Source: an uncultured Verrucomicrobiota bacterium (GTDB lineage: Bacteria > Verrucomicrobiota > Verrucomicrobiia > Limisphaerales > UBA9464). Taken from it: a stretch of DNA of 64,000 nucleotides. The stretch lies in contig CAIVQB010000090.1 in the NCBI GenBank assembly GCA_903907925.1, positions 1 through 64,000 on the forward strand, written 5' to 3'. This document shows positions 1 through 64,000 of the stretch, piece after piece. A model generated the notes under the pieces. That model was not told where the DNA came from. It did no database searches and saw only the letters and a program-made list of their open reading frames with translations. A program made the translations under genes and the position numbers. Positions within the stretch are counted from its first letter, which is position 1. Each line of letters starts with the position of its first letter.

Positions 1-105
1 CAGCGGCGCAACCCTCGGCATGGCCATACTTTGACACCGCAGCCTGTACTGTAAAGCACTTAGTGGTCAGTACACTAGCGGAAGAAGGGCAGGTAGACAC
101 CAGGA

Positions 106-936
106 TCAGAATCTCGGATCCCACCGCGCTTTCTCTGTTCCCATCGATGGCCGCACTAATTCAACGTGACCATCGAGAAAGCTGGCGGCCGATCTTCCGT
201 TGTGGCGGGAGGCTAGTGTGTCCTGAGAGACCCATCCCGCTGATGGTGGGTTGAAACTCAACGGAGGGCGAAGGGAATTGGAATTGTTCGAAACTGACGT
301 GAAAACGAAGTCGCCCTTTTCCACAGAAAGGAAACGGATGCTCGGATCCTTGAAAGTGGAGATCCGGTTAATGTAATTGGGCGAAGAAGCTCCATACTCA
401 GCGTAGTAAATGAGCGAAACGACCCCAAGAGGGACGCTGCCTGTTTCATCGAGGTTTCCTCCACTCAAATTGTAGCTGAAAGGATAATTGAGGAATACCT
501 CAAAAACATTAGTATCACTTTGAATCTGAGCGGTTGTCGGGAAAACGGCTCGCGTCTTTGAACTGCTCGGACAAACGAAGAAATAAGGGTCAAGGTGGGA
601 GCCATAGTACGGACGAATCACACTTTGATCAAACTTCCGGGGCTCCTGCCAGAAAAGCCATTGGCAGTCCCCGAAAAGCCGACCGTCCCGGTTCGCGGCG
701 GGAAGTTCGTCCCTAAAGTCACCGACGTAGTTGAGAAGGGCGAGGGCGTTCTGATGCTGGTTGGAGAGGCACTTGGCGGCTTGAGCCTTGGCCTTGGCGG
801 CGGCGAGTGCTGGCAACAGGAGGGATGCGAGAATGGCGATAATCGCGACGACGACGAGAAGTTCGACCAAAGTAAAACCGTTGGTCTTTGGTTGTCGGGA
901 TTGGGTTCGCGGCCGGCTACTGATTTCACTACTCAT
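106..936 (-). CDS. type II secretion pseudopilin-like protein with H-X9-DG C-terminus
   Basis: A 276-residue protein. The start at 936 is chosen because a GGAGGG ribosome-binding site lies about 6 bases upstream and because it places a class III (prepilin) leader at the N-terminus. The leader is basic and ends at G20, followed by FTLVELLVV with Glu at mature position 5 and a hydrophobic helix, so PilD-type cleavage and N-methylation are expected. Near the C-terminus RHNGRSAASFLDGHVE fits the H-X9-DG signature of processing-associated pseudopilins that are strongly expanded in Verrucomicrobiota and Planctomycetota. These proteins are thought to be minor pseudopilins or substrates of a type II secretion-like system; the individual role is unknown. 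The open frame extends upstream to 1182, but that part overlaps repeat sequence and is not needed. Confidence 0.88.
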   Translation of the reverse strand: MSSEISSRPRTQSRQPKTNGFTLVELLVVVAIIAILASLLLPALAAAKAKAQAAKCLSNQHQNALALLNYVGDFRDELPAANRDGRLFGDCQWLFWQEPRKFDQSVIRPYYGSHLDPYFFVCPSSSKTRAVFPTTAQIQSDTNVFEVFLNYPFSYNLSGGNLDETGSVPLGVVSLIYYAEYGASSPNYINRISTFKDPSIRFLSVEKGDFVFTSVSNNSNSLRPPLSFNPPSAGWVSQDTLASRHNGRSAASFLDGHVELVRPSMGTEKARWDPRF

Positions 937-1100
937 TTGCACCCTCCGTTGGTTTTGGACCGTGGTGAGGAAGTTCTGGTGCGTCAAGCATTGGAGTCTC
1001 ATCCGGAAAACCTGGGAATCTGAGCAGTCCGGAGAATTCGGAAGAGGATTCGACCTATCCCAGTGACCCTCGCGGTGAGCCCCGACGACCGGCCGCGACC

Positions 1101-1165
1101 TCAGTGCAATTCGCGCAACGGAACTTCCCCGGCCGGGCCGCCGTGGGATCGTTTGTGGACTCCGA
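1101..1165 (-). repeat. 65-bp repeat, distal copy of the ClC gene 3' end
   Basis: This 65-bp stretch matches 1948-2012 in the same orientation at 57 of 65 positions. Read on the minus strand in the ClC frame it still encodes a ClC-like C-terminus (VGVHKRSHGGPAGEVPLREL plus H, then TGA), and four of the eight differences are silent. It lies 3 bp beyond the stop codon of the PIN toxin. I infer it is the displaced 3' end of a ClC gene. Confidence 0.85.
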
Positions 1166-1168
1166 CCC

Positions 1169-1606
1169 TCAAACTGGTACAAGCCGCAACCCGGCAGCCC
1201 TGGCCAAGGAACCTTGCCGGGTGTCGAAGGTCAGAAAATCCCGGGCACCAAGGACGAGGGCCGTCGCGACGTGGAGAACGTCCAGACTGCGGGTGCCGAG
1301 GATCTCCGAATGTCCGGCACTCAACCGCTCGGCTTCCAAAAACACCTCAGGCCAGGCGGGATTCGTATAGGTGAACACGTTGGCCGCCAAATCGGACAGC
1401 ATCGCCTGGATCGCCAGTTCCCGTTGCTCTGCCGTGATCTCCTTCCGAAATACACGCAGGCGAAGGGCGTTGCGGAATTCCAACCGGTGGAGTGTGCTCA
1501 AGGGTAGCGGTGCGCGATGCCGTCGCAACCAAGCCAGCACCCGGCCGGTGTGGGCATCCGGCGCATGCAGGGAACACAGGAAGGCCGTGTCGGCATAGAC
1601 ATTCAT
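1169..1606 (-). CDS. PIN-domain toxin (VapC-like ribonuclease)
   Basis: A 145-residue PIN-domain protein. Acidic residues that would bind the catalytic metal are visible: D6 (VYADTAF), E43 (RLEFRNAL), D108 (SLDVLHVATAL) and D127 (FLTFD). PIN toxins of type II toxin-antitoxin systems are Mg-dependent RNases cutting tRNA, rRNA or mRNA. The ATG at 1606 overlaps the antitoxin TGA (ATGA), giving the usual antitoxin-first order with translational coupling. The start is set by this overlap; a longer frame to 1921 would run through the antitoxin gene. The pair lies exactly between two copies of the ClC 3' end, which suggests acquisition as an islet. The RNA target cannot be predicted from sequence alone. 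Confidence 0.85.
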   Translation of the reverse strand: MNVYADTAFLCSLHAPDAHTGRVLAWLRRHRAPLPLSTLHRLEFRNALRLRVFRKEITAEQRELAIQAMLSDLAANVFTYTNPAWPEVFLEAERLSAGHSEILGTRSLDVLHVATALVLGARDFLTFDTRQGSLARAAGLRLVPV

Positions 1607-1848
1607 CGATCGCCTCGTTCGATCGAAAGAAGTTCGGCAGCGGTGACCGCCATTCTTGTGCCGCCATAAATCGAACGCAAACGTGCTGCAAAATCGGGGC
1701 GTTTCGCGGGTTTTCCCTTGCCCGCCGGACGACTCAACATCGCAACGGGTTTGCCCCTCCGTTGGATTTCGACCCGTTCGCCGGCAGTCACCCATCCGAG
1801 TACCGTGGTGGTGTCGTGCTTCAGATCGCGGATGCTGGCCGTTTTCAT
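1603..1848 (-). CDS. Phd/YefM-type antitoxin
   Basis: An 81-residue protein beginning MKTASIRDLKHDTTTVLGWV, typical of the Phd/YefM N-terminal DNA-binding fold, followed by the ERVEIQRRGKPVAML strand pattern of the family. The C-terminal half is basic and then acidic and should wrap the PIN toxin encoded immediately downstream. Such proteins neutralise the toxin and repress their own promoter. ATG at 1848 is preferred because it starts at the family N-terminus; in-frame upstream starts exist (to 1884) but add residues without family resemblance. No clear Shine-Dalgarno site is seen. The operator is expected in 1849-1947, between this gene and the ClC stop codon. Confidence 0.82.
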   Translation of the reverse strand: MKTASIRDLKHDTTTVLGWVTAGERVEIQRRGKPVAMLSRPAGKGKPAKRPDFAARLRSIYGGTRMAVTAAELLSIERGDR

Positions 1849-1947
1849 AGGTGACACATTGCGGTGATACATGGGATCCGTCAACCCGAAGACAAGCCGT
1901 GTGTGCCTCGACCACGCACACTCAATCCATGTGCCCCGGCGTCCAAC

Positions 1948-2012
1948 TCAGCGCCATTCGCGCAGCGGAACTTCGCCGGCCGGGCCACCGCGGGATCGCT
2001 TGTGGATTCCGA
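1948..2012 (-). repeat. 65-bp repeat, proximal copy (3' end of intact ClC gene)
   Basis: This is the last 21 codons plus stop of the ClC gene; it begins exactly at the TGA. The partner copy is at 1101-1165. The two copies flank the toxin-antitoxin module as direct repeats. Confidence 0.85.
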
Positions 2013-3261
2013 TGCGTTGGGCGGAATAGATGCTGGAATGGCCGCTGAAGAGGTAGGCGACAAAGCAGGCCACCGCGAATTCGACGGCGTGGGCGGCTCC
2101 GAAGAGTTCGATGCCCATCACGGTGCAGGCGAGGGGGGTGTTGGTCGCACCGGCAAACACGGCCAGGAATCCCAACCCGGCGAACAGGTCGATCGGTGCG
2201 CCCAGCAGGACGGCCAGGGTGTTTCCCAACGTGGCGCCAATGAAAAATAGCGGCGTTACTTCGCCGCCTTTGAATCCGCAACTGAGGGTCAACGCCGTGA
2301 ACAACAGCTTCCAGCCCCAGCTCCAAGTCGTCGCGCCACCGGGATTGAATGCCGACAGAATGGTGACGGTGCTGCTGTTGGGTCCGTGAACGCCGATACC
2401 CAGGTAGTCCCGGGTGCCGACCAGGTAGACGAGAGCGATGATCAGCAGTCCACCGATGGCGGGTCGCAACGGGGTCCAGGGCACCCAACGTTTCCATTCG
2501 TGTTGCAGGCCATGGGTGAGGCCGGCGAACAGACGGCTGACCCAACCGAACACCATTCCGCCGAGGACGACCTTTAACAGCAGAGAGCCGTTCCAAGCCG
2601 CCGTCTTCTCACCGAATTCGACCACGCTAATGTGGTATTGCGTGTGATGGACGCCCCAGAACGAACAGGTGGCATCGCCCACAATACTCGCCACCAGCAC
2701 CGGGATCAGTGCCTGATAGTTCATTCGCCCGATCACCAGCACTTCCATGGCGAAGATCGCCCCGGTGAGGGGTGTCCCGAACACGGAACCGAAGCCCGCC
2801 GCCACGCCAGCCATCAACAGCAGGCGCTGGTTCTCCGGTTTGAATCCCAGCCAACGACCGTAGGCGCTGGCCAGGCTGCCACCCATCTGGACTGCCGTGC
2901 CTTCGCGTCCTGCCGAACCGCCGAACAGATGGGTCAGCAGGGTGCCGATGAGAACCAGTGGCGCCATGCGTGTGGGGACGCCGCCGCCCGGTTCATGAAT
3001 CTGGTCGAGAATCAGGTTGTTTCCGCCCTCGGCCGATTTACCGACCTGGTGATAGAGCCACCCGACCGCGAATCCGCCCACCGGCAGCAGGAACAACAGC
3101 CATCCGTGCTCCCAGCGCAGTTCGGTGACACAGTCCAGCAGCCAGAGGAACAGTGCCGAGGCGGAACCGGCCAGCAGGCCGACCGGGACGACCCAGACCG
3201 TCCAGAGGCAGAGTTGCCGCAGGGCATCCAGTGGATCCCGCCAATCAAGGATTCGCTTCAT
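1948..3261 (-). CDS. ClC-family anion transporter, probable CLC-F fluoride/proton antiporter
   Basis: A 437-residue polytopic inner-membrane protein of the ClC family. The gating-glutamate motif is GREGT at 118-122 (E120) rather than the GREGP of chloride transporters. The position of the chloride-binding GSGIP motif carries GGNNL (79-83). Later helices hold GSVFGTPLTGAIFAMEV and GGEVTPLFFIGATLGN. From family knowledge, the GREGT and NN changes are those of the CLC-F clade, which exports fluoride in exchange for protons. The upstream leader reads as a fluoride riboswitch with an intrinsic terminator, supporting that substrate. The start at 3261 is ATG, 28 bases after the terminator U-tract. 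The C-terminal 21 codons are duplicated beyond the toxin-antitoxin pair. If the riboswitch call is wrong, a chloride or other halide substrate is possible. Confidence 0.88.
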   Translation of the reverse strand: MKRILDWRDPLDALRQLCLWTVWVVPVGLLAGSASALFLWLLDCVTELRWEHGWLLFLLPVGGFAVGWLYHQVGKSAEGGNNLILDQIHEPGGGVPTRMAPLVLIGTLLTHLFGGSAGREGTAVQMGGSLASAYGRWLGFKPENQRLLLMAGVAAGFGSVFGTPLTGAIFAMEVLVIGRMNYQALIPVLVASIVGDATCSFWGVHHTQYHISVVEFGEKTAAWNGSLLLKVVLGGMVFGWVSRLFAGLTHGLQHEWKRWVPWTPLRPAIGGLLIIALVYLVGTRDYLGIGVHGPNSSTVTILSAFNPGGATTWSWGWKLLFTALTLSCGFKGGEVTPLFFIGATLGNTLAVLLGAPIDLFAGLGFLAVFAGATNTPLACTVMGIELFGAAHAVEFAVACFVAYLFSGHSSIYSAQRIGIHKRSRGGPAGEVPLREWR

Positions 3262-3288
3262 CGATGGATCGAGTTCAAAACCGACAAC

Positions 3289-3337
3289 AAAAAACCCCTA
3301 CCGACCGGAGATGCCCAAGGCGGTTCCGGCGGGTAGG
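3289..3337 (-). terminator. intrinsic terminator overlapping the riboswitch expression platform
   Basis: On the minus strand CCTACC (3337-3332) pairs with GGTAGG (3302-3297), followed after a 2-by-2 mismatch by CCGG pairing with CCGG, and then a GG and six U residues (3294-3289). The 5' arm shares CCTAC with the 3' end of the aptamer, so folding of aptamer and terminator should be mutually exclusive. It lies in the leader, before the ClC start codon at 3261, so it acts as an attenuator rather than a gene end. Confidence 0.78.
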
Positions 3338-3399
3338 AGTCATCAGCCCGGGTTTCGGGGCGGTTCACCTTCCGTGAAGGTCGGCAGAATCCATTGCCG
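3333..3399 (-). promoter_or_regulatory. fluoride riboswitch (crcB motif)
   Basis: Minus-strand sequence matches the fluoride aptamer. The first hairpin is CGGCA, loop ATGGATTC, TGCCG (3399-3382). An extra hairpin ACCTTC-ACG-GAAGGT (3381-3367) is inserted in the linker. The second hairpin is GCCC (3361-3358) with GGGC (3349-3346), followed by the conserved CTGATG (3346-3341) and then ACTCCTAC ending at 3333. Loop bases 3392-3387 can pair with 3341-3336 in five of six positions, giving the pseudoknot of the class. The known class binds fluoride with three magnesium ions and in terminator-type examples turns transcription on. The overlap with the 3289-3337 terminator fits that mode. The extra hairpin and one pseudoknot mismatch are deviations that should be tested. 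Confidence 0.82.
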
Positions 3400-3491
3400 T
3401 TCTATGGGGGAGTTCACGGCATTTAGAGCGTGCCGGCAAGCGCGGAGAATTCGACCGAATACGAAAAACGAATCCGCGGTTCCGGTTCGCG

Positions 3492-3657
3492 CGACAGCGT
3501 CTTGGACTGCGTGCGGCGGAGCCGCCGCTTTGTCGGACGGGTACTAACTTCAGCCTGGCGTGGTGAATGGATCCACGACTTGCGAACTGAAGCCCCGCTG
3601 CACAGCGGTGTCGACGCTTCGCTCTGCCCCCCGCACTCCACAACGGCAGGCGTTCTC
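3492..3657 (+). repeat. dispersed ITR-bearing intergenic repeat, copy A
   Basis: The left end (GCGACAGCGTCTTGGACTGCG) and the right end (CGCACTCCACAACG near 3633-3646) are near-complementary inverted repeats. A second copy in opposite orientation is at 45768-45946. The right halves match at about 41 of 44 positions; this copy lacks 8 bp next to the left arm and has a divergent middle. No transposase is present. It resembles a non-autonomous, MITE-like element. It separates the riboswitch leader of the ClC gene from the AlkD-like gene. Confidence 0.75.
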
Positions 3658-3725
3658 TCGGAAACGGCGGCGAAGAGTCGCGATTGTTGATCATCGGCCT
3701 CCGACGGAATAAGAAAAGAGCGCGT

Positions 3726-4442
3726 ATGCCGACCATGACCGCGAAACAAATCCTCGAGGAGATCAGGCCGTTGGGCAGCGACGGTTACAAACGGGTGATC
3801 TTCAATCATGGCGTGAAGGAGCCGTGCTTTGGAGTGAAGATCAGCGAGCTGCAAAAGATCCAGAAGCGCGTCAAGAAGGACTACCAGCTCGCGCTGGATT
3901 TGTATGACACCGGTGTCTATGACGCGAGGTACCTGGCCGGATTGATTGCTGATGATGCGCGGATGACACGGAAGGATCTTCAGCACTGGGTGACGAACGC
4001 GAATTGCCGTCCACTCTGCGCCACGACGGTAGCGTGGGTCGCGGCGGGAAGCGCGCACGGATGGGAATTGGGGTTGGAATGGATCGATTCGAAGACTCAG
4101 CTCATTGCTGTGGCCGGCTGGGCGACGCTGGGAAGCATTGTTTCCATCACCGACGACTCTGAGCTCGATCTGGCGCTGTTGAAGCAATTGTTCCTACGCG
4201 TTAAGAAGACGATTCACCCAGCGCCGGACATGGTGCGGCATCAGATGAACCTGTTTCTCATCACGGTGGGTTGCTACGTGAAATCACTGACCGACATGGC
4301 CATCCAGACGGGGGAAACCATCGGCCCGGTGACCGCGGATCTGGGTGACAATGCGTGCCAGGTGCCCTTTGCCCCGGACTACATCCGCAAAGTGCAGAAA
4401 CGCGGCACCCTCGGAAAGAAGCGCAAGACGGCGAAGTGCTAG
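3726..4442 (+). CDS. DNA alkylation repair family protein (AlkD-like HEAT-repeat)
   Basis: A 238-residue protein that resembles the DNA alkylation repair (AlkD/AlkC-like, PF08713) family along its length. Stretches such as KEPCFGVKISELQKIQKRVKK near residue 30 and ADDARMTRKDLQHWVTNANCRPL near residue 80 show the helical HEAT-like repeats. AlkD itself is a cytoplasmic glycosylase for cationic N3- and N7-alkyl purines, but many relatives are uncharacterised and some lack glycosylase activity. ATG at 3726 is chosen over an upstream in-frame start at 3684 because the latter lies in repeat sequence and AAAAGAG precedes 3726. It stands alone between two repeat regions, so the context adds nothing to function. 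Confidence 0.85.
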   Translation: MPTMTAKQILEEIRPLGSDGYKRVIFNHGVKEPCFGVKISELQKIQKRVKKDYQLALDLYDTGVYDARYLAGLIADDARMTRKDLQHWVTNANCRPLCATTVAWVAAGSAHGWELGLEWIDSKTQLIAVAGWATLGSIVSITDDSELDLALLKQLFLRVKKTIHPAPDMVRHQMNLFLITVGCYVKSLTDMAIQTGETIGPVTADLGDNACQVPFAPDYIRKVQKRGTLGKKRKTAKC

Positions 4443-4485
4443 TCGAGAGAGCCTCGCCGGTTAATCGACAGCATCCTCCGATGAC

Positions 4486-4622
4486 AATAGCCCAGGACTT
4501 TAGGCCTGGGATCCGAGTCCATTCCTCACCCAAGTCCCGACAGGGACGACCGATTCTTTCGCCCCCGACGGGGCTGGTCCGGTTTGTGGCAAGTCCACCC
4601 CGGGCTGAAGGCCAGGGCTATT
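4486..4622. repeat. palindromic intergenic element
   Basis: The two ends, AATAGCCCAGGACTTTAGG at 4486 and CTGAAGGCCAGGGCTATT ending at 4622, are imperfect inverted repeats of about 25 bp enclosing a core with GTCCCGACAGGGACG. There is no coding capacity. From general experience, similar GGGCTGAAGGCCC units recur between genes in this phylum. The copy number in this genome cannot be judged from one window. Confidence 0.55.
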
Positions 4623-4750
4623 CTCGGGAATCGAACCTTGGAGGGCGTGGTTCCACCCGCGCTCCAATCAGTCGCGCACCGGGCGTGGTAATCCATCCGG
4701 GTCGCAACCTGCGAGTTGCGGCCCGCTTGCGCGAAACAGGGACGTAGATG

Positions 4751-4772
4751 GGGCTCGCGTGGAAGCGAGCCC
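4751..4772. repeat. perfect 8-bp hairpin in intergenic repeat cluster
   Basis: GGGCTCGC and GCGAGCCC flank a 6-base loop. No U-tract follows, so it is not a standard intrinsic terminator. It sits in 4443-4936, a 494-bp gene-free stretch that also holds the 4486-4622 element and, at about 4808-4860, a CCCTCACCCCGGCCCTCTCC-type repeat of a kind found in many bacterial genomes. Nothing else was recognised there. Confidence 0.6.
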
Positions 4773-4936
4773 TCCAGGGCTGCGAACCGCCAGCGCTTTT
4801 GTTCAATGCCCGCCCTCACCCCGGCCCTCTCCCGGAAGGAGATAGAGGCGACAGAGGGCGGAACGGAATGATCACTGGGTTCACACGGGTTAGATTTACA
4901 CTTGCGAAACAATGATCACCATTTTACCAGAAACCC

Positions 4937-5278
4937 ATGAAACCAAGGACACAACTCTCACTCGCGTTCTTCGCCGGGGCGGTCGTGGCGACGATGGTAA
5001 CCGCCACTGTCACGCTCCACTGGAAGCAACAGCAGGACCAGATGATGTGGACCGCGATGCTCAATCGCGAATTGGTGTTGGCTGCTCGTCTGGATCCAGC
5101 CACTCCGGCGACGACTGATGCGGACGTTCTGGAACGCCTTCCCCGGATGGTCCGTTCCGTGGATAGTTTCGGCCGGAATTCGCAGACCGTTCCCGTTCTG
5201 CGCGCGGCACGATCCTTCTACCTCCGGACCGGCCGCACTATCCCGTCGGAGATTCAGCCGATTCTCTCGTCGCTTTAG
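4937..5278 (+). CDS. small membrane-anchored hypothetical protein
   Basis: A 113-residue protein with one N-terminal hydrophobic segment (residues 8-25) after a basic KPRTQ start, so it is either an uncleaved anchor or a signal peptide with no obvious cleavage site. The remaining 85 residues are soluble, mixed in charge, and end in IPSEIQPILSSL. No family was recognised. It starts at ATG 4937 shortly after the intergenic repeat cluster and stops before a decayed gene on the other strand. It is a plausible real gene because it has a signal-like start and ordinary composition, but without homologues the call rests on the open frame alone. Confidence 0.5.
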   Translation: MKPRTQLSLAFFAGAVVATMVTATVTLHWKQQQDQMMWTAMLNRELVLAARLDPATPATTDADVLERLPRMVRSVDSFGRNSQTVPVLRAARSFYLRTGRTIPSEIQPILSSL

Positions 5279-5287
5279 TCGGGGCTG

Positions 5288-5532
5288 TCATCTCACACCG
5301 ATGCAGAACAGATTCTTCTCCGTGTGGATAAAGATCTGTCCCTGTGAAAGGGCCGGAGAGACCTGCACCCTTTTCCCAGTGGATTCCGTTCCAGCACCTT
5401 GAATTCGGGCCCGGCCTCGATGACGGTCATCTTCCCGTTGTCGTCGACGAAGTGGATGCGGCTGTCGGCCGCCACCGGCGGCGCCACGAAGTTTCAGCCC
5501 ACGCGTTCCTGCCATGTGAGCTCTTTTCTCAT
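5288..5532 (-). pseudogene. C-terminal remnant of a PQQ-like beta-propeller protein
   Basis: Two reading frames together spell the end of an outer-membrane or exported PQQ-like propeller protein. One frame gives APPVAADSRIHFVDDNGKM and then VIEAGPEFKVLERNPLGKG; the next frame continues LSQGQIFIHTEKNLFCIGVR to a stop at 5288. A frameshift therefore lies near 5360. In addition an in-frame TGA interrupts the segment just after WQERVG near 5495. Everything upstream of about 5532 is missing. It lies immediately downstream of the large esterase gene, on the same strand, and is most easily read as decay of a gene that once lay here. Confidence 0.72.
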
Positions 5533-5544
5533 TTTTAGACGCGC

Positions 5545-8500
5545 TTAGTGTCCGGAACTTGCCGGTTGAATGGGAACCCCGCAGAAGGTGAGTGCGGCGA
5601 TGCCGTTCCCGCCGCGTAGAAGTTGGGCCTGGGACCAGGATTTGCTGTCGAGATAAGTCAGGGTCCGGGCTCGCGATGGTGCTGCCAGTTCGAGAAGGAT
5701 CACCGCTCCGGTTCCCGTTCCGCTGACGACCGCTCCCGGTTCGCCGTCTGGAAGGAATTGCCCCGCGAGTTGATTCCCCCAGACCACCGGTTGATCAAAC
5801 ACCAATCGAATCTCGGTCTGCAGCGGTGTGGTGAATTCCACGCGCAACAGGTTCGGGGGTGTGATCGGTTTTGGAAATGAAACGTGGTAGTCGTCGCGCT
5901 CGACGAGCGGACAGATCAAGCGGGCGAACTCCGCGTACCCGGAGGCTGGAAAATGGCAGCCACCTGGTGGTTCAATTCCGAGTGTCGACATGACGCTCAT
6001 CCGCGAGAATGCCGCTGGCAGCGTGCGTTGCACTTCCCGCAGTTGGTTGTCCGAGCCGTCGATTCCCATTGCGCAGGACTTCGGCCAGATCTGGAACAGG
6101 TAGTAGTGCTGGAGGTTGGGGTAGTCCTGCTTCCAGGACCCGGCGAGATCGATGAAGAATTGGCGGTACGTCTCCCATCCGAAGCCGCCGGTGGGGCCGT
6201 CGGCACCTTGATCGTTTTCACCCTGATGCCACAGGATTCCACGAACACCGTGGGTCAGGTGGGCCTGCTCGACACGCCACAGAAGTCGGCCATAAATCGT
6301 GTCGGGATTGAGAGGCGATTGTTCGTCGCGCTGGTGTTGGTCGATCCGGGTGCCGCCCACCGCACCGTTGAGGATGCAGATCGGAATCCGGTGTTTCTCC
6401 AGCAGGCGCCGGCCGAGTTCCATTCCCCAGTACCCGATCTGGAACGCCTCCGTTTCGTGCCCGCGATGAACCGCCTCACCCCACCGGACCGATTCATCGA
6501 GACTGCCCGACATGCTTCCAAACGTCCGGATCCATTCGCTGTGAAAGGTCGGATCGTCCGTGCCCCAGTCGGTCGCCACAGCGTTGGACTGGCCCTGGAT
6601 GATGTAGGCGTCACCGCAGACCAGGTTGGTCGCGGTTTCCAGGACGAGTTCCCTCCCATTGGAGTGTGTCCCAAATTCGGACCGGTAGTGGATCAGTCCC
6701 GGCTGGAGTCGGATGGAGAAGTGATAGCGATGGTCGGTGCCCACCTTTGCCTCGGTAACCGCGTACGGTTTCTCGTCGGCGTAAACCCGCAGGAACACCG
6801 CATCCGCGTCGGCGTCCAATTTCCCATTGCACACGAGGGTTCCGGTGTCGTTGAGGTTCCGCGCGTAAAACTGGTTGTTCTCCGGACGTTCGTCGGGGCC
6901 CGGTGATCGCTCGATCCATGGATCGTTTCGCGGTTCGGTCACCCGAATGGAGGTCGTTGCAATCGTTGGCGTCCCACCGTTGCTGATCGTGGCGGTCACG
7001 ACGAGAGTTCCACTGCCCTGGGCCCGTTTGAGGATCAACCGGTCTCGGGCCGAGTGTTGGATCACAGCCGGACCGGACAGTTTCCAGGTGCAGTTCCACG
7101 ATCCCGCCTGCTTCGCCTCCATCGCCGCCTGGTTGACGATCTGCGGAACGATTTCCAAAGGAGTTCTTCCATCCCAGGTTCTGGGCGTTTTCAAGGTGAC
7201 GATGGGTTCGGGGATATCCTCCCGAACGGTGATCGGAATGTCTCGGGTCGTCACGATGTCGCCACGGGTCGCCTTGAACCGCAGGAGGCGCGGCTGGGAT
7301 CCGGAAACCCGCCCTGCGTTGAAGGTGAAGTGCAACCGATCGGTGGCCACGACGCGCTCCACGCCATCTTCGACCAATGACCAATACACCTTCTCCGCCC
7401 CACCGGCCTCCGCGGATACTTCGGCGCTGCTTCCTTCGAGCAGGTTGATCGTTGATGGGGAAACGGAAAACGAGGCCCCGGGTTTCATCACCGATCCGAC
7501 CAGTGTTTGGAGGGGTTTTTGGTTCTCAAACTGCAACCGGATCCAGTCCGCCGAACGGGCCACTTTCGACAGGCGAACTTCGTCCAGATCGCCGACGAAG
7601 TCATAGTTGTCATACCAACCTCCGATCCAAAGGTGCGCGGGCGACTGGATCGACAACGCGGAGGCGCGGCCGCGGGAGGAACCGTCGAGAACACCATTGA
7701 TATAGAGCCTGGAATCACCTTTTTGATAGGTATGGACGACGTGGATCCATTCTCCGAGGTGAAGGGGGCTGACACTCTGGACATTTCCGTCGGAGAAATA
7801 GCAGTCCATGTTGATGTGGGGAGGACTGCGGAATTGTAGGACCACCTTGCCCTGCGCCTCCTCGTTTCCCCAGGCGAACAGCGTGGAGTTGGGTTTCTCC
7901 GCCCGGAACCAGGCTTCCGAGGTATGCGCTGCGGCTCCGGTCGGCAATCCGGTGATGTGGTCTCCGGCAAACACCCCCGCACCGCCCGGGAAATGCCGGG
8001 CCGATCCCACCACGCCCGAGACGGACACTGTCCCAGAATCCTTTGAGTCAAGGGTCCCGGTGGAATCTTTCACCGGTCCGGTCATGTGCCACACGCTGAA
8101 ATACCCGTTGGAAGCGTTGAACACTGCCGGTCCGGAGGATTCGGTCCTGGCGTCGGCGCGGCCCCAATGGAGTCGGATTTCCTGCCGTTCGTCGCCGTTG
8201 ATCTGTGGCATCCGCACCCAGACGCTCGCGGTGCCCGAGGCGCGGTTCCATTCTTCAATTTGAAACGCCAGCGGAGTGCCGGACGGGGTGGAAACCCGGA
8301 GATCCGCACCGTCGGGAAGTGCCTCGTCGAAGTTGAAAAAATCCGGGTTGAGTCGGATCAGCAGTGGAAACTCTTCAACCCGGGCGGTGGCCGGAAGGGA
8401 GGCACCGTTGGAAGTGGTGTTGATGACAACTGACCCCAAATGGCTCCAGGCGGCGTAGGGCGAAGGGCTCCCAGCGATTGCAGGGATGACGCCCAATCCA

Positions 8501-8553
8501 ATTCCCGTTGCGAACCCGAGGACGAGAATGAAGCGCCCTGGCAGCAGGCTCAT
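5545..8553 (-). CDS. secreted DUF2341/LamG/sialate O-acetylesterase (SASA) protein
   Basis: A 1002-residue exported protein with an N-terminal signal peptide (about residues 1-28). Domains in order: DUF2341 (about 55-135), a LamG/concanavalin-like domain (about 150-350, ending near HLWIGGWYDNYDFVGDLDEVRLS), two immunoglobulin-like stretches (about 370-620), and an SGNH/SASA carbohydrate esterase domain (about 640-900). The esterase shows GQSN at 654-657 with nucleophile S656, WHQGE at 775-779, and a likely catalytic H867 in GGCHFP. Such domains remove acetyl groups from sialic acids or other acetylated sugars. The start ATG overlaps the stop of the ThuA gene by 4 bp, so it is translationally coupled as the last gene of the seven-gene cluster. 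Confidence 0.85.
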   Translation of the reverse strand: MSLLPGRFILVLGFATGIGLGVIPAIAGSPSPYAAWSHLGSVVINTTSNGASLPATARVEEFPLLIRLNPDFFNFDEALPDGADLRVSTPSGTPLAFQIEEWNRASGTASVWVRMPQINGDERQEIRLHWGRADARTESSGPAVFNASNGYFSVWHMTGPVKDSTGTLDSKDSGTVSVSGVVGSARHFPGGAGVFAGDHITGLPTGAAAHTSEAWFRAEKPNSTLFAWGNEEAQGKVVLQFRSPPHINMDCYFSDGNVQSVSPLHLGEWIHVVHTYQKGDSRLYINGVLDGSSRGRASALSIQSPAHLWIGGWYDNYDFVGDLDEVRLSKVARSADWIRLQFENQKPLQTLVGSVMKPGASFSVSPSTINLLEGSSAEVSAEAGGAEKVYWSLVEDGVERVVATDRLHFTFNAGRVSGSQPRLLRFKATRGDIVTTRDIPITVREDIPEPIVTLKTPRTWDGRTPLEIVPQIVNQAAMEAKQAGSWNCTWKLSGPAVIQHSARDRLILKRAQGSGTLVVTATISNGGTPTIATTSIRVTEPRNDPWIERSPGPDERPENNQFYARNLNDTGTLVCNGKLDADADAVFLRVYADEKPYAVTEAKVGTDHRYHFSIRLQPGLIHYRSEFGTHSNGRELVLETATNLVCGDAYIIQGQSNAVATDWGTDDPTFHSEWIRTFGSMSGSLDESVRWGEAVHRGHETEAFQIGYWGMELGRRLLEKHRIPICILNGAVGGTRIDQHQRDEQSPLNPDTIYGRLLWRVEQAHLTHGVRGILWHQGENDQGADGPTGGFGWETYRQFFIDLAGSWKQDYPNLQHYYLFQIWPKSCAMGIDGSDNQLREVQRTLPAAFSRMSVMSTLGIEPPGGCHFPASGYAEFARLICPLVERDDYHVSFPKPITPPNLLRVEFTTPLQTEIRLVFDQPVVWGNQLAGQFLPDGEPGAVVSGTGTGAVILLELAAPSRARTLTYLDSKSWSQAQLLRGGNGIAALTFCGVPIQPASSGH

Positions 8554-11006
8554 GATTTGGGAATCCGGTTCAAGGTGTAATAGGCCACGTCATGCAGCAG
8601 CCTCTGTCCGGAACGGTTCCGGAGACCGGGCAGGTGCAGTTCATGGATGTGGCCGGGGACCAGTTTGTCGACGACCAACCGGATGACCGTACCATCGCCG
8701 CTGGGTGTGGCCGATACGATGCGCTGGTCGGCCTGCTCGATTTCAGGACCGCCATAGGCGCCATAGTAATGGTGGGTGAAGGATTCCAGTGTGTAGCTTT
8801 CGGGGTCACTGGCTGTCACCGGGTCGACGGGTTGAGTGAAATGAAGTTCAAACCCGTCGTGTTTCACCCGCATGGAATGAACCTCAAACGGCGTCGTTCC
8901 GGACCAGTCGAGTCGTTGCAGTGCCTTCTCTGAAAGTCCCCGCACGGGCCAGCCCCGCTTGCTTCCGCCGGCGAAGAGTTGGCCGCGTGGTGTGAGGGTG
9001 CCGCCGATGAGCCCGGTCGCGAATCCCTGTCGAAACGGATAACAGGCACCCTGATAGACGCCGTCCACCTTTTCCATCTCCGCCCGCATGACCAGACAAA
9101 GAGTGTAGTCGGCGACGAAGAATTGTCCCGAAAACGGCCCAAAACGTCCCGCGGAAACGTCGAGCATCACGGCCGAGGCGCTTTGGCCCATTTTCTTGTA
9201 CGGCAGGACGACGGCGGGCAGGACCAATTGGGGAATCCGGACGATTTCCAAGTGGCGCCGCGCCGCTTCGTCACCGATGGGTTCGGCGGGACGCGGTCCC
9301 ATGTTGGGTGCGTTGGGATACCATTTGTTTCCGGCCGGGTGCCCCATGAAGCCTCCAGGGGTGAGCGGTTTGAGAGAACAGGCGCTGTTCCAGGGTCCCT
9401 GGCTTTCGGCGTAGAAGGCGTCGCCCTCCGGATTGAAGGCAATGCCGCCCGGACTCCGGAGGCCGCTGCACATCGCCTCCCAGCGGCCGTCCGGAAAATG
9501 CCGGAGCGCCCAACCGCGGAAGAGTCGTTCCGAGGTGTAGCTGTCGGTCAGTCCGTGCACCGTCCAGATCGCGCCATCGCGGTCGAAGCCCGAGCCGAAG
9601 GTGTATTCATGTTCACCGCCCCAGGCCCAGGCATCACTCACCGTCTCGAAGCGATCGGCGCGTCCATCGCCGTCTGTGTCGATTACCCGGGTGAGTTCGC
9701 CCTGCTGGGTGGCGTAAAGAACCCCGTCACGCCAGGCAAGCCCGAGCACTTCGGTCAGGCCGGTGGCGAACAGTTTCCATCGCGGCGCGGGAGGAGTGGC
9801 CTCGGCACCGGTGGCGAGGTAGATCTCACCCCGGCGGGTTCCCACTGCCAGTCGTCCGTCCGGCAGGGACAGGATGCTGCCGGCCTCCATCACGGCATCG
9901 GGTGGCATCGGCACGTCGGTGAGCCGATAGAAGACGGCTTCACGGTCGTTGACGGGGACATCGGCGAGTTCGTCGGTGCTGAGGTTCTGCTGCAGGTCGG
10001 ACGGCGTCACACCGCGTCGAAATCCTCCGAAATCGCTCTTCCTTGGGGCGTAGGTGCCCACCGTCGAGACATCCGCCCCGGCAACAATGCGGTCTTCCAA
10101 TCCGACACACCAATAGCAGGCGTTGATGAACATCCGGCGGACGCCCTCCTCCTTGAAATCGTCACCGTACCCCATTGTGGTGGTGAAGACGCGGGCGGCT
10201 TTTCCCGAGGTGCCGGTGAACGTCTTGGTCCAGGCGATCGGGACCGGTGGTTTGTCTGGATCCGGTTTGTCATCCGGTTTCAGGCCCATCAAGGGTTGGC
10301 CGAGAACCAGTGGACGGCTGTCGCCTTCCAATTCGGTGACCTTGTAGGCGTGTGAAGGACCCCAGATTCGATCGATTCCCCGGAGGATTGGGTGTCCCCG
10401 CATCTCCGGGACCATGATTCCCAGGGTGCTCTCGCTGCGATACCCGCCGTAGTGATCGACCCAGGTTTCGCCGAGGACCTGCCGGCCAAATCCACCTTTG
10501 AACTCAGGGTGGGGACCCCGCCAAGCCCATTTGGAATACGTCTCCTTCTGGAAGCGATCGTAGTCAAAGGCGTGGGTTGCGGTGCGGATGCCGATCACCG
10601 GCCGCCCGGATTCCACATACTCCACGAACCGGGCCATCTGGTCCTCGGGCAGATGCCGATACCGCGCGAACACGACCATCAGGTCAGCGTCCTTCAACGC
10701 CTCGAGGCCGGGAATATTGTTGTCGACCGAGGGGTCGATCTCGCCGGTCTCACGATTGACCGAGAACAGGACGGTGCACTGGAAGCCGTGGCGTTCTGCC
10801 AGGATCCGGGCCATGGCGGGCATCGATTCCTCCGAGCGATATTCCTCGTCGCCGGTGACAAAGACGATTCGCTTTCCCTTGCCGGGGCCGTGACGCCCCT
10901 TGTAGGTGACCCACTGCGGTTCATCCGCCGCGGCGCTCAACATGAAAACGACGGCAAGGACCAGGATCGCCGCTCTCTGGAAAGGAGACTGGATTTTACC
11001 ACACAT
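8550..11006 (-). CDS. exported ThuA domain-PQQ-type propeller fusion
   Basis: An 818-residue protein. ATG 11006 is preferred because GGAGGT lies 6 bases upstream and a signal peptide follows (hydrophobic core ILVLAVVFML, cleaved near SAAADEP). The first part (about 40-300) is a ThuA domain, a flavodoxin-like fold with TGDEEYRSEESMPAMARIL at the front and a GIRTATHAFDY block; ThuA homologues oxidise or process trehalose-type disaccharides. The second part (about 370-700) resembles the glucose/sorbosone dehydrogenase propeller (FGSGFDRDGAIWTVHGL, LRSPGGIAFNPEGDAFYAES). A C-terminal beta domain follows. It overlaps the upstream cytochrome gene by 11 bp and the downstream esterase by 4 bp. An oxidative role on an exported sugar derivative is inference. 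Confidence 0.85.
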   Translation of the reverse strand: MCGKIQSPFQRAAILVLAVVFMLSAAADEPQWVTYKGRHGPGKGKRIVFVTGDEEYRSEESMPAMARILAERHGFQCTVLFSVNRETGEIDPSVDNNIPGLEALKDADLMVVFARYRHLPEDQMARFVEYVESGRPVIGIRTATHAFDYDRFQKETYSKWAWRGPHPEFKGGFGRQVLGETWVDHYGGYRSESTLGIMVPEMRGHPILRGIDRIWGPSHAYKVTELEGDSRPLVLGQPLMGLKPDDKPDPDKPPVPIAWTKTFTGTSGKAARVFTTTMGYGDDFKEEGVRRMFINACYWCVGLEDRIVAGADVSTVGTYAPRKSDFGGFRRGVTPSDLQQNLSTDELADVPVNDREAVFYRLTDVPMPPDAVMEAGSILSLPDGRLAVGTRRGEIYLATGAEATPPAPRWKLFATGLTEVLGLAWRDGVLYATQQGELTRVIDTDGDGRADRFETVSDAWAWGGEHEYTFGSGFDRDGAIWTVHGLTDSYTSERLFRGWALRHFPDGRWEAMCSGLRSPGGIAFNPEGDAFYAESQGPWNSACSLKPLTPGGFMGHPAGNKWYPNAPNMGPRPAEPIGDEAARRHLEIVRIPQLVLPAVVLPYKKMGQSASAVMLDVSAGRFGPFSGQFFVADYTLCLVMRAEMEKVDGVYQGACYPFRQGFATGLIGGTLTPRGQLFAGGSKRGWPVRGLSEKALQRLDWSGTTPFEVHSMRVKHDGFELHFTQPVDPVTASDPESYTLESFTHHYYGAYGGPEIEQADQRIVSATPSGDGTVIRLVVDKLVPGHIHELHLPGLRNRSGQRLLHDVAYYTLNRIPKS

Positions 11007-13707
11007 AGCCGACCTCCAATTGGGATTTCCCATCACGAACCCGGATGGGCACCAACAACTCATGGGTCGCGCCTGCGCCACGCAGGAATGGTTTCGAATC
11101 CCCGGTCACGGTCAGTGTGAGTGCCTCGTTGAGTCGCCAGGAGGATTCACCCAGCGGCCTCAGTGTTCCGGCCGCCAGACGGAGATGGAGGCCGTCCGGC
11201 GGTGGATCAGTGAAGGTGAGCGTCCGGTGCAGTCCGGGTGGAGGGATCGTTTCGTCGGGGCGGATGAAATCCTGCACCCTGCTGCCCCGAACCGCATACA
11301 GCAGTGTCGGCCGATTGAGGGCATCGAGTTGGTAGCCCTGAAATCTGATGCCGAGCGTCCGAGCGGATTCGGTCGGCCACGGCGTCGTGGCGTCTGGAAG
11401 AACCGCGAAGGCGGCACCGTGCGGAAAGACGACAACGTTGGAGCCGAGCGGACGAATCTGTCCCATTCCCTGAACACCCCAGTGGGGTCCGGCATTAAGG
11501 AAACGACCGCGCCACAGCAACGCCAGCCGCAATTCCTCGGCATCGAACGCCATGTTCCATTGCCCCGGAAATCCAACCGCGACGGCGCGAAAACCGGCCT
11601 CCCAAAGCTTGCCGCGATAGACGACGGTTTCGCCCGCGACGGTGAGTTCCATGTTCTGGCGACTGAGCCCCTCGGGAAACTTGGCGCGGGTTCCGTCGGA
11701 AAGATAAGTCCAGATCGCGGCGTGCTGGCGATCGGTGCGGCCCTCCAACACGGCCGGCATTGGACTGACGCCATCGGGCCAGAATGAGGGCATCCGTGTG
11801 CCGGGATGGAATCGGTTCGGGTCAACCAGGAACTCGCGGAACCAATCTTCGTTCAGCCGCTCCGCGCTGGTAGTCAGGTCCAGCACCTGAAGGGCGTGGG
11901 CGGGCTGGCGGTTGAACCGGTGGCAGGCAATGCAGGAAAGGCCGTCGGTCCCCACCAGTCGTCGACCCGCCTCCCGCTGGAGTTCCGGACTGTCCGGCGA
12001 GGCGTTCAACGGGCGGCTGTGCCGGTCGATCGAGACAAAGAGATCGGCCAGGAATTCGATATTGCCGGAGCCGAACTGCGGCATTCGTGTCCGGAGATAG
12101 GGCCGGACACCGGCCGGCCGGGTCAGGACCTGGTGCAGCCAATCGGGGCGCAGTTTGTCGCCCACGCCATCCAGGCGCGGGGGGAGGCGTCCCTCCTCCC
12201 CGAGATCCTCACCGCTGGAGGTGAAGAAACGGTCGCGCTCCGGCTGGACTCCCCCCCTTCCGTCACGGGTGTGGCATGCCATGCAACGAAAGGCCTCGAG
12301 AGTGAGATCCAGTTTCTGCCGCGGGGAAGGGGGCGGGAGATTCGATGGCTTCAACCGGGATACCGCGAGGCGAAGCGCGGATTTCCGGGCCGGAGTGAGC
12401 TGGTAATCCGGAGTGTTCGGTGCACTTCCCGGGAGATCGGCGAGGCAACCGCGATCGGGCCGCAGTTGGGCGAGTGAGGGTGTGGTTGTGGGGATTGGTT
12501 TGGAGTCATGGCAGGCCCCGCATTTCAACCGATCGTACAGGGCGTGACCGGCCTCGGCCTTGACCGTATCGACGATGAAAACGACCGGATCGGTGACCGT
12601 TTCCCGTGTGGATTGAAGATGCGACACGGGGAACGGTTCCAGTGCGAATCCTGGTCCCTCCCATTCCACACCGACCGCGGGCTCCTTTGAGCCGCGCTGA
12701 ACATAGTCCAGCATCAACGGATACCAGCCGGGATCGAGTCGCAACGTGGTCACGGCGTCGACCCGTTCGCGTTGCCAACTGTCCTGGCCGAGCCGCCAGC
12801 CGTCGGCGATCGACAGCCGGCTCGCACCGGTGGCGATCAATCGGAAGGTGTACCGGCCGGCCTTCTTTACCTCGAACCACCCGTTGAACCGGAGGGCGAA
12901 GTTGCGTTCGCGCCTCATCTCGGCGAGGGAGAAATCCGAGGCCGGCCCAGTACGCAATACCTCTGCCGAATCCAGATCTTCGAGTGCCTGGATTCGGCCC
13001 CGGAACTGGGCACGTTCCATTCGGGCAGGAACTTTGATGTCGCGAAGAAGATATTGGGCAATGTCGGACGCCTCGACCTCGGTCAAGGGAACGGCCGGCA
13101 TGCGACCCGACGGACGGGTGACCAGGGGATCCCGCAGGAATCCACGCAACCTCTCCAGCGTCCATTTTTCGGACATTGCCGGAAGCGGGGCGGACGAGGC
13201 GAGGGTTGCTGCGGGTTGCTGCGGGTTGTGGCAGGCGACACATCCGACTTCGTGATACAGTTTCTCCCCCCGTGCGACCGCGGCCCGGTCCGGCAACATC
13301 GGGCGAACCGGGGAGGACCCGGTGGAAACCAGATAGTGCACCAACGCTTCGGCGGCGGCGGAACGTTCGGATGCGGGAAGTGACTGGAGAACATCCGGCA
13401 TGGTGGTGCCGGGCATCGTGGAGTGCGGATCCGAAAGGAACCGCATCAACCATCCGGCATCCGCACGGCCTCCAATGCCTGACAGACGGGGCGCAGTTTT
13501 CGGGAAGAGCCAGCCCACTTGTTGTTCCGAGGGATGATGGCAGGCAGTGCAGTTGAGATCGCCTACCAGACGCAGTCCCTCCGCCTCAAACGTGGCTGCG
13601 ACGAGGTTCGCTGCGGCAGGAGGGCGTTCGGGAGTGGCAGCCAGGGCTGGTGAAACCGAAGGCAGCAGCAGGCCGAACGTCACCCAAAACCAGGCAAGAG
13701 TCCTCAT
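10996..13707 (-). CDS. five-haem c-type cytochrome with PA14-like domain
   Basis: A 903-residue exported protein. ATG 13707 is chosen because it overlaps the TGA of the upstream gene (ATGA) and starts a clean signal peptide ending at PALA. Five CXXCH haem sites are visible: CTACH (53), CVACH (about 157), CGACH (about 398), CMACH (about 476) and CIACH (about 593). Between haems two and three a PA14-like module (about 260-345, with [20 protein letters not shown]) may bind carbohydrate. The C-terminal 250 residues form beta-rich sequence without recognised haem sites. It should act in the periplasm or on the outer membrane, passing electrons from the propeller dehydrogenase-like partner encoded next to it. 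The partner relation is inferred from the overlap. Confidence 0.85.
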
Positions 13708-14807
13708 CGAATCTCGCAAACCATTTTGCCGAGGACATCGAGCTTCGGACGGATGCCAAGGCCGGCCTGATCACTGGCTGCCATGAAGCCATTCACCCGG
13801 CGTGGCGCACCTTCCGCGGTGCTGACGGTCACGTAGCTGTTGAAGTCGGTGCTGGTGAAACGGAACGGCTCCGGAGTGCTGTGAGCCAGGTGGGCGATCG
13901 CGGCGGTGGTGATGTCGCCACCCCAACTGTCTTCCAGCGTCATGGCAATGCCCATGCTCACGCAGAGATCACGCGCCTGCTTGGTGCGGGTCAATCCACC
14001 CAGCTTGCTGATCTTGAGATTTACCACGTCCATCGCCAGGTCCGCCCGGGCGCGCAGGAGCAGATCCAGGCTGTCGACGTTTTCATCGAGCACGAACGGA
14101 TGATCCGTCTGCCGGCGAACGGCGAGGCATTCATCGTAGGTTAGGCAGGGTTGTTCGATGTAGACGTCCAGATCGCGCACGGCGCGACACACCCGGACAG
14201 CCTCATGCTGGACCCATCCTGTGTTGGCATCAGCGACCAGCCGGTCGGTGGGTTGGAGAATATTTCGAACCGTGCGGATGCGGGCGATGTCGACGTCCGG
14301 ATCGCCGCCGACCTTGAGTTGAAATCGGGTATAACCTTCGGCGCGATATCCCGCGACCTTGGCGGCCATGGTTTCCGGATCCTCCTGCGAGATGGCGCGA
14401 TACAAACGGATGGCTTCACCAAAGCGTCCACCCATGAGCACGCAAACCGGAAGGCCCGTTGCTTTTCCGAGAATATCCCAGCACGCGATGTCGATGCCCG
14501 ACTTCACGTAGGGATGTCCCTTGAGCGCCGCGTCCATGCGGTGATTGAGCTTCATCAACTCGCGCGGATCCTCACCGATGAGATGCGGTCCCAGCTCGCG
14601 CAATCCCGCACGCACTCCGTCGGCATAGGCTGGAAGATAGAACGGTCCCAGCGGACATACTTCGCCGTAGCCGATGATGCCCGTGTCGGTTTCCACGCCG
14701 ACGACCGTGCTGTCAAAAACCGTCACCGATTTTCCGCCGGACCATTTGTAGGTGGTTTCGTGGAGCGGTAGATCGACCTGATGAGCGAAGATGCGGGTGA
14801 TTTTCAT
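13704..14807 (-). CDS. enolase-superfamily dehydratase/epimerase (mandelate racemase/muconate lactonizing group)
   Basis: A 367-residue cytoplasmic TIM-barrel enzyme. The start ATG 14807 gives the family N-terminus [15 protein letters not shown]. Metal ligands appear as D193 (VADANTGW), E219 (IEQP) and D241 (VLDENVD). Catalytic lysines are K165 (FQLKVGG) and K265 or K268 (NLKISKLGG). Overall it resembles the branch containing cis-3-hydroxy-L-proline dehydratase and 4-hydroxyproline-betaine 2-epimerase, for example in the [17 protein letters not shown] segment. The exact substrate cannot be read from sequence. Its stop overlaps the start of the cytochrome gene by 4 bp. It is the only clearly cytoplasmic member of the seven-gene cluster and is expected to process the final product taken up by the cell. 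Confidence 0.86.
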
Positions 14808-14952
14808 GAACGATAACGGGTGATCCGGCACGAACGGGGCGGACCGGATTCAATCGTGGAGAATTCGCCGGTGCCCGTTGGCAAATCACGCACAAACTCA
14901 CAGCGGCCTGACGATGGCGAACGAACTTCGGCGACCTCGTTTTTTTGAAACC

Positions 14953-16020
14953 TCACACCTCAACCCGGTACACCTGAAGCCGTCCCCACGGAGGCCATGC
15001 GCCTTCCTTCCGGGCCGGCTGTCCGTTGGCTCCGGCGAGAAACAGCGTCCGGCCATCCGCGGTGAAGCGCGCCTGGGTGATCCGTTTCTTGGTGTCGAGC
15101 GATTGAATCAGATTGCCATCCTTCGCGGAAAACACGGCGGCATTCCAGGTGCCCTGCGCCTGGCGGCCGGCCATGACGAAGTGGTCACCGTTGGGGTGCC
15201 AGGCGAGCGTTTCCATGAGGCCCGATCCGCGCTGGGCGTCCTTGATCTGATCAATGCGTTCGCTCTTGCGCCAGTTCCAGCGTTGCCAGGTCATCTTTCC
15301 ATTGCCCGCCATCGGGTCACCCATCGGGCCCATGCCGCAGCCGAGCAGCGAATCACCATCCGGCGCGAACGCCAGGCCGTAGATTCCGCCACAATAGTGA
15401 TGCGTCTTGGTCGTTCCCCAAGAGGTGAAATCGGGAGAGGTCCATTGAGACGCGGGGCTGTCCTGTTTGGCGGAATTCAAATCCCAGACCCGGACCCCGC
15501 CCATCATATTGGCGGCGGCGAGATGGCGGCCGTCGGGAGTGAAGGCACAACTCAACACCGGAGGGGCGTGATGAAAGGCGGCGATTCGATCGCCGTTGCG
15601 AGTGTCATACACCTTCACCGAGGGTTCATTTTCCGCCGCCGGTTCATATTTCCAACCGCCGGGCAGATACTGTCCGGTGGCGCTGGCCAAGTGGCGTCCG
15701 TCGGGAGAGAGGGCCAGTTGCCAGCTCCAGAACCGGTGCGCTTGAATGCGGAGCCCGCCGCGGCGTGTTGCGACGTCGTGCCACAGCAACGCGCCGTCGT
15801 AGCCACCGGAAACCACGGTTCGTCCGTCAGGCAATAGAACACATCCGCTCGCATAGGATCCGTGCCGATCCTCGAAGGGTTCGGCCTGCCCGTTGGCCGG
15901 ATCCACCGCGTAGACGGCGCCGTCCGCGCAGGCGGCGAAGGTACGGCTGCCGTCGGGGTGGATGGACAATCCCAACACGCCGGTGGGAAGTTTGTGATCG
16001 CAGGAAAGGGTCAGTTTCAT
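14953..16020 (-). CDS. WD40-repeat protein
   Basis: A 355-residue beta-propeller with WD40-type repeats such as LGLSIHPDGSRTFAACADGA, VSGGYDGALLWHD, LALSPDGRHLASATG and LAAANMMGGVRVWDLNS. No signal peptide or catalytic site is seen, so it probably acts as a scaffold or, if exported by an unrecognised route, as a binding protein. It begins 5 bp after the DUF1501 stop codon and is the third gene of the transcription order DUF1549/1553, DUF1501, WD40. WD40 genes commonly accompany these planctomycete-type modules. A 145-bp gap (14808-14952) with no recognised terminator separates it from the enolase-superfamily gene. Confidence 0.85.
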   Translation of the reverse strand: MKLTLSCDHKLPTGVLGLSIHPDGSRTFAACADGAVYAVDPANGQAEPFEDRHGSYASGCVLLPDGRTVVSGGYDGALLWHDVATRRGGLRIQAHRFWSWQLALSPDGRHLASATGQYLPGGWKYEPAAENEPSVKVYDTRNGDRIAAFHHAPPVLSCAFTPDGRHLAAANMMGGVRVWDLNSAKQDSPASQWTSPDFTSWGTTKTHHYCGGIYGLAFAPDGDSLLGCGMGPMGDPMAGNGKMTWQRWNWRKSERIDQIKDAQRGSGLMETLAWHPNGDHFVMAGRQAQGTWNAAVFSAKDGNLIQSLDTKKRITQARFTADGRTLFLAGANGQPARKEGAWPPWGRLQVYRVEV

Positions 16021-16025
16021 GGGGT

Positions 16026-17366
16026 TCAGGCGAGCAGATCGCGAATCGGTTCGGCCTTGTTTTCCACGCGATGAAAGGTGGGCATCCCGGGCAGTTCGTA
16101 TTCCGCGTGAGGATCGATGCCGAGAGCGGTGAAGATCGTGGCGAACAGATTCTGCTCGCTGTAAGGCTTCTCAATCACGTCCACCCCGTCGGTGTCGGTG
16201 GCACCGCTGACGACACCGCGTTTCAGTCCACATCCGGTCATCATCATGCTCCAGGCGTTGGGATAATGATCCCGGCCGCGGGAGGTGTTCAGCCAGGGCG
16301 TTCGGCCGAATTCACCCATGGCAATGACCAGGGTGGAATCGAGGAGGCTGCGCTCCTCCAGATCCTGGATGAGGTGGAACAGGACGCGGTCCAGTTCGGG
16401 CACCAGCATCTGATGGATCTCATGCTGGAAGACGTGATTGTCCCAATTCATCCCGTTCGCGACCATGACGAAGGGCGCGCCGTGTTCGACGAGGTTCCGC
16501 GCCATGAGAGCGTGCTGGGCGAAGCTTCCCGGGCCGTAGCGTTCGCGATCGGCCGGCGGCAGTTTGTTGACATCGAAGAGATGGGCGCTGGCGGCCATGC
16601 CCTTCATCCGTTCGAAGGCGGCGTTCTGGCTGCGGGCCACGGCACTTCCGCGATCGCGTTCGAACTTTGAGGTGAGGAAACGTCGGAGAACCTCGCGCGA
16701 TTCGCGGTCGTGTTGGGGCAGGGTTTCCGCGGCAGTCAGCAACAGTCGGGTGTACTCACCGCCGACCCGTACTGGCGCGTGTTCGGCCCCCAGCCAACCG
16801 GCCCAGTTGCCGGCCTTGAAGGTTTCGAATTCGTTCCCGCCTGGAATGGGATCGATGAAGACGAAATTCGGGATGGGCGAATCCAGTTGCCCGATGGCCT
16901 GGGACAACACACTGCCCAAAGTCGGGCGGGTAAAGCCGGCTCGTTCCGGATTGCCGCGTTGCAACAAGGTGATCGCCTGCAAGTGCTCCGTCTGAGCCGT
17001 CTTCATGCTGCGGACGATGTTGAGCTTGTCCGCGATCCCGGCGCAGTGGGGCATCAGGGACGAGAAATGAACGCCGGGAATGGCCGTGGGAATACTTCCA
17101 AACGGTCCACCACTGGGGCGTCCGGGCTTGGGATCCCAGGTTTCAAACTGGCTCGGCGCGCCGCAGAGCCAGAGGAGGATGCAATGCTTCTGGGCCTTCT
17201 TCAGTTCGTCGGCGAAGACGGGATTGTGGAACAGGCCCGAAAAGCTGGCAACCGTGGCCGCCGTCCCTCCGGCCAGGCCCTTGAGGAAGAGTCGCCGATG
17301 CAGGACATGCTCGTCGGTACGACACTGGCCGGGCAAGGGCTCTTTCGAATCGGGAGTGGTCTTCAC
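16026..17366 (-). CDS. DUF1501 protein with Tat-type signal
   Basis: A 446-residue protein. The GTG start at 17366 is chosen because it overlaps the TGA of the upstream gene (GTGA) and because the twin-arginine signal (HRRLFLKGL, R24-R25, followed by a hydrophobic run and FADELKK) then sits at the N-terminus. DUF1501 proteins have a sulfatase/phosphatase-like fold; visible family blocks are CGAPSQFETWDPKPG, GMNWDNH, MGEFGRTPW and GRDHYPNAWSM. The substrate is unknown. DUF1501 genes are nearly always paired with DUF1549/DUF1553 cytochromes, as here. A longer frame to 17735 runs into that partner gene and has no signal. Confidence 0.9.
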   Translation of the reverse strand: MKTTPDSKEPLPGQCRTDEHVLHRRLFLKGLAGGTAATVASFSGLFHNPVFADELKKAQKHCILLWLCGAPSQFETWDPKPGRPSGGPFGSIPTAIPGVHFSSLMPHCAGIADKLNIVRSMKTAQTEHLQAITLLQRGNPERAGFTRPTLGSVLSQAIGQLDSPIPNFVFIDPIPGGNEFETFKAGNWAGWLGAEHAPVRVGGEYTRLLLTAAETLPQHDRESREVLRRFLTSKFERDRGSAVARSQNAAFERMKGMAASAHLFDVNKLPPADRERYGPGSFAQHALMARNLVEHGAPFVMVANGMNWDNHVFQHEIHQMLVPELDRVLFHLIQDLEERSLLDSTLVIAMGEFGRTPWLNTSRGRDHYPNAWSMMMTGCGLKRGVVSGATDTDGVDVIEKPYSEQNLFATIFTALGIDPHAEYELPGMPTFHRVENKAEPIRDLLA

Positions 17367-19243
17367 GGCATGGTCAAATACTCCGCGCTGGTCATCAACG
17401 CCCAGAACAGATCGCCCGCCGCCAGCGCCGGAGCGTCGGGCCGTTGATTCAGGAACTGGCCGGCCTGTGTCGCTTCCTCGGCATCGGGGACCCGGCCGTA
17501 CACGGTTAGAAACGCATCCTGGACGCGTGCCGGTGTGGTGGGAAGGCCTGTCATTCGGTCCAAGGCTCCACCCGGCGCTGGCTTCAAGAGTTCCGCGAGA
17601 GCCGTTGAATTGGCGAGAAATTGTGCCTGCTGAAAGGTGGCGTTGTAGTCCTTGGGGAGAACCTCGGGAATCGCGGCAACCACCGCCCGGCGAAGCACAT
17701 CGTTCGTGTGAGAAAGACCCATCGCCACCTGCCACGAGCGCGCGAGTTGCTCGGCGGTCAAGGGGCGTTCCAGGAATCCCGCAAAGGCTTCCGGTGGGGC
17801 GGAACTACGGTCGAGTGCGTAGACCCGGCTTAATACGATGCCGCGGACCAGACGCCGGGGAGTATGCCCGTGGTCGGCAAAATCGTGGGCGAGCCAGTCG
17901 AGGAGTTCCGGATGACTCGGCGCGTTGCGCGCGGTCATTTCGTCGGCCGGATGCACGATCCCGCGTCCGAGCAGGGCCGCCCACATCCGGTTCACAAAGG
18001 CCCGTGCCAGCAGCGGATTCTCGTGGGTGGCCGCTTCGGCCAGGGCTTCGCGGCGCGAGAATTTCGGCACCCGGACGCCGGCGGCGGGTTTGACATAATT
18101 CTCGTCCGCATCCGTTTCCTTCTGTCCTTCCGCCGGCCGTTTCTCGTCGACGGAACGGCCGTTGAGCAGCAGCATCACCGCGGGTTGCGATTCTTTTTTC
18201 AGGTTGGTGAAGTTGATGAACCCACCGACCGCCGATTCGGAGATCTCCGCGCCTCCGTCCACATTCTTGCTGCGGTTGAACGCCGCCACCAACCCCCAGT
18301 AGTGCGCCTGCTTGATTTCACGGGCGAGGGGATGATCGTGACATTGGGCGCAATCGATCCGTGCACCATACACCACCGGGGCCACGGCCTCGGCGATGAG
18401 CTGATGATCGTTTCGGCGTTCGTAGAGAAACCAGGACGCGCCCTTGTTCTCCGGCCGATCGGATCGAGCCGCCAGGAGATCGTGAACCGTTTCATTCCAC
18501 GGTCGATCGGTCCGGAACGCGGTTTCCAGAAACGACCACCAACCGTTCTGTATCCGGCGGTCTTCATGGTTGTCGCGTTTGGGGCGTCCCATGAGAAACA
18601 CATCCCACAACTCGCGCATCCGGACGGCGTACTCCTCGGATGCCAGGAGTTGATCGACCAGGGATTCGCGCTTCGTCGCCGACTTCGATTTGAGAAACCC
18701 TTCGAGCTCCGGTGAAGTCGGAACCCGTCCGGCGAGATCGAGATAAACACGACGGCACCAGGTGCGCTCGTCGATCTCGTGGGCGGGGGTGAGATCGCGT
18801 CGTTTCCAGCCCTCGGCAACCAGAGTGTCAATCGCCTCGGGGATGGAGGCAAAGGAACGGTGCGTTGGGGTGGGTGCCGTGGTTTTGGCAGGTACGGCGG
18901 CCATCGCAGCGATCCATTCCCGAAATGATTCCCGTTCGACCTCGCTCAACTGCTTCTTCGGCGGCATGTGGGGATCCGACTCCCGCGAGAGATACAGGTA
19001 AATCCGGCTTTTTGCCGGGTCGCCCGGCACCACGACCGGGCCCTCATCGCCGCCCTTCAAGACCGCATCCGGGCGGTCCAGCTCGAGTCCGCTTTTTTTC
19101 TCCAGCGGTCCGTGACATTTCACGCAATAAACATCGATGAGCGGCTGAACTTTACGGGTCCAGACCGCGCCGGGATCCGCTACAGCGGCGCCGAGACGGA
19201 TTGCCGGGTAGAGCAACAGGGCGATGAGGATTCCGCGATACAT
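17363..19243 (-). CDS. PSCyt1/DUF1549/DUF1553 protein
   Basis: A 626-residue exported protein with a short signal (MYRGILIALLLYP, cleaved near RLGAAVA). Residues about 30-110 are a planctomycete-type cytochrome c domain with one CVKCH haem site (C40, C43, H44) and a distal methionine candidate in DPHMPPKKQL. DUF1549 (about 130-340, with CAQCHDHP giving an additional CXXCH) and DUF1553 (about 390-620, with NRMWAALLGRGIVHP) follow. It is the first gene of the cluster read from 19243 downward and overlaps DUF1501 by 4 bp. The family is expected in the periplasm and is linked to polysaccharide use, but no biochemical function is established. Confidence 0.92.
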   Translation of the reverse strand: MYRGILIALLLYPAIRLGAAVADPGAVWTRKVQPLIDVYCVKCHGPLEKKSGLELDRPDAVLKGGDEGPVVVPGDPAKSRIYLYLSRESDPHMPPKKQLSEVERESFREWIAAMAAVPAKTTAPTPTHRSFASIPEAIDTLVAEGWKRRDLTPAHEIDERTWCRRVYLDLAGRVPTSPELEGFLKSKSATKRESLVDQLLASEEYAVRMRELWDVFLMGRPKRDNHEDRRIQNGWWSFLETAFRTDRPWNETVHDLLAARSDRPENKGASWFLYERRNDHQLIAEAVAPVVYGARIDCAQCHDHPLAREIKQAHYWGLVAAFNRSKNVDGGAEISESAVGGFINFTNLKKESQPAVMLLLNGRSVDEKRPAEGQKETDADENYVKPAAGVRVPKFSRREALAEAATHENPLLARAFVNRMWAALLGRGIVHPADEMTARNAPSHPELLDWLAHDFADHGHTPRRLVRGIVLSRVYALDRSSAPPEAFAGFLERPLTAEQLARSWQVAMGLSHTNDVLRRAVVAAIPEVLPKDYNATFQQAQFLANSTALAELLKPAPGGALDRMTGLPTTPARVQDAFLTVYGRVPDAEEATQAGQFLNQRPDAPALAAGDLFWALMTSAEYLTMP

Positions 19244-19695
19244 GAACTCGGACCGTGACGCTATCCGTGGCGGGATCGTTTCGGCAATCGGAGATCTTGA
19301 TCGCGCGATGAAAACGAACGGCGTCTACCGGGAACGATCTGAAAGAAGCCGCAAGAGGACACGATTTTACTGATTGAGACAGAATGGACGGAACGAACTG
19401 AATCCGATCGGAATGTTTCGAATCCGTGTGAATCTGTGAAATCAGTGTCCTGTTTTCTGCAATTCCTGGTGCAATGAGACTCGCGACGAGTCGAGTGGAC
19501 GTGGCCCCCGAACCGCGTGAATGCGGAATTCCGGCGCGGTAGGGCGAACCTCCCGGTGAGCCGAGTGAGCGGACGGGTTCAATCCCGCCCGGTGGCCTCC
19601 CAGGTCCTGCCACGGACCCGGTTCGGCGGGAACCCCACCTAGCTACCGCGGGTGGCGATGGTCGCCGGGAATGGATCCGCGCGAACCCGTGGGGA
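19244..19695. other. 452-bp intergenic region with repeat sequences
   Basis: This gap precedes the seven-gene cluster and should contain its promoter; I cannot assign -35 and -10 boxes with confidence. It holds the 31-bp repeat at 19420-19450. From about 19538 it reads GGTAGGGCGAACCTCCCGG and closes with CACCTAGCTACC near 19645, the look of an imperfect palindromic element. No reading frame with a protein-like composition was found. Confidence 0.5.
19420..19450 (+). repeat. 31-bp dispersed repeat, copy 1
   Basis: GAATCCGTGTGAATCTGTGA and the following 11 bases match, in inverted orientation, 58544-58574 at 28 of 31 positions. Both copies are intergenic. Confidence 0.7.
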
Positions 19696-20418
19696 CTACT
19701 TTCCCGTGCCCCAAAGTTCCACCAGCAGTCGCGCCATCTCCGGGTCGTGCCGTTCCAGTTCAGCGCGATCGAAGGGGAAGAAATCGTTGCGCGAAAAGAA
19801 GGCCTCGGTCGACTCGGCGAAATACTCCATCGGATCGGTCATGGCATAGGCACGATCCCATCGGAGGTTGCCGTCGGCGTCCCGGCGTTGCACGCGGTCG
19901 TAGGTACCGCCGGCCTTGGCCTTCGCGTAAACGAGACGAATGGGTTGATTCTCAAAACCGTTCCGGAGAACCCGGTCGTGAAATGAATGAGCCAGTTCGT
20001 GGAGGGTGAAATTGGGCATCCTGCGGGTTTCCGCGGCGAAGATGCGGACGTTGGTGAACTCCACGCCCTTGGCCATCGCAGGATCCCGGCCGTGTTCGCG
20101 CAACCAATCCGCGCCCGGATGATATTCGGCGCGCGGCGGGACGCCGGTGTATTCCGGGGAAAACCACAACCGAACCTCACGGAGGCGCGCGACCGCCGGC
20201 GCTGGCACAACGCGGACGATCTCCTGCAACTGGGCCCGGAGGAGCTCGAAGGCGTGATCGGTTGCCGCGCGCTCCGAGGTGTCCAGGTTTCGGTTCACCA
20301 GCACCGTCCAGCCTTCAATCTGATTGGTCCGGTAGCGGCGGGCGGGCTCGGCGGCGTTTCCGACGACGGCGCAGAGAAGAAACAGAACCGCACGATGGGT
20401 GAAGGCGTACATGGTCAT
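19696..20418 (-). CDS. secreted zinc metallopeptidase-like protein (HExxH)
   Basis: A 240-residue protein with a signal peptide (hydrophobic VLFLLCAVVG, cleaved near GNAAEP). The zinc-binding motif HELAH (H140, E141, H144) is followed by EYFAESTEAFF (198-208), where E202 or E205 would be the third ligand. This spacing and the YFAESTEAFF motif resemble the anthrax-lethal-factor-like clan of zincins rather than classical metzincins. It probably acts outside the cytoplasm. The substrate is unknown. A second in-frame ATG two codons in is equally possible. It is separated by 99 bp from the YHYH-PEBP gene upstream and has no obvious operon partner. Confidence 0.75.
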   Translation of the reverse strand: MTMYAFTHRAVLFLLCAVVGNAAEPARRYRTNQIEGWTVLVNRNLDTSERAATDHAFELLRAQLQEIVRVVPAPAVARLREVRLWFSPEYTGVPPRAEYHPGADWLREHGRDPAMAKGVEFTNVRIFAAETRRMPNFTLHELAHSFHDRVLRNGFENQPIRLVYAKAKAGGTYDRVQRRDADGNLRWDRAYAMTDPMEYFAESTEAFFSRNDFFPFDRAELERHDPEMARLLVELWGTGK

Positions 20419-20517
20419 GGCTTGATGACGGGATCACATACCGACCACGCCGTGCGAGGTCGAACCACTTTCTCGCGGAATCGTCCCGATGCGAAGTGGA
20501 TCTGCACCGACGGTCTC

Positions 20518-22260
20518 TCACGGCTGCCGCGTACCGTTCCGGGGAGGTTCATCCCTTTCGGCTCCGGACCGGGTGTAGACGACCTTCAACTCTGCGCTGT
20601 CGAGAATGAGATCCTTGATGGCGGTCAGCAGAACCGCACGGTTCACCGCCGAAGCGTCGGTAGAGAGGGTCAGCGGCGCGGACAGCGCATAGACGGTCAA
20701 CACATAGGTCTTGGCTCCCGGCCCCTTCGAGTGGGGCGGCGCATATTCCAGGCGGCCGTTGATGCTGTTGTTGCCAAAGAGGCCAACACCCCGCGCATTT
20801 TTTGGAAGGCTGCGAATGGCGGGCGGAATGTTATACAGGGTCCAATACCACTTGGCGTTTCCCTCGGGATCACGGTGATCCAGGATGAGCGCATAGCTTC
20901 GGGTTCCCGCAGGTGCGCCGCTCCAGTCGAGGGGGAGTGTCGAACTTTCCCCGTCGCCGGTGAATTCAACCGGCAAGGTACCACCATTCGTGACGGCCGG
21001 GCTGCGCAGGACGAAGGAGCCTGTGTGCTTTGGGGTATAGGTGATGGCTGGATCGGGATAGGTCTTCGCCGGCCGTGTTGAATCCCCGGGTCGATCACCC
21101 GGGGATTCATCCGCCCGCGGTGGGCGAGCGTCGGGCCGGTTACCAGGCCTCCCGTAGCCGGCACCTGCCCGGGGCCGGTTCACTTCCTCGCGAACGTTTC
21201 CATCAGTCCCGACGTATTGAAACTTCCATCCGCCATCGCCTGTGGCGGCGTAGTTAACGGCGGCGGATGTCCCGTTCACACTCAACTTCAGGCTGAAGAC
21301 CCCGTCGTCCGGTCTGGCGCTGAATCCGGTGAGAACCGCGCCGGGCAGCGGCGGACGATCCTGCCGCACGGGCTGGGCTCTGGGTTGGGGATCCACCTGG
21401 CCGTCGCGCTCGGTGACCTCACCGTGGAATCCGCCGTTGACGTAGGGATAGTGTGTGGAGGCGTGGTAATGGTATCCCAATGCCGCGGTGGAATGGCCGT
21501 TGAAGGCATCCAGCAATTGCGGTTGGGAGCCGTCCGGTTCGGTGAGGCCGTGAATGGGATAGCCATCGAGGGCGAAGGCGATCGGTTGTCCCTTTCCAAC
21601 GAGGTGCTGTAAATGAAGGGGTGCCGCGTGGTAGTGATAGTCGTCGGCCCGACCGCAATGTCCGCCCCATTGATCGAGTTCACCTATTTCCTGGGAAATC
21701 TCTCCACGATTGTTTTGAGGGTTGAAGATCGGAATGCCATTGACGGCGATCGCGATGGCTCCGCGCAGAAAACGGCCGCGGATCGAGGCGGGTTGTGATG
21801 CGGGGACGGGATGCAGCGGAACGCGCCAGGCGTTGTCGCCGAAATACGCCTGGGGCAGGGGAACCTGCTGCTGCCAGGCGGTGATGCCGACCATCATTCC
21901 ATGCGCGGGAAGCCCGTTGTCTTCGATGTAGAGATAGCGATCATCCCATCGAACCTTCACCCGGGGAGCGAACGGTTCGAAGGCCGTCGCCTGCGCGGGC
22001 TTCAATGTTCGGAGGCCTGGACCAGAACTCTCGCCGCGGCCTGGAGCGGGCTCCGATTGCGCCAGAAACCAAGCTGGAACCAACAGGTCGCGCGCCGATT
22101 CGGAGTCGGAGGAGACAGGGTGCGGATGACTCGAACTGCCGCCGAGATCGTGAGCAGTGGTGGCGAGCGAGGTGATCAGGAATACCAACACAAGAGAGCC
22201 GCATACCTTATCGGTCGATGCCAAACGGGACGGAGTGAACCGGAAAAAGAATGTTTTCAT
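20518..22260 (-). CDS. exported YHYH-domain and YbhB/YbcL (PEBP) fusion
   Basis: A 580-residue protein with an N-terminal signal (SLVLVFLITSLATTAHDL). The YHYH domain occupies about 120-350 and shows DDYHYHAAPLHLQ, ALDGYPIHGL and LGYHYHASTHYPYVNGG, histidine-rich segments suggestive of metal binding. A proline-, arginine- and aspartate-rich linker (about 360-410) leads to a phosphatidylethanolamine-binding-protein domain (about 420-570) with LDHRDPEGNAKWYWTLYNIP and APPHSKGPGAKTYVLTVYAL. Bacterial PEBP proteins of the YbhB type are of uncertain function. Both domains are known separately in exported proteins. The 160 bp upstream (22261-22420) holds no recognised feature beyond its presumed promoter. 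Confidence 0.85.
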   Translation of the reverse strand: MKTFFFRFTPSRLASTDKVCGSLVLVFLITSLATTAHDLGGSSSHPHPVSSDSESARDLLVPAWFLAQSEPAPGRGESSGPGLRTLKPAQATAFEPFAPRVKVRWDDRYLYIEDNGLPAHGMMVGITAWQQQVPLPQAYFGDNAWRVPLHPVPASQPASIRGRFLRGAIAIAVNGIPIFNPQNNRGEISQEIGELDQWGGHCGRADDYHYHAAPLHLQHLVGKGQPIAFALDGYPIHGLTEPDGSQPQLLDAFNGHSTAALGYHYHASTHYPYVNGGFHGEVTERDGQVDPQPRAQPVRQDRPPLPGAVLTGFSARPDDGVFSLKLSVNGTSAAVNYAATGDGGWKFQYVGTDGNVREEVNRPRAGAGYGRPGNRPDARPPRADESPGDRPGDSTRPAKTYPDPAITYTPKHTGSFVLRSPAVTNGGTLPVEFTGDGESSTLPLDWSGAPAGTRSYALILDHRDPEGNAKWYWTLYNIPPAIRSLPKNARGVGLFGNNSINGRLEYAPPHSKGPGAKTYVLTVYALSAPLTLSTDASAVNRAVLLTAIKDLILDSAELKVVYTRSGAERDEPPRNGTRQP

Positions 22261-22420
22261 GGCCGTTGGTGTTTGGCGATTGAGGGCGACAGATGTTGTC
22301 GATACTCAACCGGACCACGGCCATTGGGGATCCCACCAGTAAAGGACAAATGTGTCCGCGGGACCAAGAGTGTTAAGCAACGGTAAACCACCCGGTCGGC
22401 CGGAACCGTCAGACAGGCTC

Positions 22421-23218
22421 TCAACGGATTTTGTCGCCCATTAATCGGGACAGTGTCGGTTCGATCGCTTGGGCCCAGGCTTCCGCACCGACGAGATTTG
22501 GGTGCAATAGATCGGGCATGAGATCGGTATTGATGGACCCGTCCGGACGGAGGAACACCGCATTCACATCGAGCCAGAAGACGTGTTTTCCATCGGCCAG
22601 TTTGGACGTCAATTGACCCGCCTGCCGGCAAGTTTCCACGCAGCGTGGACTTCCATGAAACACGCGGGCGGCCACGCCCTGTTGGCTGTCGCCACCCCGT
22701 GGAAAGATTCGCAGAACGAGGATTTTGGTCGAAGGATGGCGTCTCCGAATGAGGTCGACGATCGCCCGGGTTCCGTCGGCGATCTGTTCTGCGGAATGGA
22801 CCGTTTTGAAGTTCCGATCATCCGTGTTGTTGGTGCCGATCAACAGGACCACGACCTTGGGCGACGGTGAGAATTCGAGCTCACCGTTGAGCAGGTTCCA
22901 CAGGATGTTCTCGGTCCGAAATCCGTTGTGCCCAAGATTGATCGCGTGGCGCGGGGCATAGTGCCGTTCCCAGACGGCTTTCAGCGGTTCGTAGATCGTT
23001 CCCGGCATCTCGCCAACCGTGTGAGTGATGGAGTCGCCGATGAGAACAAGATCGTAGTGTCCGCTCTTCACCTCCGCGACCTTCTGAGCGTGGCGTGGGC
23101 TGGGTGCCTCGGTCGGAAAGTCGGCGTCGCCCGGCGCGGGTGCAGGAAGTGGCTTCCGGGTCGTGGTGGAACAGGACGCCAGAAAAACCGCGGCGGCCAG
23201 GAACAAGGCGGGGCGCAT
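22421..23218 (-). CDS. SGNH/GDSL-type esterase lipoprotein
   Basis: A 265-residue protein. ATG 23218 is preferred over 23290 because it gives a lipoprotein signal, with LASC at 13-16 and lipidation at C16. The SGNH blocks are complete: GDSIT with S63, the glycine block LGHNGFRTENILW, GTNN for the asparagine, and DLLHPNLVG for the Asp-His pair. This subgroup resembles platelet-activating-factor acetylhydrolase-like GDSL enzymes that deacetylate sugars or lipids. It should be anchored in an envelope membrane. It lies 68 bp downstream of the isomerase-like gene on the same strand and may be co-transcribed with it. Confidence 0.87.
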   Translation of the reverse strand: MRPALFLAAAVFLASCSTTTRKPLPAPAPGDADFPTEAPSPRHAQKVAEVKSGHYDLVLIGDSITHTVGEMPGTIYEPLKAVWERHYAPRHAINLGHNGFRTENILWNLLNGELEFSPSPKVVVLLIGTNNTDDRNFKTVHSAEQIADGTRAIVDLIRRRHPSTKILVLRIFPRGGDSQQGVAARVFHGSPRCVETCRQAGQLTSKLADGKHVFWLDVNAVFLRPDGSINTDLMPDLLHPNLVGAEAWAQAIEPTLSRLMGDKIR

Positions 23219-23286
23219 AGGCAAATTCAACTTTCTGAAGCCGGTGTCGATGAACGAAAGGAAAATTGGGTCGTGTCGATCACCGA

Positions 23287-24141
23287 TCAAGGAGCGGGCT
23301 TCGCGGCAACCTGCCCTCGGACGAACGCCACGGCGCCGTCAACGAATGGCCCTGGGTTACGGGCGAATTCGGGGCTGTCGGTTTCGATCGACAACACACC
23401 GGGCCAGCGGGTCTCCCGCAGCTTGGCCAGCAATCCTTTCAGATTCGCCTGGCCCTCGCCGATCATCGTATCGATCGCGACGTCATCGCCCTCCTTCACT
23501 TTTTCAATCCGCTTGTCCTTCAGATGGATATCGAACACCCGGCCTTCGTATTCGGAAAACACCTTCGCCACATCGAACCCTGCGGCGGTCACCCAACCGG
23601 CGTCGAGACAGACTCCGAGGTGCGGGTCACGATTCTTGAGAATGTTGCGGACCACGGCGGGGTTTCCGTAGAGCGATTTGATGCCGTGGTTATGAACGGC
23701 CACCCGGATGTCATATTCCCTGGCCAGTTCCTCCAGGTTGTCCCAAATCTTGAAGTCCTTTGGTTCGACGATGATCAGTCGGATGTTCAAGAGTCGGGCG
23801 CACTCGAACAATTTCCGGTTCTCCTCCTTGTCGAGCGAGGTGTCCGCCACTCCAAAGCTGTAGACGTGCAGGCCCTTCGCTTCCAGGGCCGCTTTTTTCC
23901 GGAGGATCTCCTCCCGCGACGCTTTGGGATTGAGGTGAACGCTGAGATGAATCTCGTGGATTCCATGTTGCGCGGTGAACTCGACGGCTTGGTCAAAGGT
24001 CAGGCTCCGCAAGGTCCACGATTGGATGGCGATCCGCGGTTCCCAATTGGTGGCGGCGAGCGGACCCGTCGCCGTGAGTCCGAGCAACGCGGCGACGCCA
24101 AGAGCCCGACTGAAGTTGAGAAGCCGGTGGATGACGTTCAT
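23287..24141 (-). CDS. sugar phosphate isomerase/epimerase-like TIM-barrel protein with signal peptide
   Basis: A 284-residue protein of the xylose-isomerase-like TIM-barrel family. ATG 24141 starts a signal-like segment (HRLLNFSRALGVAALLGLTA, then TGPLAA). Family features follow: AIQSWTLRSLTFDQAVEF near 40, VAVHNHG near 155, CLDAGWV near 185, FDIHLKDKR near 213 and LSIETDSPEF near 255. The His, Asp and Glu residues in these blocks would bind the divalent metal. Exported members of this family are common in Verrucomicrobiota and Planctomycetota, with mostly unknown substrates. A longer frame to 24264 exists but lacks a signal peptide at its start. Confidence 0.87.
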   Translation of the reverse strand: MNVIHRLLNFSRALGVAALLGLTATGPLAATNWEPRIAIQSWTLRSLTFDQAVEFTAQHGIHEIHLSVHLNPKASREEILRKKAALEAKGLHVYSFGVADTSLDKEENRKLFECARLLNIRLIIVEPKDFKIWDNLEELAREYDIRVAVHNHGIKSLYGNPAVVRNILKNRDPHLGVCLDAGWVTAAGFDVAKVFSEYEGRVFDIHLKDKRIEKVKEGDDVAIDTMIGEGQANLKGLLAKLRETRWPGVLSIETDSPEFARNPGPFVDGAVAFVRGQVAAKPAP

Positions 24142-24184
24142 TGGATTCCTCAGGTCGACGTGAGTGCTGGTTCCGCAAAGCCAG

Positions 24185-26200
24185 CTATTCGGGTCCCCGG
24201 CCCGGGGGTGATCCATCGAAACGGGGCACCAGGTCGCGATCGATTCCCGCTCGTAATTGTTCATCGGTCATCAGGCCGTCCGGGCTCCAGGCACCGAACC
24301 ATTTGGTGAATCCACGGGTGAACTCATCGTGTGAAACGCTCCCGTCATGGTCGGCGTCCAGCGCTCCCAGAAAGATCTGCCCGAGAAAATCGCCCGGTCC
24401 GCCGCGACGGCCGCCGCGTCCCGGGCCGCCTTCATCGAAGCGCATGCCGGGCGCCTTTCCAGCGAGTTGATCGCTGATTGATTGCGAGCGAATTCGAACG
24501 AACGGCTTGATGGGCTTGGTGGCTCCGCCGAACCCGCCCCGTCCGCCGAACGAATCGCCACGCTCCACCACATTGCCGGCCACCGCCTGATCGAAACGGG
24601 CGGCCTTGTCGGGCGATTCCTCGATGATGGCTGGCCGAATGACCGCCGCCAGGCTGTCGACCTGCAGATCGAACCGCGCGGGTTGGAACAGCGTCCGGCT
24701 GAACTCCGCCACCACCGCCAGGTATTGTTTTCGAAATCCTTCGACCTTCATGACCCGTTCCAGGAAGGGGTTGTTGCCCTGCCAGGCGTGAAGGATGCTG
24801 AGATTCTCTCGCTGTTCCTGCGAGCCGCGCCCGGGGAATTGCCCCCAGGAATGGTCCTGATCCCAGGCAATAAACGAAAAACGCCGCGTCTTGGCATCGA
24901 GATGCAGATAGAAATTCTGGCCCGGTCCCATGATCCCATCGATGTCGGCGACATAGGTCACGATGGCCAGGTAGCGCGCAAATTCCTGAAGATCGATGAA
25001 GTCACCGAGGCGGGCCGCAAACTCGGCGTCTGTGGAATGGGAGACGAACTTGGCGCATTCAATCACCCGCTGGGTATCGTTGGTGGAAACCTGGCCCTTG
25101 GGATCGTAGGTCTGCTTGTATCGGGCCCAGTCGTTGCCGAGGTCGGAAAACAATGACGGCGTCACCGGTTTGAAGATCGCGCCCTCCCGCGATCCAAAAT
25201 TCGCCTCGGCAAAGCCCTTTCCGATGTCCTCCACGAGCGAATACAGGCCGAAGTACTGGTGATTGAACTTTCCCGGGACTGTGACGTACACGCGGGAATA
25301 AGCCGTTCGCGGCGCGGGAACCCGGGCATCGCGGAACAACCGGTGAGCCATCGGCTCGTTCATCTCCGTCACGTCGGTGATGTTGTTGTGGAGATTGAGG
25401 GTGGTGACCCCACCGACGCTCCGGCCCTTCACGTATTTGTCCAATTCGACCTTGAGGGACCGTTTGAGCGATCGCCGCGCCTCCATGAAGGTGCCGTTGC
25501 CCTTATAGCGGACGGCAACGTCCTTGAACTGCTGCCCGTTGAAATCGAGGTCGGCGTGGACGTAGTTGAATTCGATTCCGGCCATCGAAGCGACGCCGTT
25601 GCGTTTTCCTTCGGCACCCTGGAGTGCGCGCCCTCCGAACGGACCACCGCCACCCGGCGGGGTCAGTGCGGCGTTCAACCCGCTCCGCAACTGTTCGACC
25701 GACAACCGACCCGTCTTGTTCGTGTCCCAGGCCGTGAACCATTTCTCACCCAACGCCGTGAATTCCGCACGGGAGAGCTTGCCGTCGCCATCCTGATCGC
25801 CTCCGGTGAGAAAACCCGGGGCAACGAGCACGGACAGTCCGAATCGGTTCCCGCCACCGGGCCCCCGTTGACCTCTGGGGCCGCCAAACATGCCATTCCC
25901 GTTGTCGACGGGTTCGATGGCGGCCCATTGATCCGGCGAAAAGGTCAGATGAATCGACCAGATGTTGGTCGCGATGTAGAGCTCGGTGGCGTCCCTGGGC
26001 TGGGGCGCCGGAGCGGCGACCAGAATCAGGGCACCCAGGACACCGTGAAGGGCGATGCACGCGAGGTGCCGAAAAATGCCGGCCCGTCGAAAGAGGGAAA
26101 TGGAAGGCACCCCGGCAGCGTGGCCCGGCAACGGAACGTTTTCAAACAATCCGGCGAAGAGTTTGTGACGGGAACTTTCCGAAGCTTCAAACAGGATCAA
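24185..26200 (-). CDS. CotH-kinase-family protein with EF-hands
   Basis: A 671-residue exported protein. No ATG is available near the start: 26200 is TTG, and a GTG at 26110 would begin just before the signal-like segment FRHLACIALHGVLGALILVA, so the true start is uncertain. An EF-hand pair follows (DQDGDGKLSRAEF and DTNKTGRLSVEQL, about 135-185). The CotH domain occupies about 205-560 with YFGLYSLVEDIGKGF and FSFIAWDQDHSWG, the latter carrying the conserved acidic active-site residues. A further EF-hand (DADHDGSVSHDEF) lies near the C-terminus. CotH proteins phosphorylate protein substrates in spore formers; the exported CotH-EF-hand branch is uncharacterised. It lies 15 bp downstream of the SCO1 gene. 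Confidence 0.85.
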   Translation of the reverse strand: MILFEASESSRHKLFAGLFENVPLPGHAAGVPSISLFRRAGIFRHLACIALHGVLGALILVAAPAPQPRDATELYIATNIWSIHLTFSPDQWAAIEPVDNGNGMFGGPRGQRGPGGGNRFGLSVLVAPGFLTGGDQDGDGKLSRAEFTALGEKWFTAWDTNKTGRLSVEQLRSGLNAALTPPGGGGPFGGRALQGAEGKRNGVASMAGIEFNYVHADLDFNGQQFKDVAVRYKGNGTFMEARRSLKRSLKVELDKYVKGRSVGGVTTLNLHNNITDVTEMNEPMAHRLFRDARVPAPRTAYSRVYVTVPGKFNHQYFGLYSLVEDIGKGFAEANFGSREGAIFKPVTPSLFSDLGNDWARYKQTYDPKGQVSTNDTQRVIECAKFVSHSTDAEFAARLGDFIDLQEFARYLAIVTYVADIDGIMGPGQNFYLHLDAKTRRFSFIAWDQDHSWGQFPGRGSQEQRENLSILHAWQGNNPFLERVMKVEGFRKQYLAVVAEFSRTLFQPARFDLQVDSLAAVIRPAIIEESPDKAARFDQAVAGNVVERGDSFGGRGGFGGATKPIKPFVRIRSQSISDQLAGKAPGMRFDEGGPGRGGRRGGPGDFLGQIFLGALDADHDGSVSHDEFTRGFTKWFGAWSPDGLMTDEQLRAGIDRDLVPRFDGSPPGRGPE

Positions 26201-26215
26201 CCGGAACCGAATGCT

Positions 26216-27166
26216 TCAACGGGGTGCCGCCTGGGCCGCATCCACAAGACTCTCGGCGAGCTGTTGAGCGGTCCATTGGTTGCCGGCGAACAGGGTGTGA
26301 ATCCGGCCGGCGGGATCCAAAACCACCGTTCGCAGATTGTGAGAGAAGGACCCTTGATCCCGGTTGATGGACAGATCGAGTTGTCGCGACAGCACCGGAA
26401 GGGCGTTGGTGGACACCGAAGCGAATAGCCACTGATTCGTGTTTTCGCCCCGGTAGGATCGCGCGTAACGGCGCAGGACGGCGGGTTTGTCGAACTCGGG
26501 ATCGAAGGAAATTGAAAGGAACTGCCATGGGATCGGTTTCCCGTTTCGCGATTCCAGAATCGATCGCGCCGTTTGGAAGCTTCGGGACATTCTCGGACAG
26601 AACTCCGGCAGTGGACAGCGGCTGAAAACAAAGGTGAACGCCAGGGCTTTTCCGTGGAAATCCGAGAGCCGGATGCTTCGTCCCAGCTCGTCCGACAGCA
26701 CAACGTCGGGCATCGGGTCTCCTGGTTTCAGGGCGGGAGTTGAGACGATCGGATCGCGAAGGAGTTCCGGCGAGCCGTTGGCTGGCGCGGCCGCGAGGAT
26801 GCGGAGGGATTCGATCCAATGGGACTGCTCATGGACGACCAGCTTGAACCGGATAGTATCGCCGGCGGCAATCCGCTCGAGCTCCCGTGAATCCACCACC
26901 GTGAACTCCATCGTCATCGCCGGCATGTAACCCGGAATCGCGTCGTGACGAATGGTGGCCGTTCGGCGGTCGAATCCGACTTCAACCACCACGCCGCGGA
27001 CGTCGAAGGTCCGGACGGCGGCACCTCCCCGCGCCTGCGGTGACGGGCCGGGGTTTTGGTGTGAACATCCGCTCACCCCCGCGGCCAACGCTCCGATCAT
27101 GAGCGCGAGAATGAGGAACGAGGCGGAACAGGATCGTGCGAATTCCGACCGACGGAAGGCGTTCAC
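26216..27166 (-). CDS. SCO1/SenC copper chaperone lipoprotein with CusF-like domain
   Basis: A 316-residue lipoprotein with lipobox VSGC (C34). Residues about 52-125 form a CusF-like copper-binding domain (RHDAIPGYMPAMTMEF with H74, M81, M84 and M86). The SCO1/SenC thioredoxin fold follows (about 145-310). Its copper site is C184-PLPEF-C190, a CX5C instead of the usual CX3C, with the distal histidine at H276 (GSFSHNLRTVVLD). SCO proteins load copper into the CuA centre of cytochrome oxidase. The GTG start at 27166 overlaps the stop of the CRTAC1 gene (GTGA), so the two are coupled. No oxidase genes are in the window. Confidence 0.88.
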   Translation of the reverse strand: MNAFRRSEFARSCSASFLILALMIGALAAGVSGCSHQNPGPSPQARGGAAVRTFDVRGVVVEVGFDRRTATIRHDAIPGYMPAMTMEFTVVDSRELERIAAGDTIRFKLVVHEQSHWIESLRILAAAPANGSPELLRDPIVSTPALKPGDPMPDVVLSDELGRSIRLSDFHGKALAFTFVFSRCPLPEFCPRMSRSFQTARSILESRNGKPIPWQFLSISFDPEFDKPAVLRRYARSYRGENTNQWLFASVSTNALPVLSRQLDLSINRDQGSFSHNLRTVVLDPAGRIHTLFAGNQWTAQQLAESLVDAAQAAPR

Positions 27167-29520
27167 TTCATCAGGGCGTGATTGCCGCCGGTTCCCTTGT
27201 ACGGACCCTTCGAGAACTTGAACGTCTTCAGGTCCCAGAGGTGAGCTTCCGCATCACCCTCGCGGATCCGATAGAACCGGTCCATCGCCAGCGAGGGAAT
27301 CACCTGTGTCTTGCCGGTGACGGGCCAGAAAATCTCCACTCTCCGGATTTCGCTCGCCTGGCCCAGGCCGATCTCCTGGCGCAGCGGATTCGCCCCGAAA
27401 CTGCCGCCGGTGCTGACGGTTTTGTAGATGGATCGTTCCCCCTTTGCCGTTTGCACCACCACCTTGATCCGGGCACCGAGAGCGACGCGGTTGGAGGCGA
27501 CGCCCTCCAGTTTGAGGGTGACCCAGTGATTGCCGTGGCCGGGATTCTCGAACAGGACGTTTTGGTAGACATCGCCCTCGTACGCGCCGCCCAGCGAATG
27601 ATAGATGTCCTGATCGCCGTCGTTGTCGAGGTCGCCGAACGAAACCGCGTGCCCCTTCTGGAGATGGCCGAATCCGCCCGAAGTGGTCACGTCCTGAAAC
27701 ACGGCTCCTTCCGCGTTCCGGAAGGCGCGATTCGGAGTGAGAGTGGCCAGACTGGGATCGCCGGTTCCAAGGTACATGTCCAACCAGCCGTCGTTGTCGA
27801 AGTCGCCATAGTTGGCCCCCATCGCCGGAATGACGTGGTACAAATGCTGTTCCTTGGTCACGTCGGTGAAGGTGCCGTCATGGTTGTTGTGGTAGAGCCT
27901 GGGCCGTTCCGCGGTGGTCGGCAGGCCGAGGTAATCGGCGGCGACATCACCGACATCCTTGATTGCGTAACCTCCGACAAAAAGATCCTCCCATCCGTCG
28001 TTGTCGTAGTCGAAGAACCAGGTCGGAAAGCTGGCGATCGGTTCCGTCACGCCCGCTTCGATGCTGACGTTGGTGAACTTCCAGTCGACCTTCCCAGCGG
28101 CGTTGGTTCCGCGGGGACCGTCGTTTCGAAAGAGGATGTTGGGCTGACCCCTTCGCGACAGATAAAGGTCGGGCCGGCCGTCGTTGTTGAAATCTCCGGT
28201 CACGACGCCCTTCACGTAGCCGACTGCTGCAATCCCCGCCGCGGCGGCGCATTCGGTAAAGGTGCCGTCATGGTTGTTGTGGTAGAGCTCGCAGGGGTGG
28301 ATGTCGTCGCCGTAGGACTCGTAACCGAAGTAAAGGTCGAGCCAGCCGTCGCCATCGTAGTCGAGCCACACCGCGGTCTGGTTGGAATGGAACGCCAGCA
28401 GCCCGGCCTCTTCCGTCACATCGGTGAAGTGTCCATTGCCGTCGTTGCGCAACAGCGAGTCCGGATGATGTCCGGCCTCAAACAGCCACGCACCCCGCAA
28501 CACGAGGACATCGGGTCGGCCGTCGTTGTTGTAGTCGCCCTGGATGATGTTCAATCCACCCACCAGCCCCGAAAGTCCCGCCTCCACCGTGCGATCGGTG
28601 AACGTGCCGTCCGCGTTGTTGTGGAACAAATGCATGGCACCGCGCAACGACCAGTCGGAGGTCATGATGTCCAGGTACCCGTCGCCGTCAAAATCCTCGA
28701 TGATGACGCCTCCGGCACGGTCGTTGGTGTCGATTCCCAGATTCCCGGCAATGTCGGGAAACCGCTTGATGTCGTACTCCGATTCGAAGGCGGACGGAGG
28801 AATCAGCCACGGCTTCGGCACTTTGTCGGGATACTCGCCGACGGTCATGTAGGCGACGTTCAACAACCAGCCACCCTTGAGATCGTTGGGAAGCTCCCGG
28901 AGCTGTTCCTCGAGAATGCGGATCGCCATCCGCGCACCGCGTTGAATGGTGTGAACGCCGCCACCCCGGATCGGCAGGATGCACGATTCGGCGCTGTGGT
29001 TGGTCAGGCAGTTCTCCTGTTCACCCAGGCGCAGGTAGCCAATCGCCCGGGTTTCGCGAACATCCGCGAGAAAACGTGCTCCCAGAGCCAGTGGATCCGC
29101 CTTGAGTTCGCGCTCGACCTGTTGGAATTCAGTCAGCGCCGCCCGGGTTTCACCGGCGTTCAGGAGTTCACGGGCGATTTGCGCGCGGATCAGGATCGCC
29201 TGACTGGCGTTGGTGGCCAGGGTCAGTTTCGCCCGCATCATCTCCGCGCGCTGATGATTGAGAAACGTGTTGGGTTGCGGATCCGAACTGCGGGCGATTT
29301 GTTCGAGCAACGAGGCCATTTTCCGAGTCCCCGGAGACATGTACTTGAGCGCCTCACCCGTCACCATGCAGTAGGGATCTGCTGACGGGCCGGCCGGGGA
29401 CGGGTCGGGCGGGATGACACCCTCGGCGCGAAGCGGCCAAGAGGTGGGACAGAGCAGGATTAGTGCGGCGAACGTTCGCCGTGCGCTCGCAAACTGGATC
29501 CAGTGGGGAAGAAATCGCAT
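27163..29520 (-). CDS. exported CRTAC1-family FG-GAP/ASPIC-UnbV protein with TPR-like N-terminus
   Basis: A 785-residue protein. ATG 29520 is preferred because a signal peptide follows (RRTFAALILLCPTSWPLRA); ATGs at 29580 and in-frame codons up to 29703 are alternatives. An alpha-helical TPR-like region (about 50-215) is followed by at least six FG-GAP/VCBS repeats (about 225-660) with calcium-binding patterns such as DFDGDGYLDIM, DYNNDGRPDVLV, DYDGDGWLDLYFG, DFNNDGRPDLYLS and DLDNDGDQDIY. The C-terminal ASPIC/UnbV domain reads NHWVTLKLEGVASNRVALGA. These repeats build a beta-propeller in exported binding proteins. It is the first gene of a coupled CRTAC1-SCO1-CotH operon. Confidence 0.88.
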   Translation of the reverse strand: MRFLPHWIQFASARRTFAALILLCPTSWPLRAEGVIPPDPSPAGPSADPYCMVTGEALKYMSPGTRKMASLLEQIARSSDPQPNTFLNHQRAEMMRAKLTLATNASQAILIRAQIARELLNAGETRAALTEFQQVERELKADPLALGARFLADVRETRAIGYLRLGEQENCLTNHSAESCILPIRGGGVHTIQRGARMAIRILEEQLRELPNDLKGGWLLNVAYMTVGEYPDKVPKPWLIPPSAFESEYDIKRFPDIAGNLGIDTNDRAGGVIIEDFDGDGYLDIMTSDWSLRGAMHLFHNNADGTFTDRTVEAGLSGLVGGLNIIQGDYNNDGRPDVLVLRGAWLFEAGHHPDSLLRNDGNGHFTDVTEEAGLLAFHSNQTAVWLDYDGDGWLDLYFGYESYGDDIHPCELYHNNHDGTFTECAAAAGIAAVGYVKGVVTGDFNNDGRPDLYLSRRGQPNILFRNDGPRGTNAAGKVDWKFTNVSIEAGVTEPIASFPTWFFDYDNDGWEDLFVGGYAIKDVGDVAADYLGLPTTAERPRLYHNNHDGTFTDVTKEQHLYHVIPAMGANYGDFDNDGWLDMYLGTGDPSLATLTPNRAFRNAEGAVFQDVTTSGGFGHLQKGHAVSFGDLDNDGDQDIYHSLGGAYEGDVYQNVLFENPGHGNHWVTLKLEGVASNRVALGARIKVVVQTAKGERSIYKTVSTGGSFGANPLRQEIGLGQASEIRRVEIFWPVTGKTQVIPSLAMDRFYRIREGDAEAHLWDLKTFKFSKGPYKGTGGNHALMK

Positions 29521-29720
29521 GTATTCGTTGGCCGTCGCTTCGGCCGGTGCAACCGACGCGGCGATCTGTTTAACATTCATTGCGTTGCGACGATGCGGAT
29601 TGGTGGCCAGTCGCCGTGATGCCATGGCGAAATGCCATTTCCGTGTGGGGGATCCTGTTGCATTTGGATTATTGCTGTCTTGACCCGCGATAGCGGCCTG
29701 CAACGGTCCGGTTCATCCCT
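29521..29720. promoter_or_regulatory. divergent promoter region between two CRTAC1 genes
   Basis: These 200 bp separate two FG-GAP/UnbV genes transcribed away from each other and must hold both promoters if the starts are right. TTGCAT and TTGACC hexamers are present near 29657 and 29678, but no convincing -10 partner was found. The section up to 29580 may instead be coding if the longer CRTAC1 start is used. Confidence 0.4.
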
Positions 29721-31505
29721 ATGGAAACCCGACCGGTGTCGTCACCGAACCCATCTGTCCCGTTTCGATCGGCAATCGTCGTGTTGTTCCTGCGGTTATT
29801 GGTGATGATCGTTCCGTCGACGGCAATTGCCGTGCCACCTGGTGTTACGATTTTGACCCCGCCACATCCTCCGCAGGTCCGTTTCACCGAGATTTCGAAG
29901 CTCGCGGGCATCTCGTTTACGCACGTCAATGGTGCAACCGGCGAAAAATTGCTGCCAGAAACCATGGGTGGCGGGTGCGCCTTCCTCGATTTTGACGCCG
30001 ATGGCGACCAGGACATCCTGTTGATCAACTCCTGTCCCTGGCCGCACTCCGGTCCGTCGGGAGGACCGAAACCGACGATGAAACTCTACGAGAACGATGG
30101 AACCGGCCATTTCCGCGATGTCACGGCCGGTTCGGGGCTCGACGTGAGTTTTTACGGAATGGGTGTGGCGATCGGCGATTTCGACAATGACGGCCTTCCG
30201 GACATCTTCGTCAGCGGCGTGGGGGAGAATCACCTCTTTCAAAACGAGGGACGGGGCCATTTCAAGGACGTGACCGCTGCCGCCGGGATGCGGTCCGCGG
30301 ACGGCCAGTGGAGCACCAGTTGCGGATGGATTGATTTCAACAACGACGGACTCCTCGATCTGTTCGTCTGCAACTATGTCCAATGGACGCGGGCCATTGA
30401 TCTCGCGGTGAATCCCGTTGTGGAGGGCAGGGGACGTCATTACGGACCTCCATTCCATTTCGAGGGCAGTCATCCGCTGTTGTACCGGAATGATGGCAAC
30501 GGACATTTCTCCGAGGTGTCCGCGGCGGCAGGATTGCGGATCAATGATGCGCGCACCGGGAAACCCGCGGCGAAGGCATTGGGAGTCGCCCCGGTGGATC
30601 TCGACGAGGATGGCTGGATCGACCTGATTGTCGCCAACGACACGACGCCCAACCTGGTGTTTCACAATGAGCGGAACGGCACCTTCCGGGAAATCGGCGC
30701 GGCTTCGGGACTGGCCTACGACGGGTTTGGAAACGTCCGCGGTGCGATGGGCGTCGATACCGCGTGGTTCCGGGATGATGCTTCGCTCGGGGTCGCGATC
30801 GCCAATTTCGCCAATGAAATGAATGGCTTCTATGTGGCCAGACCGCGGTCGCTGGAATTCACCGATGAGGCCCCGGTCGAAGCCATTGGACCCGCGAGCC
30901 GGGCCTTTCTGAAGTTCGGTCTGTTCTTCTTCGACTACGATCTCGATGGCTGGCCGGATCTGCTGACCGCCAATGGGCATCTGGATTCCGGCATCGGTTC
31001 CCTCGGCAGGCAACAGACCTACCTTCAGCCGGCCCAATTGTTCTGGAACGGCGGACCGCATCAGACCTCCACGTTCACACCGGTCAACGCCGAGCAAAGT
31101 GGCCCCGACCTGTTTCAACCCATTGTGGGCCGCGGGGCCGCCTATGCCGACATCGACGGCGACGGCGATCTCGACGTGTTGCTCACCCAAGTCGGCGGTG
31201 CACCGCGGTTGCTGCGGAACGACCAGAAGACTGGCCACTCCTGGCTTCGGATCAAATTGATCGGCACTCGTAGTAATCGCGACGCCATCGGGGCTCGATT
31301 GACGCTGCGCGGCCCATCGCGATTGTGGCAGGCCCAGGTGATGCCGACGCGGAGCTATCTGTCGCAATCGGAGTTGCCGGTCACCTTCGGGTTCGGTTCC
31401 GGGCCGGTTCCATTCGAACTGGAAATCCGCTGGCCCCGGGGCTTGCTTCAAAAGGTCGCCATCCCTCCTGGCCGACACACCCTGACCGTCAAGGAACCGA
31501 ATTGA
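29721..31505 (+). CDS. exported CRTAC1-family FG-GAP/ASPIC-UnbV protein
   Basis: A 594-residue protein with a signal peptide (IVVLFLRLLVMIVPSTAIA). It begins directly with FG-GAP repeats carrying calcium sites: DFDADGDQDILLI, DFDNDGLPDIFVS, DFNNDGLLDLFVC, DLDEDGWIDLIVA, DYDLDGWPDLLTA and DIDGDGDLDVLLT. It ends with an ASPIC/UnbV domain (SWLRIKLIGTRSNRDAIGA). Compared with the divergent neighbour it lacks the TPR-like front. UnbV/CRTAC1 proteins are exported propellers of unknown ligand. Pairing with a second family member suggests an old duplication or a heteromeric partner. No gene follows on the same strand. Confidence 0.9.
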   Translation: METRPVSSPNPSVPFRSAIVVLFLRLLVMIVPSTAIAVPPGVTILTPPHPPQVRFTEISKLAGISFTHVNGATGEKLLPETMGGGCAFLDFDADGDQDILLINSCPWPHSGPSGGPKPTMKLYENDGTGHFRDVTAGSGLDVSFYGMGVAIGDFDNDGLPDIFVSGVGENHLFQNEGRGHFKDVTAAAGMRSADGQWSTSCGWIDFNNDGLLDLFVCNYVQWTRAIDLAVNPVVEGRGRHYGPPFHFEGSHPLLYRNDGNGHFSEVSAAAGLRINDARTGKPAAKALGVAPVDLDEDGWIDLIVANDTTPNLVFHNERNGTFREIGAASGLAYDGFGNVRGAMGVDTAWFRDDASLGVAIANFANEMNGFYVARPRSLEFTDEAPVEAIGPASRAFLKFGLFFFDYDLDGWPDLLTANGHLDSGIGSLGRQQTYLQPAQLFWNGGPHQTSTFTPVNAEQSGPDLFQPIVGRGAAYADIDGDGDLDVLLTQVGGAPRLLRNDQKTGHSWLRIKLIGTRSNRDAIGARLTLRGPSRLWQAQVMPTRSYLSQSELPVTFGFGSGPVPFELEIRWPRGLLQKVAIPPGRHTLTVKEPN

Positions 31506-31538
31506 TCCAAGCGCGGTGACCCGACGGCAACGGGAGAA

Positions 31539-32645
31539 TCAAAACCGCTTGGAAATGCTGCAGGTAACGATCAGGTCGGCAAATCCGGCGGCGATCGGGG
31601 CGATGCCGGCGGCCTGTTCCGAAAGGCTCTGCTGGCGGTTTCGGTAAAGGGCGATCGGGGTGTTCACCGAAACGGTCCACCCCTTCGTCATGACATTGAT
31701 TCCCGGTTCGATCGAAACGGAATAACCCGGCCGCCGAAACCCTTCGCTGCCGCCCACGAAATCGTGAATGGGTACGCCGTCGATTCGGCCACCCAGACTG
31801 AGCACCACCGAGTAGCGCGGCCACAACACAAACTCGAAGCCACCGCGCGCCAGGTAGCTGTCGGCAATCGAATAATCACCGACCAGGCTCGCCGTCGGCG
31901 AATACTTCTCGTCGGGCGTCAGCGTGTAGGAGGCGTTGAGGAAGGCGTTCAACCGGGGGATCAACTGCCGGTAGGCGTACAAATCCAGAGTGATTCCCCA
32001 GCCGCCGTTTCCGAGCTGGATGGATTGATCGACCGCGTGAACCTGGGTTTTTGGGTTCAAGCCGGAAGGAATCTTGAAGTTATCCTGCACGTCGCGATCG
32101 CCCGTCGGTGCGGCAACGCCCAATCCCAGCAAAACATTGCCGTTCATGTGGGTTTCGGGATTCAGAATCCAGGCATTGCCCTCAACCCGCGCGTCGCCGA
32201 GACCAGCGGAGCTGGTGTGGAACCGTCCCAGAATCGTGCGCTGAAGGTTGACCGCCCGGACCACCTGGGACCGGTCCTGCACCGAGAACGGCAGGGTCCC
32301 GGTCAGACTGAACCGAGGGTTAAAAACATAGGTGATCCCCAGATCGACAAAGTTGGAATCGTTGATTTCCTGGCTCCCTTCCGCCTGTCGCTGGGTCTGC
32401 TCGACATCTCCGGAGAACATGCGGTCCGAATGCAACCATCGGTAGCCGACCGTCGCCTGCCAGCCCGCGCCCGTCGCGTGGGATTCCTCGCCCGAACCGT
32501 GAACATCACAATGCCCGGGAGTCATTCCGGTGCCGCGCGAGGCGATGCAGCCCTGCGCCACGGCGTTTGGTGACGGGAGGGAGAGGGTCAATCCGGCCAG
32601 CATCCACGCGGCAAGGCGACGGTTGGAAAACGGGTCTGAGGCCAT
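31539..32645 (-). CDS. outer-membrane beta-barrel protein
   Basis: A 368-residue protein with a signal peptide (LAAWMLAGLTLSLPSPNAVA, cleaved before QGC). The rest is rich in alternating hydrophobic and polar strands with aromatic girdles, for example GYRWLHSDRMF and FSLTGTLPFSV. It ends SISKRF, with the C-terminal phenylalanine expected of BAM substrates. A histidine- and cysteine-bearing stretch follows the signal (PGHCDVHGSGEESHATG) and might bind metal, but this is only a composition remark. ATG 32645 is chosen over 32777 because the signal peptide starts there. It is last in a run of three co-directional genes with the DoxX-like and haloperoxidase-like genes; the cargo is unknown. Confidence 0.75.
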   Translation of the reverse strand: MASDPFSNRRLAAWMLAGLTLSLPSPNAVAQGCIASRGTGMTPGHCDVHGSGEESHATGAGWQATVGYRWLHSDRMFSGDVEQTQRQAEGSQEINDSNFVDLGITYVFNPRFSLTGTLPFSVQDRSQVVRAVNLQRTILGRFHTSSAGLGDARVEGNAWILNPETHMNGNVLLGLGVAAPTGDRDVQDNFKIPSGLNPKTQVHAVDQSIQLGNGGWGITLDLYAYRQLIPRLNAFLNASYTLTPDEKYSPTASLVGDYSIADSYLARGGFEFVLWPRYSVVLSLGGRIDGVPIHDFVGGSEGFRRPGYSVSIEPGINVMTKGWTVSVNTPIALYRNRQQSLSEQAAGIAPIAAGFADLIVTCSISKRF

Positions 32646-32773
32646 GGTGTTGGTGGGGTCGTCGTTTCGTCGCAACTTCAGTGAGGCACCGGAAACCGAT
32701 TCTGGAACCTCCAAACCCACATGAAGTCGGGATCGTGACGGGTTGTCGAGGCTAGTTGCGGTTCGGGAGGATG

Positions 32774-33679
32774 TCACCTTCGAGCCGTCGAATCGTTGCC
32801 GACGGTGGCGGGTTTCGGTTGAGACCCCGGCTCGAACGCCCGCGCCGTATACAACAGCGCCAGCGGTGCCACATAACTGCCGCCGCGCTCGATGACCTCC
32901 CAGCAGGCCATGCTGGCACCGGAGATCGGATACAAAAGCTCCGACGCCAGTTTCCAGCCGAAGACGAACATCAGAAACAGAGGCGCCGTGATGCGAAGAG
33001 CGGCCAGGCCCAGTCCGATCTCGAAGAATCCGATCGCCGACCGGAGCGTTTCCAGGGGAAGGCCCGCACTTCCGAGGCCGGCCGCCCGGTAGAATTCGAG
33101 AAGGTTCGCCTTGGCCATGAACGCGCCGAAACCACCGTGACCGACCAGCATGAACGCCACCACCAATCTCAGTGCCACACTCATCTGCTTCAGCCGTTCA
33201 CAGGAGACCTCGGTGGTTGGCGAAAGCGGCATCCACCATTGGGATCGGTTCCGGCTGATTCCGTGCAGCATCAGCAACGCGAGCGGCACGCCGTAGTTGT
33301 AGGAACGCTCGAGGAATTCCCATCCGCTGTCGCCTGACGCCGGTCGCAGCAGCGCCGTGAAGCAGCCCCAGACCGCCATGTAGACCAGCAGCGCACGGCG
33401 TGGTGCCAGGAGGGTCATCAACCCCAGCCCGACATCCATCGAACCCACCACCGGCATCAGGCTCCAGGCCGTTGAATCGGGAATCGAAAACAACCGAAAG
33501 AAAGGGAGCCAGGCCGCCTTGGTGTGGATGCCGCAGGCACCGTGCCCGATGAATTCCATCGCCACACCGAGGCGCAACAGCCAGTGCAGCTTCCACGCGC
33601 TGCACCGGCCGCGTAATCCGCGCCACGGCGATCCCGGAGGTCCGCCGATTCCACCGTGGTTGACCGCTGTCGTGACCAT
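32774..33679 (-). CDS. polytopic membrane protein with internal duplication (DoxX-like)
   Basis: A 301-residue inner-membrane protein built of two similar four-helix halves. Half one has LLRLGVAMEFIGHGACG, GSMDVGLGLMTLL and EFLERSYNYGVPLALLML; half two has LRLVVAFMLVGHGGFGAFM, GFFEIGLGLAALR and EVIERGGSYVAPLALLYT. The repeated GHG, the ERxxxY and the PLALL motifs show the duplication clearly. The fold resembles DoxX-type quinone-linked membrane proteins, though I cannot assign the family firmly. ATG 33679 replaces a TTG at 33688. It starts 14 bp after the haloperoxidase-like stop codon, so co-transcription is likely. Confidence 0.72.
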   Translation of the reverse strand: MVTTAVNHGGIGGPPGSPWRGLRGRCSAWKLHWLLRLGVAMEFIGHGACGIHTKAAWLPFFRLFSIPDSTAWSLMPVVGSMDVGLGLMTLLAPRRALLVYMAVWGCFTALLRPASGDSGWEFLERSYNYGVPLALLMLHGISRNRSQWWMPLSPTTEVSCERLKQMSVALRLVVAFMLVGHGGFGAFMAKANLLEFYRAAGLGSAGLPLETLRSAIGFFEIGLGLAALRITAPLFLMFVFGWKLASELLYPISGASMACWEVIERGGSYVAPLALLYTARAFEPGSQPKPATVGNDSTARR

Positions 33680-33693
33680 GACCGGCAATCGAC

Positions 33694-35760
33694 CTACGGC
33701 GTCGGCGAGCTGACTGCGCGATAGAATTTCGCGGTTCCAGTCGGATTGGGAACGCTCAGCAGCGACGACGAGTCGACCGCCAGGATGAATCCACCCGGCT
33801 CATCGTTAAACGCCTGGCCGATGGAGGGACTCGACTGCAGCTTGTAGTACAGGCCGCGCAATGTCTGGTATCGAATCTCGGTTCCCCCCGCCTTTTTGTT
33901 GATGGCGAGCAACGAGGGCGAACTGGTGATCGTTCCGTCAAAATACTTCCGCGCCGCCTCCCAGACTCCCTTTCCGGCGAACGAACCGACCTGGCGGCCG
34001 GCGAAGTTGTCCACCGGAGGATGAATGCCGCCATAGATGCGGGACTGTCCCGCGAGATCGGCCGCGTCGAAGTAGGTGGCCCATTGCAATTGGATCGTCT
34101 GGCTGGGTCCCATTTCGTTCACCAGCTTGGCGTTCGCCGGAGCATCGTAGGTGCCGATGCCGCCGGGGAAATAGATCGAACCCGTGATGGCTGCCAGGAC
34201 TTCGGCGGCGGAACGGCTGAAGGCGCTGTGGCCCGAGACATAACCCGGGAAGGCGGGCGTGACGAAGTTCGTCTTTTGATAGGTGATCCAACTGTCGGCG
34301 GGGGCCCATCGGACACCCTGGTAGGTCGTCGCCGGAGTCGCGGGTTGTCCCGGCCACGAAAGGAGGGCGATCACGCCCGGGGTCAGACCGGCGTGACGTC
34401 CGCCTGTTGCCGCGGTGGTCGGGGTGACCAATTCAATCAAACCTGGGATCAGGGGAAGGCCGTTGGTGTTGTACGACGCCGCCTTTGGATCGCTCGACTG
34501 TCCCAACGATCCCACATAGCGGATCGCGGAAAGCGGCCGCCAACCGTCGTAGTAGCGCTTGAGTGACCACGCGGCGCAACCGGCCTCGTGGACGGCCGCA
34601 TTGACTGCGAAATAGACCTTCACGTCCCACTCCAAATCGTCAACCACCGGACCGACGCCACCGATCTTTTTCACGGTCAACGGATGATCCGCTACACCGT
34701 TGGCCAGCACATTCCAATGACCCGGAGGGGTCTCGGAACTGGGGCCATCGGCCCAGAATTCGGAGAGCACCCGGGCAAAATCGCCGCGTTTGACAACGTT
34801 GGCGGCGTACGGTTGACCCGTGGCGGGATTCAACGGATGCCCATGGCCGTCATTCGCCGTGAGACTGTTGTCACCCATCGTGCCGGGCGAGATGTCCAAC
34901 GTCACACCGTCGTCGGGAGTGAGCTGACTGCTGGCGCGGATCACTTCCACCAGTTCCTGAATGAACTGGGCATGGGTCGCTCCGCCAAACCGGGGCGGTC
35001 CACCCGGGTCGACCCAGGGTAGCGTCGGATCAATGCGGGAAAGGGCGAACGGACGCACTCCGAGCCATTGCGCACCGAGATACCCTTGAATCGGCCCCTG
35101 CGGAAATCCGTTTTGATCGACGGCATTGACGATCTGGAGGCGTTGCCAGTGGTTGACGTCCTTGACCACGATGCCCTCAACCCCGGCCGGGAGCGGGTCA
35201 TTGGTGAAGACGTAGCCGCCCTGGCCCTGGGGATAGTCCGGATATGGCGTCGCCGGGGTTCCGTTGGTCTGCCGGGCACCGTCGTTGATGAACCAGTTCG
35301 AAACCACGTCATAGACCGTGTTTCCCACACCGGCCGGAGTGGTGGTGTCCCGCGAGACATTGTTGGTGTCGAAGAGCAGCGATGCCATCAGCGCGTCGTC
35401 GGCAATCAGCGTGTTGGTGGAGGTCTTGGAATAAAAATGCCGTTCCTTCAGGATCCGGTAGGCAGCGTAACTAATCGCCTCGCGTCGCGCGGCCGCCACG
35501 TCGGTGGCGGTATGTTTCGCGTGGTAGATGAAGCCGACCGCGGTGGGATCGTACGCCGCCCAGGAGTCGTACATGCAGACCGAGAGGCTGAACAGATTGC
35601 GCGCCTGCGCCGGCGGATGGGGGGTATCGACCCGAATGGCGGCCAGTGCCCGTTCATCCCAGACTCGGGCGATGCTTTGAGGCGCCGCCTGAAGGGTGAG
35701 GACACTGGCGGAAATGACGGCGAGACGTGCCAGCCACGCTAGGGAACGATCGAAGTTCAT
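33694..35760 (-). CDS. vanadium-dependent haloperoxidase/PAP2-like exported protein
   Basis: A 688-residue protein with a signal peptide (LARLAVISASVLTLQAAPQ). The C-terminal third carries the vanadate/phosphate-binding motifs of the PAP2-haloperoxidase superfamily: KRYYDGWRPLSAIR (about 400), YVSGHSAFSRSAAEV (about 506, with the SGHS motif), and SRIYGGIHPPVDN (about 575, with Arg and catalytic His). The N-terminal part is an all-helical extension seen in bacterial haloperoxidase-like proteins of this size. It may oxidise halides with peroxide or act as a phosphatase; sequence alone does not decide. ATG 35760 is chosen over 35841 because of the signal. It is the first of three co-directional genes. 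Confidence 0.85.
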   Translation of the reverse strand: MNFDRSLAWLARLAVISASVLTLQAAPQSIARVWDERALAAIRVDTPHPPAQARNLFSLSVCMYDSWAAYDPTAVGFIYHAKHTATDVAAARREAISYAAYRILKERHFYSKTSTNTLIADDALMASLLFDTNNVSRDTTTPAGVGNTVYDVVSNWFINDGARQTNGTPATPYPDYPQGQGGYVFTNDPLPAGVEGIVVKDVNHWQRLQIVNAVDQNGFPQGPIQGYLGAQWLGVRPFALSRIDPTLPWVDPGGPPRFGGATHAQFIQELVEVIRASSQLTPDDGVTLDISPGTMGDNSLTANDGHGHPLNPATGQPYAANVVKRGDFARVLSEFWADGPSSETPPGHWNVLANGVADHPLTVKKIGGVGPVVDDLEWDVKVYFAVNAAVHEAGCAAWSLKRYYDGWRPLSAIRYVGSLGQSSDPKAASYNTNGLPLIPGLIELVTPTTAATGGRHAGLTPGVIALLSWPGQPATPATTYQGVRWAPADSWITYQKTNFVTPAFPGYVSGHSAFSRSAAEVLAAITGSIYFPGGIGTYDAPANAKLVNEMGPSQTIQLQWATYFDAADLAGQSRIYGGIHPPVDNFAGRQVGSFAGKGVWEAARKYFDGTITSSPSLLAINKKAGGTEIRYQTLRGLYYKLQSSPSIGQAFNDEPGGFILAVDSSSLLSVPNPTGTAKFYRAVSSPTP

Positions 35761-35784
35761 GGGGTCGCTGAAGGGCTGAGGGTT

Positions 35785-38565
35785 GTGGTACCGGCGCAGG
35801 CTGGCCGACGATTCGTGATTAGGAGTCTCAACAGTGGCCAATGGCAGGCGAAATGGGGCGGACCGGTGTGGCGGGCGTGCCAGACGCCGCCATCGCGGTT
35901 GCCTGTAACCGCTGTGGCATGGGCCGGGTCACCCAGGAGCATTACAGCCTCGCGATCATCGTCAACAGCCCCGTTGTTGTCGTCCCATCCACCGCATGCC
36001 GTGCTGCTGCTGTTGTTTTTTGGTAGCGGTTGTGCGGCGTTGATTTATGAAATCGTCTGGTTCCAGTTGCTTCAGTTGGTGATTGGCTTGACGACGGTTT
36101 CGTTGGGATTGGTGCTCGGATTGTTCATGGGAGGGATGGGTCTGGGCGGCCTGCTGTTGCCACGACTCGTTTCCGCCCGTTGCCAACCTCTGCGGGTCTA
36201 TGCCGCGTTGGAAATCGGCATCGCGGTCATTGGCGTTCTCATTCCGTCGATCGTGCCGGGGCTTTCTAATTTCTACACCGCCCATGCCACCGGTGGTTTC
36301 AACGGCGTCCTGCTCCGTGGGTCGATGGCCGCCTTGTGCCTTCTGCCTCCGACGGTGCTGATGGGTGCGACCCTTCCCGCGATGGCCCGTTGGATTGAAA
36401 CGACCCGAAGCGGAGTGTCGTGGCTCGGATTTTTCTACGGGGGAAATATTCTGGGTGCCGTCGGCGGATGCCTGCTCACCGGTTTTTATCTCCTGCGGGT
36501 GTACGACATGGCGACCGCGACCTACGTGGCGGCGGGCATCAACCTGTTCGTGGCGGGGATGGCGTTGGTCCTGGCCTCAAGGGATGATTGGAAATCCCGC
36601 CCAAACCCGTTGGTGAATCCAGCGCCGGCGAATTGTGCTTGCAGTGACTCGGACGTTGACGCCGCGGACCAAAGCGCACGCGGCGTTCATTGGGCCATCG
36701 GATTTTCAGGAATGGCGGCGCTGGGGGCCGAGGTGGTGTGGACGCGGCTTCTCTCGCTCGTCATGGGCGGAACGGTCTACACATTTTCCATCATCCTCGG
36801 CGTTTTTCTGATCGGACTAGGACTTGGAAGCACCGTGGGGTCTTTTCTGGCGCGAACGGTGGATCGGCCCCGGCGGGCGCTCGGCATTTGCCAACTGCTT
36901 CTGATGCTCGCGATCGCCTGGACCGCGACCATGATCGCCCATTCCCTCCCGTACTGGCCGATCAATCCGTCACTGGCGTTGAGTCCCTGGTTCACCTTCC
37001 AGCTCGATCTGGCCCGTGGACTGTGGGCCGTGCTGCCCGCGGCGATTCTTTGGGGAGCCAGCTTTCCCCTGGCGCTTGCGGCGGTGGCAGCCCGCAGGCA
37101 GGACCCGGGCCGGTTGGTCGGCGGGTTGTATGCGGCGAACACGATGGGGGCCATCCTCGGTGCCCTGATCTTCAGTCTGTGGTTGGTGCCCAACTTTGGA
37201 ACCCGCGCGGCGCAGCAATGCCTGGTCGGTATTTCCGCGGCCGCGGCGGTTCTCCTGTTTTATCCAGCCCGGCGCACACCGGCCGTTGATTCCGTTGTAA
37301 TCGCCGGGACGGTTCCGCCGGTGACGCCGATCGATTGGCGGCTTGGAAGCCGGGGTGCTGCCCTCGCGCTGCTGGTGTTGATGCTCGTGATCACAGGAAC
37401 TCTGCCGGCCGTCCCCTGGGGTTTGGCCGCCTATGGCCGTTTCCTCGCCACCTACGGCACTCGTTTGGCACCTGGAATTGTGGCGGCGGAAAAGGTTCCG
37501 GTCGGCGGAACCAATCCCGACATCTATTGCACCTATGTCGGCGAAGGCTTGAACGGCACCATTGCCGTGACCCAGTGGACCTCGGGGGTCCGCAGTTTTC
37601 ATTCGGCAGGCAAGGTGCAGGCCTCCAGCGATTCGCGGGACATGCGATTGCAACGCATGCTCGGTCATCTGTCCGCACTGGTGCATCAAAAGCCGGAATC
37701 GATCCTGGTCGTCGCCTGCGGCGCGGGCGTCACGGCGGGAACCTTTGTGACCCACCCGGAGACGAAACACATCGTCATCTGCGATATTGAACCCCTCGTC
37801 CCGACGCGGGTGGCGCCGATGTTTGCGAAGGAAAACCACAACGTGGTGGACGATCCGCGCACCCGGGTCGTCATCGACGACGGTCGTCATTTCATTCGCA
37901 CCACCCACGAGATGTTCGACATCATCACCTCGGATCCCATCGATCCCTGGGTCAAGGGATGCGCCGCCCTGAACACCGTGGAGTACTATGAACTCTGCAA
38001 GGCCCACCTGAAGCCCGGCGGGGTGATGAGTCTCTGGCTCCCCTTGTACGAGAGCAATCCGGAGACGGTTCGGAGCCTGGTGGCGACCTTCTTCAAGGTG
38101 TTTCCGAACGGAACACTGTGGAGCAACGAGAACGAGGGGGAAGGGTACGACGCGGTACTCCTGGCCCAGGTCGAGCCGACCCGGATTGATGTCGGCGCAT
38201 TGCAAGCACGACTGGATCGACCGGACCACGCTGCGGTCAAACGCTCCCTCGCCGAAGCCGGGTTCCCACTGGGGCTCGATCTTCTGCAGACCTACGCGGG
38301 CCAGGCCCGTGATCTCCAGCCCTGGATGACCGATGCCCAGATCAACAACGACCGCAATCTGCGACTCCAATACCTCGCCGGCTGGTCCGCCAACTCCTAC
38401 ATGGGCGCGGAAATCCTCAACGGAATCCTCCGGTACAAACAATTCCCGGAAAACCTTTTCTTCGGCTCCGAACCCCAGTTGCAATCGTTGAGAGGTCCGC
38501 CGGTGAAGACCGCTCCGGGCGGTGTTCCTCCAACTCTGATTCGCAACACCACGGTGCCCCGGTGA
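35785..38565 (+). CDS. membrane-spermidine synthase-like fusion
   Basis: Up to 926 residues. The start given is GTG 35785, but the first 70 residues look non-coding and no ATG occurs before the first membrane helix, so a TTG near 35974 or a GTG near 35905 is more likely. Two blocks of transmembrane helices follow (about 75-280 and 300-560; helix starts include LLLLFFGSGCAALIYEIVWF and GFSGMAALGAEVVWTRLLSL). The C-terminal domain (about 620-800) is spermine/spermidine-synthase-like, with ILVVACGAGVTAG, VICDIEPLV, RVVIDDGRHFI and DIITSDPIDPW. Such fusions are common in environmental bacteria; the aminopropyl-transfer activity has rarely been tested. It is divergent from the haloperoxidase-like gene, and the unused N-terminal stretch probably contains the promoter. 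Confidence 0.85.
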   Translation: MVPAQAGRRFVIRSLNSGQWQAKWGGPVWRACQTPPSRLPVTAVAWAGSPRSITASRSSSTAPLLSSHPPHAVLLLLFFGSGCAALIYEIVWFQLLQLVIGLTTVSLGLVLGLFMGGMGLGGLLLPRLVSARCQPLRVYAALEIGIAVIGVLIPSIVPGLSNFYTAHATGGFNGVLLRGSMAALCLLPPTVLMGATLPAMARWIETTRSGVSWLGFFYGGNILGAVGGCLLTGFYLLRVYDMATATYVAAGINLFVAGMALVLASRDDWKSRPNPLVNPAPANCACSDSDVDAADQSARGVHWAIGFSGMAALGAEVVWTRLLSLVMGGTVYTFSIILGVFLIGLGLGSTVGSFLARTVDRPRRALGICQLLLMLAIAWTATMIAHSLPYWPINPSLALSPWFTFQLDLARGLWAVLPAAILWGASFPLALAAVAARRQDPGRLVGGLYAANTMGAILGALIFSLWLVPNFGTRAAQQCLVGISAAAAVLLFYPARRTPAVDSVVIAGTVPPVTPIDWRLGSRGAALALLVLMLVITGTLPAVPWGLAAYGRFLATYGTRLAPGIVAAEKVPVGGTNPDIYCTYVGEGLNGTIAVTQWTSGVRSFHSAGKVQASSDSRDMRLQRMLGHLSALVHQKPESILVVACGAGVTAGTFVTHPETKHIVICDIEPLVPTRVAPMFAKENHNVVDDPRTRVVIDDGRHFIRTTHEMFDIITSDPIDPWVKGCAALNTVEYYELCKAHLKPGGVMSLWLPLYESNPETVRSLVATFFKVFPNGTLWSNENEGEGYDAVLLAQVEPTRIDVGALQARLDRPDHAAVKRSLAEAGFPLGLDLLQTYAGQARDLQPWMTDAQINNDRNLRLQYLAGWSANSYMGAEILNGILRYKQFPENLFFGSEPQLQSLRGPPVKTAPGGVPPTLIRNTTVPR

Positions 38566-38596
38566 GTCCCGTTCCCGCGGGGAGATCCTCCGGATG

Positions 38597-41500
38597 TCAG
38601 CCCGTCGTCGATTCATCCGCATCCGCCGGATCTGAAATGTTCAATGTGACAGAATGCTCACGGTGATCGTCGGCGAGGGGAATCGTCGCCGAGGACAGGG
38701 GTTTGCCATCGAGGATGAGTGAGTTTGCGGTGATCGCATCGGCAGACACCCGGTTGATGGTGATGTGATAGACCGTGCTTCGATAGCGGTAATGAACCTT
38801 GTAACTCTTCCAGAGTGCTGGTGGCCTCGGCGTGAGGCGCAATTGGTCGCCCTCTATGTTGACGCCCAGAAGTGTTTCGATCAGCAACCGGTACATCCAT
38901 CCCGCAGACCCCGTGTACCAAGTCCATCCACCCCGACCCACGTGGGGCGCCACGGCATAGACATCTGCTGCCACGACGTACGGTTCCACCTTGTAGACGG
39001 CGATGGCTTCGGGAGATCCGCCGTGATGAATGGGATTGAGGAGTGTGAACAGTTCCCAGGCGCGTTCCGAATCGCCGAGCAGCGCGAAGGCCATGGCGGC
39101 CCAGACCGCGCCGTGGGTGTATTGACCGCCGTTTTCGCGCACGCCGGGAATGTAGCCCTTGATGTAACCGGGATTGAGTGTCGAGGTGTCGAAGGGCGGG
39201 TCAAACAACTGAACCAATCCGGAGTCCCGGCGAACCAGCCGACGGTCGACCGATTGCATGGCCTGCTGCGACCGGTGCGGTTCGCCGGCACCGCTGATCA
39301 CCGACCAGCTTTGGGGCAGGGAATCAATTTGGCATTCGGGATTGGACCGCGAACCGAGTGGTTCACCGTTGTCGAAAAACGCGCGACGGTACCACTCGCC
39401 ATCCCACGCCTGCCGTTCAATGTTCGCCTGGAGCTGGCGAGCTTCGGTCAGGCATCGATCGGCAAAGCCGGGATCGTTGTGGGCCCGTGCCAGACCGGCG
39501 AACTGGTTGAGCACGTCGTAGAGGAAGAAGGCGAGCCAGACGCTTTCACCGCGTCCTTGATTCCCGACGCGATTCATCCCGTCGTTCCAATCGCCGCAGC
39601 CGATCAGAGGGAGTCCGTGTTCGCCAAACCGGAGCCCGTGTTCGATCGCCCGGACGCAATGTTGATACAGGGTTGCTGATTCCTCTGATCGGTTCGGAAG
39701 GTCGTAATAGGCCTCTTCCGAGAGCTTGACCGGCCGGCCTTCGAGGAACGGTACGGTCTCATCGAGCACTCCAGTATCAGCCACGCAGGCGACGTAACGG
39801 CAGGTGGCGTATGGGAGCCACAGGAAGTCGTCGGAGAAATGAGTGCGCACGCCGCGGCCCGCGGGTGGGTGCCACCAGTGCAGGACATCGCCCTCGCGGT
39901 ATTGGTGGGCGGCGGCGCGGAGGAGGTGTTCGCGGGTCAGGGCGGGTTCCGCATGAACCAGTGCCATCACGTCCTGCAACTGGTCGCGGAATCCAAACGC
40001 GCCGCCGGACTGATAGAATCCGGTCCGGCCCCAGAGTCGGCAGCTCAGGGTTTGATACAACAACCAGCCGTTAGCCATCACATTCACAGCGGGATCCGGC
40101 GTATCCACGTTCACCGAGCCCAGGGTTCGATTCCAATAATTCCAGACGCCCTCCAGTGTGGCCTGGCTGGCGTCGACGCGGCGAAAGCGTCGGATGAGAT
40201 TCTGGACCTCCTGTATCGAATGTCCCACTCCGAGCCGAAACTCCGTCGATCGTTCCTGACCGGGTTCGAGGCTGAACGCGATTTGGAGGGCGCCGCAGGG
40301 ATCCAGCCCGGCTCCGACCTTGCCCGAAAGACGGGTTCGCTTCAGTGCGGCCGGATCGGTGAGGGTCCCGTTTCGACCGATGAATTCTTTGCGATCGCCC
40401 GTGAGCGTCCGGGAGTCGTCGTTCACATCCAGAAACACGATCCGCCCGGGAAACTCGGTGTTGTAATCATTGCGCGCCAGCAACGCGCCGGTTCTGAGAT
40501 CCACCTCGGTCTGCACGTGCAGCAGGCTTTTGTGGCGCAGATCGCCGAGAACCCATTCCCAGTAACCGGTGACCGACAGGCGTCGTGGGCGTCCCGAGAG
40601 ATTGCGCAGCTTCAACACCGCGAACTTCACCGGAGCGTCCATGGCGACGTAAATCCAGAGCTCGGAGGCGATGCCGTGCTCGGTATGTTCGAACACGGTG
40701 TAGCCGAAGCCATGACGGATCACATAGGGCGTGACCCCGCGCGCGGGCCCGGGTGTTGGCGACCAGAACTGACCGGTCCGCTCATCGCGAATGTAGAACG
40801 CTTCGCCGGTCGTGTCCTGAACCGGATCATTGCTCCAGGGCGTGAGTCGAAACTCGTGGGAGTTCTCAAACCAAGTATAGCTGGCACCGGTCTCGGAGAC
40901 GACGGTCCCGAGGTTTGGATTGGCGAGGACATTGACCCAGGGGGCGGGCGTGGTCTGGCCGCGTTGCAGAGTGATGACGTATTCGTGGCCGTCCCGTGTG
41001 AACCCGCCCAGGCCGTTGTTGAAGATCAATTCGCGCGGCGGGAGCGGTGGTGCGGGATCGGCGTATTGAAATCGACTCGGCCGCAGGGTCGGAATCAGCG
41101 GATCCAGAACGCTTCGATGCTCCACCTGCTCGGCCAGCGTGCCTTTTTCATCGTCAAGAACGATGCGCGCCACCGCCTGGAGAAGGACGCGATCCACACT
41201 GGAAATCTGTTCGAGACGCCGGACAAAGATTCCTCCCGGTTTGTCCAGCAGTTGTGCTTCGACTCTCGATGAAATCCGGCCGGTGATCTGGTCGTGAAGC
41301 GATTGGCGATAGACCGAAACGTCCTCCGTCAAAATGACCAGATCGACGATCAATCCCTTCAATCGCCAGTAGGAATGCGCCTGGATCAACTGCTGGACGA
41401 TGGCGATCTTTTCCGAATCGCTGATGCGCAGGAGAATGATCGGAACGTCGCCGGAGATGCCATAGCTCCACAGCCCGTTCTGACCCCGACGATTGCTGAT

Positions 41501-44500
41501 CAGGATGCCCGGATTGGCACGACGGGCGGGGTCGGCGTAGATCAACGCGCCTGCCAGACGCCCGTAAAGTTGGGCCTCAGTTTCGGTGACGTTGAGCTGG
41601 TGCAGGGTCACCTGGCTGTGGGTCCAGGCGAGATCGAACACCCGGTCGGCCATGCGGGCGCCCCGGTATTTCTCGATCAACGCGAGCGCCGACTCCCGGG
41701 TGTCGGCAACGCCCAGGGCCAGGTCGACGATGATCGTTCCATACGGCGGAACCCGGAGCGTTCCAGTCCACAACGAGATTTCGCCGGGTCGCCCCAACAG
41801 CGATGCCTCGATTCCATTGGCCTCCGTCGCTGCCCGTTGCAGCAGGGCGTGCGCCGCCACCAGTCCGTCCGGGGCCTGCAGGAGTTCGGCGTCGAGCTGT
41901 GCCAGCGCGGCATGCTCGCCAACCAACGTCCGGAGAATGCCGACCGTGTCCCGCAAGCCGACGAAAACTTGGGCGGTGTGAATCGGTTCGTCTGTCAATT
42001 CGCGCAAGCCGGCGCCGAGAGTCAGCAGGTGGCCGGCAAGATTCCCGCTGTCGACGCTGGAGACGTAGGGCGGGAGCAGTGTCCGCAGCGTGCGGGTCTC
42101 GTACCAGTTGAAGAAATGTCCGCGATGGCGTTCCAGCCGGTCCAAGGTGGAGAAGGTATCCCGGGTGCGTTGAATCACGCCTCCGACCGAAAGATAACCC
42201 AGATCGTGGGCCGAAAGATTGGCCAGCAGCGCCAGGCCGATGTTGGTGGGCGAGGTCCGCGAGGCGATGACCGGGCTCGGGTTCTCCTGGAAGTTGTCCG
42301 GCGGCAGCCAGTTCTCCTGCGCGGTGACGAAAGTCTCGAAGAAATGCCACGTCCTCCTGGCAGTTCGACGGAGAAACGTCAACTGTTCCGCCGTCAGGTC
42401 CGGCGCCGGCGTTTCAATCGGCTGGCTGATCCACCAGGCAATCCAGGGCGCGGCGGCCCACAACGCAAGAATCGGAAGTACCCGCGGAAATTGATCGGGT
42501 TGCACGAACATGAGGAGGCCGGTCACCGCCACGGCCATCGCGGGGGCAATCCACATCGTGGTAAAGAATCCCCAGACATCGGCACGGGGGCTCCGTTCGG
42601 TGTCGCTTGAGGTTCGCCATTCGAGGAGGCGCTTCCGGGTAATCAGCAAGCGCAGAAGCGTGCGGCCGACGGCGTCCATGCAGACGTAGGCGTCGTAGGG
42701 AAGAAAGGCCAGGGTGAGAGCGATCGGTCCCAGATGCCGGCCGCACGATTCCAAAACAGCGTTCCAATGCAGACGCCAGGGCAGATCGGCCGGTTTGCGC
42801 AGTGCGCTGGAAAGCACTGCGAGCGCCGCGGGGACGGTGAGAACCACCAGAACCAGGAACGATCCGAAGGCACCGGTGCCCGGAAGCAACAGCCAGTCGC
42901 CGACGAGCAGGAGCAACAGCGCAGCCGGGACGAGACTGCGCCGGAGGTTGTCGAGAATCTTCCAGCGGGAGAGGGCGGAAAGGGGATTGGCGATCCGGCG
43001 GGCGCCGGAGCCGGGAACGCGTGGCAGGAGCCATTGGGTGATCTGCCAGTCGCCCCGGATCCAACGATGACGCCGGTCGACGTCCACGCTGTAGCGCGAC
43101 GGAAACTCCTCGTAGAACTCGACGTCGCTGACCAAACCCGAACGGGCGTGACACGCTTCCAACAGATCGTGACTGAGCACCGTATTTTCTGGAAAACGTC
43201 CTTTCAGGGCACTTTGAAAGGCGTCCACCTCGTAGATCCCTTTTCCGACGAATGAGCCCTCTCGAAAGATGTCCTGATACACGTCCGACACTTCCCGGGT
43301 GTAGGGATCAATGCCGGTGTCACCTGAGAAGAGGCGCACAAACCAGGAACGCCGCGCGCTGGGAAGGCTGACGCCCACGCGGGGTTGCAGAATGCTGTAG
43401 CCCTCGGTCACCACGCCGTGAACCGGATCGAACACCGGCCGGTTGAGCGGATGCGCCATGGTGCCCACGAGCTGGCGGGCGGCGTCCCGCGGCAACTGGG
43501 TGTCGGTATCCAGGGTGATGACGTAGCGGATCGTCGTGGGCAGGACCGGTTCTCCGACGATGGTGGAGAAACATCCATGGGCACCGCCGCGAAGCAGGGC
43601 GTTGAACTCGGTCAGCTTTCCCCGTTTGCGTTCATAACCCATCCACTGGCCTTCACTGGCGTTCCACCGGCGCGGACGATGAAACAGGAAAAAGAGGTCG
43701 TTTCGTTCGGTGGGGTATTTCGCGTTGAGCAGCGCGATTCCGGACTGCGCCAGTTCTAGCAGGGTATCGTCGCCTGGCAGAGTTTCCGTCGCCGCATCCC
43801 GGAAATCGCTGAGCAATGCGAACTGGAGATGATCGTCACGGTTGGCGAGATGATGGATTTCGAGGGACTCGAGGAGGCGGTCCACCGACTCCGGCGTCGT
43901 GAGCATCGTGGGGACCACCACCATCGTGCGGCAGTCCGCCGGAATACCGGAGGAGAAGTCGAGGCGCGGGAGCAACCGGGGCTTCACCAGGAGCATCGAC
44001 AGCCAGTTCACCACTCCCACCGCCAACTGGCTGGCGCAGAGCAGGACGAGCACGGTGAAAAAGACGAGTTCCCACTCAATCAATGGAAGCGCCACCGCCT
44101 GAAGCACGAATCCTGCGGTGACCCCGAGCGCGATCAGGAAGATGCCGCCCGCGTAATAGGTCAGCGGGAATCGGTGGATGGCCCGTTCGAGAATCGTTCG
44201 CCAGGGCCAATTCACGTTCACCTTCCGGCCGAGGATCGATCGTCCCTTGTCGATTAGGTAAAAGCCCACGTGCGCGGTTCGGTCACTCGACCCGTTCCGA
44301 GCGGCACTGTCCGCGGCCAGTTGGATCGCACTGCGGGCCACATCGGCTTCGGAAAGGTTGCTGTTCCGGGCGAAGAATTCGACCGAGTGCCGATAGCGAT
44401 CCCGCGTTGGGAAATCCATTCCCTGATAAACATGCGGCGGATCGGTGCGCAGCGTTTCCTCGACCCGGCTCAGGGTCTCGACGAAATCCTTCCAATCGGA

Positions 44501-45406
44501 GGCGCTCAGAAATCGGAGACTCGAAATACTGTGACTGACCGACACCTGGTCAGCCGCCTGGTTCTGGCCCTCCTGATGCACCAGTTGTTCGATGGACATT
44601 CCGTGGTCGGCGAGCCGCTGTTCGAGCCAGGCCCGGGAGAGATGCAGCACCGGGCTCTGCAACGACAACCGGCGGCAGAATTCCGCGACGAACGAACTCG
44701 ACAGGGGCAATGCCGACTTCGCCATGTCGGCCACGACCACCACCAGACGCGAGGGATTCTGCTCGGCCATGTTCTGCAGCCGTTCCACCCATCGACTCGC
44801 CAGGTCCCGATCCTCCCGGGCCAGGATGAGCCGGGTCGTGATCCGCTGGAGATTCTCGATCAATCCCAGCCGGAGCATGATGGGAATGGCCCACAACTCG
44901 CCGAGCTTCAATGGGGCCACCGTCTGGTACGCGGCGACGAAGGCGGTGAGAGATTCCGGATCAATCTGCGCATCCACGTGCGCGATCAGTTCGAGAACGA
45001 TGTCGTAAACGCGGGGAAATCCGGTGGAGGGACCACTCAGGAGACGCGGCAACTCCCGGCTGTAGCCACGCGGCAGATGCCGCCGGGCCATCTGGATCTG
45101 CTCTTCGATCAGGTAGAAATTGTCGAGCAACCACTCCGCCGCAGGAGTGATACGACGGCCAGGACTCAGGGCGAGCGTCGATCGATTGAAGGCTCGGAGG
45201 ATGTCCTCATTTTTGACCAGGCGTGCCAGCAGCCCGTTGGATCCCTGCCGCGTGACGACCTGATGATTCGCGGCCAGCGATTTGGCGTGGCGGGTTAGTT
45301 GTTCGACACCAAACAACTCCGCCCGCAAGGGTGCCTCGACCGTGTCCGGCCGGAAGCGCGCGTGTCCCGCCACCCAATTGTGGAGCCTCCAAGACGGATT
45401 CTGCAT
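38597..45406 (-). CDS. cyclic beta-1,2-glucan synthase-like protein (GT84/GH94)
   Basis: A 2269-residue multidomain enzyme related to NdvB-type cyclic beta-1,2-glucan synthase. A soluble helical N-terminus (1-400) is followed by transmembrane helices (about 420-500) and a GT84 glycosyltransferase with LDTDTQ at about 631-636 and RRHRWIRGDWQ. More membrane helices follow (about 820-980). A glycoamylase-like domain (about 1040-1300, starting RTSPTNIGLALLAN) is next. The GH94 phosphorylase-type region (about 1470-2260) contains CGDWNDGMN near 1938 with the catalytic aspartate. It is shorter than the roughly 2800-residue rhizobial enzymes. ATG 45406 is used; a longer frame to 45487 enters intergenic sequence. 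It stands alone and convergent to the spermidine-synthase fusion. Product linkage is inferred. Confidence 0.88.
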   Translation of the reverse strand: MQNPSWRLHNWVAGHARFRPDTVEAPLRAELFGVEQLTRHAKSLAANHQVVTRQGSNGLLARLVKNEDILRAFNRSTLALSPGRRITPAAEWLLDNFYLIEEQIQMARRHLPRGYSRELPRLLSGPSTGFPRVYDIVLELIAHVDAQIDPESLTAFVAAYQTVAPLKLGELWAIPIMLRLGLIENLQRITTRLILAREDRDLASRWVERLQNMAEQNPSRLVVVVADMAKSALPLSSSFVAEFCRRLSLQSPVLHLSRAWLEQRLADHGMSIEQLVHQEGQNQAADQVSVSHSISSLRFLSASDWKDFVETLSRVEETLRTDPPHVYQGMDFPTRDRYRHSVEFFARNSNLSEADVARSAIQLAADSAARNGSSDRTAHVGFYLIDKGRSILGRKVNVNWPWRTILERAIHRFPLTYYAGGIFLIALGVTAGFVLQAVALPLIEWELVFFTVLVLLCASQLAVGVVNWLSMLLVKPRLLPRLDFSSGIPADCRTMVVVPTMLTTPESVDRLLESLEIHHLANRDDHLQFALLSDFRDAATETLPGDDTLLELAQSGIALLNAKYPTERNDLFFLFHRPRRWNASEGQWMGYERKRGKLTEFNALLRGGAHGCFSTIVGEPVLPTTIRYVITLDTDTQLPRDAARQLVGTMAHPLNRPVFDPVHGVVTEGYSILQPRVGVSLPSARRSWFVRLFSGDTGIDPYTREVSDVYQDIFREGSFVGKGIYEVDAFQSALKGRFPENTVLSHDLLEACHARSGLVSDVEFYEEFPSRYSVDVDRRHRWIRGDWQITQWLLPRVPGSGARRIANPLSALSRWKILDNLRRSLVPAALLLLLVGDWLLLPGTGAFGSFLVLVVLTVPAALAVLSSALRKPADLPWRLHWNAVLESCGRHLGPIALTLAFLPYDAYVCMDAVGRTLLRLLITRKRLLEWRTSSDTERSPRADVWGFFTTMWIAPAMAVAVTGLLMFVQPDQFPRVLPILALWAAAPWIAWWISQPIETPAPDLTAEQLTFLRRTARRTWHFFETFVTAQENWLPPDNFQENPSPVIASRTSPTNIGLALLANLSAHDLGYLSVGGVIQRTRDTFSTLDRLERHRGHFFNWYETRTLRTLLPPYVSSVDSGNLAGHLLTLGAGLRELTDEPIHTAQVFVGLRDTVGILRTLVGEHAALAQLDAELLQAPDGLVAAHALLQRAATEANGIEASLLGRPGEISLWTGTLRVPPYGTIIVDLALGVADTRESALALIEKYRGARMADRVFDLAWTHSQVTLHQLNVTETEAQLYGRLAGALIYADPARRANPGILISNRRGQNGLWSYGISGDVPIILLRISDSEKIAIVQQLIQAHSYWRLKGLIVDLVILTEDVSVYRQSLHDQITGRISSRVEAQLLDKPGGIFVRRLEQISSVDRVLLQAVARIVLDDEKGTLAEQVEHRSVLDPLIPTLRPSRFQYADPAPPLPPRELIFNNGLGGFTRDGHEYVITLQRGQTTPAPWVNVLANPNLGTVVSETGASYTWFENSHEFRLTPWSNDPVQDTTGEAFYIRDERTGQFWSPTPGPARGVTPYVIRHGFGYTVFEHTEHGIASELWIYVAMDAPVKFAVLKLRNLSGRPRRLSVTGYWEWVLGDLRHKSLLHVQTEVDLRTGALLARNDYNTEFPGRIVFLDVNDDSRTLTGDRKEFIGRNGTLTDPAALKRTRLSGKVGAGLDPCGALQIAFSLEPGQERSTEFRLGVGHSIQEVQNLIRRFRRVDASQATLEGVWNYWNRTLGSVNVDTPDPAVNVMANGWLLYQTLSCRLWGRTGFYQSGGAFGFRDQLQDVMALVHAEPALTREHLLRAAAHQYREGDVLHWWHPPAGRGVRTHFSDDFLWLPYATCRYVACVADTGVLDETVPFLEGRPVKLSEEAYYDLPNRSEESATLYQHCVRAIEHGLRFGEHGLPLIGCGDWNDGMNRVGNQGRGESVWLAFFLYDVLNQFAGLARAHNDPGFADRCLTEARQLQANIERQAWDGEWYRRAFFDNGEPLGSRSNPECQIDSLPQSWSVISGAGEPHRSQQAMQSVDRRLVRRDSGLVQLFDPPFDTSTLNPGYIKGYIPGVRENGGQYTHGAVWAAMAFALLGDSERAWELFTLLNPIHHGGSPEAIAVYKVEPYVVAADVYAVAPHVGRGGWTWYTGSAGWMYRLLIETLLGVNIEGDQLRLTPRPPALWKSYKVHYRYRSTVYHITINRVSADAITANSLILDGKPLSSATIPLADDHREHSVTLNISDPADADESTTG

Positions 45407-45682
45407 GGTGTTCTGACTTCCAGATGCAACGCCTCCGATTGACCTGCCCGCGGGGATTGATCGTGCCGCCGAGAGCCAACCGACCATTGGTTTCCCGCCT
45501 CCGGGACGGCGTTCGGTCCTGGAGCGCGAAGCGGGCCGGACTCATGAGGGTGGGCGCATGCCCGGCGGTGATTTCTCTCGCCAAGGTGCGCCCGTTTGAT
45601 GGGTGCCGGAATGGGGTGTTACCCGGTCTGCATTTTCGGGTTCTGCGATGGAGCGGGCCTTCAGCCCTTGAGAGATCAGGGT

Positions 45683-45722
45683 GGCACATATCCCGGGGCG
45701 TTGCTCCGGTATGGTATGTGCC
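45683..45722. repeat. stem-loop intergenic repeat
   Basis: GGCACATA and TATGTGCC form a perfect 8-bp outer stem around an inner CCGGGGC-GTT-GCTCCGG stem with one mismatch. A GGGCCTTCAGCCC palindrome lies about 35 bp upstream. The form suggests a REP-like element; no U-tract is present, so it is unlikely to be a terminator. Confidence 0.65.
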
Positions 45723-45767
45723 GCGCCGTTGGCGTTTCGGAGGGATTAGCTGCCGCGGGAATCCAGC

Positions 45768-45946
45768 GAACGCTTGTCGTTGTGGAGTGCGGTGGCAGAG
45801 CGAAGCGCCGACACCGCTTTGGAACGGGACTCGGGCTGGCGAACCACGGCTCCTTCCGGGAACCTCACTCGTCCCGCAAGTCGAGCCCGTCCGGCAAAAC
45901 GGCGGCTCCGCTCTGCTCCGCCGCGCGCACTCCACGACGCTGTCGC
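45768..45946 (-). repeat. dispersed ITR-bearing intergenic repeat, copy B
   Basis: Reverse-oriented relative of 3492-3657. Its ends CGTTGTGGAGTGCGG type (near 45779) and CGCACTCCACGACG (45927-45940) are near-perfect inverted repeats of about 14 bp, so the whole element is palindromic at its borders. It carries 8 extra bp (GCAGAGCG on the reverse strand) beside one arm relative to copy A. Confidence 0.75.
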
Positions 45947-46054
45947 GGCGGCCGTTTCGGAGTGTGTTGGTGACGCCCGACTGCGCCCTCCTGCCCTGGA
46001 TTCTTGATTCGGAATGTCAAATGGTTTGATACGACCATATTGGTTTTCCCGGGC

Positions 46055-46423
46055 TCACTCATCATCCGCGTATAAATATACTTCTCCGCAGCGTACTCTA
46101 CCATCAGCCTCACTCTGTTCAGCCAGGGAGATCAGGAGATTTGGAACTTCTCCTCGTTTGAGCCTCTCAACGAGCTGCTCAACGTCTTTAAACTCTACGC
46201 TACGTAGATTCCAGACTTCCAACGAGTTTCGAACGAGTTTTTCAAATTGCATCCGGGAGGTGGCCGGAGCGATCACGTTCACGTACCCTCCCGCGGCCCC
46301 ATCCACGGGACTTTCCTTGGCAGGATCTAATACTTTGATCCAAACCAAGCCAACCCAGATTGGAGGTCGCGACCCGTTATCGTGGGTATTCACAATGGGT
46401 CGAGGCAATTGGCTCGGGTCCAA
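46055..46423 (-). CDS. hypothetical protein, possibly N-terminally truncated
   Basis: About 122 residues, acidic, with a strand-helix pattern (GGYVNVIAPATSRMQFEKLV, then RSVEFKDVEQLVERL) and a C-terminal RCGEVYLYADDE. No family was recognised. There is no ATG: 46423 is TTG, and the same frame stays open upstream to about 46480 reading LTPNLKKLDPSQLPRP, which also looks coding. The gene may therefore use TTG or have lost its 5' end. The base composition is less GC-rich than its neighbours, which hints at transfer. It follows the FG-GAP gene on the same strand and is preceded downstream by repeats. The mixed alpha/beta look is reminiscent of immunity-type proteins, but that is speculation. Confidence 0.5.
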   Translation of the reverse strand: MDPSQLPRPIVNTHDNGSRPPIWVGLVWIKVLDPAKESPVDGAAGGYVNVIAPATSRMQFEKLVRNSLEVWNLRSVEFKDVEQLVERLKRGEVPNLLISLAEQSEADGRVRCGEVYLYADDE

Positions 46424-46476
46424 CTTCTTGAGATTTGGTGTCAGTGAGCGCGGGTGCGGCAGGGCGCGGCTGAAGC

Positions 46477-47895
46477 CTATTTAACTTCCGGAAGTGCCGC
46501 TGGCTTCGGAGCGGGTCGTGGTGCTCCGGTCCGTTGAATCACGTCTTCGGCCTTCAGTTGCTGATCGCCGGCGGTGGGGAACTTCACCTTCGGCTGGAGT
46601 GCGGTCCAGTCGGACTCGGACACCGTTTTCACCTGGTGCAGGAAGACGAAGGTGCCCTTCTTGTTGCCGATGATGAGGTCGGGGCGACCGTCACCGTTGA
46701 CGTCGGCCACGCCGATCTGGCGTCCCACACCGGAATCGCTGTCGATCAGATGCGGCACCCAATCGACGGATCCATCGGCACCGCGAACGAGTTGAAACCA
46801 GTACAGCACGGAAGGCGCGGAAGGATCCGGGTCGCCCGAGGGTCCGTGGGCCCAGAAGCATTTGCCCGTGACGATGTCCTTCAAGCCGTCGCCGTCGATG
46901 TCGACCAGTTCGACGGCGTGCAATTGGGAAAACGTCACACCGTACCGATTTTCCGACGGTTCCTTGTTCATGAACACGTGGGTCTTGAACAGGGGATGGC
47001 CGTCGGCGTCTTTGTCGCGAAGCTGCTCGTACCAGCCGAGACCGTATCCATGCGCGGCGATGCTGGTGACCACGTCGGTGAGGCCGTCGCCGTTGACGTC
47101 GTAGGCGTACATTTGCGCGCCGCCGCCGGGACTGAACGCGGCGGGATGGCGGGTCCACAGGCCGGGAGCAGTTCCGCGCTTGGGTTGTTCCCACCAGGCA
47201 CCGCGTTCCAGGATGTCCGGCAATCCGTCGCCATTCACGTCGCCCACGCCGAGACCGTGATTGAAATTCCCCCAGGGTCCCTTGCCGGAAATCGTGGTGA
47301 ACGGCCAGGGAGCGGTCGGGTCCGAACCGGCGGGACCGGCAAATCCGAAGGTTCCATTGGAGTTGCAGAGAATCTTCGGCTGACCATTGCCAAGGACATC
47401 GGCGAAGGTCGGTGATTCATTGTCGACCGCATCAAAGACGCTGTGACGGACCCAATGGGTCTCGCGGCCCGCAGGGTTGATGTAGAGGTAGGCCGGCGTT
47501 CCGGGGAGTCCGTAGGTGAGGATGTCATTCCAGCCGTCCCCGTTGAAGTCGTGAACGAAGGTGAAGAAATTGTCGGTGGAGTAGGCGTTCCGTTTTCCGA
47601 GCGCGCCTTCAAATCCCGGAATCCGTTCCTCCGTCCCGTCGGAATGCTTGACCATGAAGGTCGTGGTCGCTGGATAGAATTCGTGACGCTTCACGAAGTC
47701 GGGTCCTTCCCACCAGTACGGCCCGGAGATCGCGTCGGGTTTCCCGTCGTGGTTCAGATCGCCGAAGTTGGCGCCTTCGCTCCAGTAATAGTGATCGAGC
47801 TGCAGTTTTTGGAAGGAATGGACAAGGTGATCGGCGGCCCGGAGCGGCAGGGAGGAGCAAATGGCAAGAGTGGTGACGAGAATCCGGGGCTTCAT
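46477..47895 (-). CDS. exported FG-GAP/VCBS-repeat protein
   Basis: A 472-residue protein with a signal peptide (ILVTTLAICSSLPLRAADH). ATG 47895 is used; the longer frame to 48192 crosses the divergent promoter and lacks a signal. FG-GAP/VCBS repeats with calcium-type motifs occupy most of the chain: DLNHDGKPDAISG, DFNGDGWNDILTYG, DVNGDGLPDILER, DVNGDGLTDVVTS, DIDGDGLKDIVTG and DVNGDGRPDLIIG, consistent with a propeller of six or seven blades. It lacks the ASPIC/UnbV tail of the CRTAC1 genes. The protein should bind a ligand outside the cytoplasm; the ligand is unknown. It is divergent from the alpha/beta hydrolase gene. Confidence 0.88.
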   Translation of the reverse strand: MKPRILVTTLAICSSLPLRAADHLVHSFQKLQLDHYYWSEGANFGDLNHDGKPDAISGPYWWEGPDFVKRHEFYPATTTFMVKHSDGTEERIPGFEGALGKRNAYSTDNFFTFVHDFNGDGWNDILTYGLPGTPAYLYINPAGRETHWVRHSVFDAVDNESPTFADVLGNGQPKILCNSNGTFGFAGPAGSDPTAPWPFTTISGKGPWGNFNHGLGVGDVNGDGLPDILERGAWWEQPKRGTAPGLWTRHPAAFSPGGGAQMYAYDVNGDGLTDVVTSIAAHGYGLGWYEQLRDKDADGHPLFKTHVFMNKEPSENRYGVTFSQLHAVELVDIDGDGLKDIVTGKCFWAHGPSGDPDPSAPSVLYWFQLVRGADGSVDWVPHLIDSDSGVGRQIGVADVNGDGRPDLIIGNKKGTFVFLHQVKTVSESDWTALQPKVKFPTAGDQQLKAEDVIQRTGAPRPAPKPAALPEVK

Positions 47896-48052
47896 GCGGC
47901 GTTTCTCGCAAGGCCGATGGAGGGAGTCAATGGTGGCATCCGGGCCGCGCGAAGAATCGATCACCCTCCAAAGGTTTGTCACCGCGTCCGGGAAGCGGTA
48001 CAACCGTCGACATTCACCGTTTGGAAAATTCCTGCCACCGCCTCTCCTTTTT

Positions 48053-49192
48053 ATGAATTGCGCGTTTGTTCTTCCGGCCGCCGTGTGGCTGGGCGTCCTG
48101 GCTGCGGTTGCCCAGGCTCCTTCAGCGGTGCCGTCACCCACGCCTTCCCCGCTGCCGCCGGCGCTTGGCGTGCCGAAGCCGGGTCCCACCAACGACGCGG
48201 CCTATGCGCCCCAGCCCATCCTGCAGGGCGGGGTGGTGGTCGCGTTGTATCCGCCGGATTCCAGTCGGCTCAAAGCGGAACGGGTACGGGAAGCGGAGCA
48301 GTACAACATGAGCAAGGCCGTTCCCGGACGCATCAGCAGCATCGTGAACATTCACAATCCCTCCATCGAGGTGCATACGGTGGAGGGCGGATTGAATACC
48401 GGTGCGGCGGTCATCGTTGCCGCGGGCGGCGGACACAACACGTTGAACGTCGGATCGGAGAGCGCCGATTTCGTGCCCTTTTTCTACAACTACGGCGTCA
48501 ACACGGTGATTCTCCGCAATCGTCTGCGGCGCGATGGCTACAACGTGCAGGCAGATGCGGTGAACGACGCGATGCAGGCGATCCGGCTGGTGCGGGCGCA
48601 CGCGAAGGAATGGAACATTGATCCCCACAAGATTGGCATCATGGGGTTTTCGGCGGGTGCCGAACTGGCCGCACCGGCGGCGCTGTTCTTTGAGGAGTTC
48701 GACCGGAAGAACGCCGAGGCCACGGATCCGTTGGCGGGAATCACTTCGCGACCGGATTTTGTGGCGCTGATCTATCCGGGGCCCACGCCGTTTGCGCGTG
48801 GTGGGACTCCTGCGATTCCACGTTCAGCGCCGCCGGCGTTCATCATGTGTGGCAGTGCCGGGGATCGGGTTCACGCTATATGGGCGAACGAGTACTACTT
48901 CGCCATGCTCCAAGCCGGTGTTCCGAATGTGGAGTCCCACATGTACGGAAACGGCCGTCATCCCGGCGATCCGATGGGCGATGGAAGCCGGATGTCCGCG
49001 GGTTTGGCGGATCGGAATGGGATGCCGTTCGGCAAATGGCAGGACCGCTACATCGATTGGTTCCGTGATCTCGGCTTCCTCCAAAAGCCCGGAGTGGAAA
49101 CCAAGGCCGCGCGGGACACGGCGACGTTCTTGAGTCAACCTCCGCCGCAATCGATGGAGCGCCGTTCAACGAATGCTCCGGTCTCGAAATGA
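48053..49192 (+). CDS. exported alpha/beta hydrolase (esterase, BD-FAE/xylanase-associated type)
   Basis: A 379-residue protein. ATG 48053 starts a signal peptide (FVLPAAVWLGVLAAVAQA), followed by a proline-rich linker. The hydrolase fold shows the oxyanion strand VIVAAGGGHNTLNVG, the nucleophile elbow GFSAGAE, an Asp candidate in MCGSAGDRVH and His in GNGRHPGDPM. It resembles the short-chain esterase group often annotated as xylan esterase or endo-xylanase-like. The likely role is removal of acyl groups from plant or algal polysaccharide, which is inference. The divergent FG-GAP gene shares the 157-bp intergenic region 47896-48052, where no clear promoter boxes were assigned. Confidence 0.82.
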   Translation: MNCAFVLPAAVWLGVLAAVAQAPSAVPSPTPSPLPPALGVPKPGPTNDAAYAPQPILQGGVVVALYPPDSSRLKAERVREAEQYNMSKAVPGRISSIVNIHNPSIEVHTVEGGLNTGAAVIVAAGGGHNTLNVGSESADFVPFFYNYGVNTVILRNRLRRDGYNVQADAVNDAMQAIRLVRAHAKEWNIDPHKIGIMGFSAGAELAAPAALFFEEFDRKNAEATDPLAGITSRPDFVALIYPGPTPFARGGTPAIPRSAPPAFIMCGSAGDRVHAIWANEYYFAMLQAGVPNVESHMYGNGRHPGDPMGDGSRMSAGLADRNGMPFGKWQDRYIDWFRDLGFLQKPGVETKAARDTATFLSQPPPQSMERRSTNAPVSK

Positions 49193-49316
49193 GGCCTTCG
49201 CGAAGTGTTGTTTCCGAGTGCGGATGGGTCAGTGGTGGCTTGACTTTTCCAATCCATTTAGGACTGTGGCGGCGTTGATCGGGTGGTCGACAATTTTCCC
49301 AATTTTTCCCTGACTC

Positions 49317-49772
49317 ATGCGATCCCGGCGTGACTTCCTTTTGGCCTCTGGCGGACTGGCGGCGACGGTCCTGTTGGTGCCGGGAACGGCGCGGGCGGAA
49401 AAGCAGTCGGCCGGGCGTAAATCGCGCGGTGAAGATCTCGGTTTGAAACGGGGCCCGGTATCGCTCTACGACGTGAACTATCACACCTTTATCGGGCATG
49501 TGAACACGCCCTTCACCGTTTCGTCCTTGGCCAACACCCCGGGTGCCGCGTTGCTCCAACTCGCGAAGGTCGAACGGTTGAGCGAAGTCTCGCCGACCGC
49601 TGTGTCGTCTGACACCCAGTTTTCGCTGATCTTCGTTGGGCGTGCCGAACAACCGCTGCAACAGGGGATGTACCGCTTCGCCCACGATGCGATCGGAACG
49701 ATGGAGATTTTCATCGTCCCGGTCGGCCACGACAACCGCGGGCGGATCTACGAAGCCATTTTCAATCGGTAA
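49317..49772 (+). CDS. Tat-signal protein of tail-collar cassette, copy 1 (DUF6916-like)
   Basis: A 151-residue protein with a twin-arginine signal (MRSRRDFLLASGGLAATVLL, cleaved near ARAEKQ). The mature part (about 120 residues) is beta-rich with YDVNYHTFIGHVNTPF and FSLIFVGRAEQPLQQGMYRF, and ends GRIYEAIFNR. It looks like the DUF6916 family that accompanies tail-collar genes, but I name that only tentatively. It is followed after 39 bp by a tail-collar-domain gene and should be co-transcribed with it. The second copy at 50451 differs at 9 of 151 residues. Export by Tat suggests that the protein folds, perhaps with a cofactor, before secretion. The function is unknown. Confidence 0.8.
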   Translation: MRSRRDFLLASGGLAATVLLVPGTARAEKQSAGRKSRGEDLGLKRGPVSLYDVNYHTFIGHVNTPFTVSSLANTPGAALLQLAKVERLSEVSPTAVSSDTQFSLIFVGRAEQPLQQGMYRFAHDAIGTMEIFIVPVGHDNRGRIYEAIFNR

Positions 49773-49811
49773 AGAAATCCACCGGATCGAATTCCTCGAA
49801 GGACTCCAATT

Positions 49812-50333
49812 ATGCCAGGAACCCCAACTCTCGGTGAAATCTACATGTTCGCCGGCAATTTTGCTCCGAACGGCTACGCGTTATGCAACGGACAATTGCT
49901 TCCCATTTCGCAAAATGCGGCGTTGTTTTCGATTCTCGGGACAACGTACGGAGGCAATGGGGTTTCGAACTTCGCCCTCCCGAATCTTCAAGGCCGGGTG
50001 CCGATTCATGCGGGAACTGGTGCAGGCTCCACCTTCGTTCTCGGTGAGGCGGCGGGGGTGGAGAACGTGACGCTGACCTCAAGCCAGATCCCGAGCCACA
50101 ACCATTCACTGGCCTGCCAGACAGCGGGTGGTGACCAAGCCTCACCGAGCGGCCACCTCCTGGCGACAGACGGGACAGGAAATGCGCTTTCGTACGCCAC
50201 CACGGCGAATGCGACGCTGGCCGCTGGCGCCGTTGGTACTGCCGGAGGGAGTCAGCCGCACACCAACGTTCAGCCGTTTTTGGCCATCAACTTCACGATC
50301 GCACTCGTTGGGATCTTTCCGTCCCGCAACTAG
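49812..50333 (+). CDS. phage tail collar-domain (MdpB-like) protein, copy 1
   Basis: A 173-residue protein. Residues 7-65 match the tail-collar domain (GEIYMFAGNFAPNGYALCNG, then LFSILGTTYGGNG and FALPNLQGRVPIHAG). Residues 90-102 contain IPSHNHSLACQ, whose His-Asn-His is the metal-binding motif of trimeric tail-tip proteins. The C-terminal 60 residues are variable, ending VGIFPSRN. This domain caps phage tail fibres and is also found in cellular proteins called microcystin-dependent protein B. There is no signal peptide and no other phage gene nearby, so release by the partner or by a contractile device cannot be decided. The copy at 50946 is about 79 percent identical. Confidence 0.85.
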   Translation: MPGTPTLGEIYMFAGNFAPNGYALCNGQLLPISQNAALFSILGTTYGGNGVSNFALPNLQGRVPIHAGTGAGSTFVLGEAAGVENVTLTSSQIPSHNHSLACQTAGGDQASPSGHLLATDGTGNALSYATTANATLAAGAVGTAGGSQPHTNVQPFLAINFTIALVGIFPSRN

Positions 50334-50450
50334 CTCCGAGACGTCGCGCTGGCCGCCTCAAGGCATCGGCAGCTTGACATTTTCAACCTAGGAAAGAGCC
50401 TGACCGAGTCGACCGGATGGTCGGCAAAATTCGATTCCCCCTCCTGATTC

Positions 50451-50906
50451 ATGCGATCCCGGCGTAACTTCCTTTTGGCATCTGGCGGACTGGCTGCGAC
50501 GGTCCTGCTGGTGCCGGGAACGGCGCGGGCGGAAAAGCAGTCGACCGTTCGTAAATCGCGCAGCGAGGATCTCGGCTTCAAGCGGGGCCCGGTTTCACTC
50601 TACGACGTGAACTATCACACCTTCATCGGGCATGTGAACACGCCCTTCACCGTTTCCTCACTGGCCAACACCCCGGGGGCCGCATTGCTCCAACTCGCGA
50701 AGGTGCAACGGTTGAGCGAAGTCTCGCCGACCGCCGTTTCGTCCGACACCCAGTTTTCGCTGATCTTCGTTGGGCGTTCCGAACAACCGCTGCAACAGGG
50801 GATGTACCGCTTCGCCCACGGTGCGATCGGAACACTGGAGATTTTCATCGTCCCAGTCGGCCACGACAACCGCGGGCGGATCTACGAAGCCATTTTCAAT
50901 CGGTAA
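50451..50906 (+). CDS. Tat-signal protein of tail-collar cassette, copy 2 (DUF6916-like)
   Basis: A 151-residue paralogue of 49317-49772 with 142 identical residues. Changes are D6N, A32T, G33V, G38S, L43F, E86Q, A110S, D124G and M129L; four of nine cluster just after the signal peptide. The twin-arginine motif RRNFLLASGG is kept. The 117-bp leader shares TTGAC and the CATGCGATCCCGGCG start context with copy 1. The gene is intact and so probably still selected. It is followed after 39 bp by the second collar gene. Confidence 0.8.
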   Translation: MRSRRNFLLASGGLAATVLLVPGTARAEKQSTVRKSRSEDLGFKRGPVSLYDVNYHTFIGHVNTPFTVSSLANTPGAALLQLAKVQRLSEVSPTAVSSDTQFSLIFVGRSEQPLQQGMYRFAHGAIGTLEIFIVPVGHDNRGRIYEAIFNR

Positions 50907-50945
50907 AGAAATCCATCGGATCAAATAGCTCACTGGACTCCATTT

Positions 50946-51467
50946 ATGCCAGACGAACCCCTCCTCGGTGAGATCTACATGTTCGGCGGAACCTTTGCTC
51001 CGCGCGGCTTCTTTCTTTGCAATGGGCAATTGCTTCCCATTTCGCAATACACAGCGTTGTTTTCGATTCTCGGGACAACGTATGGAGGCAATGGGACCAC
51101 AAACTTCGCCCTTCCGAATCTCCAAGGCCGGGTGCCGATTCATGCGGGAACCGGACCGGGCTCCACCTACGTTCTCGGCGAAGCGGCGGGATCCGAGAAT
51201 GTGACCCTGATCTCAAGCCAGATCCCGAGCCACAACCACACACTGGCCTGCCAAACTGCAGGTGGTGCCCAAGCTTCACCGAGCGGCAATTTCCCGGCGA
51301 CGGACGGGACAGGAAATGCGCTTTCGTACGCCACCACAACGAATGCGACGATGGCCGCCGCGGCCGTTGGAACGACTGGAGGCAATCTCTCGCACAGCAA
51401 CCTTCAGCCGTATTTGACGCTTAATTTTTATATCGCCTACGAAGGAGTCTTCCCGTCCCGAAACTAG
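50946..51467 (+). CDS. phage tail collar-domain (MdpB-like) protein, copy 2
   Basis: A 173-residue paralogue of 49812-50333. The collar core (CNGQLLPIS, FALPNLQGRVPIHAG, IPSHNHTLACQ) is conserved, while about 37 positions differ by my manual count. The differences are dense at the N-terminal strand (residues 3-23) and especially in the last 45 residues, ending EGVFPSRN. The pattern points to conserved trimer architecture with a changing tip, as in receptor-binding tail proteins. The next 143 bp (51468-51610) up to the PEP-CTERM gene hold no recognised terminator. Confidence 0.85.
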   Translation: MPDEPLLGEIYMFGGTFAPRGFFLCNGQLLPISQYTALFSILGTTYGGNGTTNFALPNLQGRVPIHAGTGPGSTYVLGEAAGSENVTLISSQIPSHNHTLACQTAGGAQASPSGNFPATDGTGNALSYATTTNATMAAAAVGTTGGNLSHSNLQPYLTLNFYIAYEGVFPSRN

Positions 51468-51610
51468 CCGTTATGCGAGATGGGATCGGAAAAGTGGCAG
51501 ACCCGGAAGTGTGGATGATCCAATGGCTTTAGTCGTTCTCCTGCAAAAAGGCCCGCTTCCCTACGGCGTCGGGTCTTGATCGGTACCAGCACCCAATCCT
51601 TTTACTTCAC

Positions 51611-52597
51611 ATGACCCGCTCCACCTTCCTCCGTCCAGTGCTCGCCCTGCTGTGTCTCGCGGCGACGTCGTCGCTTGCAGTTCACGCCCAACTGATTTTT
51701 ACCACCCAGGGTGCCAATGCTTCGGACCACGCGGTCGATGTCGTCGGACTCAATGGAAGCGGTGCCTCGACCCTGTATTCGGGCTCGCCGATGGGAAATC
51801 CGAACGACATCGCCGTCGACTACTTGACCAGCAAGTTGTACATCGCCGACGGGACCGGCGGTCAGGCCATCCGCGTGGCGAATCGGGACGGCTCCGGTAG
51901 CGTGAGTCTGGTCTATAGCGTCGGCATCACCGTTTCCGGCATCGCCGTGGATGCCGCGAACCAGCAGATCTATTTCACCACCCAGAGCGCGACAGCCACC
52001 GATGACCGCGTCATGCGGGTGAACTACGACGGAAGCAACCCGGTGACCCTCTTTTCGGGGGCGGCGAACTTCAACCAGCCCACCGGATTGGCCCTCGACC
52101 TCAGCGCGGGCAAAATCTACGTGTCCGACGGCACCGGTGGGCAGGCCATCAAGGTGGGAAATCTCGACGGCAGCGGCACGATGAGCTCGGTTCTCAGCGT
52201 GGGCATCAACGTCTCCGGACTGGCGCTCGATGCGAGTCACCAGAAGATCTATTTCACCACCCAAAGCGCCACCTCCACCGACGACCGGGTGATGACTGTG
52301 GGTTACGATGGTACGGGTTCGACGACGTTGTTCTCGGGGGCTTCGGCGTTCGGAAACCCCAACCGGCTGGCGCTCGATGTGGTCAACGGAAAGATCTACA
52401 TCGCTGACGGCACGGGCGGTCATTCGATCGACGTTGCCAACATGGATGGAACCGGTTCAGTTTCAGTTCTGTACGACGCCGGTCTCAACGTCTCCGGAAT
52501 CGCGCTGGTCCCCGAGCCCGGCAGCCTGTCGTTGATGGCCGGTTCACTGCTGGGCGCGTTCGCCCTGCTTCGCCGTTACCGCCGGGAGTCGCGCTGA
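51611..52597 (+). CDS. PEP-CTERM-anchored beta-propeller protein
   Basis: A 328-residue protein with a signal peptide (VLALLCLAATSSLAVHAQ) and a C-terminal PEP-CTERM sorting signal: VPEPGSLSLM, a hydrophobic segment, then RRYRRESR. Between them three tandem units of about 91-93 residues carry YWTD-like propeller repeats (for example KIYVSDGTGGQAIKVGNLDG and YFTTQSATSTDDRVM). PEP-CTERM proteins are processed by exosortase and displayed or released with exopolysaccharide. No exosortase gene is in this window. The ligand of the propeller is unknown. It lies on the same strand 143 bp after the tail-collar cassettes, which may be coincidence. Confidence 0.9.
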   Translation: MTRSTFLRPVLALLCLAATSSLAVHAQLIFTTQGANASDHAVDVVGLNGSGASTLYSGSPMGNPNDIAVDYLTSKLYIADGTGGQAIRVANRDGSGSVSLVYSVGITVSGIAVDAANQQIYFTTQSATATDDRVMRVNYDGSNPVTLFSGAANFNQPTGLALDLSAGKIYVSDGTGGQAIKVGNLDGSGTMSSVLSVGINVSGLALDASHQKIYFTTQSATSTDDRVMTVGYDGTGSTTLFSGASAFGNPNRLALDVVNGKIYIADGTGGHSIDVANMDGTGSVSVLYDAGLNVSGIALVPEPGSLSLMAGSLLGAFALLRRYRRESR

Positions 52598-52604
52598 CGA
52601 TCGT

Positions 52605-53765
52605 TCAACCGCCGGACTCGAGGCGTCGCACCAGACGGCGATGAGCGGCGGTGAAGGGAAGATCAGCGAGTTGCCGGAGGGGAAGCCAGTCACTCTCGCC
52701 CGCGGGATTTTCCAATCGAAGGGAGCGGGGTACTCTTTTGGGTTTCACCGTCGCCTGAACACCTTCCAGGCGGATTCGGTAGCGGGTGATGGAATGAATC
52801 AAAACTCCGAGCGTTTCGAAGGATTCCGGAGCGATGCCCGTCCAGGTTGAAGCTGCACCGATCGCGTTCTCCGCCGGGGCCGGAATGTCGCATTCGGGGA
52901 ACTCCCAGAAGCCGGCATTCACCGCACCGACCGGACGTTTCCGGACCAGAAACGTTTCTCCATGCCGAAGGATCACCGCGACCCGTCGGAGGTGGACGGT
53001 CGTTGGTCGGGCCGCGGTTTCCGGAAATGATTCTACGGTTCCATCCCGGGCCGCCCGGCAATCGGAGCGAATCGGGCATCCGTCACAGTTGGGTGACTTC
53101 GGCGTGCAATGGGTGGCACCCAGTTCCATCAACGCCTGATTCAACGCGGAGCAATTGCCCGATGTGACCAGATGTGGAATCGGCTGCAGTGGGAGGGTTG
53201 ATGCTGCCGTAACCCAAGTGCGCGCGAGGTCCCAGAGGCGGCCATTCAGTCGGCGTTCCTTGGGATCACCGGGGAGGGCATAAACCCGGGTCAGGACGCG
53301 GATGATGTTTCCGTCGAGAATTGGCTCCGGCTGATTGAAGGCGATACTGGCGATGGCGCCCGCGGTGTAGGGACCGATTCCGGGCAGCCCCAACAGGCCT
53401 TCCACGGACTCCGGGAATCGACCGCCATGGTCGTCCACGATGAGGCGAGCGGCTTTTTGAAGATTTCGAGCCCTTGAATAATAACCCAATCCTTCCCACA
53501 GCTTGAGCACTTCCGCCTCCGCGCCGCGCGCGAGCGTGACCACGTCGGGGAATTCCTTCATCCACCGGTTCCAGTACGGAATCACCGTTTTCACCTGCGT
53601 CTGCTGCAGCATGATTTCCGAAACCCAGATGGCGTACGGGTCCAGTGTCTGCCGCCATGGCAGATTCCGCGCCGACGCGGCAAACCATTTCAACAGGGCG
53701 TCCACCGGTGGTTCCGGTCGGGCTCGGGACTTTTTTTGCGGTACGGCGGATCTGGCGTTTGCCAC
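52605..53765 (-). CDS. mutY: A/G-specific adenine glycosylase MutY
   Basis: A 386-residue base-excision-repair enzyme that removes adenine mispaired with 8-oxoguanine. Diagnostic residues are E50 (WVSEIMLQQTQV), the helix-hairpin-helix LPGIGPYTAGAI (128-138), the catalytic D151 (ILDGNIIRVLTR) and the 4Fe-4S ligands C219, C226, C229 and C235 spaced CX6CX2CX5C. The C-terminal NUDIX-like domain (about 245-380) recognises 8-oxoguanine. The start is GTG 53765: it is the first start after an in-frame TAG and no ATG precedes the conserved domain. The divergent rnhC gene begins 51-99 bp away. It overlaps nothing downstream, ending 7 bp before the convergent PEP-CTERM gene. Confidence 0.96.
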   Translation of the reverse strand: MANARSAVPQKKSRARPEPPVDALLKWFAASARNLPWRQTLDPYAIWVSEIMLQQTQVKTVIPYWNRWMKEFPDVVTLARGAEAEVLKLWEGLGYYSRARNLQKAARLIVDDHGGRFPESVEGLLGLPGIGPYTAGAIASIAFNQPEPILDGNIIRVLTRVYALPGDPKERRLNGRLWDLARTWVTAASTLPLQPIPHLVTSGNCSALNQALMELGATHCTPKSPNCDGCPIRSDCRAARDGTVESFPETAARPTTVHLRRVAVILRHGETFLVRKRPVGAVNAGFWEFPECDIPAPAENAIGAASTWTGIAPESFETLGVLIHSITRYRIRLEGVQATVKPKRVPRSLRLENPAGESDWLPLRQLADLPFTAAHRRLVRRLESGG

Positions 53766-53816
53766 CCCGCGAGACTAGCGTTTTGACCGCCAACACTCGA
53801 CGGTAAACCGTTCTCG

Positions 53817-54830
53817 ATGACCGATTCGGTGCCACCCGGTCGAAGCGTTTGCAGGAACACCCGCGTGACCAGCCATACCGCAACCGTGAACGCCGAACAG
53901 GCCGCCCGCCTGGAGGCAATCGTCCGCGATCGAGGCTATCGACTTCGCGATGTCCCGTACGCACGGTTCAGCGGGGTCAAACCCGATCACAACGTCACCT
54001 GCTATGAATCCGGCAAAGTGGTGATCCAGGGGAAGGGAACCCGCGAATTCGTCGAATTCGTCCTCGAACCCGAGGTGCTTCAAACGGCGGTCCTCGGATA
54101 TGAAACCGTGCTCAACCCCGAATTGCTCGACCCGCGACTGGGCGTCGACGAATCCGGCAAGGGTGACTTTTTCGGACCGCTCTGTGTGGCGGGCGTCTAC
54201 GTCAATGCCGAAGTCATCGAGCGCTGGAAGGAGTCGGGCATTCGTGATTCCAAGAGCATCGGCTCAGACAACCAGATCGCCATTCTGGCCGAACGGATCC
54301 GCGAGACTCCGGGCTGCGTGGTCTCGGTGGTTCCGATCGGTTGCGAGGCCTACAACCGGATGCATCGCACGAGTGGGTCGGTGAACACCATCCTGGCCTG
54401 GGGTCATGCCCGGGTGATCGAGAATCTGATGCTTCAGCGCGACCGGATGAAACCGTTGCCGGTCCGCGCGATCAGCGACCAGTTTGCGCGGGATACCAAG
54501 ACCGTGTCGCGCGCGCTGATGGAACTCGGCCGCGGCATCGAACTGGTCCAACGCCACAAGGCGGAATCCGACATCGCGGTGGCTGCGGCCTCCATCCTGG
54601 CGCGGCACGAATTCGTCACCCGCTTGAAGGCTCTTGAAAAACAGTACGGCCACCGACTTCCGAAGGGTGCCTCCGCGGCGGTGGAAAACGCGGCGCGGGA
54701 ATTGGTGGCGGCCGAGGGACCCGAGGTTCTGCCCAAGGTGGCCAAGATGCATTTTCGCACCAGCTTCCGCGTTCTCGGCCTCCCCGAGCCGCCGCCCAGC
54801 ACCTGGAAACAGGGTAAAAAATCGTCATGA
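53817..54830 (+). CDS. rnhC: ribonuclease HIII
   Basis: Up to 337 residues. The N-terminal TBP-like substrate-binding domain (about 25-90) is followed by the RNase H catalytic domain with the type 2 motif GVDESGKGDFFGP (D111, E112), then RDSKSIGSD, ISDQFA and AAASILARHEFV, which supply the remaining acidic and conserved residues. The enzyme cuts RNA in RNA-DNA hybrids. The ATG at 53817 gives a 16-residue leader with no family match; GTG 53865 (VTSHTATVNAEQ) fits the usual N-terminus and is an equal candidate. It is convergent with, and 1 bp from, the first SET-domain gene, and divergent from mutY, forming a DNA-maintenance pair. Confidence 0.94.
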   Translation: MTDSVPPGRSVCRNTRVTSHTATVNAEQAARLEAIVRDRGYRLRDVPYARFSGVKPDHNVTCYESGKVVIQGKGTREFVEFVLEPEVLQTAVLGYETVLNPELLDPRLGVDESGKGDFFGPLCVAGVYVNAEVIERWKESGIRDSKSIGSDNQIAILAERIRETPGCVVSVVPIGCEAYNRMHRTSGSVNTILAWGHARVIENLMLQRDRMKPLPVRAISDQFARDTKTVSRALMELGRGIELVQRHKAESDIAVAAASILARHEFVTRLKALEKQYGHRLPKGASAAVENAARELVAAEGPEVLPKVAKMHFRTSFRVLGLPEPPPSTWKQGKKSS

Positions 54831-54831
54831 A

Positions 54832-55347
54832 CTAAGGCTGCGGATCGACCTTCTGCGGATTGGCTGTGGTCCCGGATCCGGTTCCGGGCGGGTACCATCG
54901 AAGTTCCTCGGCAACGATAAACCGATAGCAGTTGGGGGCACCGCAATGGCAGGGAATCACGGTGTCCTCAATCATCTGGTAGCCGTAGTCGAAGGTGAGC
55001 TCCTCCCCCGGTTGAATTTCCCGACGGGCGACTATCCAAATCTCTCCATCGCCGATATGGGACCGGCAGTTGGGGGAACAGCTATGGTTAAAATACCGTG
55101 CCGCATTGTTGGGATCCGCGCCGTCCAACGCCCAGTTGTCATCGAGCGAGAAGAGGAAGCGATTCCCGGCGGCACACCGACGGGCGCATTCTTCCTGACT
55201 GACCCGTTCGCCGATGTACTGGGCAATGGCTTCGTTGGGTTGGAAATGGTCCAGCGCGTACACGCCCCGCCCGCTGATCGCCGAGGTCCGCACCTCGAAA
55301 CGCATCGGAGGCGCACCGGACTCCACTTTTGAAGCATTTTCAACCAT
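54832..55347 (-). CDS. SET-domain protein 1 (putative protein lysine methyltransferase)
   Basis: A 171-residue protein consisting almost only of a SET domain. AdoMet and substrate motifs are GRGVYAL (near 28), RYFNHSCSPNC (near 87) and EELTFDYGY (near 118), with the catalytic tyrosine in the last. A post-SET-like zinc-binding segment CHCGAPNC (near 135) follows, with the other cysteines in NHSC. Bacterial SET proteins methylate lysines of cellular or host proteins; the target here is unknown. ATG 55347 replaces a TTG two codons upstream. The gene starts 12 bp after the stop of a paralogous SET gene and should be co-transcribed with it. Confidence 0.9.
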   Translation of the reverse strand: MVENASKVESGAPPMRFEVRTSAISGRGVYALDHFQPNEAIAQYIGERVSQEECARRCAAGNRFLFSLDDNWALDGADPNNAARYFNHSCSPNCRSHIGDGEIWIVARREIQPGEELTFDYGYQMIEDTVIPCHCGAPNCYRFIVAEELRWYPPGTGSGTTANPQKVDPQP

Positions 55348-55359
55348 CGGCAAAGGCGA

Positions 55360-55890
55360 TCACGGCGGGGACTTATCTCCAAGCCTGGAACGACTCGTTG
55401 CCATGGGCGGGGTCAGGGATTCTTCGTGAGAAAGTTGATCCCGCAGATGCTCTGCCACGATGAATCCGCAGCATCCCGGGCCGCCACAATGGCATCGGTG
55501 CTGCCGGTATTCGGTGAGATCGTAGCCGTAGTCGAAGGTGAGTTCCTCACCGGGACGAATGTTCCGCCGGGCGATGAGCCAGATGGCGCCCTTGTCGAGG
55601 CGCGCCTCGCAATTGGGATCGCAACTGTGGTTGAAGAAGCGCGCCGGATTGTCCGGTTGATCGCCGTCGAGATCCCATTCGGCATCGAGGGCGAAAATGA
55701 AGGAGTTCCCGCCCTCGCACCGGCGAAGCGACTCGGTTTTGCTGATGCGTTCGCCGTCGTATTGAACGATGCGATCACCGGCTTCAAAGCGGCGCAGGGC
55801 AAATGCGCCGCGCCCCTCAATCGGCGACGCCAGCACCGCAAACCGCGCCGTGGGAGTTGCCGGGTCCACCTGGATCGGGCCGTCCGCCAT
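55360..55890 (-). CDS. SET-domain protein 2 (putative protein lysine methyltransferase)
   Basis: A 176-residue paralogue of the following gene; about half the SET-domain residues are identical by eye. Motifs are GRGAFAL, FFNHSCDPNC, EELTFDYGY and CHCGGPGC, so AdoMet binding, catalytic tyrosine and post-SET cysteines are all present. The C-terminus has a further 25 residues (SLTPPMATSRSRLGDKSPP). It is the upstream member of the pair. The 86 bp to the cdsA stop codon (55891-55976) leave room for a promoter, and cdsA runs in the same direction, so read-through is possible. Confidence 0.9.
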   Translation of the reverse strand: MADGPIQVDPATPTARFAVLASPIEGRGAFALRRFEAGDRIVQYDGERISKTESLRRCEGGNSFIFALDAEWDLDGDQPDNPARFFNHSCDPNCEARLDKGAIWLIARRNIRPGEELTFDYGYDLTEYRQHRCHCGGPGCCGFIVAEHLRDQLSHEESLTPPMATSRSRLGDKSPP

Positions 55891-55976
55891 GCCCTGATGT
55901 CAGCAGGAAGCGGCCGCCGGTCCAAGTCCGGAATGCGGTCGGAAGAAGGGCCGATGCCGGAAGTCGGCGACACCTC

Positions 55977-56909
55977 TCAATGGGTGAGCACGTGGCGGAG
56001 ATAGAGATACATCAACGGCGCGTTGAACAGGAGGCTGTCCAGGAGATCCAGGATGCCGCCGATTCCGGGAAAGAACTGTCCGGAATCCTTCACCCCGGCC
56101 TCCCGCTTGAACAGGGATTCGATGAGGTCACCGATCACCGCCGCTCCGCTCAGCACCAGTCCGATAAGGACAGCGTCAAGGATGCGAACCTCCTTGAGGT
56201 GGGAATGGCACAGCCGGGAAAACAGGACGCTGGTCAGGGTGGAGACCGCGATCGCGCCTCCGAGGCCTTCCCACGTCTTGCCGGGGCTGATGCGCGGAAT
56301 CATTTTGTGCCGACCGATCAGGGAGCCGACGCAATACGCGCCAACATCGCTGAACTTGGTGACCACGATGAAGTAGAGCACGTAGTAGCGGCCATCGACC
56401 CCGGGGAAGAAATTGATCTTCTGGATGAAATTGAGCAGCCAGGGGACGTACATCAATCCGAAGAGGGTGGTGGAAATGGCGAGCAGGCCGCGGGTGTTGG
56501 TGCGGGAGACGAATTGCCGGATGCAAAGTCCCAGCACGAAGAGAATCAGCACCGTCGATTCGAAGTCGTTCGCCTTCGACGGCCACCTGGAACGCGCGGC
56601 AAACGATGGCAGATAGGCGGTGAGGTAAAAAAACGTGCTCGCCATCAGCAGCAGTCCGCCAAAGACGCCCCAGGCGCGGAAGCATACCAGGCCACCCTTT
56701 TCGACCAGCGCGTAGAATTCCCACAGCCCGGTCCCGGCCAGCAGCATCATCAGCCCGAGAAACACGTAGTTCGCGATGATCGGGTTGGGGGAGAAAATCG
56801 CGGCAAGGACCACCGACCAGAGCAGGACGGTGCTGAAAAGCCGCTTGAGAAAAATCCTGCCCTTGCTGACGGGAGGTGAGGCCGGAGGCGGCGGGGGGAC
56901 GGCGGACAT
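55977..56909 (-). CDS. cdsA: phosphatidate cytidylyltransferase (CdsA family)
   Basis: A 310-residue inner-membrane enzyme that makes CDP-diacylglycerol from phosphatidate and CTP. Eight or so helices are visible, and the family motif region reads ISPGKTWEGLGGA (near 208) and GDLIESLFKREAGVKDSGQF, then FPGIGGILDLLDSL. Compared with the classical signature (PGHGGxxDRxD) the histidine is Ile and the arginine is Leu; this variant form is known to me from PVC-group sequences. ATG 56909 follows a proline-rich stretch and replaces a longer frame to 57041. It shares the 152-bp divergent region (56910-57061) with the DUF1501 gene. Confidence 0.88.
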   Translation of the reverse strand: MSAVPPPPPASPPVSKGRIFLKRLFSTVLLWSVVLAAIFSPNPIIANYVFLGLMMLLAGTGLWEFYALVEKGGLVCFRAWGVFGGLLLMASTFFYLTAYLPSFAARSRWPSKANDFESTVLILFVLGLCIRQFVSRTNTRGLLAISTTLFGLMYVPWLLNFIQKINFFPGVDGRYYVLYFIVVTKFSDVGAYCVGSLIGRHKMIPRISPGKTWEGLGGAIAVSTLTSVLFSRLCHSHLKEVRILDAVLIGLVLSGAAVIGDLIESLFKREAGVKDSGQFFPGIGGILDLLDSLLFNAPLMYLYLRHVLTH

Positions 56910-57061
56910 CGGCCGGAGCGTAGGTGCGGTGCGCGTCGATTGAAAAGGCCGCAATCGTGACCGCGGACGGGATCGCCTCCGGATCGTCGGTGGGCCGAGC
57001 TCCGATTTTGGCTTGAATCCCTGCAATCCCTGCCGCGTCACTTGTGGGTCTGTTGTCCTTC

Positions 57062-58516
57062 ATGAACTCCCACACCTTCTCCCCGGAACATCTCGCGCTG
57101 ACCCGACGGGAATTCCTGTCCCGGTGCGGTATGGGGATGGGCAGCCTGGGATTGGCCTCGCTGCTGGGTTCCGCCGGGCTCGCCGGCACGGCCGGTGCGG
57201 CGGAGAGTGGATTCACCAGCCCACTGATGCCCAAGGCCCCGCAATTCGGCGGCAAGGCCAAGCGGGTGATCCACCTGTTCATGAACGGCGGCCCGTCCCA
57301 TGTGGATACCTTTGATAGGAAGCCGGCCCTGGACAAATACCACGGCCGCGAGATTCCGGTTCATTTTGCCACCGAACGAAAAACGGGCGCCGCCTGGCGT
57401 TCCCCATTTTCGTGGAAGCGCTACGGGGAAAGCGGTCTGGAGATCAGCGAATTGTTTCACCATACCGCCCAGCATGCGGATGATTTGTGCGTGATCCGTT
57501 CGATGCAGGCGGACGTGCCCAACCACGAACCCTCGCTGCTCCTGATGAATTGCGGCGAAGCCCGATTGCCGCGGCCGAGCATGGGGTCGTGGGTTACCTA
57601 TGGCCTGGGAACCGACAATCAGAATCTTCCCGGATTCATCGCCATGTGTCCCGGCGGCTACCCAATCCAGGAATCACAGAACTGGCAGGCCGGATTCCTG
57701 CCCGGCGTCTATCAGGGCACCTACATCAACAGCGAGCATACCGAGTTGGAGAAGTTGATTGAGAACATCACCAATCATCACACCTCCCGCCCCCAGCAGC
57801 GCGCCCAATTGGATTTGCTGCAGACCCTGAACGAACAACACCGGCAGGCCCGCGCGCGGGATGGTCAGATTGATGCAAGGATTCAGAGCTTCGAGCTCGC
57901 CTACCGGATGCAGATGGATGCGGCGGATGCCTTCGACATCCAGCGCGAACCGGAATCGGTTCGCAAACGTTACGGCGACAGCGTGCAGGCGCGGCAAATC
58001 CTCATCGCTCGGCGGCTGCTGGAACGTGGGGTTCGATTCGTGCAAGTCTGGCATGGCGCGGGCCAGCCTTGGGACAATCACGATGATCTGGAGGTCAATC
58101 ATCGCCGACTGGCCGGTCAATGTGATCAGGCCATTGGCGCTCTACTCACCGATCTGAAGGAACGCGGGATGCTCGACGACACGCTGGTGATCTGGGGCGG
58201 GGAATTCGGCCGGACCCCCACGGTCGAACTGCCAACCCCCGGAGCCAACGCCGGCAAAACCAACGGACGCGATCATAACAATCACGGTTTTTCCATGTGG
58301 CTCGCCGGCGGTGGCGTGAAGGGCGGACACGTCCACGGGGCCACGGATGAATTCGGCTTCGCTGCCGCGGAGGACAAGGTGCACGTCCACGATTTGCACG
58401 CGACGCTGCTGCATCTGCTGGGGTTCGACCACGAACGGTTCACCTTCCGCCACGCCGGCCGTGATTTCCGGCTGACCGATGTTCACGGCAAGTTGGTGAC
58501 CGGCCTGCTCGCCTGA
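57062..58516 (+). CDS. DUF1501 protein with Tat-type signal (orphan)
   Basis: A 484-residue protein with a twin-arginine signal (TRREFLSRCG, R15-R16, then GMGMGSLGLASLLGSAGLAG). DUF1501 blocks are present: HLFMNGGPSHVDTFDRKP, QPWDNHDD, WGGEFGRTP, GRDHNNHGFSMW and HVHDLHATLLHLLG. The fold is sulfatase-like; the reaction is unknown. ATG 57062 is preferred to GTG 57044 because it lies just before the signal. Unlike the copy at 16026-17366, no DUF1549/DUF1553 cytochrome gene is adjacent: cdsA is divergent on one side and the lamin-tail gene converges on the other. The usual partner would have to be elsewhere. Confidence 0.9.
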   Translation: MNSHTFSPEHLALTRREFLSRCGMGMGSLGLASLLGSAGLAGTAGAAESGFTSPLMPKAPQFGGKAKRVIHLFMNGGPSHVDTFDRKPALDKYHGREIPVHFATERKTGAAWRSPFSWKRYGESGLEISELFHHTAQHADDLCVIRSMQADVPNHEPSLLLMNCGEARLPRPSMGSWVTYGLGTDNQNLPGFIAMCPGGYPIQESQNWQAGFLPGVYQGTYINSEHTELEKLIENITNHHTSRPQQRAQLDLLQTLNEQHRQARARDGQIDARIQSFELAYRMQMDAADAFDIQREPESVRKRYGDSVQARQILIARRLLERGVRFVQVWHGAGQPWDNHDDLEVNHRRLAGQCDQAIGALLTDLKERGMLDDTLVIWGGEFGRTPTVELPTPGANAGKTNGRDHNNHGFSMWLAGGGVKGGHVHGATDEFGFAAAEDKVHVHDLHATLLHLLGFDHERFTFRHAGRDFRLTDVHGKLVTGLLA

Positions 58517-58543
58517 TTCGCAATGATTCAGAAAAAGCAAAGA

Positions 58544-58574
58544 GGACAGTGATTTCACGGATTCACACCGATTC
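58544..58574 (-). repeat. 31-bp dispersed repeat, copy 2
   Basis: Inverted match of 19420-19450 (28 of 31 positions). It lies between two convergent genes, 28 bp after the DUF1501 stop codon. No hairpin with a U-tract was found here. Confidence 0.7.
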
Positions 58575-58652
58575 CTGAAGGAGCGGTCGGATCCGTTTCT
58601 GCCGCATCGATTCGCCTGAGATCGCGTCTGAACCGCCGGTGTCGGCACCCGA

Positions 58653-61600
58653 TCATGGCCGTACGCGAACCCGGAAGAATTGCTGGCTCGCGTCTGGAAG
58701 GCTGGAGGTGGCAGTCAGTGTTCGTCCGGTTGCGGTGGTAGGCGCTCCCAACGGGTCCCAACCGGCCTGCCCCAAGGATGAAGTCGTCTCCAGTTGATAG
58801 GTGAGCCCGGGAAGCGTTGACCAGGAGACATTGGCCAGCCCGGCGGTCACCTGGATGGCAAAGACGCTCGGTACCGGCGTGGCGTTTTGCCCGCGCGGTG
58901 TGGGCGAAGGCAACGCCGCGATGAGCGTTCCGCCGTCGGGAATCCGTCCCTCGCTGATGTCGGCTGTTTGAGGTCCGTAGTTGATCCCGTCGATCCGGGT
59001 CCCTTCAGGAGAATACAGGGCAAGTGTCCCGCCACCGGCTGCCAGTTTGAATCCCGCGTGGAGATCACCACCACCGGTGTTAAGGGTCGGTTTCTTGTCG
59101 GCCCAAACCAGGAGCCGTCCACCCGCCGGAATCGAATAACCGGCCGGAACGGAAAACTGGCGGGTATCGTTGGTGGAGGTGGAAAGGAAGCAGCCAGCTA
59201 GGGAAGCGGTGGACGTTCCGGCGTTGAAGAGTTCGAACCAGTCGCTGTAGGCGCCATCCGCGGAATCCCGCAGCGTTGTGTCGTTGCGGGCCATCCATTC
59301 GTTGATGAACACCTGCAGACCGGGTCCTGTGGAAGTATTCGAGGCCAGTGGGGTCGGATGGCTCAGAAGGCGGCGATCGGCGGGTTCACCATCGGGCAGG
59401 CAGCCGATCGAAAAATCCGGAGTCGATCCGGAGTAGCGTATGAAATCGACGGTCTGAAGCTGCGCGCCAACCAATTGACTCAACAGGACGAGACCACCGT
59501 CGGGCGACGGCTTGAAACTGGCGTGGAGTTCGCGTTCGGTGCTCTGGTTGCCGCGGGCGTCGAGCCACACCTGCAGATAACCGCCGGCGGGAATCCGGGT
59601 GCCGGTTGGGAAACGCCAGCGCTGCGGCTGGCTCGGGGTGTCGGACAAGAAGCAATTGGTCAGCACCGCTGGAGTCGTCCCCGAATTGAACAGTTCGACC
59701 CATGGCCCACGCTGTCCGGTGAGGTCGGGAGCGCCGGTTTGATTGACGACCAACAACTCGTTCAAACGGACCGACGGCCAGGTGGCAGCGGTGGGTGATT
59801 GGAAATTGTCAGCCCCCGGTGTGGCGCGGGGTGCCGTCGGACCCGCGGATCCCCAGGCGGCCACGCGGTTGTGGTCCGCCCCCGTCGAAATCAACTGAAG
59901 CGACGCGCCACTCTGCAACGCATCGGGCCAGGGTGCGGTTGTTTCGTAAGTGAGTTCATCCACCACTTCATCCGCTGTGGGCGGGACTCCCGGCCGGATC
60001 AAACGCAACGTTTCACCATTCGGATTAAGCCGGCCGGAATAGACACCGGTGGGTACAACTAGCGGGGAGAAAGCATCGGCGAAGGCGAACGGATCCTCCA
60101 CCACCACCGCGTATCCGTTGGCGGGAAGCAGCGTGCCGGCCGGGAAGGTGAATCCCGCGCCGTCGATCCGCCACCCGGATAGATCGAAGGCGATCGTGGA
60201 CCGGTTGGCGATTTCGATGAACCCTGATTGCGGGAGCGCGGGGAGCGGAAGGATTTCGTTGATGACGACACGGCCGGCCGGCTCCTCACTCGAGCCGGTA
60301 TACACCACATTGAGTCGCGAAGCCGGCCGGGCGAGTGGCGCGCCGGACACGTCGAGCCCTCCAAGGACGAATCGATTGGTTCCCGGCGACAAGCTGACGC
60401 GATACGTCCAGTTGGTGATGGAGGTCCAGATGACGTCGATCGGCGTGTCGTTGAGTGTGATCGTCCGGGCGTCCAACGGTGCCGTTCCGGTGAGGGTCAT
60501 GGAATTGCCGGAAGAGGTGAAATCCTTCCCCCCGTTGAAGGTGATCACCAGCGCCGCCACTTTGTTGGTGATCAATCCGAGCAGGTAACTGCGGCGGTTG
60601 GTCATGAACGATTTGATCCCCGCACCGGAGGCGGTGGTGGTGGCGCCGTTGGCCCGCAGCCCGGCGAATCGTGCATCGACCATGGGGGAACTGCGCTCGG
60701 GAAGGAGCGGCCCGTTGAGCGCCTCCTGCATTACCTGCCAATACAACCGGGCAAAGGGCGGATGGGTGTTGATGGGACCGATGTCGCGTCCACCGATGTT
60801 GTCCATCGTGCTGCGCGGATCCGCCGAGGCAAACGCGAAGTCGATGTCCCAGATCAAAAGATTCCATGGCCCGTGCTGCGGCTTGTAGGCGTACATATTT
60901 TGTCCGCCGCCATAGCTGTAGCTGTCGTTGTTGCCCACCAGATGCTCCACCACGTCGGTCCGGAACCAGTTCAACACATCCGTCGCGTGCAGCAGCGTCC
61001 GTGTGTAGCCGTCGCCCGTCGCACCGGTGTTCACCGCGTCCACCAGGTTGAAAAGATTGGTGAAATCGTTGGGATCATCGCCAAAGGCCCGAACCGGCCA
61101 GGTCCACCGGTAGCGCGCCGGTTTCTTGACCCCGCCGGTGGTGGTGAAACGACCGAGGGTGGCGCTGACCGCGGAGAAGGAAGCGCCACTCGGATCGAAC
61201 TCGAACCACAACTGAATCTTGCGCAGTTCACCGTCGGGATCGTCCGGAAACCATTGCGAGACGAACTTCCGACCGGGTTGTTGTGCATCGTCATAGACAA
61301 TGCCTCGACGTGCGCCGTTGACGTACAGCAGCACCGGACGGTGATGGCAGGCGGGCAGACCCATCTGATCGGCAATCCAATAGGCGTGCTGCTCCTCCTG
61401 ACAGGTCGTGTCGCCACCACCATTCCCGGGTTGCAGCAGTTCCAATTCCTCCTCGCCGAGAAGGGCGTCGTCCGGTGGCACGATCAGAAGATAATCGCAG
61501 TTGAATCCGGTGGGCGTGTTGTAGCCCGGCGCATGATAGGGACTGCCGCTGTATTGTCCGCCGGCATTGTAGATCACGCGGCTGTTGCCATAAGCGAAGG

Positions 61601-64000
61601 TGACGTCGAGCGGCTCATTGCTGAGTTTCTCACGCTTACTCCATCGAGTGAACGTCGCCTGAGTCATCCAGATCCGGTATCCGCCCAACGCACCGGCAAC
61701 ATTGTTTTCACCCCATCGAATCAGGCATTCACGAACGGGCGCGTCGGCGGGAAAGATCGCGCTGTTGCCGGACGGACTGGCATCCACTGCCACGATGTGA
61801 AACGCCACCAGGCTGCCGGTGACCTGTCCGGGAATCATCGCGGAATACAGCCCGGCCCCGTTGTCGGTCATGGCGATCTCATTGGTGGCCCCGTTGGGAT
61901 CCACCCGCCATCGAAGGATCAGTCGGTCGAGCGGATGGGCCGCGGTGGCGTGGGCGACAATTCGGACCGGTTGATTCACCGTGGGCAGGACCGGGTCGTG
62001 TTGGACTCCGGTGATCAATGGAACCGGATCGGCCAGGCGGCGGGAATTCGGCGCACCGGGAGTTCCCAGGGCGCGGGTGGTGAGAATCTTGCCGGGAGCA
62101 TCCAGCCAGTTGCCGTGCAACCGCAGAAGAATGTTTCCCGATCCTTTCAACCAGCGAACGTGCGCCCGGAGGGTGGCGATCCGGTTGCGAACCGGTTGCA
62201 CGGCGAGGGCAGTCCGGATCCGGTTGGGTCCGGTGTTGCCGGCGGCGGTGGCACGGACATGAAGCGATTGGCGGCTTTGGAATCCCTCGGTGGTTTCCAG
62301 AGACGATCCATCATGGTTTCCTTGAAAGACCCAGGTGTTGGTGCCCGTTTCAAAATCCGGGTTGGCGACCAGATTGGTTCCGCCTGTCGAAATCACTTCG
62401 ATATGATCGATCAGGCATTCGCCGGGCCCGAAGAGAACGATCTCCAGACTGGTCGGACCGTCGCTGGCGCCATTGTCGAGGACGCCCGTGGATTCCACGG
62501 TGACCCAATCGGACTTCGCCGATTCGTCGCTATCAGCCCAGGCCGGTGCGAATCGGCCATCGGTCTGCGGATGAATCCGTTCCAGGCTGCTGCCACCGCC
62601 ATCACTCCATCGACCCCAACGACCGCCGGTCCCGTAGCTTAGGGACTCCATCACGACATCCACGCTGTGGGTGGTGGTTCCGCCCGCACCGTCGGGGCTC
62701 ACGACCGGGACCGGACGCGACAGTGCCAGAGAATCTCCGGAGTGCGACAACGTCCCAGTAAAGCTCGCGAGAATGGCGGACGATTTGAGCGCCGGATGAC
62801 TTGCCATGAGGCGGCTCGGGTTTCGCGCCACCACGCCGTACCCTCCGGCTGCCAGCCGTGCACCGGCTGGAAACGTCACGTCAATGCCGCCCGATATCCG
62901 CCATCCGTCGAGCGGAACGGGCGCAGGGCTCGAATTGTAGAGCTCCACGAACTCGTCATCGGGGTCCTCGCTCGCCGGATGATACATCACTTCATTGATC
63001 ACCACCGGCGACGCCAGCGGGGTCGCATTGGGAGATCCCGGAGTCGGCACCCCGAGCCGCAGCCATTCGCCGACACCGTCCGGGCTTCGGCCCAGCGCCA
63101 CGCCAGGTTCCAACGGCCCGTAGCGGAGACAATCGATCACCTGTCGTGTCGCGGTTCGCAGACACACCACACTGCCCGTCGGATTGGGTTCAAATCCGAG
63201 AAGATCCGACCCGAGTTCCAGATGCCCGCCGGGGCCGAGCTGGGTCCCATTCGGAAAGGTGTACCGGTCCGCGGTGGATCGATCCGACACACTCCAGCCG
63301 CCGAGGTCCGCTGCCGTTGCGGAATAGTTGTAAATTTCGATGAACGATTTCGGACCGGTGGCGCTGTTCAGAAGCGCGGCGAAGAGTTCGTTGATGCGCA
63401 CGCCAGAGGGTATCCCGGGGTTGGGCGGTTCCGGGCCGGAGGGTGACCCGCCGTTAATCCCACTGGCGGCCCATGCGTTTGGATCCTGTTCTCCCCGGCT
63501 CGGACGCACCAGCACCAGGGAGGGACCAAAGCCATCGGCTGCCGCCGGCCAGGGAGCCGAGTCGCTGTACTGGACCTCGAACATGATCGCGCCGCCGCGA
63601 TGCCGCAGTTTCAACGTGCCTGAGGAGTTGGGCAGGGAACCGGTGAATGGACCGAGAACATTCGTCGCTCCGGTGATCGTGGTGAGGTCCGACGGATTGA
63701 CCGCCACCACCGCGTATCCCTGTGAAGGAAGAACGAATCCTTGCGGAAAGGTGAAGCCGGCTGAACCGGTGATCTGCCACCCGCTGAGATCTTCAAACCA
63801 CGGCATGGAATTAAAGACCTCGATGAACTGCAAATCACGACCGTCGGGACGGCGCGCCGGGTGATACATGATTTCCGAAATCACCACGCCCGAACGCCGC
63901 GACGAGGGTCCTGGCGGCTCGGTGGGAAGTTCGAGGTAACGGGCGTCCAGAGGTGGACCGGCGGGTGGCGTCGCGTCGACCGGACGCGCGAACACCGCCA
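58653..64000 (-). CDS. lamin-tail-domain/CotH giant exported protein (partial)
   Basis: The C-terminal 1780 or so residues of a larger protein; the frame stays open to the window end and the GTG at 63995 is not a convincing start. Domains in order from 64000 downward are: three lamin-tail (LTD) domains (starts VVISEIMYHPARRPDG, VRINELFAALLN and VVINEVMYHPASEDPD), a carbohydrate-binding-like beta domain (NPDFETGTNTWVFQG), a CotH-kinase-like domain (about 61700-60560, with LLIWDIDFAFA), three more LTDs (VVINEILPLP, VRLNELLVVN, VFINEWMARN), and a C-terminal beta sandwich with LPGLTYQLETTSSLG. These proteins are envelope or secreted; the CotH unit may phosphorylate a protein. The substrate is unknown. 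Confidence 0.88.
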   Translation of the reverse strand, partial: AVFARPVDATPPAGPPLDARYLELPTEPPGPSSRRSGVVISEIMYHPARRPDGRDLQFIEVFNSMPWFEDLSGWQITGSAGFTFPQGFVLPSQGYAVVAVNPSDLTTITGATNVLGPFTGSLPNSSGTLKLRHRGGAIMFEVQYSDSAPWPAAADGFGPSLVLVRPSRGEQDPNAWAASGINGGSPSGPEPPNPGIPSGVRINELFAALLNSATGPKSFIEIYNYSATAADLGGWSVSDRSTADRYTFPNGTQLGPGGHLELGSDLLGFEPNPTGSVVCLRTATRQVIDCLRYGPLEPGVALGRSPDGVGEWLRLGVPTPGSPNATPLASPVVINEVMYHPASEDPDDEFVELYNSSPAPVPLDGWRISGGIDVTFPAGARLAAGGYGVVARNPSRLMASHPALKSSAILASFTGTLSHSGDSLALSRPVPVVSPDGAGGTTTHSVDVVMESLSYGTGGRWGRWSDGGGSSLERIHPQTDGRFAPAWADSDESAKSDWVTVESTGVLDNGASDGPTSLEIVLFGPGECLIDHIEVISTGGTNLVANPDFETGTNTWVFQGNHDGSSLETTEGFQSRQSLHVRATAAGNTGPNRIRTALAVQPVRNRIATLRAHVRWLKGSGNILLRLHGNWLDAPGKILTTRALGTPGAPNSRRLADPVPLITGVQHDPVLPTVNQPVRIVAHATAAHPLDRLILRWRVDPNGATNEIAMTDNGAGLYSAMIPGQVTGSLVAFHIVAVDASPSGNSAIFPADAPVRECLIRWGENNVAGALGGYRIWMTQATFTRWSKREKLSNEPLDVTFAYGNSRVIYNAGGQYSGSPYHAPGYNTPTGFNCDYLLIVPPDDALLGEEELELLQPGNGGGDTTCQEEQHAYWIADQMGLPACHHRPVLLYVNGARRGIVYDDAQQPGRKFVSQWFPDDPDGELRKIQLWFEFDPSGASFSAVSATLGRFTTTGGVKKPARYRWTWPVRAFGDDPNDFTNLFNLVDAVNTGATGDGYTRTLLHATDVLNWFRTDVVEHLVGNNDSYSYGGGQNMYAYKPQHGPWNLLIWDIDFAFASADPRSTMDNIGGRDIGPINTHPPFARLYWQVMQEALNGPLLPERSSPMVDARFAGLRANGATTTASGAGIKSFMTNRRSYLLGLITNKVAALVITFNGGKDFTSSGNSMTLTGTAPLDARTITLNDTPIDVIWTSITNWTYRVSLSPGTNRFVLGGLDVSGAPLARPASRLNVVYTGSSEEPAGRVVINEILPLPALPQSGFIEIANRSTIAFDLSGWRIDGAGFTFPAGTLLPANGYAVVVEDPFAFADAFSPLVVPTGVYSGRLNPNGETLRLIRPGVPPTADEVVDELTYETTAPWPDALQSGASLQLISTGADHNRVAAWGSAGPTAPRATPGADNFQSPTAATWPSVRLNELLVVNQTGAPDLTGQRGPWVELFNSGTTPAVLTNCFLSDTPSQPQRWRFPTGTRIPAGGYLQVWLDARGNQSTERELHASFKPSPDGGLVLLSQLVGAQLQTVDFIRYSGSTPDFSIGCLPDGEPADRRLLSHPTPLASNTSTGPGLQVFINEWMARNDTTLRDSADGAYSDWFELFNAGTSTASLAGCFLSTSTNDTRQFSVPAGYSIPAGGRLLVWADKKPTLNTGGGDLHAGFKLAAGGGTLALYSPEGTRIDGINYGPQTADISEGRIPDGGTLIAALPSPTPRGQNATPVPSVFAIQVTAGLANVSWSTLPGLTYQLETTSSLGQAGWDPLGAPTTATGRTLTATSSLPDASQQFFRVRVRP

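Follow-up and report, generated by a model that had tools for sequence, protein, structure and literature searches.

The question raised by this locus is whether a gene that family libraries would label a chloride channel serves fluoride efflux under the control of a fluoride riboswitch, and at which step of gene expression such a switch would act. Both gene and riboswitch lie on the minus strand of the 64-kb stretch of DNA that was analysed (the window), and an earlier interpretation made from the letters of that stretch (the sequence-only reading) had proposed fluoride efflux for the gene and an aptamer overlapping a terminator in front of it. Coordinates of all features are collected in Table 1.

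Table 1. Features of the riboswitch locus, given as positions of the window.
Feature	Position	Strand	Basis
Fluoride riboswitch aptamer (RF01734)	3327..3407	-	cmscan 48.1 bits, gathering 34
P1 hairpin CGGCA/UGCCG, 3399-3395 with 3386-3382	3382..3399	-	covariance model and folding
Pseudoknot 5' strand, the P1 loop GGAUUC	3392-3387	-	covariance model and folding
Linker hairpin ACCUUC-ACG-GAAGGU, 6 bp, optional stem	3367..3381	-	class comparison and folding
P3 hairpin GCCC/GGGC, 3361-3358 with 3349-3346	3346..3361	-	covariance model and folding
CUGAUGACUCCUAC, 3' of P3	3346-3333	-	
Pseudoknot 3' strand GACUCC, also in the 5' arm of the platform hairpin	3336..3341	-	sequence, covariance model, folding
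Expression-platform hairpin, terminator-like (hairpin 3341-3293, U-run 3294-3289)	3286..3341	-	-30.1 kcal/mol, z -4.2
GGUAGGGG, within the 3' arm of the platform hairpin	3302-3295	-	
Candidate leader ORF MLSVLNSIHR*, TTG start at 3290 or 3287	3258..3290	-	inferred from relatives
CLC-F fluoride/proton antiporter gene, 437 aa; GNNLI, GREGT, GEVTP	1948..3261	-	ORF, Pfam, PDB match, signatures

The aptamer and the gene behind it

The sequence-only reading had described a first hairpin, the motif CTGATG and a closing sequence in that order, and all of them were found where it had placed them. A covariance-model search with the fluoride riboswitch model (cmscan) bears this out with a match well above the gathering score (E 3e-10) in which RF01734 is aligned over its full length (positions 1-64), and P1, P3, the pseudoknot and the conserved core are all present. 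The aptamer is the sole Rfam match at the gathering cut-off within the window and the single fluoride riboswitch detected by an Rfam search of the 4.6-Mb genome, and it is predicted to bind fluoride. Five of the six pairs of its pseudoknot can form, the exception being one U x C mismatch (3389 x 3339).

This mismatch and the 6-bp linker hairpin, both of which indeed exist, had been taken for unusual details. To place them, we compared 95 aptamers (L001-L095) collected from 384 genomes of the class, among which the window's bit score ranks with the better ones. Stems of 4 bp or more occupy the P1-P3 linker in 56 of the 95, which rules out a rare insertion, and an inner mismatch at the same position as in the window occurs in 20. 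Given these frequencies, hairpin and mismatch are features of a subgroup and not peculiar to this locus. By raw counts that span several families and ignore kinship, 17 of the 19 class aptamers whose pseudoknot closes with C-G are mismatched inside it, versus 8 of the 76 lacking that pair; this suggests that weaker pairing in the middle balances the stronger closing pair, in what may be a compensation of pairing strength.

Like the RF01734 (crcB motif) switches of Bacillus cereus crcB and T. petrophila, the window has P1, P3, the pseudoknot, CUGAUG, CUCCUAC and a terminator-type hairpin built in part from the pseudoknot's 3' strand. It differs from them by the linker hairpin that is frequent in its class, by a C-G closing pair plus inner mismatch in place of a U-G wobble, and by an expression platform with a possible Shine-Dalgarno sequence and leader ORF.

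The adjoining gene encodes a Voltage_CLC protein (Pfam), and the two motifs previously read as setting it apart from chloride transporters, GREGT and GGNN, are there as claimed. CLC-F proteins are defined by GNNLI/GMGLI, GREGT/V and GEVTP (PMC11139923), and the window protein carries all three of these published signatures (GGNNLI, GREGT and GEVTP). Its best PDB matches are the CLC-F structures 6D0J, 6D0K and 6D0N (222-226 bits), of which the fluoride/proton antiporter 6D0J is closest at 226 bits, while chloride CLCs reach 31 bits at most and the chloride models of NCBIfam score far below cut-off. Signatures, PDB scores and NCBIfam scores together rule out a chloride-channel identity. With 6D0J, the CLC-F of Enterococcus casseliflavus, the protein shares GREGT/V, GEVTP, the gating and inner glutamates and the threonine and tyrosine equivalents (E118, E318, T320 and Y396 align to E120, E334, T336 and Y412 of the window protein); the two differ at the selectivity position, where M79 of the methionine subtype corresponds to N81 in the GNNLI subtype of the window. 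Riboswitch control, as predicted here, is common in this family of antiporters.

Genomes usually use one type of fluoride exporter exclusively (PMC11139923). No CrcB/Fluc was found in this 96%-complete genome, and its second and only other CLC (contig C125) is devoid of the three CLC-F motifs. The window protein most likely exports fluoride, because it has the CLC-F signatures and the match to 6D0J, CrcB was not found and the other CLC lacks the motifs. Signatures and PDB scores hence support the earlier suggestion of a fluoride-efflux gene behind a chloride-channel label, in a genome that has no other known fluoride exporter; gene and aptamer are the only fluoride exporter and the only fluoride riboswitch detectable in it.

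As a separate observation, a second copy of the CLC-F 3' end (65 of 77 nt identical) lies about 850 bp beyond the first on the minus strand (window 1957-2030 and 1100-1178), and the two copies flank a pair of Phd/YefM-like and PIN-domain genes (1884-1172). The arrangement resembles an insertion at the 3' end of CLC-F that duplicated the gene end or brought it along.

Expression platform and predicted switching

The 5' arm of the platform hairpin, GACUCCUACC, includes the entire 3' strand of the pseudoknot, and therefore aptamer and platform hairpin are mutually exclusive. The hairpin is followed by a U-run, and none of 200 shuffled sequences folded into an equally stable structure. What had been described as a terminator whose 5' arm reuses CCTAC is consequently present in the sequence as a strong hairpin with a U-run that shares the pseudoknot strand, and termination itself is a prediction. 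Such an overlap of pseudoknot and terminator is the standard and conserved apo/holo switch of the fluoride riboswitch class (PMC13273304, PMC11077080) and the established mechanism of those members that act on transcription (PMC13273304). The platform hairpin escaped a simple terminator consensus scan because that scan is restricted to perfect stems with loops of 3-8, and a consensus scan for sigma-70 promoters found none, though this consensus may not suit the phylum.

Overall, the locus would operate as a fluoride-responsive ON riboswitch governing the CLC-F fluoride/proton antiporter. Without fluoride, GACUCCUACC would quit the pseudoknot and pair with GGUAGGGGUU, forming a very stable hairpin with a U-run at which transcription would most likely halt; the same hairpin would also hide the sole Shine-Dalgarno-like sequence in the leader (see below). 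With fluoride and magnesium, the pseudoknot of GGAUUC and GACUCC would be held and block the platform hairpin, so that the full mRNA would be made, CLC-F produced and fluoride pumped out of the cell. We are highly confident in the joint claim that the minus-strand element is a fluoride riboswitch, that the adjoining gene is a CLC-F gene and that fluoride switches it on, the direction being the predicted part of it. For termination as the main step our confidence is lower, at somewhat better than even. The part of the earlier reading that concerned the terminator may also cover only some of what this hairpin does, as GGUAGGGG could double as the Shine-Dalgarno sequence of the leader and the platform may act on translation besides termination.

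Two features of the pseudoknot speak against an ON riboswitch: the inner mismatch and the C-G closing pair, which takes the place of the U-G wobble on which switching depends in B. cereus (PMC11077080). The frequent coincidence of the two in the class, noted above, means that the balance may thereby be restored. The negative promoter scan and the lack of a riboswitch above cut-off in the other sampled family members also count against it.

Distribution and descent of the cassette

Pairs of riboswitch and CLC-F gene recur in Verrucomicrobiota, Bacteroidota, Chloroflexota, Pseudomonadota and Actinomycetota. Within the window's own family, a CLC homologue is carried by 46 of 50 genomes, mostly at CLC-F-like scores, and a riboswitch above cut-off is absent from all other sampled genomes. 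A search at E values up to 0.5 revealed no diverged aptamers before the CLC genes of nine family loci, two more such loci have none at the gathering cut-off, and inspection by eye showed none either. The riboswitch is a local trait within the family, given that its other sampled members are without one above cut-off though most have a CLC homologue. At two loci outside the window (L113 and L197, 641-726 in each), a fluoride riboswitch precedes a Fluc-like ORF upstream of a CLC-F gene, and both exporter types seem to stand side by side there.

This isolated occurrence, together with the pseudoknot mismatch, would fit an aptamer that is a decaying relic and has lost its switching. We consider that very unlikely: its score is among the better ones of the class, the conserved core is intact, the identical mismatch recurs in 20 of the class aptamers, and the platform hairpin is highly non-random (z -4.2). 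Compatible with a working ON switch is a gain of riboswitch and CLC-F gene as a cassette by horizontal transfer. The window CLC-F shares 73% identity with an Opitutaceae-type homologue and 68% with that of the nearest congener, and in the tree it groups with two congeners in a clade rich in riboswitch-bearing Opitutae (support 96/91 and 95/89), separate from the CLC proteins that most of its family carry. An AU test against a single family clade was borderline, however, with no clear rejection (p 0.0515), and the two congeners in that clade have no riboswitch, which calls for either a loss or a separate gain. From these comparisons a transfer of the cassette seems likely, and we give an even chance to its arrival from an Opitutae-like bacterium.

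Leader ORFs in relatives and a candidate at the window

At riboswitch-CLC-F loci of relatives, a Shine-Dalgarno sequence that pairs with the aptamer strand precedes an ATG that does not belong to CLC-F. Instead, in 15 of 19 Verrucomicrobiota loci (window excluded) this ATG opens a leader of 10-82 codons that runs into the CLC-F start, its stop sharing 4 nt (AUGA) or 1 nt with it; the leader was counted from the first ATG except at L116, where the second was taken. For a random frame in Markov sequence this pattern has P ~3e-8, or 3.5e-7 minus two near-copies, figures that are optimistic in that the loci are still related. Over all targets of fluoride riboswitches in the class, 25 of 43 short leaders close likewise on a long ORF, compared with 11% at control positions. 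These long ORFs encode CLC-F, enolase-like (L013, L017), antiporter-like membrane and Fluc-like proteins, the names other than CLC-F having been read from the first residues. The leaders of related loci vary in length by whole codons (33, 29, 30 and 31; 43, 43, 37 and 35; 36, 36 and 26), and several have strong Shine-Dalgarno sequences. At many Fluc loci, the sequestered Shine-Dalgarno directly serves the start of Fluc. Overlaps of 4 nt between leader and next gene were seen at L002, L007, L008, L013, L017, L022, L025, L036, L060-L062, L064, L069, L075, L076 and L078, where the next genes are antiporter-like, enolase-like or Fluc-like.

Leader coupling is not exclusive to riboswitch loci, since a permissive search found overlapping upstream ORFs at 20 of 52 CLC-F loci with no detected riboswitch. 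Three of these (L117, L206 and L210) show an apparent aptamer core below the Rfam cut-off, and an ATG in their P3 loop starts a leader of 33-34 codons that is conserved in sequence and overlaps the CLC-F start.

In the window, the sequence downstream of the hairpin reads GGUAGGGG-UUUU-UUG-UUG-UCG-GUU-UUG-AAC-UCG-AUC-CAU-CGA-UGA, and its final UGA lies within the AUGA of the CLC-F start, so that the stop of the candidate leader overlaps the gene by 4 nt. This leader comprises 9-10 codons, starts with TTG and has no ATG, and chance could well have placed so short an ORF in the right frame. The window thus weakly suggests a lesser version of the layout of its relatives, with a putative Shine-Dalgarno sequence inside what had been read as a terminator.

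The platform could instead be mainly translational. The aptamer strand would then conceal GGUAGGGG as the Shine-Dalgarno of the TTG leader, fluoride would allow the leader to be translated, ribosomes ending at its UGA would restart on the overlapping AUG of CLC-F, and the U-run would merely be the spacer between Shine-Dalgarno and start. Such a relay is known by experiment from the ppe2 B12 riboswitch of Mycobacterium tuberculosis (PMC11260477), where the stop of a short ORF and the main start likewise share an AUGA, although ligand and aptamer are others, that switch is an OFF switch, and the arrangement in the window is deduced from sequence. The leaders of the 15 Verrucomicrobiota loci and the 25 across the class argue for it as well, as do the whole-codon differences in leader length, the strong Shine-Dalgarno sequences, and class Fluc loci with GGAGUUUUUUAUG-type hairpins exactly at Shine-Dalgarno distance. 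Yet the window offers only TTG starts for a leader so short that chance could explain its frame; its hairpin (-30.1 kcal/mol), which ends in six U, greatly exceeds in length those of clear leader loci (-6 to -20 kcal/mol); and overlapping upstream ORFs also occur at loci with no detected riboswitch, some of them with diverged aptamers. We regard a mainly translational platform as possible but doubtful. Since chance yields short in-frame ORFs often enough and clear leader loci have much shorter hairpins, termination is kept as the main step, with leader coupling as an addition or alternative. That translation contributes through a TTG leader coupled to CLC-F by the AUGA overlap, alone or with termination, we would put at somewhat below even.

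While the locus of the window has proved correctly read and mostly ordinary, the class-wide leader layout, which it represents weakly, is the part worth pursuing. We tentatively propose, leaning slightly against rather than for it, that the fluoride riboswitch of Verrucomicrobiota commonly governs the translation of a short leader and that CLC-F, antiporter, enolase and sometimes Fluc genes would be reached only by termination-reinitiation at AUGA or GUGA. The window would then be a TTG-started member whose hairpin combines hiding of the Shine-Dalgarno with termination. No report of a leader relay for fluoride riboswitches was found in the literature searched, which lacks most subscription papers. 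If confirmed, the layout would add a second relay step to the control exerted by fluoride riboswitches throughout a phylum, would account for the many aptamers there with neither a terminator nor a main start codon nearby, and would bear on genome annotation, in which such leaders are easily missed.
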